A stretch of DNA of 36,483 bases from Thermoplasmata archaeon (GTDB taxonomy: Archaea > Thermoplasmatota > Thermoplasmata > Lutacidiplasmatales > UBA184): contig DAHUXZ010000003.1 of the NCBI GenBank assembly GCA_027315455.1, positions 1 to 36,483 of the forward strand. Direction: 5' to 3'. Made by a program: the position numbers and the translations under genes. This document shows positions 1 through 36,483 of the stretch, piece by piece; the stretch's first letter is position 1, and the number at the start of each line of letters is the position of its first letter. The notes under the pieces were generated by a model, which ran no database searches, had not been told where the DNA came from, and was given only the letters and a program-made list of their open reading frames with translations.

Positions 1-2
1 CG

Positions 3-2213
3 TTCGCCGGAGGGACGTGGACCAACATCTCCGCGACGGCGGGGGCCGCCTCGCGCCAGTCCTCCGCCCTCACCTACGACCCCGGGCTCGGCGAGGTGCT
101 CTCGGCGGGGATCATGGCGAACAACAGCCTGTGCACGCCGCTGCGCCAGACCTGGATGTTCAACGGGACCTGGAACAAGCTCAACCTCACCGGCCCTCCC
201 CCCGGCGGAGCGATGGTCTACGACCCGAACCTCGCGGCGGACCTCTACACCGGCGGCTGCGCTCCGGGCACCCACGCCCCCCTCTCGCTCACGTGGGAGT
301 ACGCGTCGGGGAACTGGACGAACATGACCGGGTCGCTCACCGCGAGCCCGAGCCCGACCTGCTGCGCCGCGCTAGCCTACGACCCGGTGCAGAAGATCGA
401 CCTGCGCTTCGGCGGCAACCGTGTTCTCCCCTCGACCCGGACCGGCTACGACAACTACACCTACTCGTTCCCGGTCGCGCCGCTGACGGCCCGCGTCACG
501 GCGAGCGCGCTCGCGGGCACCCCGCCGTTCGCCGTCAACCTGACCTCCCTACCGTCCGGCGGCGACGGAAGCTACACCTACCGTTGGAGTCTCGGGGACG
601 GCAGCCCGAACTCCTCCAGCCTCGACGTGAACCACACCTACACCGCCGCCGGTGTCTACCCGGTCCGCTACCAGGTGACCGACACCGACGGCCGGTCGTA
701 CAACGCCTCGCTCACGATCCGGGTCGGCGTCGCTCTGGCCTTCAGCGTGGCCGCCAGCCCGTCGACCGGGGAGGCGCCCCTGCCCGTGACGTTCAACTCG
801 ACGGCCATCTCCGGCGGCTTCCCGCCGTACTCCGTCTCCTGGGCGTTCGGGGACGGCGGCGTCGCGGCGACGCCGAACGTGACGTACACCTACCTCTCCG
901 CGGGGAACTTCACCGCGACGGCGACCCTGACCGACTCCGCCGGCGACTCCCTGGTGCGCACCACCGGGATCGAGGTGTTGGGCGCCGTCTCCGCCGCCGC
1001 GACGGCGAACGTCTCGGTCGGCGCCGCACCGTTCCTGGTCGGGTTCACGGGGAGCGCCAGCGGGGGCCTCGGGCCGTACGTCTACGCCTGGACCTACGGG
1101 GACGGGGCGTCCGGGGTCGGCGCGTCGTCCTCCCACACCTACGCCTCCCCCGGTACCTACTCGGCCGTGCTGAACGTCTCCGATGCGTACGGGCGGTCGT
1201 CGCTCGCGTCGCTGACGATCGAGGTCGTGGCGCCGCTCGTCGCCGCGGCGAGCGCGACGCCATTCGCGGGCCCCGCTCCGTTGCCCGTCACCTTCTCCTC
1301 GGCGCCATCGGGCGGCCTCGCCCCGTTCACCTACACCTGGAACTTCGGTGACGGCGGCACGGGGGCCGGGGCCCAGCCGAGCCACACCTACTCCGCCGCC
1401 GGCAACTACACGGCGACGGTCTCCATTTCGGATGCCCTCGGCGAGGTCGCGACCGCCTCCGTGGCGGTCCGGGTCGTCGGGCCGCTCACCGTCGCAGCGG
1501 CCGCCTCCGAGACCACGGCCGTCACTCCCGCGGCCGTCCAGTTCAGCGCTACCCCGGCCGGCGGGATCGGACCGTACGCGTACAGCTGGTCGTTCGGTGA
1601 CGGGTCGAGCGGCACGGGGGCGCTGGCGAGCCACACCTACGCGACGGCGGGGAACTTCACGGCCACCGTGACGGCGACCGATGCGGCGTCGGAATCGGCG
1701 ACCGCCCGCGTGGCCGTCCAGGTCGTCTCTCCCCTCTCGGCGACCCTGTCGGCCTCGGCGACGTCGTTCGGGCTCGGGAGCGCGGTGGTCGTGACCGTCA
1801 CGGTGTCGGGCGGCCTCGCCCCGGCGGCCTACGCCTGGACCTCGGTGCCCCCGGGCTGCAGCGGCGCGAGCGCACCGCAGCTCGACTGCACCCCCACCTC
1901 GGCGGGCACCTACACGGTGGTGGTCGATGTCACGGATGCGCTCCACGAGTCGGTGAACGTCTCCGTGACGCTCACCGTCACCCCTACGGGCGGATCCACC
2001 TCGAGCAGCCCGTTCGCCGGCCTCAGCACGCCGATCCTGATCGGGCTCGTGGTCGTGCTCGTCGTCATCGCGGGTCTCGCCTACCTCCTGGTCGTGGACG
2101 CCCGGCGGCCCCCGCGGCCCCAGAGCCCTCCGGAATCGCCGGGACCCCGCGAGATCGAGGCGCCGTCGCCCGAGGAGACGGAAGGGGAGACCCCGCCGCC
2201 GACGGAGCCCTGA
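3..2213 (+). CDS. Kelch/PKD-domain cell-surface protein, 5'-truncated by window edge
   Basis: Frame 3 is open from the window start upstream of the first ATG (96): FAGGTWTNISATAGAASRQSSALTYDPGLGEVL, a kelch-like blade. Then about 5 PKD modules (YxWxFGDG...H.Y...GxYxAxVxVxD), a C-terminal TM helix (PILIGLVVVLVVIAGLAYLLVV) and a Pro/Glu-rich tail. Confidence 0.9.
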   Translation, partial: FAGGTWTNISATAGAASRQSSALTYDPGLGEVLSAGIMANNSLCTPLRQTWMFNGTWNKLNLTGPPPGGAMVYDPNLAADLYTGGCAPGTHAPLSLTWEYASGNWTNMTGSLTASPSPTCCAALAYDPVQKIDLRFGGNRVLPSTRTGYDNYTYSFPVAPLTARVTASALAGTPPFAVNLTSLPSGGDGSYTYRWSLGDGSPNSSSLDVNHTYTAAGVYPVRYQVTDTDGRSYNASLTIRVGVALAFSVAASPSTGEAPLPVTFNSTAISGGFPPYSVSWAFGDGGVAATPNVTYTYLSAGNFTATATLTDSAGDSLVRTTGIEVLGAVSAAATANVSVGAAPFLVGFTGSASGGLGPYVYAWTYGDGASGVGASSSHTYASPGTYSAVLNVSDAYGRSSLASLTIEVVAPLVAAASATPFAGPAPLPVTFSSAPSGGLAPFTYTWNFGDGGTGAGAQPSHTYSAAGNYTATVSISDALGEVATASVAVRVVGPLTVAAAASETTAVTPAAVQFSATPAGGIGPYAYSWSFGDGSSGTGALASHTYATAGNFTATVTATDAASESATARVAVQVVSPLSATLSASATSFGLGSAVVVTVTVSGGLAPAAYAWTSVPPGCSGASAPQLDCTPTSAGTYTVVVDVTDALHESVNVSVTLTVTPTGGSTSSSPFAGLSTPILIGLVVVLVVIAGLAYLLVVDARRPPRPQSPPESPGPREIEAPSPEETEGETPPPTEP

Positions 2214-2327
2214 CCGTCGGTGACCGACGCGGGCCGGCGACCCCCTGAGGCGCGCCGGCCCGCCGCCCGCGCGGTCGGCGGGTATTTGAAGCGGTGGCGG
2301 GTCGCCCCCGGCATTCGCGGGGAATCG

Positions 2328-5300
2328 ATGGGAGAGAACGAAGTGCGCGGGAGGAGCTCGACGCCACGACGGGCAGTGCCCCGGAGGTCGATGGGGGCCG
2401 CCCTGTGGGTCGCGACCGTGATCCTCGCGAGCTCCTTCGCGTTCGTCACCGCGGGAGGATCCGGGCCGGTGGGCCCGGCAGTCCCCGGGGCGCCGCTTTC
2501 CCCCGCGGTCGCTGGCCATGCCGTCTCGACCCCGTCGGCCCCTCCCCGCCCGACGGCGGGCGGCGTTCCCGCGGCGCCGGTCGGCGGCGCCGGACCGCTG
2601 CGTTCGTCGCCGCCGTTCGTGCCGCGGCTCGGCGCGTTCACCGTACCCGGGCCCCACCCGAGGGGCTGGGGGAGCGCCGGCGTCCCTCCGGGAGCCGAAG
2701 CGCTCGGGTCAGCGATCGCCGGGGCGACGGCGGCCTCCGCCGCGCCCATGGGGTCGACCCCCGCGTGGGACAACCGCTTCTGCTCCGGCCTGTGGCCGTG
2801 GGCGACGAACGACTCCACCGCGCAGTCGTACTACGCGAACGGCTGCTACGGCCACGACGAGCCCGGCATCGAGTTCTATTCCGGCCTCAACGGAAGCGGG
2901 GGCAACGTCTCCTGGAACGTCACCCTCCCTGTCGACCGGTCCGCGACCCAGAACCAGTCCGACCTCTACGTCGCGATCTGGTTCGGGATGACCCTCAACG
3001 ACCCGTACGCGTGGATGCACCAGTGCTTCCTCGAGCTGCAGTTCTACCCGGACCAGCTCTGGACGAACCCGGGCCCGGTGTACCCGGGCTACACGGTGAA
3101 CGGCCGGTGGATCGGGGCCGCCGTCGCGTGGGAGATCAACGCCTCCTCGGGGTACGAGGATCCCTGCTTCTACCAGCCCCTCTACCTCGGCAACGCCACG
3201 GGCGGGCCGGGGTTCTTCAACATGACGCAGGGCGACCACCTCGACGTGACGATGACGGGGTGGGCGAACAACCCGGCGGGGGAGTCGATCGTGGTCCACG
3301 ACCTCACCCAGGGGATCGACTCGTCGTTGGTGATGTACAACGCGTACGAGCACTATCCGCTCGACCCCAGCTACGCGACCAACTCCTTCGAGAACGGCCT
3401 CCAGTGGACCCCGGGAGGCGAGTACCCGGTCGTCTTCGCCTTCGAGAACGGCCACGCGGGCAATCCCGCGTTCCCGGCCAACAACTCCTACGGCGGATGC
3501 AGCCCGGGCAAGCCCCCCTCGACCCCGACGGACCCGTCGGTCCCGTGTCCGAGCTACGACCCCGGCAGCTGGGCGAACGACACCCTCCACCCCTGGAAGA
3601 TCGGAACGCCGACCTTCTTTGCCGGCGCGACCACGGCCACCCCGGCGCAGGTGGCGTTCACCCAGGACTTCGGCGGGGCCCTCGCAATCTCCTCGATCGG
3701 GAACGGCGCCTGCACCGGCCAGCTCGGGAGCGCCTACTGCTCGTACCCGTGGTACTCCTACTCCTGCCCGGCCCACGCCTTTGAGTTCGGCGCGACCGAC
3801 TATCCCGGGGTCTCCAACGATTTCGGCCAGTACAACGAGTACTCGCAGGTCCTCGAGACGAACGGGCTCGGGTTCGGCTTCTTCCCGCCGACCAACTTCT
3901 CGATCCCCACGTGCGGGCAGAGCGCGTACAACGTGACCGTCGGTCCGGGCGGCGTCACGGGCGGGGCCGTGTACTTCCTCTCCCGCTACGTGACCGGCGC
4001 CACCGGCTTCGGCCCCCTCCTGCCCGGGCAGTACTCGATCCGCCCGTACGCTCCCACCGGGGCCGGCTTCACCGGCTGGAGCACCACGGGCGGGGTGACG
4101 ATCCTCGGCTCGTCCCTCGACCCCTGGGCGACGCTCGTCGTGGAGGGACCGGGCAGCGTGACCGCCGACTTTGGCGCCTCCCCCGCGACCACGGTGACGT
4201 TCGACGACGCGGGGACGGCGGCGCCGGGTACGATCGTCCTCAGCCCCGCGCGGCTCTACACCGATGGCCATCCGCTGGCGACGCTCGCGAACGGGTCGTC
4301 CTACTCCCTCGCGCCGGGCATCTACGGGGTGCAGGCGCTCCCGCCCCCGGGCGCGAACTTCAGCGGATGGAGCGTCGCGGGGGCATCGATCTCGGTCGCC
4401 CCGGCGTACTTCCCCTACGCGTGGCTGGACGTCCTCGCGACGGGGGGGAACGCGACCCTCACGGCAGAGTTCGTCCCGTCGGCGAGCACGGACACGGCCT
4501 ACGTCTACGTGGGCGGAAGCGGGAACGTCTCGCTCAACGGCACGTCCACGAGCAGCTCCCTCGTGCTCACCGTCCCCGTCGGCGCCTACCCGCTCGTCGC
4601 CACCCCGGCGGCGGGCTGGGCCTACGCGGGCCTCTTCTACGGCTCGAGCGCGGTCGTCACCGATTTCGACCCGATGACCAACGTCTCGCTTGAGAACGGC
4701 TCATCGTACCTCTACGTCGAGTTCACGCCGCTCCCGGTACCGGTCAACGTGACGATCCTCGATGCGCCGAGCCGGGGGGGGGCCGTCTCGGCCGACGGAG
4801 GGGCGACCTACGTCCGGAACGGGACCGTCATCGCGGGGTTCGCCGGCTACACGGTCTTCTCGGCCGCCCCGAGCGGCGGGTACGCCTTCACCGGCTGGTC
4901 GGTGAACAACTCCGCCCTCGCCTACGTCCTGTCTCCCCGGGCGGCGGTGACCTACGTCGAGCTCAACGGCTCGGTCACCCTCACGGCCAGCTTCGCGGCC
5001 TCGCGCTTCGTTTCGGTCGTCGGGTTCCGGACCGTTCCGGCGGCCGGCGGCCAGGTCGGGTTCAACGGCGTGGGATATGCGAACGGGAGCGCGAACGCCT
5101 CCGTCGCGAACGGCACCTACGCCCTCCTCCCCGAGCCGGCACCGGGCTACTCGTTCACCGGCGGGATCTCGGTCACGGGGAACGCGAGCCTCACCTCCAC
5201 CTATCTCGGTCCGGCCGTCACGGTCACCGGGGCCGCCCAGGTCACCGTCGACTTCGCAAGCGTCCCCGCGACGCTCTATGCCGTCACCTTCGTCGCGAAC

Positions 5301-7013
5301 GACCCGTACGGCGTCACCGCCGCCCTCGGCAACCGTACCCTCACTTCCGGGGCGACGACCTGGCTGGCCGCGGGCACCTACCCGCTCTTGGTCACGACCT
5401 TGGCGAACGAGACGTTCGACGCGTGGAGCGCCGCGCCGGGCCTCGGGGTCGTCTCCGCGCCGTCGGCCGCGACGACCCTCGTAATCGCGGGCTCGGGGAC
5501 GATCACCGCGATCGCCGCCCCGTTCGGGGTGGCCGCGGTCGCCCTGACCCCCAACCCCGCGGACGTCGGTCGACCGGTGTCGATGCAGGTGACCGTCAAC
5601 GGGAGCGGGCCCTTCTCCTACGCCTGGAGCCTCCCTTCGGGGTGCGCCTCCGCCAACGCGAGCGCGCTCACCTGCTCGGTAATGTCGGCGGGCTCGTACC
5701 CGATCTCGGTCGAGGTGACCGATGCCTTCGGTGCGCAGGGCGGATCTCCGCCCGTCGCCCTGATCGTCCATGGCCCGGTCGTGGCGGCCATCACGTTCTC
5801 GCCGGGGACGATCGACCTCGGCATGACGACGAACGTGAGCGTCGCCGTCAGCGGGGGAACGGCGCCGTTCGCGTACGTCTGGCAGTCCCTTCCCCCCGGT
5901 TGCGCCGGGACCGGCAGCGTGCTCGGCTGCAGGCCGACCGCCAGCGGCACCTTCGGGCTGGTCGTCAACGTCTCCGACGCGCTCGGTGCGTCGGCGCTCG
6001 TGACGGCCGATCTGGTGGTGAACGCGCTCCCCACGGTCTCGCAGCTTCTGATCAGCCCGGCCACGACGGACGTCGGCGTCGCGACCACCGTGCTCGTTTC
6101 GGTGGCCGGCGGCACGGCCCCCTTCACCTACGCCTACTCCGGTCTCCCCGGGGGATGCGCGGGCGCCTCGGCGGCCAGCTTCCCCTGCACCCCGACCACG
6201 GCCGGGGATTTCGTGGTCCATGTGAACGTGACGGACCTCTACGGCGTCTCCGCCCAGGAGACCGCGTCGCTCACGGTCGAGCCGGCCCCTACGCTCGGTC
6301 CTCTCCGTGCCTCCCCGCCCACCCTCGACGTCGGGATGACGACGACGGTCTCCACGACGCCGGCCGGTGGAACGACGCCGTACGCGTACACCTGGTCCGG
6401 CCTCCCCCCCGGCTGCGTGGGGACGAACGCATCGGTCCTCCCGTGCGTTCCCAGCGCGCCCGGCCCGGTGACGGTCATCCTGACGCTGACGGACGCGCGC
6501 GGGGCTTCGGCCCAGGCCTCCGTCGCCCTCACGGTCAACGCGCTCCCGTCCATCGGCGGGTTCACGGTCTCGCGGTCGAGCGTCGCTCTCGGCAGCGCGG
6601 TGACCTTCTCGACCACCGCGTCCGGGGGGACGGGAGGTCTGCGCGTCGGCTACACCGGGCTGCCGCCGGGCTGCTCGGGCGCGAACGCCTCGTCGATCTC
6701 CTGCGCTCCGACCGCGGTGGGGCACTACGCGGTGACGGTCACGGTGACGGACGCGCTCGGGCAGTCCGCGAACGCGACCGTGGCCCTCGAGGTGACGGCC
6801 GTCGCCTCCGGCAACGGCCCGGCCGCCCTCGGGTACCTCACCCTCGGTCTCGTCGTCCTGGCGGCGCTCATCCTCGGGGGGGCCGTCCTGCTCCTGCGCC
6901 GGCGGCGCCGCCCGCCCCGCGCGCCGACGCCGTGGACCCCCGGGGCGGCCGGTGCCGGGCCCGAGGGCGGGTCGACGCCCGGTGCGGCGGAGCCGGCGGC
7001 CGGGCGGACGTAG
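2328..7013 (+). CDS. Very large secreted, C-terminally anchored repeat protein: uncharacterised N-terminal domain, InlB-B-like divergent repeats, Cys-stapled Ig/PKD-like repeats
   Basis: ORF 2220..7013. Likely start is the ATG at 2328, downstream of TATA-like GTATTTGAA (about 2282-2290). Signal-like MGAALWVATVILASSFAFVTA; repeats YxFTGWSxxG...VTxDF; five xLPxGCxG...CxPT modules; C-terminal TM followed by RRRRR. Confidence 0.9.
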   Translation: MGENEVRGRSSTPRRAVPRRSMGAALWVATVILASSFAFVTAGGSGPVGPAVPGAPLSPAVAGHAVSTPSAPPRPTAGGVPAAPVGGAGPLRSSPPFVPRLGAFTVPGPHPRGWGSAGVPPGAEALGSAIAGATAASAAPMGSTPAWDNRFCSGLWPWATNDSTAQSYYANGCYGHDEPGIEFYSGLNGSGGNVSWNVTLPVDRSATQNQSDLYVAIWFGMTLNDPYAWMHQCFLELQFYPDQLWTNPGPVYPGYTVNGRWIGAAVAWEINASSGYEDPCFYQPLYLGNATGGPGFFNMTQGDHLDVTMTGWANNPAGESIVVHDLTQGIDSSLVMYNAYEHYPLDPSYATNSFENGLQWTPGGEYPVVFAFENGHAGNPAFPANNSYGGCSPGKPPSTPTDPSVPCPSYDPGSWANDTLHPWKIGTPTFFAGATTATPAQVAFTQDFGGALAISSIGNGACTGQLGSAYCSYPWYSYSCPAHAFEFGATDYPGVSNDFGQYNEYSQVLETNGLGFGFFPPTNFSIPTCGQSAYNVTVGPGGVTGGAVYFLSRYVTGATGFGPLLPGQYSIRPYAPTGAGFTGWSTTGGVTILGSSLDPWATLVVEGPGSVTADFGASPATTVTFDDAGTAAPGTIVLSPARLYTDGHPLATLANGSSYSLAPGIYGVQALPPPGANFSGWSVAGASISVAPAYFPYAWLDVLATGGNATLTAEFVPSASTDTAYVYVGGSGNVSLNGTSTSSSLVLTVPVGAYPLVATPAAGWAYAGLFYGSSAVVTDFDPMTNVSLENGSSYLYVEFTPLPVPVNVTILDAPSRGGAVSADGGATYVRNGTVIAGFAGYTVFSAAPSGGYAFTGWSVNNSALAYVLSPRAAVTYVELNGSVTLTASFAASRFVSVVGFRTVPAAGGQVGFNGVGYANGSANASVANGTYALLPEPAPGYSFTGGISVTGNASLTSTYLGPAVTVTGAAQVTVDFASVPATLYAVTFVANDPYGVTAALGNRTLTSGATTWLAAGTYPLLVTTLANETFDAWSAAPGLGVVSAPSAATTLVIAGSGTITAIAAPFGVAAVALTPNPADVGRPVSMQVTVNGSGPFSYAWSLPSGCASANASALTCSVMSAGSYPISVEVTDAFGAQGGSPPVALIVHGPVVAAITFSPGTIDLGMTTNVSVAVSGGTAPFAYVWQSLPPGCAGTGSVLGCRPTASGTFGLVVNVSDALGASALVTADLVVNALPTVSQLLISPATTDVGVATTVLVSVAGGTAPFTYAYSGLPGGCAGASAASFPCTPTTAGDFVVHVNVTDLYGVSAQETASLTVEPAPTLGPLRASPPTLDVGMTTTVSTTPAGGTTPYAYTWSGLPPGCVGTNASVLPCVPSAPGPVTVILTLTDARGASAQASVALTVNALPSIGGFTVSRSSVALGSAVTFSTTASGGTGGLRVGYTGLPPGCSGANASSISCAPTAVGHYAVTVTVTDALGQSANATVALEVTAVASGNGPAALGYLTLGLVVLAALILGGAVLLLRRRRRPPRAPTPWTPGAAGAGPEGGSTPGAAEPAAGRT

Positions 7014-7101
7014 CGGCGGACCGGACCGCCGTCCCTAGGAGTATCAACCGGTCGGCCGTCGCCCGGTCCCCGACGGGGGCCGGCGCCGCGGCGGACGGAG
7101 G

Positions 7102-8088
7102 ATGCAGGGAGGAACGGCCGCCACCCGCGGCCCGAGCCGGAGCCGTCTAAGGGCCTTCGGACCCGCGCTCGTCGCGGCGACGCTCTGGGGGCTCTCCGGG
7201 ACGGCGAGCCAGGCGCTGTTCCAGCGGTATGGATTCCCCGCCCCGGCCCTCGTCACGCTGCGCATGCTCGTCTCGGGGGCGATCCTCCTTGCGGTCCTTC
7301 GCCCCCGCCTCCCCTCGGTCGCCCCGGCCCGCTTCCTCGCCTTCTCGGTCCTCGGGCTCTATGGCGTCCAGCTGACGTTCTTTCTCGCGATCGCGTACTC
7401 GAACGCCACGACGACGACCCTCTTGCAGAGCCTGTCGCTGCCGATGATGGCCGGCTACGAGATCGCCGTCGAGGGCCGACGACCGGACCGCCGCTGGGCG
7501 GCCGCCGTCGCGCTGGCCGTCACCGGAACGGTCCTCCTGATCCTCGGGCGGAGCGGAGGTCTCGGCCTCGCCGTCACCCCGCTCGGCCTCGCCTTCGGTC
7601 TCCTCTCGGCGGTGACGGCGGCGTACTACATCCTCGCCGCCCGCCCCATGATCCGGTCGAGCGGGTCGTGGCCGACCGTCACGTGGGGGTTCCTGGTGGG
7701 CGGGGCGGCGAGCCTGCCGCTCGGGCTCCTCTCGCTCACCGGCTACCCCGGGGCCGGTGCGGCCCTCGGGGCGGTCGTGGGGCTCGGGGGCTTCGTCATC
7801 GTCTTCGGGACCCTCCTCGCCTTCGGCCTGTTCTTGACTACCCTCGGCCCGCTCACCGCGACCGAGGCCGGGGTCGCCGGCACGATGGAGCCGATCGCCG
7901 CGGCGCTCGCCTCCCTCGCCTTCCTCGGGGTGCTGCTCGCCCCGCTGCAGTACCTCGGAGGGGCGCTCGTCCTCGTGGGGGTCTTCCTCCTGGCCCCGGC
8001 GTCCCGGCGCCCGGCCGCTCCCGACGTCGGGGCGCGCCGGCTCGGTGGCGGGACCGGGCCCTCCCTTCCGGGCCGGGGGGGAGGATGA
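7102..8088 (+). CDS. EamA/DMT-family transporter
   Basis: About 10 hydrophobic helices in two repeats; ALVAATLWGLSGTASQALF, LFLTTLGPLTATEAGVAGTMEPIAAALASLAFLGVLLAPLQYLGGALVLVGV are typical EamA motifs. Confidence 0.88.
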   Translation: MQGGTAATRGPSRSRLRAFGPALVAATLWGLSGTASQALFQRYGFPAPALVTLRMLVSGAILLAVLRPRLPSVAPARFLAFSVLGLYGVQLTFFLAIAYSNATTTTLLQSLSLPMMAGYEIAVEGRRPDRRWAAAVALAVTGTVLLILGRSGGLGLAVTPLGLAFGLLSAVTAAYYILAARPMIRSSGSWPTVTWGFLVGGAASLPLGLLSLTGYPGAGAALGAVVGLGGFVIVFGTLLAFGLFLTTLGPLTATEAGVAGTMEPIAAALASLAFLGVLLAPLQYLGGALVLVGVFLLAPASRRPAAPDVGARRLGGGTGPSLPGRGGG

Positions 8089-8858
8089 ACGGGCGATCGG
8101 CCCCGGAGGTTCCCGCACCGGCCGCCCCTCCCCCGGCGGAGGCGGTCCCCTTCGCCGGGGAGGAGTGCCGGCTCACGCTCGCCGTGGCGTTCGAATCGAC
8201 GCTCCGCGCGGCCGGCCTCGCCTGGCGGCTCACGACGCCGAGCGGTCCCGGGCCGGTCGTCGCGCGGGCGCGCCGGCACGGCCGCTCGCGCCTTACGGCC
8301 GAGCTCCTCGCCCTCCGTCTGGCCGCGCCGTCGGTCGGGACGGCGGGGTGCCGCGGCGTGGTCGTCCGGACCGACGACCTTCGCCTCGTCCGGGCCGTGG
8401 AGGGGCGCGCGCCGCGGCTCGACGCCCGTTCCCGGGCCCACGCGCAGCGCCTTCGCCGCCTCCTCGAGAGGGCCGGCGGCTACCGGCTCGAGGTGGTCCG
8501 GCCGCCCGCGGACGCGGAGGTCGCCCGCGCGGCCACCGTGGCGCTCGACGAGGCGATCCACGCCGCTACCGAGCGCCGCGAGCGCCGGGCCGTCGCGCTC
8601 GAGGAGGTCATCGCACGGTCGCGGAGCGTTCACCTGCAGCGCCGCGACGGCGTCTGGGTCGCGAACGGCCGCTACGTCGTCCGGCTCGACCCGCCGTCCT
8701 GCGAATGCCCGGCGTGGGCGCGGCGCTGGGCCCGGGTGCCCCTGGCGGGCCGGCGGGCGGCCCGACTGCCCTGCAAGCACCTCGTCGCGGTGGCCCTGCG
8801 CGAAGGACAGGCGAGCCTCGACGAGCTCGCCGCCCTCGGCCGGCACGCCCCCCCGTGA
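8085..8858 (+). CDS. SWIM zinc-finger protein with N-terminal RNase H-like domain
   Basis: In-frame ATG at 8085 overlaps the DMT stop (ATGA). SWIM motif CECPAWARRWARVPLAGRRAARLPCKH (CxCx21CxH). N-terminal half has RNase H-like order: FES / TAELLALRLA / VVVRTDDLRLVRAVEG / ADAEVARAATVALDEA. Confidence 0.85.
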   Translation: MNGRSAPEVPAPAAPPPAEAVPFAGEECRLTLAVAFESTLRAAGLAWRLTTPSGPGPVVARARRHGRSRLTAELLALRLAAPSVGTAGCRGVVVRTDDLRLVRAVEGRAPRLDARSRAHAQRLRRLLERAGGYRLEVVRPPADAEVARAATVALDEAIHAATERRERRAVALEEVIARSRSVHLQRRDGVWVANGRYVVRLDPPSCECPAWARRWARVPLAGRRAARLPCKHLVAVALREGQASLDELAALGRHAPP

Positions 8859-8950
8859 GCCGGGCGGCCGCGGGCGCCGATCGAGGGGGCCCCGCGGGTC
8901 GGCGGAGCGGACGCCGAACCGTACAAGTAGCGCCGACGCGTGCGAGTCGT

Positions 8951-10804
8951 GTGCGCCCGCGTGCCGACCCCTCGACCGGCCTACTGAAGGCGGCGTTCGA
9001 CTGGGCGGACCGCTCCGCCCAAGCCACCCCGGGGGCGGCGCGCGGGTTCGGTCGGCGCACCCACTCCGACCCGCGGGCCTGGGCGTACGGCCTCGAGGTC
9101 GCGCTCGCCGAGCGCCGCTTGGGGGACTGCCGATACCTGCTCGCGCACCGACCGGCCCGGGCGGCCGCCGATCCTCTCGCCCGCGCCGACGCGCTCAGCG
9201 CCGAGGCCGGGTTCCTGCTCTTCGACCACGCGACGGGGCGCGCGGAGCTGGCCCTGCGGGACGCGGACTCGGCCTACGAGCGCCTCCTACCCGACGCTCC
9301 GGCCGCCGCCTCGGCGAGCGTCTTCCACGCCCTGGTCCACCGGCGGTTCGCCGAGCTGTACCTGCACCAGGGCCGCGCGGCCGCGGGCCTCCGGGAGGTG
9401 GACCGCGCCCTGGCGCTCCTCGGGAGCGTCCCCACCCGGGGTCGGCCCGGCGCCTGGGCGCTCGCCGTGCGCGGCGCGCTCCATGGGCTCCGCGCCGAGA
9501 TCGCCCGCCACCGGTTCGATCTCGGGGCGTCGGACCGGGACTGGGCCGAGGCCGTTCGGTCGAGCGAGGCGGCGGTTTACCGATGGCCCCGCCTCGCGTT
9601 CGCCGGGATCGATGCGGCCGCCGCACGGACCCAGCTCGCCTACTCGGCGGTGTGGGGCTCGCAGCTGCGCGCCGCCGACCGGGAGCTGGCCCGGGCCCTC
9701 GTCGCGATCGAAGCGGGACGGGGGCAATCCGCGTCGGACATCCGCCCGCACGTGGGAGTCGCCCGCACCCTCCTCCTGGTCGCGCGGCTCAGGGTGCTCG
9801 AGCTGCGGATGGACCTTGCCCACCGGGCCTACCGCGACGCGGAGCTCGGGTTCGCTCGGGCCCTCGAGCTCCAGCCCGGCTCGCCGGTGCTGCGGGCCGA
9901 GATGGGCGAAGCCCTCGCGGGGCAGGCCGTGATCGGCGCGCTCTCGGGCCGGCCGCGCCCGGCGCGCCGGCGGCTCGACGCGGCGGTCCGCCGCGCGCGG
10001 GACGCCGTCGCCCTCGCGCCGCAGCGGCCGGAGCTCCGGTCGACCCTCACCCGCATCCTGCTCGTGCGCAGCGCCGTGGCGAGGGCGCTCGAACCGGCGG
10101 AGAGCCCGTTCCGCTCGGCGCGCGCCGCCCTCGAATCCGGCCGCCGGACGGTCCGGCTCAGCGAGTCCGACTCCCGCCACCGACGCGATCTCGCGAACGC
10201 GCTGCGGGCGATCGGTCGGCTCGAAGCCCGCGTGCCGGCTCGGCACGGCGCCGCGCTCCGACACCTGAACGAGGCGGCGTCGATCCTCTCCGCCATCGTC
10301 GCGGAGAACCCGCGGGACGCGCCCGCGCGCGCCCGACGGGCGGTCGTACTGAGCGACCTCATGGCCGTCGCCCCCGCCTCGTCGCCCCCCCGCCAGACCC
10401 GCCGCCTCTACGACCAGGCGCTGACGGAGATCCGGAGCGTGGAAGCGCTCCTCCCCACCGGCTTCTTCGTCGCGGGCCTCTTCGCCCACGTGCGCCGCGC
10501 CTACGCCACCGCCCCGGGGGCGGACCTTGGGCCTCGGGACCGGGTCCGGGAGCTCGAGCGGAGCCGGTCCGACTACGCGGACGCCCATGCACGGGCGCCG
10601 GGGTACCTTCCCGCGCTCTGGGGGATCCGCTCGGTTAGCTCCCTGCTGGCCGATCTCCCCGGCCGGGAGGCTTCTGCGCGCCGCGACGACCGGGCGCGGA
10701 TCACCTCCCTCGACGCGGTCCTGGCGCGGGCGGGGATCCGGCCCGGTAAAGCCCTCGACGAGCTCGACCCCGCGGGCGGGTTCCTCGGGCTCGCGATGCG
10801 CTGA
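8951..10804 (+). CDS. Large all-helical TPR-like protein
   Basis: Part of ORF 8045..10804; the 5' part of that ORF overlaps the SWIM gene and is not credible. Possible GTG start at 8951. Ala/Leu/Arg helical repeats (LALRDADSAYERLLPD, LGFARALELQPGSPVLRAEMGEAL). Confidence 0.8.
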   Translation: MRPRADPSTGLLKAAFDWADRSAQATPGAARGFGRRTHSDPRAWAYGLEVALAERRLGDCRYLLAHRPARAAADPLARADALSAEAGFLLFDHATGRAELALRDADSAYERLLPDAPAAASASVFHALVHRRFAELYLHQGRAAAGLREVDRALALLGSVPTRGRPGAWALAVRGALHGLRAEIARHRFDLGASDRDWAEAVRSSEAAVYRWPRLAFAGIDAAAARTQLAYSAVWGSQLRAADRELARALVAIEAGRGQSASDIRPHVGVARTLLLVARLRVLELRMDLAHRAYRDAELGFARALELQPGSPVLRAEMGEALAGQAVIGALSGRPRPARRRLDAAVRRARDAVALAPQRPELRSTLTRILLVRSAVARALEPAESPFRSARAALESGRRTVRLSESDSRHRRDLANALRAIGRLEARVPARHGAALRHLNEAASILSAIVAENPRDAPARARRAVVLSDLMAVAPASSPPRQTRRLYDQALTEIRSVEALLPTGFFVAGLFAHVRRAYATAPGADLGPRDRVRELERSRSDYADAHARAPGYLPALWGIRSVSSLLADLPGREASARRDDRARITSLDAVLARAGIRPGKALDELDPAGGFLGLAMR

Positions 10805-10830
10805 GGTCCGCGGCCGGGCGGCGGGTACGG

Positions 10831-11145
10831 CTACTTGGTCTCCTTGAGCGCCCGCTCGACGTCCTGCCGGACGGCTTCGAGGTCGTCGGCGGCCTTCTTG
10901 AGCACCTTGCGCGCGGCACCGGGCGGGTCCGCGGCGGCGGTCTTCGCCTTGGCGAGGACGTACTCGGAGATGCGGGCGGTCGCGGCGGCCAGCTCCTTCG
11001 CCGCCCGTCGCGCCTCCCCCAGGGCATCCGCGACGGCGTCCTTGGGGGGGTCGGGAAGATTGAACGGCCGGCCGCACGATCCGCAGACGGCCGCTCCCGG
11101 CGTAAGGCTCGCTCCGCACCATCGGCAGGTAGTGGCCGCGCTCAT
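10831..11145 (-). CDS. Small zinc-ribbon protein with long amphipathic helical tail
   Basis: MSAATTCRWCGASLTPGAAVCGSCGRPF (CxxC...CxxC), then charged/Ala-rich helix. Confidence 0.8.
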   Translation of the reverse strand: MSAATTCRWCGASLTPGAAVCGSCGRPFNLPDPPKDAVADALGEARRAAKELAAATARISEYVLAKAKTAAADPPGAARKVLKKAADDLEAVRQDVERALKETK

Positions 11146-11232
11146 CTCGATCGATGACCCCCGTCCGTAGGGCGGGGCGAAGGACTCGGAAGCCTTAGGG
11201 TTGGCGCCCGCGGCCGGCCCGAGGCCGCGGGG

Positions 11233-11622
11233 TCAGCGCGGCGCGCGGCCCACGACGGTGACCGCGGCGATCTCCGTGAGGCTGTGGCGCCGGGACCAGC
11301 GGGCCAGGACGGGGAAGATCGCCTCGAGCTCGGCGGCCTTCGCCGTCGGCCGGTACTCGACCCTCGGGGGGGTCTCGCGGAAGGAGCGCCGCTCGAGGAA
11401 TCCGTGGTCGACGAGGACCCGCAGGCGCTGGCTGAGGGTCTTCGGGGAGAGGACGAGGGCCCGCTCGAGCTCCGTGAACCGCAGGGGCTTTCCGGCCTCG
11501 AAGAGATGCAGGATGCGCAGCATGTGGGGCTGGCCGAGGAGGGCGAAGAGCGCGCTGACCTCGCAGCCAGCGCCGGAACCGTCCGGCCCGGCGGCCGATC
11601 CCCCTCGGGCCGATCTCGACAT
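11233..11622 (-). CDS. HxlR-family winged-helix transcriptional regulator
   Basis: CEVSALFALLGQPHMLRILHLFEAGKPLRFTELERALVLSPKTLSQRLRVLVDHGFLERRSFRETPPRVEYRPT. ATG at 11622 (track uses TTG two codons upstream). Confidence 0.88.
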   Translation of the reverse strand: MSRSARGGSAAGPDGSGAGCEVSALFALLGQPHMLRILHLFEAGKPLRFTELERALVLSPKTLSQRLRVLVDHGFLERRSFRETPPRVEYRPTAKAAELEAIFPVLARWSRRHSLTEIAAVTVVGRAPR

Positions 11623-11767
11623 CGCCAATGCTATGCAAAGGATAGTGTTAATGATTGCCGCTCGAGGCGGAACCCGGACCGGCGAGGGTTGGGGGGAAAG
11701 GGCCGGGCCACCTGATTACCTCGTTGCCATTGGATAGTATAAATACTTTCCAAAGTATAGTTGGCCG
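11623..11767. promoter_or_regulatory. Divergent HxlR/LUD promoter region with TATA box, palindrome and repeated motif
   Basis: TATAAATA at 11738-11745, 27 nt before ATG 11768. Perfect inverted repeat ATACTTT-CC-AAAGTAT at 11743-11758. Motif GGATAGTGTTAAT (11640-11652) recurs as GGATAGTATAAAT (11732-11744). Confidence 0.7.
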
Positions 11768-12445
11768 ATGCCCGCATCGTCGCCCCCCCGGAGCGTTCAT
11801 TCGCCGACCCCCTCGCCCTCGACCCCCGAGCCGAACCCGGAGTTCAGCCATCCCGCCGCCGCGGCGCGGATCGAGACGACGGCGCGGGCCCTGGAGTCCC
11901 GGGGGATCCGGGCGATCGTCGTGAAGGACCGGCAGGAGGCCCGCCGCGTGGCCCTCGAGTTGATCCCTCGGGGGGCCGAGGTGCTCGACGCCACTTCCCA
12001 GACGCTCATTGAGACCGGTATCGGCGAGGCGCTCCACGAACCCGGGCGCATCCACGACCTGCGTCCGGAGCTCGCGCGCCTCTCCAAGGAGGGCCGGGGT
12101 TCCGACCAGCGCCGACTCGGTTCCGCACCGGAGTGGGTGGTCGGCAGCGTCCACGCCGTTACCGAGCAGGGGCAGGTCGTGATCGCCTCCGCCACCGGCA
12201 GCCAGCTCGCGCCGTACGTCTTTGGGGCCGAGCACGTAATCTGGGTCGTCGGGGCGCAGAAGATCGTCCCCAGTCTCGACGAAGCGTTCCGACGGATCCG
12301 CGAGTACGCCTATCCCCGCGAGGATCGCCGGGCGCTCGTCGCCTACGGGATGGGAAGCGTCGTCGCGAAGCTGCTCGTCATGGAGCGGGAAGTCCGGCCC
12401 GGCCGCATCACGATGATCCTCGTCCCGGAGGCCCTCGGGTTCTAG
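11768..12445 (+). CDS. LUD domain (DUF162/LutC-like) protein
   Basis: GAEVLDATSQTLIETGIGEAL, VVGSVHAVTEQGQVVIASATGSQLAPYVFGAEHVIWVVGAQKIVPSLDEAFRRIREY are characteristic LUD motifs. Confidence 0.9.
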   Translation: MPASSPPRSVHSPTPSPSTPEPNPEFSHPAAAARIETTARALESRGIRAIVVKDRQEARRVALELIPRGAEVLDATSQTLIETGIGEALHEPGRIHDLRPELARLSKEGRGSDQRRLGSAPEWVVGSVHAVTEQGQVVIASATGSQLAPYVFGAEHVIWVVGAQKIVPSLDEAFRRIREYAYPREDRRALVAYGMGSVVAKLLVMEREVRPGRITMILVPEALGF

Positions 12446-12576
12446 GGGCCCGGTCCGTCGACGGCCGGGCTCTGGCCGCTCCCGATCCGGAAGGGGGCGT
12501 CGGCCGCACCGCCCCGGTGGCCACCCGCCCCACGGCGCGCGCCCCGCACGGGGCCGCGCGGGCAACGGCCGATGGG

Positions 12577-13167
12577 CTACCCGCGCGCGCCGCCCGGGGG
12601 CGGTCGGCTCGAGCGCAGGCGGTCGCCGTAGCGGGCGCGGAACTTCGCCAGCTTCGGCTCGATCACCGCCTGGCAGTACGCCCGCTCGGGGTTCCGCCGG
12701 AAGTAGGCGTGATGGTACTCCTCGGCCGGAACGAACTCCGTCAGGTCCGCGATCTCGGTCACGACGCGGCGTCGCGGACCGAGGGCGCGGGCGACCTCCG
12801 CGCGGACCGCCTCGGCCGTCGCGCGCTGCTCGGGACCCTGGCAGAGGATCACGGACCGGTACTGGGTGCCGACGTCGTCGCCCTGACGGTTGAGCGTGGT
12901 GGGATCGTGGGTGGCGAAGAAGATCTCGAGCAGGTCGCGGAACGCGAGCTCCGTCGGGTCGAAGCGCACCCGGACCACCTCGGCGTGGCCGGTCGTGCCC
13001 GTGCAGACCTCCTCGTACGTCGGATGCGGAGCGTGTCCGCCGGCGTAGCCCGGCACGACCTCGCGGACGCCCGCGAGGTCGGCGAAGACCGCCTCGGTGC
13101 ACCAGAAGCATCCCCCGCCGAGGACGGCGGACTCCTCGGCCCCCGGGCCGCCACCGGGATCGCTCAT
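12577..13167 (-). CDS. msrA: Peptide-methionine (S)-S-oxide reductase MsrA
   Basis: GGGCFWCTEAVFADLAGVREVVPGYAGG, YEEVCTGTTGHAEVV, EEYHHAYF. ATG at 13167; longer ORF to 13824 overlaps the cupredoxin gene. Confidence 0.95.
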   Translation of the reverse strand: MSDPGGGPGAEESAVLGGGCFWCTEAVFADLAGVREVVPGYAGGHAPHPTYEEVCTGTTGHAEVVRVRFDPTELAFRDLLEIFFATHDPTTLNRQGDDVGTQYRSVILCQGPEQRATAEAVRAEVARALGPRRRVVTEIADLTEFVPAEEYHHAYFRRNPERAYCQAVIEPKLAKFRARYGDRLRSSRPPPGGARG

Positions 13168-13805
13168 GCGGCCGGGGGCGGGGCCGGCTTCGGACGGCGC
13201 CGCGAGTACAGGACCACCCCGGCCACCGCCACCGCGGCGATCGCGACCCCGATCCCGACGTAGAGGTAGGTCGGTGGGGGGGGAGGCGGGGAGGACGGGC
13301 TCGGCGTCGCCGTCGAGGTCAGGGTCCCGAACATGCCGGACTGGAAGTGGCCGGGGATCTCGCACAGGAACTCGTACGCCCCGGCCGGCGGCGCGGTGAA
13401 GTTGGCATAGGTCGTCCGGCCCGGGACGTCCCCCAGGCTCAGGTTGACGAGGGGAGGGTGCGCCGCGAAGTACGCGAAGATGTCCGACGCCGTCGCGGAG
13501 CTCGGGAAGGTGTAGCCCGCGACCGAAGAGAGCGTGAAGGTGTGATTGAAGTTCGCCTCTTGGGTGACCTCGAGCTCGACCGGTTCTCCCGCCGTAACGG
13601 TGAGCTGCGACGGGACGAACGTGAAGCTCGCGGTGGCGCTCACCTGGAGCACGGTCCCCCCGCCCGGGGCGGCCGTCCGGGGGACGGCGAGCCCGGTGCC
13701 GATCCCCGCAAGGCCGAGAGCGGCCCCGGCGAGGGCGATCGCGAGCGCGAGAGGTCCGAGCCGTCGGAGGGTGCGGCGAGGCAGGTGGGCGGAGGAAGGC
13801 GCCAT
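13164..13805 (-). CDS. Cupredoxin-domain (blue copper) membrane-anchored protein
   Basis: N-terminal signal; NHTF...YEFLCEIPGHFQSGM (His, Cys-His-Met type-1 Cu ligands); Pro-rich stalk and C-terminal TM. Overlaps msrA start by 4 bp. Confidence 0.9.
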   Translation of the reverse strand: MAPSSAHLPRRTLRRLGPLALAIALAGAALGLAGIGTGLAVPRTAAPGGGTVLQVSATASFTFVPSQLTVTAGEPVELEVTQEANFNHTFTLSSVAGYTFPSSATASDIFAYFAAHPPLVNLSLGDVPGRTTYANFTAPPAGAYEFLCEIPGHFQSGMFGTLTSTATPSPSSPPPPPPTYLYVGIGVAIAAVAVAGVVLYSRRRPKPAPPPAA

Positions 13806-13906
13806 GCCCTACTCCTCTGCGCACGCCTATTAGTATACCTGTCTGGTTCCCGCCGCGGCGGCCCCGCCCCCGCGCGTGGCCGCGAGGCCCCCCGGTCCCC
13901 GGGAGT

Positions 13907-14470
13907 TCAGGCGGACACGAAGTACCACGTCCAGACGACGGCGATGGCGACGGCCCATGCCCCGGCGATCAGAACGGGAACGTCCGCCCAGAGCCGGGCG
14001 GGTTGGATCGAGTCCGCCCACGCGAGCCCGGCCTGCGGAGAGAACCGACGGGCGTAGGTCTGGAACGGTCGGGACAAATCAACGCTCAGCTCCGGAACTC
14101 CGGCGCGGGCCGGGAGGCGGGCTTCGAGCGGCCGCGCGATCGGGGGCGCGACGCTCTCGAGCAGCGCCTCCGCCTCCCGCCAGAGGTCCATCGCCGAGAT
14201 CGTCCGGTGCAGGACCAGGCCCCACACGCCGCAGATCAACAGCCCGAACAGGGCGAGCAGGGTCGAGACCGTGGCGAAGACCCCCGGTGCATAGAGGAGG
14301 TTGATCACGAGGAGGACCTGGGCGGCCACGAGCGCAGCGACGATCGCCGCGAAGTAGCTCGTCCGGTAGTCGGCGAGGCGGGCCTCGTACTCCGCGAGCC
14401 CCTGGTACTTGTCGTGCAGCCAGCGTCGCTCCTCCCCGGAAAGGGGGGGCGACCCGGCACCCGCCGCCAT
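13907..14470 (-). CDS. Hypothetical membrane protein with about three TM helices
   Basis: FAAIVAALVAAQVLLVINLLY, VSTLLALFGLLICGVWGLVL, VPVLIAGAWAVAIAVVWTWYFV; ATG at 14470. Confidence 0.75.
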   Translation of the reverse strand: MAAGAGSPPLSGEERRWLHDKYQGLAEYEARLADYRTSYFAAIVAALVAAQVLLVINLLYAPGVFATVSTLLALFGLLICGVWGLVLHRTISAMDLWREAEALLESVAPPIARPLEARLPARAGVPELSVDLSRPFQTYARRFSPQAGLAWADSIQPARLWADVPVLIAGAWAVAIAVVWTWYFVSA

Positions 14471-14634
14471 CGCCAAGCGATCACCCCTTACTTCGACCCG
14501 GCCGGCGCCTCTTCAACTTCCCCTCTACCGCGGTTGACCCGCTTCGGCAGGACCGGGAGCCGCGGCCCGGCGTCATCGAGAGTTCACGGAACCGTATTCC
14601 TCCTCCACGCCCCCCGGGGTATCGGGCGAGGTCC

Positions 14635-15207
14635 ATGCTGGGCGAGCTGTCGCCGACGCAGATCGAGCAGGTGCTGTTCTCGGAGGTGGTCGCTCGCCTC
14701 GGGTGCGCCGAGGCCGGCCGGCCCTACGTCGTTCCCGTGACGTATGCCTACGACGGCCGGTACGTCTACGGCCACTCCGCCGAGGGCGAGAAGATCCGTG
14801 TGATGCGGCGGAACCCCACGGTCTGCCTCGAGGTGGAACGCGTCGAGGACCTCGCGAACTGGCAGTCGGTGATCGCGTGGGGGACGTTCGAGGAGCTTCA
14901 CGGCGATGCCGCGATCCGCGCCTCCCGATTCCTCGAGCACCGGCTCAACCCGTTCACCACCGCCCGCTCGGCCCCCCTCGAGGTCGAGCTCACCGAGGCG
15001 GGGCGCCCGCCGCTCGGGGCCCCGTCCGGGCGGCCGATCGTCGTCTACCGAATCCGGCTGACCGAGAAGTCCGGGCGCTACGAGCGAGCGGTGACGATCC
15101 CCCTTACCCCGGCGGTCGAACCGACCCCGCGCCACGTCCCCGAGGCGCTCGCCGCGGCATCCGTGTCTACGGGACCCCACGGGATCCGTCTCGGGCCGCC
15201 GGGATGA
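14635..15207 (+). CDS. Pyridoxamine 5'-phosphate oxidase-like (NimA-type) FMN-binding protein
   Basis: GRPYVVPVTYAYDGRYVYGHSAEGEKIRVMRRNPTVCLEVERVEDLANWQSVIAWGTFEEL. Confidence 0.88.
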   Translation: MLGELSPTQIEQVLFSEVVARLGCAEAGRPYVVPVTYAYDGRYVYGHSAEGEKIRVMRRNPTVCLEVERVEDLANWQSVIAWGTFEELHGDAAIRASRFLEHRLNPFTTARSAPLEVELTEAGRPPLGAPSGRPIVVYRIRLTEKSGRYERAVTIPLTPAVEPTPRHVPEALAAASVSTGPHGIRLGPPG

Positions 15208-15238
15208 CCCGCCTGCGCCCGCGATCGCGGCGCGGGGG

Positions 15239-15991
15239 TCAGCGCCCGCCCGGGCGACGGGCGGCCGACGGGATGGCCGCGGACCCTGCGATTGGCGCCC
15301 CCGTCAACGCGGGGGTGAGGTGGCGAAGGAACCACGCCCCCGCTTCCCGGGCGACCGCCTCGAGCGCGCCGGGCTCCTCGAAGAGATGCCCGGCACCGGG
15401 AACGACGACGAGCCTCTTCGGCGCGCGCAGGAGCCCATAGGTCGCCTCGTTGAGGATCCGGATCTCGGGGTCCTCGCCGCCGACCAGGATGAGCGTCGGC
15501 GCGCGGACCTCGCGGGCCACCTCGTCGGCAAGGTCGCTGCGCGCTCCGCGGAGAACGACCGCGGCGACCTCCTCGGGGTGGGCGACCGCCGCGCGCAGGG
15601 CCACCGCGCCGCCGGTGCTCGCCCCGAAGTAACCGAGCCGGCGACCGACCCCCTCGGGCCGGGCACGGAGCCACTCGGTCGCGCGGATGAGCCGTCCGGT
15701 CAGCAGGGGGATGTCGAACCGGTACGACGCCGTCGATTCGTCGACGCGGGCCTCCTCCGCCTCCAGGAGGTCGAGGAGGAGGGTCCCGAGCCCGAGGCGC
15801 TGGAACTGACGCGCGACCTCCCGGTTCCTCGGGCTGCGGCGGCCGCTGCCGCTCCCGTGGGCGAACAGCACGATCCCCGCCGGTCCGCGGGCCGGGACGA
15901 GATCCGCGTCCAGGTGTCGCGCGTTGAATGGGACCTGGATCGCACGGCTTCGGGACGCCGACGGAGGGTCGCGGTCGCTAGCGGGCCCCAT
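15239..15991 (-). CDS. Alpha/beta hydrolase (dienelactone hydrolase-like)
   Basis: IVLFAHGSGSGRRSPRNREVA, GYFGASTGGAVALRAA nucleophile elbow, LILVGGEDPEI, VPGAGHLFEEPG. Confidence 0.9.
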   Translation of the reverse strand: MGPASDRDPPSASRSRAIQVPFNARHLDADLVPARGPAGIVLFAHGSGSGRRSPRNREVARQFQRLGLGTLLLDLLEAEEARVDESTASYRFDIPLLTGRLIRATEWLRARPEGVGRRLGYFGASTGGAVALRAAVAHPEEVAAVVLRGARSDLADEVAREVRAPTLILVGGEDPEIRILNEATYGLLRAPKRLVVVPGAGHLFEEPGALEAVAREAGAWFLRHLTPALTGAPIAGSAAIPSAARRPGGR

Positions 15992-16661
15992 CGGCCCCCC
16001 TCTCCGACGGCGCGCGCAGCAGCGCGAGGACCTCCTCGTCCTCGACCGGGGGGAAGGAGAGGTACCATTCGCCGACCGCGTAGAAGACCTCGGGAGTGAG
16101 GACGGCCACGAGCTCGTCGACCTCTTTCGCGAGCGACCGGGCCGTGGAGGCCGGGCTCACGCCGAGAGCGAGCACGATGCGGCGCGCCCCCTTCGCCCGC
16201 AACGCGAGGACGGCGGCGCGCACCGTGCCCCCGGTCGCGATGCCGTCATCGACGACGATGACGGTGCGACCCCCGATGTCGATCGCCGGGCGGCCGGCGC
16301 GGTAGATGCGGGAGCGCCGATCGATCTCCGCGAGCTCGCGCGCGATCACCGGCTCGAGCGACGATTCGGACTCGCCGAGATCGCGGGCGCGCGCCCGATC
16401 GAGAACGCGGATCCCGCCCTCTGCGACGGCACCGAGGCCGTACTCCGGGTCGGTCGGAGCCCCGACCTTGCGCACCAGCAGGAGGTCCAGCGGGAGGCCC
16501 AAGCGGCGCGCGATCTCGAGGCCGACCGGCACGCCCCCCCGCGGGATCGCGAGGACCACGGCGTCGGTCCCGCGGTAGGCGAGGAGGCGCTCGGCGAGGC
16601 GGACTCCGGCCTCGTGCCGGTCGCGCAGTGCCCCGCGGGGGCGGGTGGCCAGACTCTCCAT
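15978..16661 (-). CDS. Phosphoribosyltransferase-family protein
   Basis: AIPRGGVPVGLEIARRLGLPLDLLLVRKVGAP and the PRPP loop TVIVVDDGIATGGTVRAAV. Overlaps the hydrolase by 14 bp. Confidence 0.92.
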   Translation of the reverse strand: MESLATRPRGALRDRHEAGVRLAERLLAYRGTDAVVLAIPRGGVPVGLEIARRLGLPLDLLLVRKVGAPTDPEYGLGAVAEGGIRVLDRARARDLGESESSLEPVIARELAEIDRRSRIYRAGRPAIDIGGRTVIVVDDGIATGGTVRAAVLALRAKGARRIVLALGVSPASTARSLAKEVDELVAVLTPEVFYAVGEWYLSFPPVEDEEVLALLRAPSERGADGAR

Positions 16662-16760
16662 GGCGATCGTCCGGAGGACGGGACTACTCCCGAAAGACCC
16701 CCCGTCGAGCCGAATTGACCGGCGGGTCGGCGGCGGACCGCTCCGGCCCCGGCGGAGGCC

Positions 16761-17903
16761 TCAGTCGAAGACCCACGTGCTGTTCTGCGCGTAGTTCGGG
16801 AATCGGTTCCCCCCGAACTCGACCAGGTAGTGGTCGGTCCCGTCCCAGGAGACGCGGTCGCCGCTCACCGGTCCGGGCGCCGTCGGGGTCACGATCAGGA
16901 TCCAGTGATGCTGGTAGAACGCCCACGTGTCATTGTACTGGGTGCCCTCACTGTGCCCACCGAACATCAGGACGAAGTGGGCGCTATAGTTGTAGTCGAG
17001 CCCGGCGCCATCGCGGCCGCCCGGGGCCACCGTGAGGTGGGCAGTGAGGTTCGTCCAGTTGCCGTGGGAGAAGACCCAGGTGTCCGCGAGGGCCGGCACG
17101 TCGGGGTTGCCGTAGCCCCCGAAGAGGAGCACCCCCGAATCCTCGGGGTCGCTCGCGAGGTTCGGCTCCGCCCGCGCCGAGGGGCTCACCGCCGGGTGGA
17201 GCTCGGTCCACTGACCCCGCGCGAAGGCCCACGTGTCGTTCAGGAAGATGTAGCCGCTCTGCGGGTTGATGCGCTTGCCGTGGCCGCCGAAGAGCAGCAC
17301 CTCGTGGTCCGTCGGGTCGTAGGCGAGCCCGAGCGACCGCCGCGCCGCCGGCGCGACCGCGGTAAAGACCTCGGACCACTTCCCCCCCACGAACCTCCAG
17401 GTATCGTTGAGGTACGCGCCCGCGGGTGACGTGCCCCCGAAGAGGACGATGTAGCCGTCCTTCGCGTCCCAGGCCATCATCGCGCTCCGCCGCGCCCCCG
17501 GCGAGCCGGCCGTCGCGCTGATGTTTGTCCACACGCCGTGGGCATAGGTCCAGGTGTCGCCGAAGATGTATTTGCTCCCCCCCGCAAAGCCGCTGAAGAT
17601 CACGACGTAGTGGTCCACGGGGTCGTACGCGATCGCCTCCTGCGCCCGGGCCGGGGGGGCGTCGGTGAGGCTCAGGTTGTGCCAGGTCGGGTTCGCCGAT
17701 GGCGCGTGCGGGGCCGCCGCCCCGGTCGGCATCGCCGCGAGCGCCTGACGGACGAGCGAGGCGGCCGAGACGGACGGCGTCGTGCCCGGCGCCGACCGGC
17801 CCGGGGCGGTCCCCGGCACGAGGCCGATCGACGAGAGGGAGAGCGCAGCGAGCGAGACGATCACTACGGCGAGCGTCCACGTACCCGGTCGCGCGGAGGC
17901 CAT
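16761..17903 (-). CDS. Secreted kelch-repeat protein
   Basis: Signal-like LAVVIVSLAALSLSSIGLVPGTA; repeated AYDPxDxxVxLFGG...NDTWxFxxGxWT blades. ATG at 17903 has TATA-like CCTTAAAC about 25 nt upstream; the track uses GTG at 17939. Confidence 0.9.
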   Translation of the reverse strand: MASARPGTWTLAVVIVSLAALSLSSIGLVPGTAPGRSAPGTTPSVSAASLVRQALAAMPTGAAAPHAPSANPTWHNLSLTDAPPARAQEAIAYDPVDHYVVIFSGFAGGSKYIFGDTWTYAHGVWTNISATAGSPGARRSAMMAWDAKDGYIVLFGGTSPAGAYLNDTWRFVGGKWSEVFTAVAPAARRSLGLAYDPTDHEVLLFGGHGKRINPQSGYIFLNDTWAFARGQWTELHPAVSPSARAEPNLASDPEDSGVLLFGGYGNPDVPALADTWVFSHGNWTNLTAHLTVAPGGRDGAGLDYNYSAHFVLMFGGHSEGTQYNDTWAFYQHHWILIVTPTAPGPVSGDRVSWDGTDHYLVEFGGNRFPNYAQNSTWVFD

Positions 17904-18059
17904 GGGGGCCGGCACCGGTTCCCCGTTTAAGGACTTCACATCGGCCGTCCCAAACCATCGGGCGATCTTGGGACAACCCTCGGCAGAAACCCTCCAACGT
18001 GAAGGTTGACGCGCCCGGACGCCGCCTTCGGTGGCGGTCCGGCCCTCGGACGGGCCGGT

Positions 18060-18398
18060 TCAGGTTCCCGGGTAGTAGAGATCGACCTTGCCGCAGCGCG
18101 GACAGTAGTAGACCGCGAACGGCTGCAGTCCTTCGGGGAACTCGCCGGAGGCGCCGATCAGGGTCGCGTGCCCCCCCACGTACCCGCCCACGCGGAACGC
18201 GAGCTCGCCGGTCCGCTGCATCCGGCTCTGGCAGTTGACACAGGTCCGGGCCAGCGCGGGGGCCGGCGGGGCGGGAGCCGGGGGAGCCGGGGCGGGGGGG
18301 GCGGGTCCCGCGGCCGAGACCGGACCGCCGCAGAACGGGCAGAACGCCGAACCTGGCGGCAGGGGACGCTGGCAACGCGGGCAGGCCGCCGCGGACAT
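18060..18398 (-). CDS. Double zinc-ribbon protein with Pro/Ala linker
   Basis: CPRCQRPLPPGSAFCPFCGGPV, (PAPPA)n linker, CVNCQSRM...YYCPRCGKVDLYYPG. Confidence 0.85.
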   Translation of the reverse strand: MSAAACPRCQRPLPPGSAFCPFCGGPVSAAGPAPPAPAPPAPAPPAPALARTCVNCQSRMQRTGELAFRVGGYVGGHATLIGASGEFPEGLQPFAVYYCPRCGKVDLYYPGT

Positions 18399-18483
18399 CG
18401 CTCGCGGGTACCGCGTCGGGCCAGAAGGACTTTCGGGTGGACCGCGGCCGCGGCCTCCGTCAAGCGGACCTCACTGCAGGGTT

Positions 18484-18825
18484 ATGGACCCCGCCCCCGC
18501 TCCCCGGGCCGGAACCATGAGCGCGGCAGCCCCGGCCCCTACGGCGCCGTCCCGTCCTGTTCCGTACCTCTCCGTCCGGGGCTTGGCGACCCGGGTGGTC
18601 GCCTCGATCGGGATCGTCTTCGGGGGGGCGATCCTCCTCCTGATCTACCTCGGGTTCTCCGCGAGCACCCTTCCGTGGTACTCGAACGTGGTCGTCGTGC
18701 TCGTGATCTTCCTGGGCGGGATCGGCTCCCTGGCGGCTCTCTGGGCCTCCTGGGGGATGCGGATGTTCCGCGAGAACGCCGAGCGGTTCGCCGGCCCGTT
18801 CTTCCGCGCTCCGCCGAACGGCTGA
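18484..18825 (+). CDS. Small two-TM membrane protein
   Basis: VVASIGIVFGGAILLLIYLGF, NVVVVLVIFLGGIGSLAALWASWGM. Start 18484 or 18517; the upstream part of ORF 18235 lies antisense to the zinc-ribbon gene. Confidence 0.72.
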   Translation: MDPAPAPRAGTMSAAAPAPTAPSRPVPYLSVRGLATRVVASIGIVFGGAILLLIYLGFSASTLPWYSNVVVVLVIFLGGIGSLAALWASWGMRMFRENAERFAGPFFRAPPNG

Positions 18826-18838
18826 GCGGGGGCCGCCC

Positions 18839-19267
18839 ATGCCGGTGGTCGGAGTGTGGCGGGGCGGCCACGAGATCGCCTGCGACGACGGGCGGACGCA
18901 CCGCGTGGTGGTCGGCCTGCCGGCCGAGGCCGGCGGGCGGAGCACCGGGACCTCCTCCTCGGACCTCGTCCTCATGGCGCTGACCGGCAGCCTGGGGACG
19001 ACGTTGCTCGTCCACGCGCGGCGGCAGGGGGTCGAGGTCGAGGGACTCACCATCGCGGTCGAGGAGGATCCCGCCGGGCCGACGGGCGGCAACGGCCGCG
19101 TCCGGGGCACGGTGCGGGTGCGCACCCGCTCGACGTCCGCGAACGTCGAGGAGCTGGTCCGCACGGCCATCGACACCGCCCCCGTCGGCGTGATGCTCGC
19201 CCGGGCGGGCATCCGCGTCGACGTTCGCGCCGTGACCGAGAGCCCTGCCGTCCCACCGCGGCGCTAG
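18839..19267 (+). CDS. OsmC-like protein lacking both canonical cysteines
   Basis: GGRSTGTSSSDLVLMALTGSLGTTLLVHARRQGVEVEGLTIAVEED...VEELVRTAIDTAPVGVMLARAGIRVDV; OsmC/Ohr fold pattern. Confidence 0.82.
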   Translation: MPVVGVWRGGHEIACDDGRTHRVVVGLPAEAGGRSTGTSSSDLVLMALTGSLGTTLLVHARRQGVEVEGLTIAVEEDPAGPTGGNGRVRGTVRVRTRSTSANVEELVRTAIDTAPVGVMLARAGIRVDVRAVTESPAVPPRR

Positions 19268-20253
19268 CCGTCCTTCGGCGCATCCGGGACCGGCGCCACC
19301 GGCCCGGGCGCGGAGAAGGCCGCGCGCAGCGCCGCGCCGATCTCGTCGAGCGCCCGCCTCCCCTCCTCGACGAGCCCCCGATAGTCGAGGAAGCCGTGGA
19401 TCACCCCGGGGTAGCGCGTGACCGTGGCCGGGACCCCGGCGCCGCGGAGCCGATCTCCGAGGCGTTCCCCCTCGTCCCGCACGATGTCGCATTCCGCGGT
19501 CAGGATGCGGGCCGAGGGGAGACCGGAGAGATCCGGGTCCTCGAGCGGCACCACCCCGGGGTCCCGCCGGAGCTCGGGGTCGGGAAGGTACTGCTGCCAC
19601 GCCCAGGCGAGGAACGTGCTCTCGAGCCCGTAGCCGGTCGAGAACTCCCCGTACGACGCGGTTCCCTGCCCCCCGGCCAGTATCGGGCAGACGAGGACCA
19701 TCGCGGAGAGCCGGGGCCCCGCGGAGCGGAGGCGGCGGGCGGCCCCGACCGCGAGATTAGCCCCGACACTGTCGCCCACGACGGCCAGGCGGCCAAAGTC
19801 GTAGCCGAGCCGCGCGGCGGTCCCCGGCTCGCCCAGCCACCGGACCGCGGCCTCGGCGTCCTTCAGGGCGGCCGGGAAGGGATCCTCGGGGGCCCGGCGG
19901 TACTCGACGGAGGCGACGACGGCCCCCGCGCGGTGGGCGATCTCCCGGCACAGGCCGTCCTGCGTGTCGAGGTCGCCGAAGACCCACCCGCCGCTGTGGA
20001 AGTACGCCACGACCGGCGGCCGCTCACCGGATTCGACCGGGGTGTAGACCCGCACCCGTAGCCGGCGCTCCGGACCTCGGAACGAGGTCTCCCGGAGGAG
20101 GGCGACGGAGGGGGCCCCACCGGCGATCCGGTCGGTCTCGCGGGCCATCTCGCGCACGATCGTCCGGCCCTCCTCGATGGGGACCGAGGTGAGGTCCGGG
20201 TACTGCTCGGCCTCGAACTCGAGGCGCTCGGCGAGGCGCGGGTCGAGAGGCAT
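19264..20253 (-). CDS. Alpha/beta hydrolase, hormone-sensitive-lipase-like family IV esterase
   Basis: VVAYFHSGGWVFGDLDTQDGLCREIAHRAGAVVASVEYRRAPEDPFPAALKDAEAAVRWL; VVGDSVGANLAVG; PGVIHGFLDY. Confidence 0.93.
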   Translation of the reverse strand: MPLDPRLAERLEFEAEQYPDLTSVPIEEGRTIVREMARETDRIAGGAPSVALLRETSFRGPERRLRVRVYTPVESGERPPVVAYFHSGGWVFGDLDTQDGLCREIAHRAGAVVASVEYRRAPEDPFPAALKDAEAAVRWLGEPGTAARLGYDFGRLAVVGDSVGANLAVGAARRLRSAGPRLSAMVLVCPILAGGQGTASYGEFSTGYGLESTFLAWAWQQYLPDPELRRDPGVVPLEDPDLSGLPSARILTAECDIVRDEGERLGDRLRGAGVPATVTRYPGVIHGFLDYRGLVEEGRRALDEIGAALRAAFSAPGPVAPVPDAPKDG

Positions 20254-20370
20254 TCCGGGCGGCCGCAGGGGCCCCCCTGCGCTTAGACCTGATGGACGAA
20301 CGGAAGCGGGAGGAGCTCCCGTCCGGTCCCACGGGCCCCGACGTGGGGCGGGGCGGCGGGCCGACGCGAC

Positions 20371-21342
20371 CTAGCGGCGACCCCGCGCCTCGGACCGCCC
20401 GCCGGCCTTCGGCGCGGGAGGGCGGACATACGTCAACCAGCCCTCGTACTGCGGGGCACGGCCGCGGATCGCGGCGTCGTAGCGCGCCTGGAGCCGGCGC
20501 GTGACCGGGTAGTCGCCCGAGCCGATCGGACGGCCGTCGATCTCGCGGATCGGCGTGATGCCGGCCGCGGTCCCCGTGTAGAACACCTCGTCGGCGCTGT
20601 AGAGCTCCTCCCGGCTGAAGTCGTTCCGCTGGAAGTCGAGGCCCTCGTCGGCGACGAAGCGGATCACCGAGTCCCGCGTGACGCCCCGCAGGATGCCGGA
20701 GTTCGCCGGGGGCGTCCCCACGACCCCCCGCTTGACCTTGAAGATGTTCTCGCCGGGGCCCTCGGCGACCATCCCCGCGCCGTTGAGGAGGATCGCCTCG
20801 TCGTAGCCGGCCGCGACGGCCTCCATCTTCGCGAGGGCCGAGTTCGCGTAGTTCGCCGCGCACTTCGCCTGGGGAGGCATCGAGCGGGGGTCGACGCGGA
20901 TCCAGCTCGACACCGAGGCGCGCACCCCTCGCTCAACGCCCTCCTTGCCGAGGTAGGGCCCCCACGGCCACATCGCGATGGCGACCTGGACCTTCGCGGG
21001 GGTCGGGTCGAGCCCCATGTGGCCGTACCCCGAGAAGGCGATCGGCCGGATGTACGCCTCGTCGACCCCGTTCGCCCGGATCAGGTCGAGCGTAGCGCGG
21101 TGGAGCTCCTCCCGCGAGTAGCCCAGCTTCATCCGGTAGATCAGCGCGCTCTGCAGGAACCGGTCGAGGTGCTCGTCGAGGCGGAAGACCGCGGACCCCT
21201 TCGGGGTGGCGTGGCAGCGGATCCCCTCGAAGATCGCGTAGCCGTAGTGGAGCCCGTGCGAGAGCACGTGCACGTTGGCCCGATCCCAATCGACGAGGGA
21301 GCCGTCCATCCAGATCTTCTTGAGGGCCTCGACTCCGACCAT
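20371..21342 (-). CDS. ilvE: Branched-chain amino acid aminotransferase (class IV)
   Basis: HVLSHGLHYGYAIFEGIRCHATPKGSAVFRLDEHLDRF; PRSMPPQAKCAANYANSALAKMEA; GMVAEGPGENIFKVK; DEVFYTGTAAGITPIREIDGRPIG. ATG at 21342. Confidence 0.95.
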   Translation of the reverse strand: MVGVEALKKIWMDGSLVDWDRANVHVLSHGLHYGYAIFEGIRCHATPKGSAVFRLDEHLDRFLQSALIYRMKLGYSREELHRATLDLIRANGVDEAYIRPIAFSGYGHMGLDPTPAKVQVAIAMWPWGPYLGKEGVERGVRASVSSWIRVDPRSMPPQAKCAANYANSALAKMEAVAAGYDEAILLNGAGMVAEGPGENIFKVKRGVVGTPPANSGILRGVTRDSVIRFVADEGLDFQRNDFSREELYSADEVFYTGTAAGITPIREIDGRPIGSGDYPVTRRLQARYDAAIRGRAPQYEGWLTYVRPPAPKAGGRSEARGRR

Positions 21343-21665
21343 CGTACCGTACAACCCGTCCCGGCTACAAGAGCGCTGACCCTTTCCACCACCGGCCGCA
21401 ACTCCTTTGGGGACCGACGGCGTACCCTCCCGAGCGCGTTCTCGCCCGGGCCCGAGCGCTCCCGTGGCGACCGGTCCGGGGGGCGCGAGCGATCCGCCGC
21501 TCGCCCGGTCCGCCGTCGGCCGGGCGAGAGGTTCCCCGCCGCCGCGTCGGTGGTGGGACCGGCCTTCCTTGGGGGAACGGGGAGGTGCCCGCCCCGCCGA
21601 GCCGGCGCGTTCCGGCGCCCCGGAAGCGTCTTGAGAGCCGGGCGGTATCGTGCGGCACCGCACGG

Positions 21666-22601
21666 ATGTCTCTACCGTCTTCCCCTCCCCCCGGCGTACC
21701 ACCGTCCTCCCCGCCGGCCGCCGTGGCTCCCCCGACCTCGCCGACCCGCCACCGGTCCCGATGGCCGGTCGTGGCCGGGGCGACGGCGGTGGTGGTGGTC
21801 CTGTGCCTCGTCGGCCTGGCGCTGCTCGGCGACCTTCCCGGCGTTGGACCCTCTTCCGGCCCGGCCGGGCCCGTCCCGTACTCCCAAGCCCGCACCCGCG
21901 CCGTTGATGCGGCCGCCCAGATGGGGGGAAGCTGGTCGGTCCTGTACGCCGGCGCGCTCAACGGCCAGGCGGCCACGAGCACCGCGAGCTTCGGGAGCGC
22001 GGTCGGCCTGGCCGGGTGCACCGTGACGGGCATCGGGGCGTACGCGACCTCGAACCTGACGTTCCCCGCGCAGGGGCGGGACGTGGGGTCGGGAAGTTCC
22101 CCGGCCTGGCTGTTCCTCCTGCGCAACAGCACGAACGACGGCCTGCTCGTCGCGGTCCTGAGCGGGGTCGCGAGCCCGGTCGCTTCGATCTCGGGACCCA
22201 GCTGCACGGGCGGCCTTCGCCTCCTCGCCGTCGTCCCGGACTCGGCGATCGACTCGACCGCCGCGCTCGCGACCGCCGGCAGCGCCGGCGGCACGTCGTT
22301 CCTCGCGGCGCATCCGACGGCCAACGTCACCTTCGGGCTCACCGGCGGTCTGAGCCTGTTCGGGTTCGGCACCGGCTCGCAGTGGTCGGTCCTCTACAGC
22401 GCCTGCGGGGCGACCGCGGTGCCCGGCTCGAGCGCGCCGGCGTTCAACGTCACGATCAACGCCACGCTCGGGACCCTGGTCGGCACGAGCCCGGCGAACG
22501 CCACCTGCACGGGGACGCCCGCGCTCCCCCTCGCTCACGCGCCCCGCGGCCTCCCCACGGGCCCGGTCGCCATCGTGTCGCCGCGCGGTCAGGGGGCGTA
22601 G
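21666..22601 (+). CDS. N-terminally anchored extracytoplasmic hypothetical protein
   Basis: Pro-rich N-terminus, TM WPVVAGATAVVVVLCLVGLALL, Ser/Thr/Gly-rich ectodomain with sequons. ATG at 21666 inside ORF 21585. Confidence 0.75.
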   Translation: MSLPSSPPPGVPPSSPPAAVAPPTSPTRHRSRWPVVAGATAVVVVLCLVGLALLGDLPGVGPSSGPAGPVPYSQARTRAVDAAAQMGGSWSVLYAGALNGQAATSTASFGSAVGLAGCTVTGIGAYATSNLTFPAQGRDVGSGSSPAWLFLLRNSTNDGLLVAVLSGVASPVASISGPSCTGGLRLLAVVPDSAIDSTAALATAGSAGGTSFLAAHPTANVTFGLTGGLSLFGFGTGSQWSVLYSACGATAVPGSSAPAFNVTINATLGTLVGTSPANATCTGTPALPLAHAPRGLPTGPVAIVSPRGQGA

Positions 22602-22758
22602 GACGGCTCGGAAGCTTACCCGTCCCGGTCGGACCACCGGGCCCGGACTGCCCGTCGTCGAGGACCGCCGGTGTCGCCCGCGCCCGCTCGACAACCGGCT
22701 TCGACGGTGGGCGGCTCCGCCGGCCCGGGAGCTGGACGCCCTGGGGGTCGCCGCCGGG

Positions 22759-23229
22759 ATGCGGGTCGTGGACCTCGGGGCCGGGGTCGGCTACTTCGCC
22801 GAGGAGACCCTGCGCCGGGTCGGCCCCACCGGACGGCTCGACCTCGTCGACATCGATGCGGAGAACCTCGCGATCGCCCGAAACCGTCTCGGAGACGACG
22901 GCCGCGTCACCGTTCACGTGGGAACGGCCGCCGCGGTGCCGACCCTACCGGACGCGAGCGCCGACCGGGTGCTCCTCTCGCTGGTCCTCTGCTGCCTGGT
23001 CGACAAGGAGGGCGCCATGGAGACCGCGTGGCGCGTACTCCGCCCGGGCGGCCGGGTCCTCGTTACGTACCCGCGGGGAGCGGTTCCCGGCCGGCGCGGG
23101 CGCGTCGTGCTCCGGGTCACCGCCGGTCGATGGCGCGCGCTGCGCGACCGAAGGCCGTGGATCCTGCTGCCGGTCCGCCGCGGGTGGGCGGTCCACCGCT
23201 TTCTGCTCGAGAAGCCGGCCGTTCCGTGA
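22759..23229 (+). CDS. Class I SAM-dependent methyltransferase (N-terminus probably extends upstream)
   Basis: MRVVDLGAGVGYFAEETLRRVGPTGRLDLVDIDAENLAIARNRL...VLRPGGRVLVTYP. Upstream in frame: RPLDNRLRRWAAPPARELDALGVAAG, methyltransferase-like but without ATG/GTG/TTG. Confidence 0.85.
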   Translation: MRVVDLGAGVGYFAEETLRRVGPTGRLDLVDIDAENLAIARNRLGDDGRVTVHVGTAAAVPTLPDASADRVLLSLVLCCLVDKEGAMETAWRVLRPGGRVLVTYPRGAVPGRRGRVVLRVTAGRWRALRDRRPWILLPVRRGWAVHRFLLEKPAVP

Positions 23230-23418
23230 TCGCCGTCGGCACCGGCGGCCGCCTTGCGCTCGGTGCACGGCCGGCCCGGGCCGAGAGCGCACCTGCGCCC
23301 GCGGAGGGCCGATGACCGCGGGGCCCAAGGGCCGGACGCCCGCCGGTTCGATCGGCCGGAGTATCCTCCCAGGGCTCCGTCGACCCGGCGGGCCGATCCG
23401 TCCGCTCGCCGACGGGGA

Positions 23419-23916
23419 TCAGAAGGGAGCGCCGCAGCTCGGGCACTTTCCGGCCAGCTCGGGATAGACGGTCCGGCAGTAGCTGCAGCGGACGTACACC
23501 GGCCCGTGGGTCCCGGCCGGCTGGTGGAGCGTCAGGTGCAGATGGACGGCGGGGGAACCGGTCGCGGCGGGCTCCGCGGCCCGCCGACGGGCGAGGGTCT
23601 CCTCCACAAGGCCGTCGATCGTCCGCTGGACCTTGAGCGGCTCGTCAACAGAGAGCTCGACGGTCCGATCGGCGTCCGAGTCCCCCGAGCTCGCGACCAG
23701 GAGGAGGACCGGTGGAGACCGGCCTCGCTCCTCCACCGAAGTGCGGCGGACCTCGCCCCAGTCGATCGAGACGAACGTGCGGTCGGTCCGCCGGGGGAGT
23801 CCGGTACGACGGCTGACGACCATCCGTCGGCTCGTCAGCGTAAGGACCGCCGGGCGCCCGCCCCAGCTCGTCGCGAGGTGGGCAAGAACACGCTCGTCCG
23901 TGCGCAGATGGACCAT
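23419..23916 (-). CDS. Possible PH-like domain plus C-terminal zinc ribbon
   Basis: DERVLAHLATSWGGRPAVLTLTSRRMVVSRRT resembles bacterial PH-like domains; C-terminal CSYCRTVYPELAGKCPSCGAPF. Start 23916 preferred over 24045. Confidence 0.7.
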   Translation of the reverse strand: MVHLRTDERVLAHLATSWGGRPAVLTLTSRRMVVSRRTGLPRRTDRTFVSIDWGEVRRTSVEERGRSPPVLLLVASSGDSDADRTVELSVDEPLKVQRTIDGLVEETLARRRAAEPAATGSPAVHLHLTLHQPAGTHGPVYVRCSYCRTVYPELAGKCPSCGAPF

Positions 23917-24091
23917 GTCCGCAGCCCGAGCCGCGGGGCGGGCCGGGAACCCGGCAGGGACCCGCGGTCCATAACCGTTGGTGCCGCGGTCACGGACGCG
24001 TCGCGCGCAGATCCCCGACCCCCGGTCGTCCCCGTGGAGGTTCATGGAGGATTAAATATCATGAATCGATGCGAGAGGGAGGTAGGCCCCC

Positions 24092-24634
24092 ATGCGCACT
24101 GGAATACTGCTCGCCGGAATCGTCGTTCTGATCCTCGGCGTGGTCCTCTGGTACCTGCCGATCCAGCCGGTGACGAGCACGCTCACCGTGCCGACCGGTG
24201 CCGGAGACACGCTGAGCGCGAACCCGCCCCTCGCCATCCTCTCCTCCGAGCTCACCTATTCGGCGAACTGGTCGGCCGGCTCGAGCATCACGGTCAACGT
24301 CTACGACTGCGGGACGGACACTTCCTGCACGAACGCGATCCATACCGGCGCGATCGCGACGGCCACGGGCTCTACCGGCAGCCTCTCGTGGACGGGCCCG
24401 AAGGGCAACTACTACCTCATCGTTCCCTCGGGCACCGCCACCGTCACGGCGGGCGTGACCGAGCCGCTCGCGGGCGGGATCGTCGGGGTGCTCCTCCTCG
24501 TGGTGGGGCTGGTCCTCGCGATCCTTGGCGCCGTCCGCAACCCGCCGGCCCCGAAGGCATCCCCGCCCCCCGTGGCCGCCCCGGCCGCGTCGGCCCCGGC
24601 CACCGCGCCGCCGGCCGCGCCGCCCGCTGAGTAG
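24092..24634 (+). CDS. Two-TM membrane protein with small ectodomain and Pro/Ala-rich tail
   Basis: MRTGILLAGIVVLILGVVLWYLPIQPV ... GIVGVLLLVVGLVLAILGAV. TATA-like ATTAAATAT at 24051-24059; GGAGGT 8 nt before ATG. Confidence 0.8.
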   Translation: MRTGILLAGIVVLILGVVLWYLPIQPVTSTLTVPTGAGDTLSANPPLAILSSELTYSANWSAGSSITVNVYDCGTDTSCTNAIHTGAIATATGSTGSLSWTGPKGNYYLIVPSGTATVTAGVTEPLAGGIVGVLLLVVGLVLAILGAVRNPPAPKASPPPVAAPAASAPATAPPAAPPAE

Positions 24635-24797
24635 ACCCGCGGACGGACCGCGCGCGAACCCCTTCCGCCGCGAAGCACCAAGGTGAGCGGCCCGCAGGTA
24701 GATCCGCGTATCGTCGGATCCGGCGGGATTTCCTGGCCGACAGCGAATCGCCGCGCCCTCGGTAGCCGGAGGCTTCCCCGAGGGCCAAACCGGCCGT

Positions 24798-27314
24798 TCA
24801 GGTCGGCGGGTGCTCTTCGGTCGAGGGCCCGGGGGCGTCCGTCGCCGGGGATCCCGGCGCATGAGCCCCTACAGGGGGTAGATCGGTAGCCGGTCCCCGT
24901 CCCTTCCGACGGAGTACCACGGCGAAGGCCCCCGCCGCGAGGATCGCCACGATCGTCGCCGCCACGGTGTAGCCGGCCTCCGCGGGAAGCGGCGCGGGGG
25001 CGGCGGGAGACGCGGGCGGCGCCGGGGTGATCGCGACCGTGGCGAAACCCACGAAGGTGGCCCCGACGGAGTCGTTGATGCGCACGGACACCGTGAAGTT
25101 CCCGGTCCCGGCGAAGGTGTGGACCGCACGGGGGCCGGTCGCGACGCCTCCGTCGCCGAAGCTCCAGAGGAAGGCGTACGGCCCGGTGCCCCCCGTGGCG
25201 TTCGCGACGAACCCCACCGTGGCCCCGACCGCCGCCGCCGTCGGCGCGGTGATCGCGCCGCCGAGCACCGGGGCGACGGTCAAGTTCACGAGGCCGGAGT
25301 CGGTAACGCCGACGGCGTCCGTGACCCGGACCACGGCCGCGAAGGTGCCGGCGTGCGCGTAGGAATGGGCGGCGGCATCCCCCGCCGCCGTGGCGCCGTC
25401 GCCGAACGACCAGAGAAAAGAGAACGGCGCCGTCCCGCCGGTGACCGTTGCGGTGAAGGCGACGGGCCGGCCGACGTCCGTGAGCGTGGCGTTCGCTCCC
25501 GCATGGGCGACCGGCGTGGGGTTCACCGTCACGATCGTGCTCGCGCTCGCCGACAGCCGCGTCGCGTCGGTGACGGTGACGACCACGGGGTAGTCGCCGG
25601 CCGCGCGGTAGATGTGCGAGGTCAGAGTCCCCGTGGCGTTCGTCCCGTCGCCGAACGTCCAGCTCGCGGCGTACGGCGGGTTCCCGCCCGTGAGCCCGAT
25701 GGCGGAGAACGCGACCGCGAGCCCGGGATCCGTGACGAGGGAGGCCGCGGAGATCGCGACCGTGGGACCCGTGGCGGTGATCGCGGTCGCGTTCGCGTAC
25801 GCGCCGACGCCGTAGGCGTCATACACCGCGGCCTCGAGGACGTACGACCCCGGTTGCGGGTAGCGGTACGTCACGTTTCCGACGGCGGCCGTCGTGTTGC
25901 CGTCGCCGAAACGGTAGAGGACGAGGTAGGGGGCGCTCCCCCCGGTGGCGTTGGCCGTGAGGGTGACCGGGGAGCGGGCCGGCACGGTGGTGCCGGGGCT
26001 CACCGTCACCGCCACGGCGAGCGTCGGCTCGAAGACCCAGGTCGTCGCGGTCGCGGCGGGGCCCGTCGGGGTCTCTCCTCCGACCACGATCGGACGGAAC
26101 GACGTCGATTCCGCGGCCGCCGCGGGGTAGGCCCGGGCGCCGGGCGATCGCAAAGGGGCGAGGTCCGTCCAGGCGCAGGTGCCCGCGCAGCGGAGCGCAA
26201 GGGTCCGGTTCTCGATCGATCCCGTCGCGTTGACGCCGCCCATCACGAGCAGCAGCCCGTCCGGCCCGTCCCACGTCACCGCGCCGAGGCCGCCGGTCGG
26301 GACCGTCCCCAGGATCGCAGCGGTCTCGTTCGACCAGGTACCGTTGGCCCAGGCCCACGTGTCGTTGAGCGGACAGCGTCCGTCGGCGGTGCAGCCGCCC
26401 ACGAGGACGAGGCCGGGCAGCGCGGGGTCGTAGGCCATCCCGGCACCGAACCGGGGTAGGGGGGAGGCGCCGGAGGTCGTCGCCGGGCTCCAGGCGAACG
26501 CGCCGGGTCCGACGGGACCGTAGGTCCACGTCGCGTTCGAGGTCGATGTGCAGGTGCGGTCGAGGCATCCCCCGAAGAGGACCGCGGTCGCGGCGCTCGA
26601 TCCGTTCGCGTAGCCGAACGAGCCCAGGAGCTCCGGCGGGGGCGGCCAGCTGCAGGCGATGAAGCAGCGGGGCCCGGAGAGGTTCGTCCAGGTCCCGCCC
26701 GAGAACCACCAGGTCTCGTTCATGGGGCAGACGCTCGCCCCGCACCCTCCGAAGAGGACCACGCTGTCGACGGCCGGGTTGTAATCGAAGGCGAGGGCGC
26801 CGAAGAACACCGCCGGCGGGGCGTCGGTGGGGCGAGTGAGGTTGACCCAGCCCGCCTGCGAGAAGCCCCACGTCTGGTTGTCCGGACAGGCGGCGGCGTC
26901 GCACCCGCCGAAGTAGACGACCATCCCGTCGACCGGGTCCCAGGCCATGGATGCCCCGTAGCCCGCCCCCGGGCCCGGATCGGTGGAGTTCTCCCAGGTG
27001 AGGGTAGGGGGAGCGCCGGCGAGCGGCGCGGTCGCGGGACCTTTACAGCTCGCCCCGTCCACGCCGAGGGGATGGCATTGGACCGGGCGGCCGTGGGCCG
27101 GACCGGCACCGTGGGCGAGCGCCGCGATGGCCGCGGAGAGGGTCGCCGATCCCTCCGCGGGGTGGCCGCTCGCGTCCCCGCTCCCGGCCGGCGCCGGGGA
27201 ACCTCCCGGTGTCAGGGGGGTCGCCACCGCCGGGACGAGGAAGAGCGCCGTCAGCAGCGCCAGGACGGCCGGGGAGCGGGCGGTCCCGCACGCGGCTCGA
27301 CGGGCGCCCCCCAT
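24798..27314 (-). CDS. Secreted kelch plus PKD protein, C-terminal TM
   Basis: Kelch blades with GGCDAAACPDNQTW / GGCGASVCPMNETW, four PKD modules (FLWSFGDG), C-terminal TM. ATG 27314 with TATA-like CTTTTTTAGG about 28 nt upstream. Confidence 0.92.
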   Translation of the reverse strand: MGGARRAACGTARSPAVLALLTALFLVPAVATPLTPGGSPAPAGSGDASGHPAEGSATLSAAIAALAHGAGPAHGRPVQCHPLGVDGASCKGPATAPLAGAPPTLTWENSTDPGPGAGYGASMAWDPVDGMVVYFGGCDAAACPDNQTWGFSQAGWVNLTRPTDAPPAVFFGALAFDYNPAVDSVVLFGGCGASVCPMNETWWFSGGTWTNLSGPRCFIACSWPPPPELLGSFGYANGSSAATAVLFGGCLDRTCTSTSNATWTYGPVGPGAFAWSPATTSGASPLPRFGAGMAYDPALPGLVLVGGCTADGRCPLNDTWAWANGTWSNETAAILGTVPTGGLGAVTWDGPDGLLLVMGGVNATGSIENRTLALRCAGTCAWTDLAPLRSPGARAYPAAAAESTSFRPIVVGGETPTGPAATATTWVFEPTLAVAVTVSPGTTVPARSPVTLTANATGGSAPYLVLYRFGDGNTTAAVGNVTYRYPQPGSYVLEAAVYDAYGVGAYANATAITATGPTVAISAASLVTDPGLAVAFSAIGLTGGNPPYAASWTFGDGTNATGTLTSHIYRAAGDYPVVVTVTDATRLSASASTIVTVNPTPVAHAGANATLTDVGRPVAFTATVTGGTAPFSFLWSFGDGATAAGDAAAHSYAHAGTFAAVVRVTDAVGVTDSGLVNLTVAPVLGGAITAPTAAAVGATVGFVANATGGTGPYAFLWSFGDGGVATGPRAVHTFAGTGNFTVSVRINDSVGATFVGFATVAITPAPPASPAAPAPLPAEAGYTVAATIVAILAAGAFAVVLRRKGRGPATDLPPVGAHAPGSPATDAPGPSTEEHPPT

Positions 27315-27397
27315 GGGGGGTTCTTGCGGGGGCCGGCCTAAAAAAGGCACCGTTCCGCCCCGGCCGCGTTGGCGACGCCGGCCGGGCGGGCGGACGG

Positions 27398-27991
27398 TCA
27401 GTCCGCCGAAGGGTGGACCTGCGACGCCCACGCGATGAGGTCGATCTCGGCCGCGATGCGCGGGCCGTCGAACCGCCGGATCTCCCCGAGGAGCCGCCGG
27501 CGCACGGCGGGGGAGAGGTACCGGGCGAGGGACCGGTAGACGTCGTCCTCGCGCTCGTGGTGCTGCTCGACCCGGTCGGCCTCCCGGCGGAACAGCTCGG
27601 AGAGGCGGAGCGCCGCCGGTCCCCGAGGGGCCAGGTCGCCCTTCGCGGCGGCACGGACGTCCTTCTCGAACGCCTCGGCGGACGGGTGCTCCCGGGCGCA
27701 CTCGGCGAGGAGCGCACGTACCTCGGGCGCCTTGGTCCGCGCGAGCGACCGGGCCAGGCGCGCCTCGTCGGCGTGGTGGACCTCCCGGTGGAAGCGTCGG
27801 TAGACCCCGAGCGCCCGATCGAGGCGACGCGGATCGGGCGTCGACCCCCGGGCCAGGCTCTCGGCGGTCTCGCGCATCCGCGCCGTCATGACGGAGATGA
27901 GCGTGTGCTGGCGCATCAGCTCGAGAGAGAGGTCGTCGAGCGGCGCCGTCCGGGCCGGCCGTCGTCTTCCGGGCTGCCGTGCGGCGGTCAC
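27398..27991 (-). CDS. Hemerythrin HHE-like domain protein
   Basis: MRQHTLISVMTARMRE ... YRRFHREVHHADEARLARSLA ... REHPSAEAFEKDV ... RREADRVEQHHEREDDVYRSLARYL. GTG 27991 has TATA-like GTATAGG about 26 nt upstream; track extends to 28054. Confidence 0.82.
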   Translation of the reverse strand: MTAARQPGRRRPARTAPLDDLSLELMRQHTLISVMTARMRETAESLARGSTPDPRRLDRALGVYRRFHREVHHADEARLARSLARTKAPEVRALLAECAREHPSAEAFEKDVRAAAKGDLAPRGPAALRLSELFRREADRVEQHHEREDDVYRSLARYLSPAVRRRLLGEIRRFDGPRIAAEIDLIAWASQVHPSAD

Positions 27992-28089
27992 GCCCCGGCG
28001 AGAGCGGAACGGACCTATACGTCCGGCGGTCGGGGGGGAAGGCCGCTCCCGCATCGAAAGGTTAACCTACCCGGCGCCGTCCCCCCGGC

Positions 28090-28752
28090 GTGACGACCCT
28101 CCGTTCGATCGATGCGCGGATCGCCGAGCGGCACCTGCTGAAGCACCCGTTCTACCGCGCCTGGAGTTCGGGCGGCCTTTCGCTCCCCACCCTGGCCCGC
28201 TACGCGCGGGAGTACTACCACTTCGAATCGAACTTCCCCCGGTACGTGGGGGGCACCTACGCGCGGATGGCGGATTCCCGGGCCCGCCGCCTCCTGCTCG
28301 AGAACCTCACCGACGAGGAGGGGCGGGACCCGACGCATCCCGCCCTCTGGGCGGACTTCGCCGCGCGGCTCGGGGTCCCGAGGGCGGCCCTCGGCGCTCG
28401 GCCGGCGCGCGGGGCGACGGCGCAGCTGTGCCGCACCTATGAACGGCTGACCGTCGACGGCACGGGTCCGTCCGGGCTCGGGGCCCTTTACGCGTACGAG
28501 TCGATCTTCCCGGAGGTCGCGGCCGAGAAGTCCCGCGGGCTCAAGGCCCACTACGGGATCGACGAGCCGGCGGCCCACGAGTTCTTCCGGGTCCACACCG
28601 CCGCGGACGTCGAGCATTCCGCCGCGGAGCGTAAGGTGCTGCAGGCGCTCGTCGCGCGGAGCCCGATCGCCGGACGCGAGGCGCTCCACGGCGTGGAAGG
28701 GGCGCTCGGCAGCTGGTGGCGCTTCCTCGACTCGTTCGGCGTCCAAGGGTAG
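28090..28752 (+). CDS. CADD/TenA-like diiron protein, putative self-sacrificing p-aminobenzoate synthase
   Basis: HPFYRAWSSGGLSLPTLARYAREYYHFESNFPRYV...RRLLLENLTDEEG...THPALW...LYAYESIFPEVAAEKSRGLKAHYG...HEFFRVHTAADVEHSAAE; metal-ligand pattern and residues Y22 and K147 resemble Chlamydia CT610 (CADD). Confidence 0.82.
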   Translation: MTTLRSIDARIAERHLLKHPFYRAWSSGGLSLPTLARYAREYYHFESNFPRYVGGTYARMADSRARRLLLENLTDEEGRDPTHPALWADFAARLGVPRAALGARPARGATAQLCRTYERLTVDGTGPSGLGALYAYESIFPEVAAEKSRGLKAHYGIDEPAAHEFFRVHTAADVEHSAAERKVLQALVARSPIAGREALHGVEGALGSWWRFLDSFGVQG

Positions 28753-28801
28753 TCGGAGCTACGGCGTCGGCGCGCGGGCGCACCGGGCAATCGCCCGTGG
28801 C

Positions 28802-29464
28802 TCACCCCGGTTGCGGGACGCGACGCACCCGGCAGCGGCCGATCGCCCGCACCTCGACGCCCGGGGTGGAGCGGCCGATGGGGCGGGTCGTGGCGAGCCG
28901 GGCGTGGACGACGCTGCCGAGCGGCACCTCCTCGAGGGGTAGCCCACAGCCGCGGAAGACCGCGAGCATCCCGTGGTTCTCCGCCTGGACCACCGCGCGC
29001 AGGTGGGCGATCCCGCGCTCCGTCGCGATCTCGGCGAGGCAGCTCAGCAGTGTGGTCGCGACGCCCCGACCCTGGAACGCGTCGTCGACGACGAACGCGG
29101 CCTCGGCGGAGTCGCCGAGCGGCAGGTCCCGATCGTAGACGGCGTGGCCGATGAGGCGGTAGCCATCGCCCGGGCCGAGGAAGAGCCCGAGGAGCTGGCG
29201 CTCTCCCCGGCGGCCCGGCTCGGCGAGCTCCTCGACCGCGAGCTCGGGACGGATCGCGGCGAAGAAGCGCTGGTGGAGCGACCCAAAGGAGAGGCGCGCG
29301 ACGAAGTCGGCGACGCCGGGCCGGTCGTCGGGCCCGATCGCCCGCACGTGGGCTTCGGTCCCCTCGCGGAGGACCACGTCCCAGACCGTCGGGGGCGGGG
29401 GCGTCGCCCTCCACTCGCTCTTCGGGGTGATCAGCGTCGAGCTCAGGAGGTTAAGGACCGGCAT
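28802..29464 (-). CDS. GNAT-family acetyltransferase
   Basis: VLREGTEAHVRAIGPDDRPGVADFVARLSFGSLHQRFF ... AAFVVDDAFQGRGVATTLLSCLAEIATERGIAHLRAVVQAENHGMLAVFRGCGL. Confidence 0.9.
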   Translation of the reverse strand: MPVLNLLSSTLITPKSEWRATPPPPTVWDVVLREGTEAHVRAIGPDDRPGVADFVARLSFGSLHQRFFAAIRPELAVEELAEPGRRGERQLLGLFLGPGDGYRLIGHAVYDRDLPLGDSAEAAFVVDDAFQGRGVATTLLSCLAEIATERGIAHLRAVVQAENHGMLAVFRGCGLPLEEVPLGSVVHARLATTRPIGRSTPGVEVRAIGRCRVRRVPQPG

Positions 29465-29465
29465 G

Positions 29466-29489
29466 GGCGTCGTCCTTCCGGACGACGCC
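29466..29489 (-). promoter_or_regulatory. Perfect 10-bp hairpin with GGAA tetraloop directly upstream of the GNAT ATG
   Basis: Minus strand: GGCGTCGTCC-GGAA-GGACGACGCC, then C and ATG. Confidence 0.7.
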
Positions 29490-29788
29490 GACGCTCATCT
29501 ACGGGGCGTGAACACCGTTTGACCCTCGCGCCCGGGAGGGAGCCCGGCCGCTGGGCCGGCGACGCGCCGCAGCTCGCCGGCCCGTTCCCGGCGGCCCGCT
29601 TCCGCGAGGGCGGGCGAGCCGGGGACGGGGCCATCACAGCCGCGATTGCGCGGTGATCGTCGCCGAGCCGGTCGAATGCTCCCGTCCCCAAGCGGCTCCG
29701 ACCGAACGGCCGCTTCACCGCGGCGTTCGTGGCGGGCGGGGCAGTAACGGTATCTGGCGGGTCGGCTCAGGGGGAGGCGAGGCGAAGG

Positions 29789-29944
29789 ATGAACCGACTG
29801 CAGCCGTGCGAAACGTGCGGCTGTCCGGTCCTCTTCCACGTCCCCCGACCGTCCGCCGGCGGGGGCGCGCCGGTCATGGTCTGCGAGGAGTGCACCCGGA
29901 CGTCGGGCCACGACCGGATCTGCTCTGGTGGGACGCCCGGGTAA
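29789..29944 (+). CDS. Small (51 aa) zinc-ribbon-like protein
   Basis: MNRLQPCETCGCPVLFHVPRPSAGGGAPVMVCEECTRTSGHDRICSGG; two CxxC pairs; GGGGGAGG upstream. Confidence 0.65.
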   Translation: MNRLQPCETCGCPVLFHVPRPSAGGGAPVMVCEECTRTSGHDRICSGGTPG

Positions 29945-29973
29945 GGGCGGCCCGAGTCGCCACCGGGGCCGGG

Positions 29974-32172
29974 TCAGCGACGGCCCCGGCCGGCCGATCG
30001 CCGCATGCTCCGTGAGGAGCTCGAGGCGCCGGGTGCACCGGCGCGCTCCCACTCCTCCTCTCCGACGGCGGCCGCGGCGAGCGGGGTCGCGGGCGGCCGG
30101 CCGCGGTGGTGGCGCCGTCGGTCCCACGTGACCGCGCCGACGATGCCGCCGACCGCGAGCGCCCCGGCGAAGATCCCCCACGGGTACCAGCCGGGCGGCG
30201 GGGGCGGCGGAGGAGGTGGAGGTGGGCTGCCCACGACCACGGAGAGGTTCGTCGCGACCTCGTTGCCGGTCGCGTCGATGACCGTCGCGGTGACGTTGAA
30301 GGTCCCCGGCCGTGGGAAGGTGTGGCTCACCGCGGTTCCGGAGGCGACGGCGCTGTCCCCGAACGACCAGTAGACGGTGTACGGGGGCGTCCCGCCGGAG
30401 GGGGTGGCCGAGAAGTTGACGGGGGCACCGGTGAACGCCGGCGAGGTCGCCGCCCGGGCGGTGAGATGGAGGACCGGGTGGACCACGACCGCGCCGGACC
30501 AGATCCCTTCGCCCTGGACCGCGTCGGTCGCGGTGAGATTGATTGGGTATGAGCCGGGGGTGGTGTAGAGGTGCGTCGCGTTGGCGCTCGTCGCGCTCGC
30601 GCCATCCCCGAACGTCCACACGAACCCGTACGGGGCGGTCCCTCCCGCCGCGGAGCCGAGGAAGGTCACCGGACGTCCGGCATCGACGGGGTTCGGCCGG
30701 ACCGTCGCGCTGACCGAGGGTCCGGCGACGACGCTCACGAGGATGGTCGAGAGCGCCCACGCGCCCGAGGCGTCGGTCGCGTTGACCGTGGCCTTGAAGC
30801 TCCCGACCTGGGCGTAGGCATGCGTCGTCGCGCTGAGGAACGCGCTCGTCCCGTCGCCGAAGAGCCAGAGGTAGATGTACGGGGCCGTCCCGCTCGCGGC
30901 CGTCGCCGAGAAGGCAACGGGCTGGCCGACCTCGACCACCGTCGGGAGGGCGGTCGGCGTGACGGTCAGGATCGGCTCGAGGACCCACGTATCCCCCGGT
31001 GACGGGGCCGCACAGGGAAGGCAGCCGGTCGGGGTGCCGCCGAACAGCAGCAGGTACGGCCAGCGGCGCGGCCCCGGCCCGGGCCAGGTGTTCGTCGTCG
31101 GAACGAAGGCGGCGCCCGACCGTCCCGGCGGCCCCGACCCCAGGGTGGAGGTGACGTCGGTCCAGCGACCGCCCGCGTAGCGCCACGTGTCGGAGATCGG
31201 ACCCCGCGAGCTGTTGCCCCCGACCAGGAAGGTCGCGTTCGGTCCGCCGTCATAGCCGAGCCCGGCGCCGAAGCGGGCCGGGGGGAGGAGCGGGGGCAGA
31301 AGGAGCGTCCACCGGTCCCGCACGAACGACCAGGAGTCGTTGAGCGGGCAAGCGCTCGCCCCGCACCCGTCCACGAGGAGCGCGTAGGCGTCGCCCGCGT
31401 CGTAGACGAACCCCGCCCCCCAGCGCGCGGGCGGCGCCGCGCCGACAATCGCCGTGAGGTCCGTCCAGTTGCCGTCGAGGAACCTCCACGTGTCGTTCAT
31501 CGGACAGACGGTCCCGCAGCCACCGAACAGGACCATCTCGTTGTCCACGTGGTCGTAGACGAGGCCGGCGCTCCGGCGCGGGGCGGGCGCGATGGCCCCG
31601 GTCAGGTTCGTCCAGCGCCCCCCGAGGAAGCTCCAGGTGTCGTTGAGGAGGTGGCCCGGCCCGGCCCATCCACCGAAGAGGAGGGCGTAGCCGTTCCGGT
31701 CATCGAAGACGAAGCTCGCCTGCGTGCGGGCCGGTGGCTGGGCGCTCAGGTTGGTGAGGTTCGTCCAGGCGCCGCCGGAGTACTTCCAGGTCTGGGCCGG
31801 CGCCGGGCACGCTTTCGCGGTGCAGCCCCCGAACATGACGAGGTAGTTGTCGATCGGGTCGTAGAGCATCGACGCACCGGTGAGCGGCGGGGGAGCGATC
31901 CTCATCCCGCGGGAGACGTTGTACCAGGTTAGCGGTCCGCCGGCGAGGGGCGACGCAGGCGCGGCAGCGGGGAGGCATCCGCCGGCCGGGGCGACGCAGG
32001 GGCCGGCGTCACCCGTGACCGGGCCCGGCGCGGCGGGGACCGGAGGGGAGAGCACCGACGGGGCCGAAGGAACGCCCCCGGAGGGAGGCAGCAGCACCGC
32101 TAGGGCGAGCAGCGTGGCCAGCGCCAGCAGGCGGGGGGAACGGCCGACCGGTGAACGTATGCGGGGACGCAT
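29974..32172 (-). CDS. Secreted kelch plus PKD protein, C-terminal TM
   Basis: Signal-like LLALATLLALAVLLPPSGG; kelch blades with GGCTAKACPAPAQTW / GGCGTVCPMNDTW; three PKD modules; poly-Pro stalk; TM YPWGIFAGALAVGGIVGAVTW. Confidence 0.92.
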   Translation of the reverse strand: MRPRIRSPVGRSPRLLALATLLALAVLLPPSGGVPSAPSVLSPPVPAAPGPVTGDAGPCVAPAGGCLPAAAPASPLAGGPLTWYNVSRGMRIAPPPLTGASMLYDPIDNYLVMFGGCTAKACPAPAQTWKYSGGAWTNLTNLSAQPPARTQASFVFDDRNGYALLFGGWAGPGHLLNDTWSFLGGRWTNLTGAIAPAPRRSAGLVYDHVDNEMVLFGGCGTVCPMNDTWRFLDGNWTDLTAIVGAAPPARWGAGFVYDAGDAYALLVDGCGASACPLNDSWSFVRDRWTLLLPPLLPPARFGAGLGYDGGPNATFLVGGNSSRGPISDTWRYAGGRWTDVTSTLGSGPPGRSGAAFVPTTNTWPGPGPRRWPYLLLFGGTPTGCLPCAAPSPGDTWVLEPILTVTPTALPTVVEVGQPVAFSATAASGTAPYIYLWLFGDGTSAFLSATTHAYAQVGSFKATVNATDASGAWALSTILVSVVAGPSVSATVRPNPVDAGRPVTFLGSAAGGTAPYGFVWTFGDGASATSANATHLYTTPGSYPINLTATDAVQGEGIWSGAVVVHPVLHLTARAATSPAFTGAPVNFSATPSGGTPPYTVYWSFGDSAVASGTAVSHTFPRPGTFNVTATVIDATGNEVATNLSVVVGSPPPPPPPPPPPGWYPWGIFAGALAVGGIVGAVTWDRRRHHRGRPPATPLAAAAVGEEEWERAGAPGASSSSRSMRRSAGRGRR

Positions 32173-32241
32173 CCGAAGGAGGGCTCAAGAGCCGTACTAT
32201 CCCCGCCCCGGCGGGAAATACCTTTGGGCGGCGGCGGCGGG

Positions 32242-32721
32242 CTACGGGCCCCCGAGGAACGCCGCCAGCAGGACGACGCCGAAGGTCGCGACCATCGAGA
32301 GGAGGGCGAGGAGGAGGTTCGCCCGGCGCCAGGGTGCGAGCGAGGCCGGCGAGGCCCCCGCCTCCCGCCGTCGGCGAAGACGCGGGCCGATGACGAACGT
32401 GTGGAGGCCGCTCGTGAGGAGGACGAGCCCGACCAGAAGGACCTTCGCCTCGAGGACCGGCTCCGCGCCCAGCGAAGTACCGGGGGGAAGGTACCAGCTG
32501 AGGTTGTAGAGGCCCGTGAGGATCGTGATCCCGAGGGCCGGCCACATGACCCACGACATGGACCGGGCGACGGCCGCGACGAGGGGGACGGCCGCCTCCG
32601 GCTCCGAGCGGTGGTGGCGAGCGAGCGCGGCGGTCGTCACCGCGAGCGCGATCGAGCCGCCGACCCAGATCGAGGCACCGACCAGGTGCACCCCCAGGAC
32701 GAGGGAGTCGAGCAGCGACAC
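32242..32721 (-). CDS. Four-TM CopD-like membrane protein
   Basis: LVLGVHLVGASIWVGGSIAL, ALGITILTGLYNLSWYL, EAKVLLVGLVLLTSGLHTFVIGPRL, LLLALLSMVATFGVVLLAAFLG. Confidence 0.8.
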   Translation of the reverse strand: MSLLDSLVLGVHLVGASIWVGGSIALAVTTAALARHHRSEPEAAVPLVAAVARSMSWVMWPALGITILTGLYNLSWYLPPGTSLGAEPVLEAKVLLVGLVLLTSGLHTFVIGPRLRRRREAGASPASLAPWRRANLLLALLSMVATFGVVLLAAFLGGP

Positions 32722-32772
32722 CCTCGGACCTCCCGCCCGCCTGTGCCGATCGTAGCGGCCGAAGGGCTGCGG

Positions 32773-33462
32773 CTACGTGCCCCCGGTCGGCGCGGCGCGG
32801 GCTGCGGTGGCGGGGGCGCGCCTCGGGACGACGCCGAACCCGAGGAAGAGGAGGAAGACCCCGGCGAACTCCGCGAAGTACAGCGTGATCGGGAACGCCG
32901 CGATGTACAGGCCGCCGGCGATGCTGATCACGATCACCCCGGCCGCGACGTAGAGGAGCCGCCAGACCTTGGTTCGGAAGGCGTCCCGGAGCGACCCCAC
33001 GACCATCACGGCGGCCGCGGGGAAGGTCACGAGGGAGGAGGTGACGACGATCGCCAGCGGCGGGTTGCCGGTGACGACTCCCCCCACGATGATCGAGAGG
33101 GGAGCGGCGGTGACCGCGCACGCGATCGCCGTCGCCGCAGAGCTCACGACGACGTAGCCGGCGTACAGCCGCCGGTAGAGGGGTCGCGCCCAGAACTGGG
33201 CCGACCCGAGCGACAGCGTGCCGACGAGGACGGCGACCAGGACGAGGTAGGCCTGAAGGAGGGCGACGGAGGTGACCCCGGCGTAGAAGGCGGCCTCCTC
33301 GAAGAGGGTCGCCGCCACGAGGGCGAGCCCCACGGCCCAGTAGGCGTGGGCGGTACCCCGCCCGTCCCGGTAGCGCCGCAGTTCCGCGACGGTGAGGACG
33401 AGCGCGAGGGCCGCGAGGACCCCGAGGGCCAAGGCCCCGTCGCCGGGAGGAAGATCGGTCAT
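32773..33462 (-). CDS. Multi-TM (about 7) hypothetical membrane protein
   Basis: Seven hydrophobic segments; ATG 33462 preferred over GTG 33489. Confidence 0.78.
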   Translation of the reverse strand: MTDLPPGDGALALGVLAALALVLTVAELRRYRDGRGTAHAYWAVGLALVAATLFEEAAFYAGVTSVALLQAYLVLVAVLVGTLSLGSAQFWARPLYRRLYAGYVVVSSAATAIACAVTAAPLSIIVGGVVTGNPPLAIVVTSSLVTFPAAAVMVVGSLRDAFRTKVWRLLYVAAGVIVISIAGGLYIAAFPITLYFAEFAGVFLLFLGFGVVPRRAPATAARAAPTGGT

Positions 33463-33623
33463 CGCAGTCCACCGGGCGCGGCGGCCCACCCACCGTACAT
33501 CGAAGGCGGAGCCCGCGGAGGATTCTTCTTGGATAGGTTCGTACTCGGTGGGTGCGACGGTCCCGCACGGGGGGATTATGGGGTCCGACGTGCGTAAATC
33601 CCGGTCGCGCGTACGTCCGGACG

Positions 33624-34316
33624 ATGACCGCCCGATCGAGCCCCCGAGAACCCGGGGCGAGCCCCGGTGCCGAGGCGACCTTGCGGGTCGCGGTGCGCCC
33701 GTCGGCTACCGGCCCGCTGCGGGAGGCCCTGGCGGCGCGAGGGGACGGCGCCGTCGTCCGCCTCTTCATCGAGCCCGGCATCCACCCCCGCGTCGGCATG
33801 CTCGTGGACCGGCCCGGGCCGTCGGACGTTCGCACGCGCGTCGGGGAGATCGAGGTCGTCGTCGATCCGGCGGGCCTGCGGTTCCTCCAGGACGCGACGA
33901 TCGATTACGTGTCGGAGGGCGGGGGCGCCGGCTTCCGGGTGACCGGGCCGAACCTCCCGTCGACGGAGCCGGGGCCGTCGGCCGCCCCGGCCGCTGCGGC
34001 CCCGGGCGACCGGTCCGCCCGCGAGAGCGAGATCCGGTTCGGCCTCAAGAAGGTCTTCGACCCGGAGATCCCGATGAACATCCTGGACCTCGGCCTCATC
34101 TACGGCATCGACTGGCCGGCCGACGACCACGTCGCGATCCGGATGACGATGACGAGCCCGGGCTGTCCCGTGGCCGATCTCCTCGTCGACGAGGTCCGCC
34201 AGGTCGCCCTGGGCGTCCCCGGGGTCCGCCAAGCGGACGTCGAGGTGGTGTGGGACCCGCCTTGGGGCCCCGACCGGATGAGCGAATTCGCGCGGCGACA
34301 GTTCGGCTACGCGTAG
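33624..34316 (+). CDS. SufT/MIP18-family (DUF59) protein with N-terminal degenerate A-type (HesB/IscA-like) domain
   Basis: C-terminal IRFGLKKVFDPEIPMNILDLGLIYGIDW...MTMTSPGCPVADLLVDEVRQVALGVPGVRQADVEVVWDPPWGPDRMSEFARRQFG; N-terminal RTRVGEIEVVVDPAGLRFLQDATIDYVSEGGGAGFRVTGPN. TATA-like GTAAAT 27 nt before ATG. Confidence 0.9.
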   Translation: MTARSSPREPGASPGAEATLRVAVRPSATGPLREALAARGDGAVVRLFIEPGIHPRVGMLVDRPGPSDVRTRVGEIEVVVDPAGLRFLQDATIDYVSEGGGAGFRVTGPNLPSTEPGPSAAPAAAAPGDRSARESEIRFGLKKVFDPEIPMNILDLGLIYGIDWPADDHVAIRMTMTSPGCPVADLLVDEVRQVALGVPGVRQADVEVVWDPPWGPDRMSEFARRQFGYA

Positions 34317-34430
34317 GCGCCGGCCGCCGAAGGCGGGACAGCGCCGTTACACCGAGCGCGGTCGTCGGGCAGTGTATCCCGGGTGTAGCGGGAGCCGGCG
34401 TTTAAGAAGGCCCAGGTGTCGTCCGGTGCG

Positions 34431-36483
34431 ATGGTCCCCGCCCCGCAGCGCTCCCGACCGGGGGGGCTCCCCGGCTCCTGGGGAGGCCGTTCCCCCGAGG
34501 GGCGCGCGCGGACCGCCCTCGCGGTGGCCATCGTCATCGGCCTGTGGGTCCCGTCGATCGGGGTCTACGTAACCGGGGGGGCCGCCGGCAGCGTCCACGA
34601 CCGTGTCGCCCCGGCCGCGGGGCGGGGCGTTGCGATCCCCGGGAGCGGGGCGAGCGCCTTGGCCGAGGGATGCCGCGGCACCCCCTCGGCCGCCTGCGCC
34701 CCGGCGCGCGCGCCACTGAACGGCGGAAGCGGCCTCATCTGGGCGAACCTCACCGCGCCGTTCGACCCCGCCCCGTCGGAGCGCGCGTTCGCCGCGATGG
34801 CCTACGACCCCTCGATCGCCCGGACCGTACTCTTCGGCGGCCTCGGACCGTACGGCACTGCCCTCGGCGACCTCTGGCAGGCGGCGGATGGAAGCTGGAG
34901 CGCGTGGTACCCTTCGGGGGAGTCCGCGCCCTCGGCCCGCTGGGGTGCGGCGTTCGTCTACGATGCGGCGGACAGCGAGCTGGTCCTCTTCGGGGGCCAG
35001 AACGCGACCGGGTACCTGAGCGACAGCTGGACCTTGAACTCCACCGGCTGGCATCGGGTCACCACGGACTCGGGGCCGTCGTCGCGGGCGTTCGCTGCGG
35101 CGACCTACGACCCGGCGGAGAGCGGGCTCCTCCTGTTCGGCGGGGCCTCCGCGACCCTCTCCGGCCGGACGCACCTGCTCAACGACACCTGGCTCTTCCG
35201 CGGCGGCTCGTGGGTCAACCTCTCCGCCTCGCTCCACGGCGCCGCCCCACCTTCCCTCATGCAGGGGGCGCTCGGCTACGACCCCAGCGCGGCGGCGGCG
35301 GTCCTCTTCGGCGGCGAGATCGCCACGGCCCCGGACGCCTGGTCCTCATCGACCTGGCAGTTCACGGGCGACGAGTGGTCCAATCTCACCCTCTCGCTCG
35401 CGACCTCTCCCGGAGCGCGGGGCGGCGCCGCCATCGCCTACGACCCGCAGGCCGACGGGCTCGTCCTGTTCGGGGGAGCGGGGGCGACGGGAGCGACCGA
35501 CACCACGTTCGAGTACGGGCCGAACGGCTGGCAGAACGTGAGCGGGGCCGGTGCGCGTCCGGCCCCGAGGGCCGGGGCGGCGATGACCTACGAGCCGGGA
35601 ACCCTACGGGCGGTCCTCTTCGGCGGCTACGTCCCGGGCACGTTCACCACGTACGGTGACACGTGGGGCTACGGGCTCCCTCCGCTCGCGGTCGTCCTCT
35701 CCGCGACCCCGACGGCCGGCGTCGGGCCGCTCAATGTCTCCTTCGCGCTCAACGTCACGGGGGGCGCCGCACCCTACGCGATCCAGTGGTCGTTCGGCGA
35801 CGGGGGTCTCGCGCTCAACGTCACCGCGGTCGAGCACACCTACTCCGCCGTCGGGAACTACTCCGCCACCGCCTCGGTGACGGATGCCACGGGGACGAAC
35901 CTCGCCCGGAGCCTCGTCATCGCGGTCATCACCGGCTGGCAGAACGAGCACCAGTGGGCCGAGGTGACGACCTTAACGGCGTCGCCCGGGCCCCGGACCT
36001 CCCCGCAGATGGCCTACGATCCGGATCTGCGGGCCGTCCTCCTTTTCGGTGGGTACTCCCCGACGGACACCGCGCTCGCGGACACGTGGGAATTCGTCAA
36101 CAACGTCTGGCTCAACCTCACCGGCAACCTCACCGCCGCCCCGCCGGGGCGCTGGGGGGGTGCTCTCACCTACGACCCCGCCGACCATCTTCTGGTCCTC
36201 TTCGGGGGCCGGGGCCTCGGTGGGTTCTACAACGACACCTGGGGGTTCACCGCCGCGGGGTGGGAGCGGCTTATGCCGTCGATCGCTCCCTCGGCCCGCG
36301 CCTTCTTCGCCATGACCTACGACGCGGCGGACGGCTACGTCCTCCTCCAGGGGGGCGGCTACAGCCTCCTCACCGGCGGTCCGTGGACCGTCCTCAACGA
36401 TACGTGGGAGTACCGCGGCGGCAGCTGGGTGAACGCGACGCGCAGCGTGACGGACGCGCCGCCGCCCCTGATCGGCGCCCTGT
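34431..36483 (+). CDS. Secreted kelch plus PKD protein, 3'-truncated by window edge
   Basis: ATG 34431 with TATA-like GTTTAAGAA (34400-34408). Read in frame to the last base: MVPAPQRSRPGG...AYDPSIARTVLFGG...PKD (YAIQWSFGDG)...YEFVNNVWLNLTGNLTAAPPG...EYRGGSWVNATRSVTDAPPPLIGAL. Absent from the ORF track because it has no stop in the window. Confidence 0.92.
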   Translation, partial: MVPAPQRSRPGGLPGSWGGRSPEGRARTALAVAIVIGLWVPSIGVYVTGGAAGSVHDRVAPAAGRGVAIPGSGASALAEGCRGTPSAACAPARAPLNGGSGLIWANLTAPFDPAPSERAFAAMAYDPSIARTVLFGGLGPYGTALGDLWQAADGSWSAWYPSGESAPSARWGAAFVYDAADSELVLFGGQNATGYLSDSWTLNSTGWHRVTTDSGPSSRAFAAATYDPAESGLLLFGGASATLSGRTHLLNDTWLFRGGSWVNLSASLHGAAPPSLMQGALGYDPSAAAAVLFGGEIATAPDAWSSSTWQFTGDEWSNLTLSLATSPGARGGAAIAYDPQADGLVLFGGAGATGATDTTFEYGPNGWQNVSGAGARPAPRAGAAMTYEPGTLRAVLFGGYVPGTFTTYGDTWGYGLPPLAVVLSATPTAGVGPLNVSFALNVTGGAAPYAIQWSFGDGGLALNVTAVEHTYSAVGNYSATASVTDATGTNLARSLVIAVITGWQNEHQWAEVTTLTASPGPRTSPQMAYDPDLRAVLLFGGYSPTDTALADTWEFVNNVWLNLTGNLTAAPPGRWGGALTYDPADHLLVLFGGRGLGGFYNDTWGFTAAGWERLMPSIAPSARAFFAMTYDAADGYVLLQGGGYSLLTGGPWTVLNDTWEYRGGSWVNATRSVTDAPPPLIGAL

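Follow-up and report, generated by a model that had tools for sequence, protein, structure and literature searches.

A cysteine-free Fe-S carrier domain joined to SufT in a family of uncultured Thermoplasmata archaea

Uncultured members of one Thermoplasmata family encode a protein in which an A-type Fe-S carrier domain, stripped of its ligand cysteines, is joined to SufT, and the locus raises the question of where such a domain came from and what a carrier fold devoid of ligands may do for a maturation factor. The gene is found at 33624..34316 on the forward strand of the window, by which we mean the whole stretch of 36,483 nucleotides that was analysed; its translation contains no internal stops and yields a product of 230 amino acids plus stop, and its ATG start (MTARS...) is common to the nearest relative, found in G007.

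Domain architecture and loss of the carrier ligands

The protein consists of an A-type (IscA/HesB-fold) domain in residues 19-112 (33678..33959, +), a Pro/Ala-rich linker in residues 113-129 (33960..34010, +) and a SufT/MIP18 (DUF59) domain in residues 130-230 (34011..34313, +). That the N-terminal half is HesB/IscA-like had been proposed in a sequence-only reading of this DNA, and the notion is borne out by several comparisons, since residues 24-111 match the NCBIfam IscA model TIGR02011 (E 1.5e-7) and a sequence search of the PDB retrieves E. coli IscA (1r94, E 2.7e-8), although the match to Pfam PF01521 (Fe-S_biosyn; E 0.009, 16.7 bits, or 18.6 with the half alone) stays below the curated cut-off of 26.3. 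In profile-profile comparisons the fused A domains furthermore match the family's own cysteine-rich carriers with a probability of 99.8%, canonical carriers with 99.0% and the A domains of archaeal NfuA with 97%. Modelled alone with AF2 the A domain reaches a pLDDT of 91 and finds IscA with Foldseek (E 8e-7, TM about 0.8), and the full-chain AlphaFold model, built from 23 aligned sequences, has an overall pLDDT of 85 and a pTM of 0.67, with low pLDDT at residues 116-121 of the linker. The full-chain model finds the DUF59 structures 3cq1 and 3lno (E 5e-9 to 3e-8) as well as IscA (E 4e-7). The C-terminal half, read from the outset as MIP18/SufT, indeed belongs there, matching PF01883 (FeS_assembly_P; E 7e-15, 55.4 bits, curated cut-off 23.5) and TIGR02945 (SUF_assoc; E 1.9e-32) and having the DUF59 fold.

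The two regions that hold the cluster ligands in A-type carriers are both altered, as the same reading had noted. The GGCSG loop is replaced by PGIHPRVGM (residues 51-59; 33774..33800, +), and the linker occupies the site of the CGC tail. Among 38 non-identical full-length fused proteins the loop reads G-x-x-P-x-x-x-M, with G52 and P55 invariant and M59 nearly so, and carrier-ligand cysteines are found in none, so that the fused A domain lacks all three ligand cysteines of A-type carriers and is by this measure not a functional carrier. Six of the 38 have one additional A-domain cysteine, at position 73, 89 or 95 and never at a ligand position, and one of these six has a further cysteine in SufT at position 164. 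The cysteine-bearing stand-alone carriers of the same genomes retain their cysteines in loop and C-terminal tail. Invariant residues of the fused A domain are A28, R46, G52, P55, D81, L88, F104 and P109. In the window protein the only cysteine is Cys181 (TGT codon, 34164..34166, +), which is located in the MIP18 domain in the context TSPGCP, as had been pointed out before; it corresponds to the conserved reactive cysteine of SufT and is present in 38/38 fused proteins, as are D146-P147-E148 (DPE) and T177.

The SufT half shares a complete DUF59 domain, the DPE motif, TSPGCP, a W-PPW tail and the fold with the SufT/DUF59/MIP18 proteins (S. aureus SufT, Mtb Rv1466 and eukaryotic CIA2/FAM96). The A domain in turn resembles the IscA/SufA/ErpA carriers in fold and homologous sequence but differs from them in the missing ligands and in the linker that stands for the CGC tail. 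DsrR is an IscA homologue that lacks cysteines. The protein from Allochromatium vinosum is likewise matched by fold (2k4z, E 1.2e-5); unlike the fusion, however, it stands alone, belongs in a sulfur-oxidation context and has no SufT partner domain. None of the SufT architectures S1-S9 surveyed in PMC4982691 has an A-type N-terminal domain, S5 having a U-type scaffold domain N-terminal to SufT, and an Nfu N-terminus fused to SufT has been reported from Oligotropha. In the literature on pairings of A-type, NfuA, HesB or MIP18 domains with SufT we found no description of the present fusion; the component domains are already known, and it is the pairing and its independent origin that look new.

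Distribution and origin of the fusion

The fusion first came to light in the window's genus when the proteins of 101 related genomes were searched, and among 390 genomes of the phylum a profile search revealed no clear members outside the window's family. Within the family, surveyed in 56 genomes from seven genera that are each at least 85% complete, it is far from confined to one assembly, since 24 genomes from five genera encode it: 14/34 in g1 (among them G051, where an A-domain fragment at the end of a contig was taken as evidence), 4/4 in g32, 1/1 in g34, 1/3 in g35 and 4/4 in g36, with 0/5 in both g33 and g168. Two copies are found in G482. Most fusion carriers retain a stand-alone SufT, and since the window's genus keeps a separate SufT, the fusion does not serve as the general SufT in that genus; in the four g32 genomes no stand-alone SufT was matched, which leaves the fusion as the only SufT detected. 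A scan of 84,980 species genomes with two narrow patterns, which could miss distant members, gave 24 loci, all titled as Thermoplasmata save one mislabelled record, and a plasmid search gave matches in 248 records, none of them covering 80% of the query. A bacterial host for the locus L087 ('bacterium clean3188') was rejected, as it shares its neighbours with G482:C27, a contig assigned to the same genus by the genome set.

In a tree of A domains all fused rows fall in one clade (100/98), which also includes a stand-alone cysteine-poor domain, L167 (G446:C36:103151-103435), perhaps a fusion that has lost SufT. The fused A domains and the family's cysteine-rich carriers are split from canonical carriers and NfuA (100/94). 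In a tree of SufT domains the fused ones likewise group as a single clade (95/72, not starred), which lies among the SufT proteins of the family and is nested with the stand-alone SufT of g34-g36 (100/99), not with that of g1. These topologies indicate an apparently single fusion event, from which we infer that a duplication of SufT took place in the family and that one copy was then linked, on one occasion, to a domain derived from a carrier; g1 may have acquired the fusion by transfer from within the family.

The cysteine-rich carrier paralogue, which is the nearest relative of the fused cysteine-free domain, is widespread in the family and often adjoins the gene of the canonical carrier. 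It has an expanded Gly/Cys-rich ligand loop (e.g. GGGGCGCGGGGGGCGSGGCGSGGGG) and additional tail cysteines, and is represented by L063 (G000:C38:3811-4011, -) and its relatives L045-L054, L091, L093, L097, L101 and L166.

The pairing had been likened to NfuA, and as a parallel in design this is apt. Like NfuA of E. coli and Azotobacter vinelandii, the fusion has an N-terminal A-type domain without ligand cysteines followed by a second Fe-S maturation domain. The second domain is however SufT and not the cluster-binding Nfu, Pfam finding no Nfu domain (PF01106) in the window protein, and the likeness is one of analogy only, as forcing the fused rows and the dead domain of NfuA into one clade is rejected by the AU test (p = 0.012). 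The fused domain is accordingly not regarded as a descendant of the dead domain of NfuA, and with the family's cysteine-rich stand-alone carrier as nearest kin, the resemblance is convergent. Nfu domains were furthermore detected in none of 71 genomes of the window's genus, and none of the 171 positive genomes in the phylum sample of 390 belongs to the window's family. Archaeal NfuA-like proteins, in which a degenerate A-type domain precedes Nfu, do occur in family f49 of the same phylum (L058, L060, L062).

A probable docking role and its alternatives

The Fe-S machinery of the window's genome comprises two SufB/SufD-type proteins, one NifU_N/SufU-type protein, two Mrp/ParA-type proteins above cut-off, a canonical carrier adjoining a cysteine-rich carrier, and one stand-alone SufT in addition to the fusion. 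Of the roles suggested earlier, that of an Fe-S scaffold is unlikely, since the protein lacks cluster ligands and has a single cysteine, and that of a targeting adaptor fits best. The fusion is probably a SufT maturation factor in which the non-ligating A domain serves as a docking adaptor. In NfuA the cysteine-lacking A-type domain targets the protein to apo-proteins, and both domains are needed (PMC8593673). By analogy, the fused A domain would act as NfuA's dead domain does, with SufT in place of the cluster-binding Nfu: it may have retained the protein-binding surface of the carrier and could pair with stand-alone A-type carriers, most likely with the related cysteine-rich paralogue in the form of hetero-oligomers, or with apo-clients, and docking would hold the reactive SufT cysteine beside the site of transfer.

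A-type folds are oligomers, and the invariant residues of the fused A domain look structural as much as interactive. Together with the homodimerisation of Mtb SufT (PMC9045647) this could suggest that the A domain is a structural or dimerisation module which only stabilises SufT and has no part in choosing partners. The stand-alone SufT of the same genomes does however manage without such a module, and the nearest relatives of the A domain are carriers, so we consider a purely structural function unlikely. It may also be envisaged that the A domain holds iron or a cluster by way of non-cysteine ligands, or together with the SufT cysteine across a dimer, the protein itself being the carrier; the SufT cysteine is indeed invariant, the loop has been reshaped and not lost, and His or Arg do occur in it. 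Among the 38 fused proteins, however, the loop has no His, Asp or Glu that is kept from genus to genus, its invariant residues being G52 and P55 alone, and Mtb SufT binds neither Fe nor cluster, its single cysteine instead contacting SufS, SufU, aconitase and SufR (PMC9045647), which makes a carrier function quite improbable.

The patchy occurrence in g1 and the stand-alone SufT kept by most carriers of the fusion might likewise be taken to mean that gene duplication has left a neutral or decaying by-product, redundant with the separate SufT. Both halves are however under purifying selection, the dN/dS of all measurable pairs being 0.11-0.35 for the A domain, which in most pairs is the slightly faster-evolving of the two, and 0.06-0.32 for the SufT domain. 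Pseudogene decay was rejected, as neither domain reaches a ratio of 0.36 in any measurable pair, and the spread over five genera and the sole-SufT status in g32 furthermore leave the by-product explanation, already disfavoured, with very little probability indeed.

A natural fusion of SufT to a carrier fold that does not carry points to a partner or surface that SufT needs, and it offers a separable pair of domains for testing. The independent parallel in NfuA furthermore suggests that the ligand-free A-type domain is a docking module which Fe-S maturation systems can reuse.

Neighbouring genes and a possible link to stress

At nine loci from four genera (a g1 subclade, g34, g35 and g36) the fusion is found near a divergently read membrane protein and a DUF2249 protein. 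A hemerythrin-like protein is encoded within 6 kb at eight of the nine, most have an HTH_10-type regulator, and three have a flavohemoprotein-like reductase nearby. Haloarchaea induce DUF2249 proteins during denitrification, and one of these is a fusion with an Fe-S carrier P-loop protein (PMC11218638). All 14 DUF2249-bearing genomes have the fusion and none of 32 fusion-free genomes has DUF2249 (Fisher p 3e-7, ancestry ignored), a co-occurrence that is confounded by shared ancestry. The hemerythrin/DUF2249 block also contains two large conserved membrane proteins (L090:10712-11827, -, and L090:12352-13569, +), for which the label 'NnrS-like' was dropped, as they have no Pfam or NCBIfam match and their PDB matches are at chance level. 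In g32 the fusion is found at all four loci near genes for a nickel superoxide dismutase, a protease resembling its maturation protease, a thioredoxin and an aRF1-like protein, and this gene order is conserved (L094, L095, L096, L179).

The neighbours in several lineages, though not in the window's own, are hinting at Fe-S upkeep under nitrosative or oxidative stress. The fusion might accordingly keep up or rebuild clusters under such conditions, which is the weakest step of the proposed mechanism. The link cannot be extended to every member, since neither the window gene nor the main g1 group, in which the fusion lies downstream of an alpha/beta hydrolase gene, is adjoined by stress genes. 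The most far-reaching scenario would be that Nfu-free archaea have rebuilt the NfuA design from parts of their own, with a carrier copy related to the cysteine-rich form losing all cysteines, joining SufT and pairing with its cysteine-rich sister, so that clusters are delivered or rebuilt when nitrosative or oxidative stress sets in; taken as a whole we find this conceivable but rather doubtful. Concrete predictions do follow from the neighbourhoods with stress genes and from g32, in whose genomes no SufT other than the fusion was detected.

In the window itself a neighbouring gene (32242..32721, -) encodes a CopD-like membrane protein (PF05425, E 4e-9), a relative of which (37-39% identity) also adjoins the fusion in G002 and G047. 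The region is flanked by two large probable surface proteins (29974-32172, -, and 34416-36482, +), in which kelch-like and PKD-like repeats are recognisable by eye.
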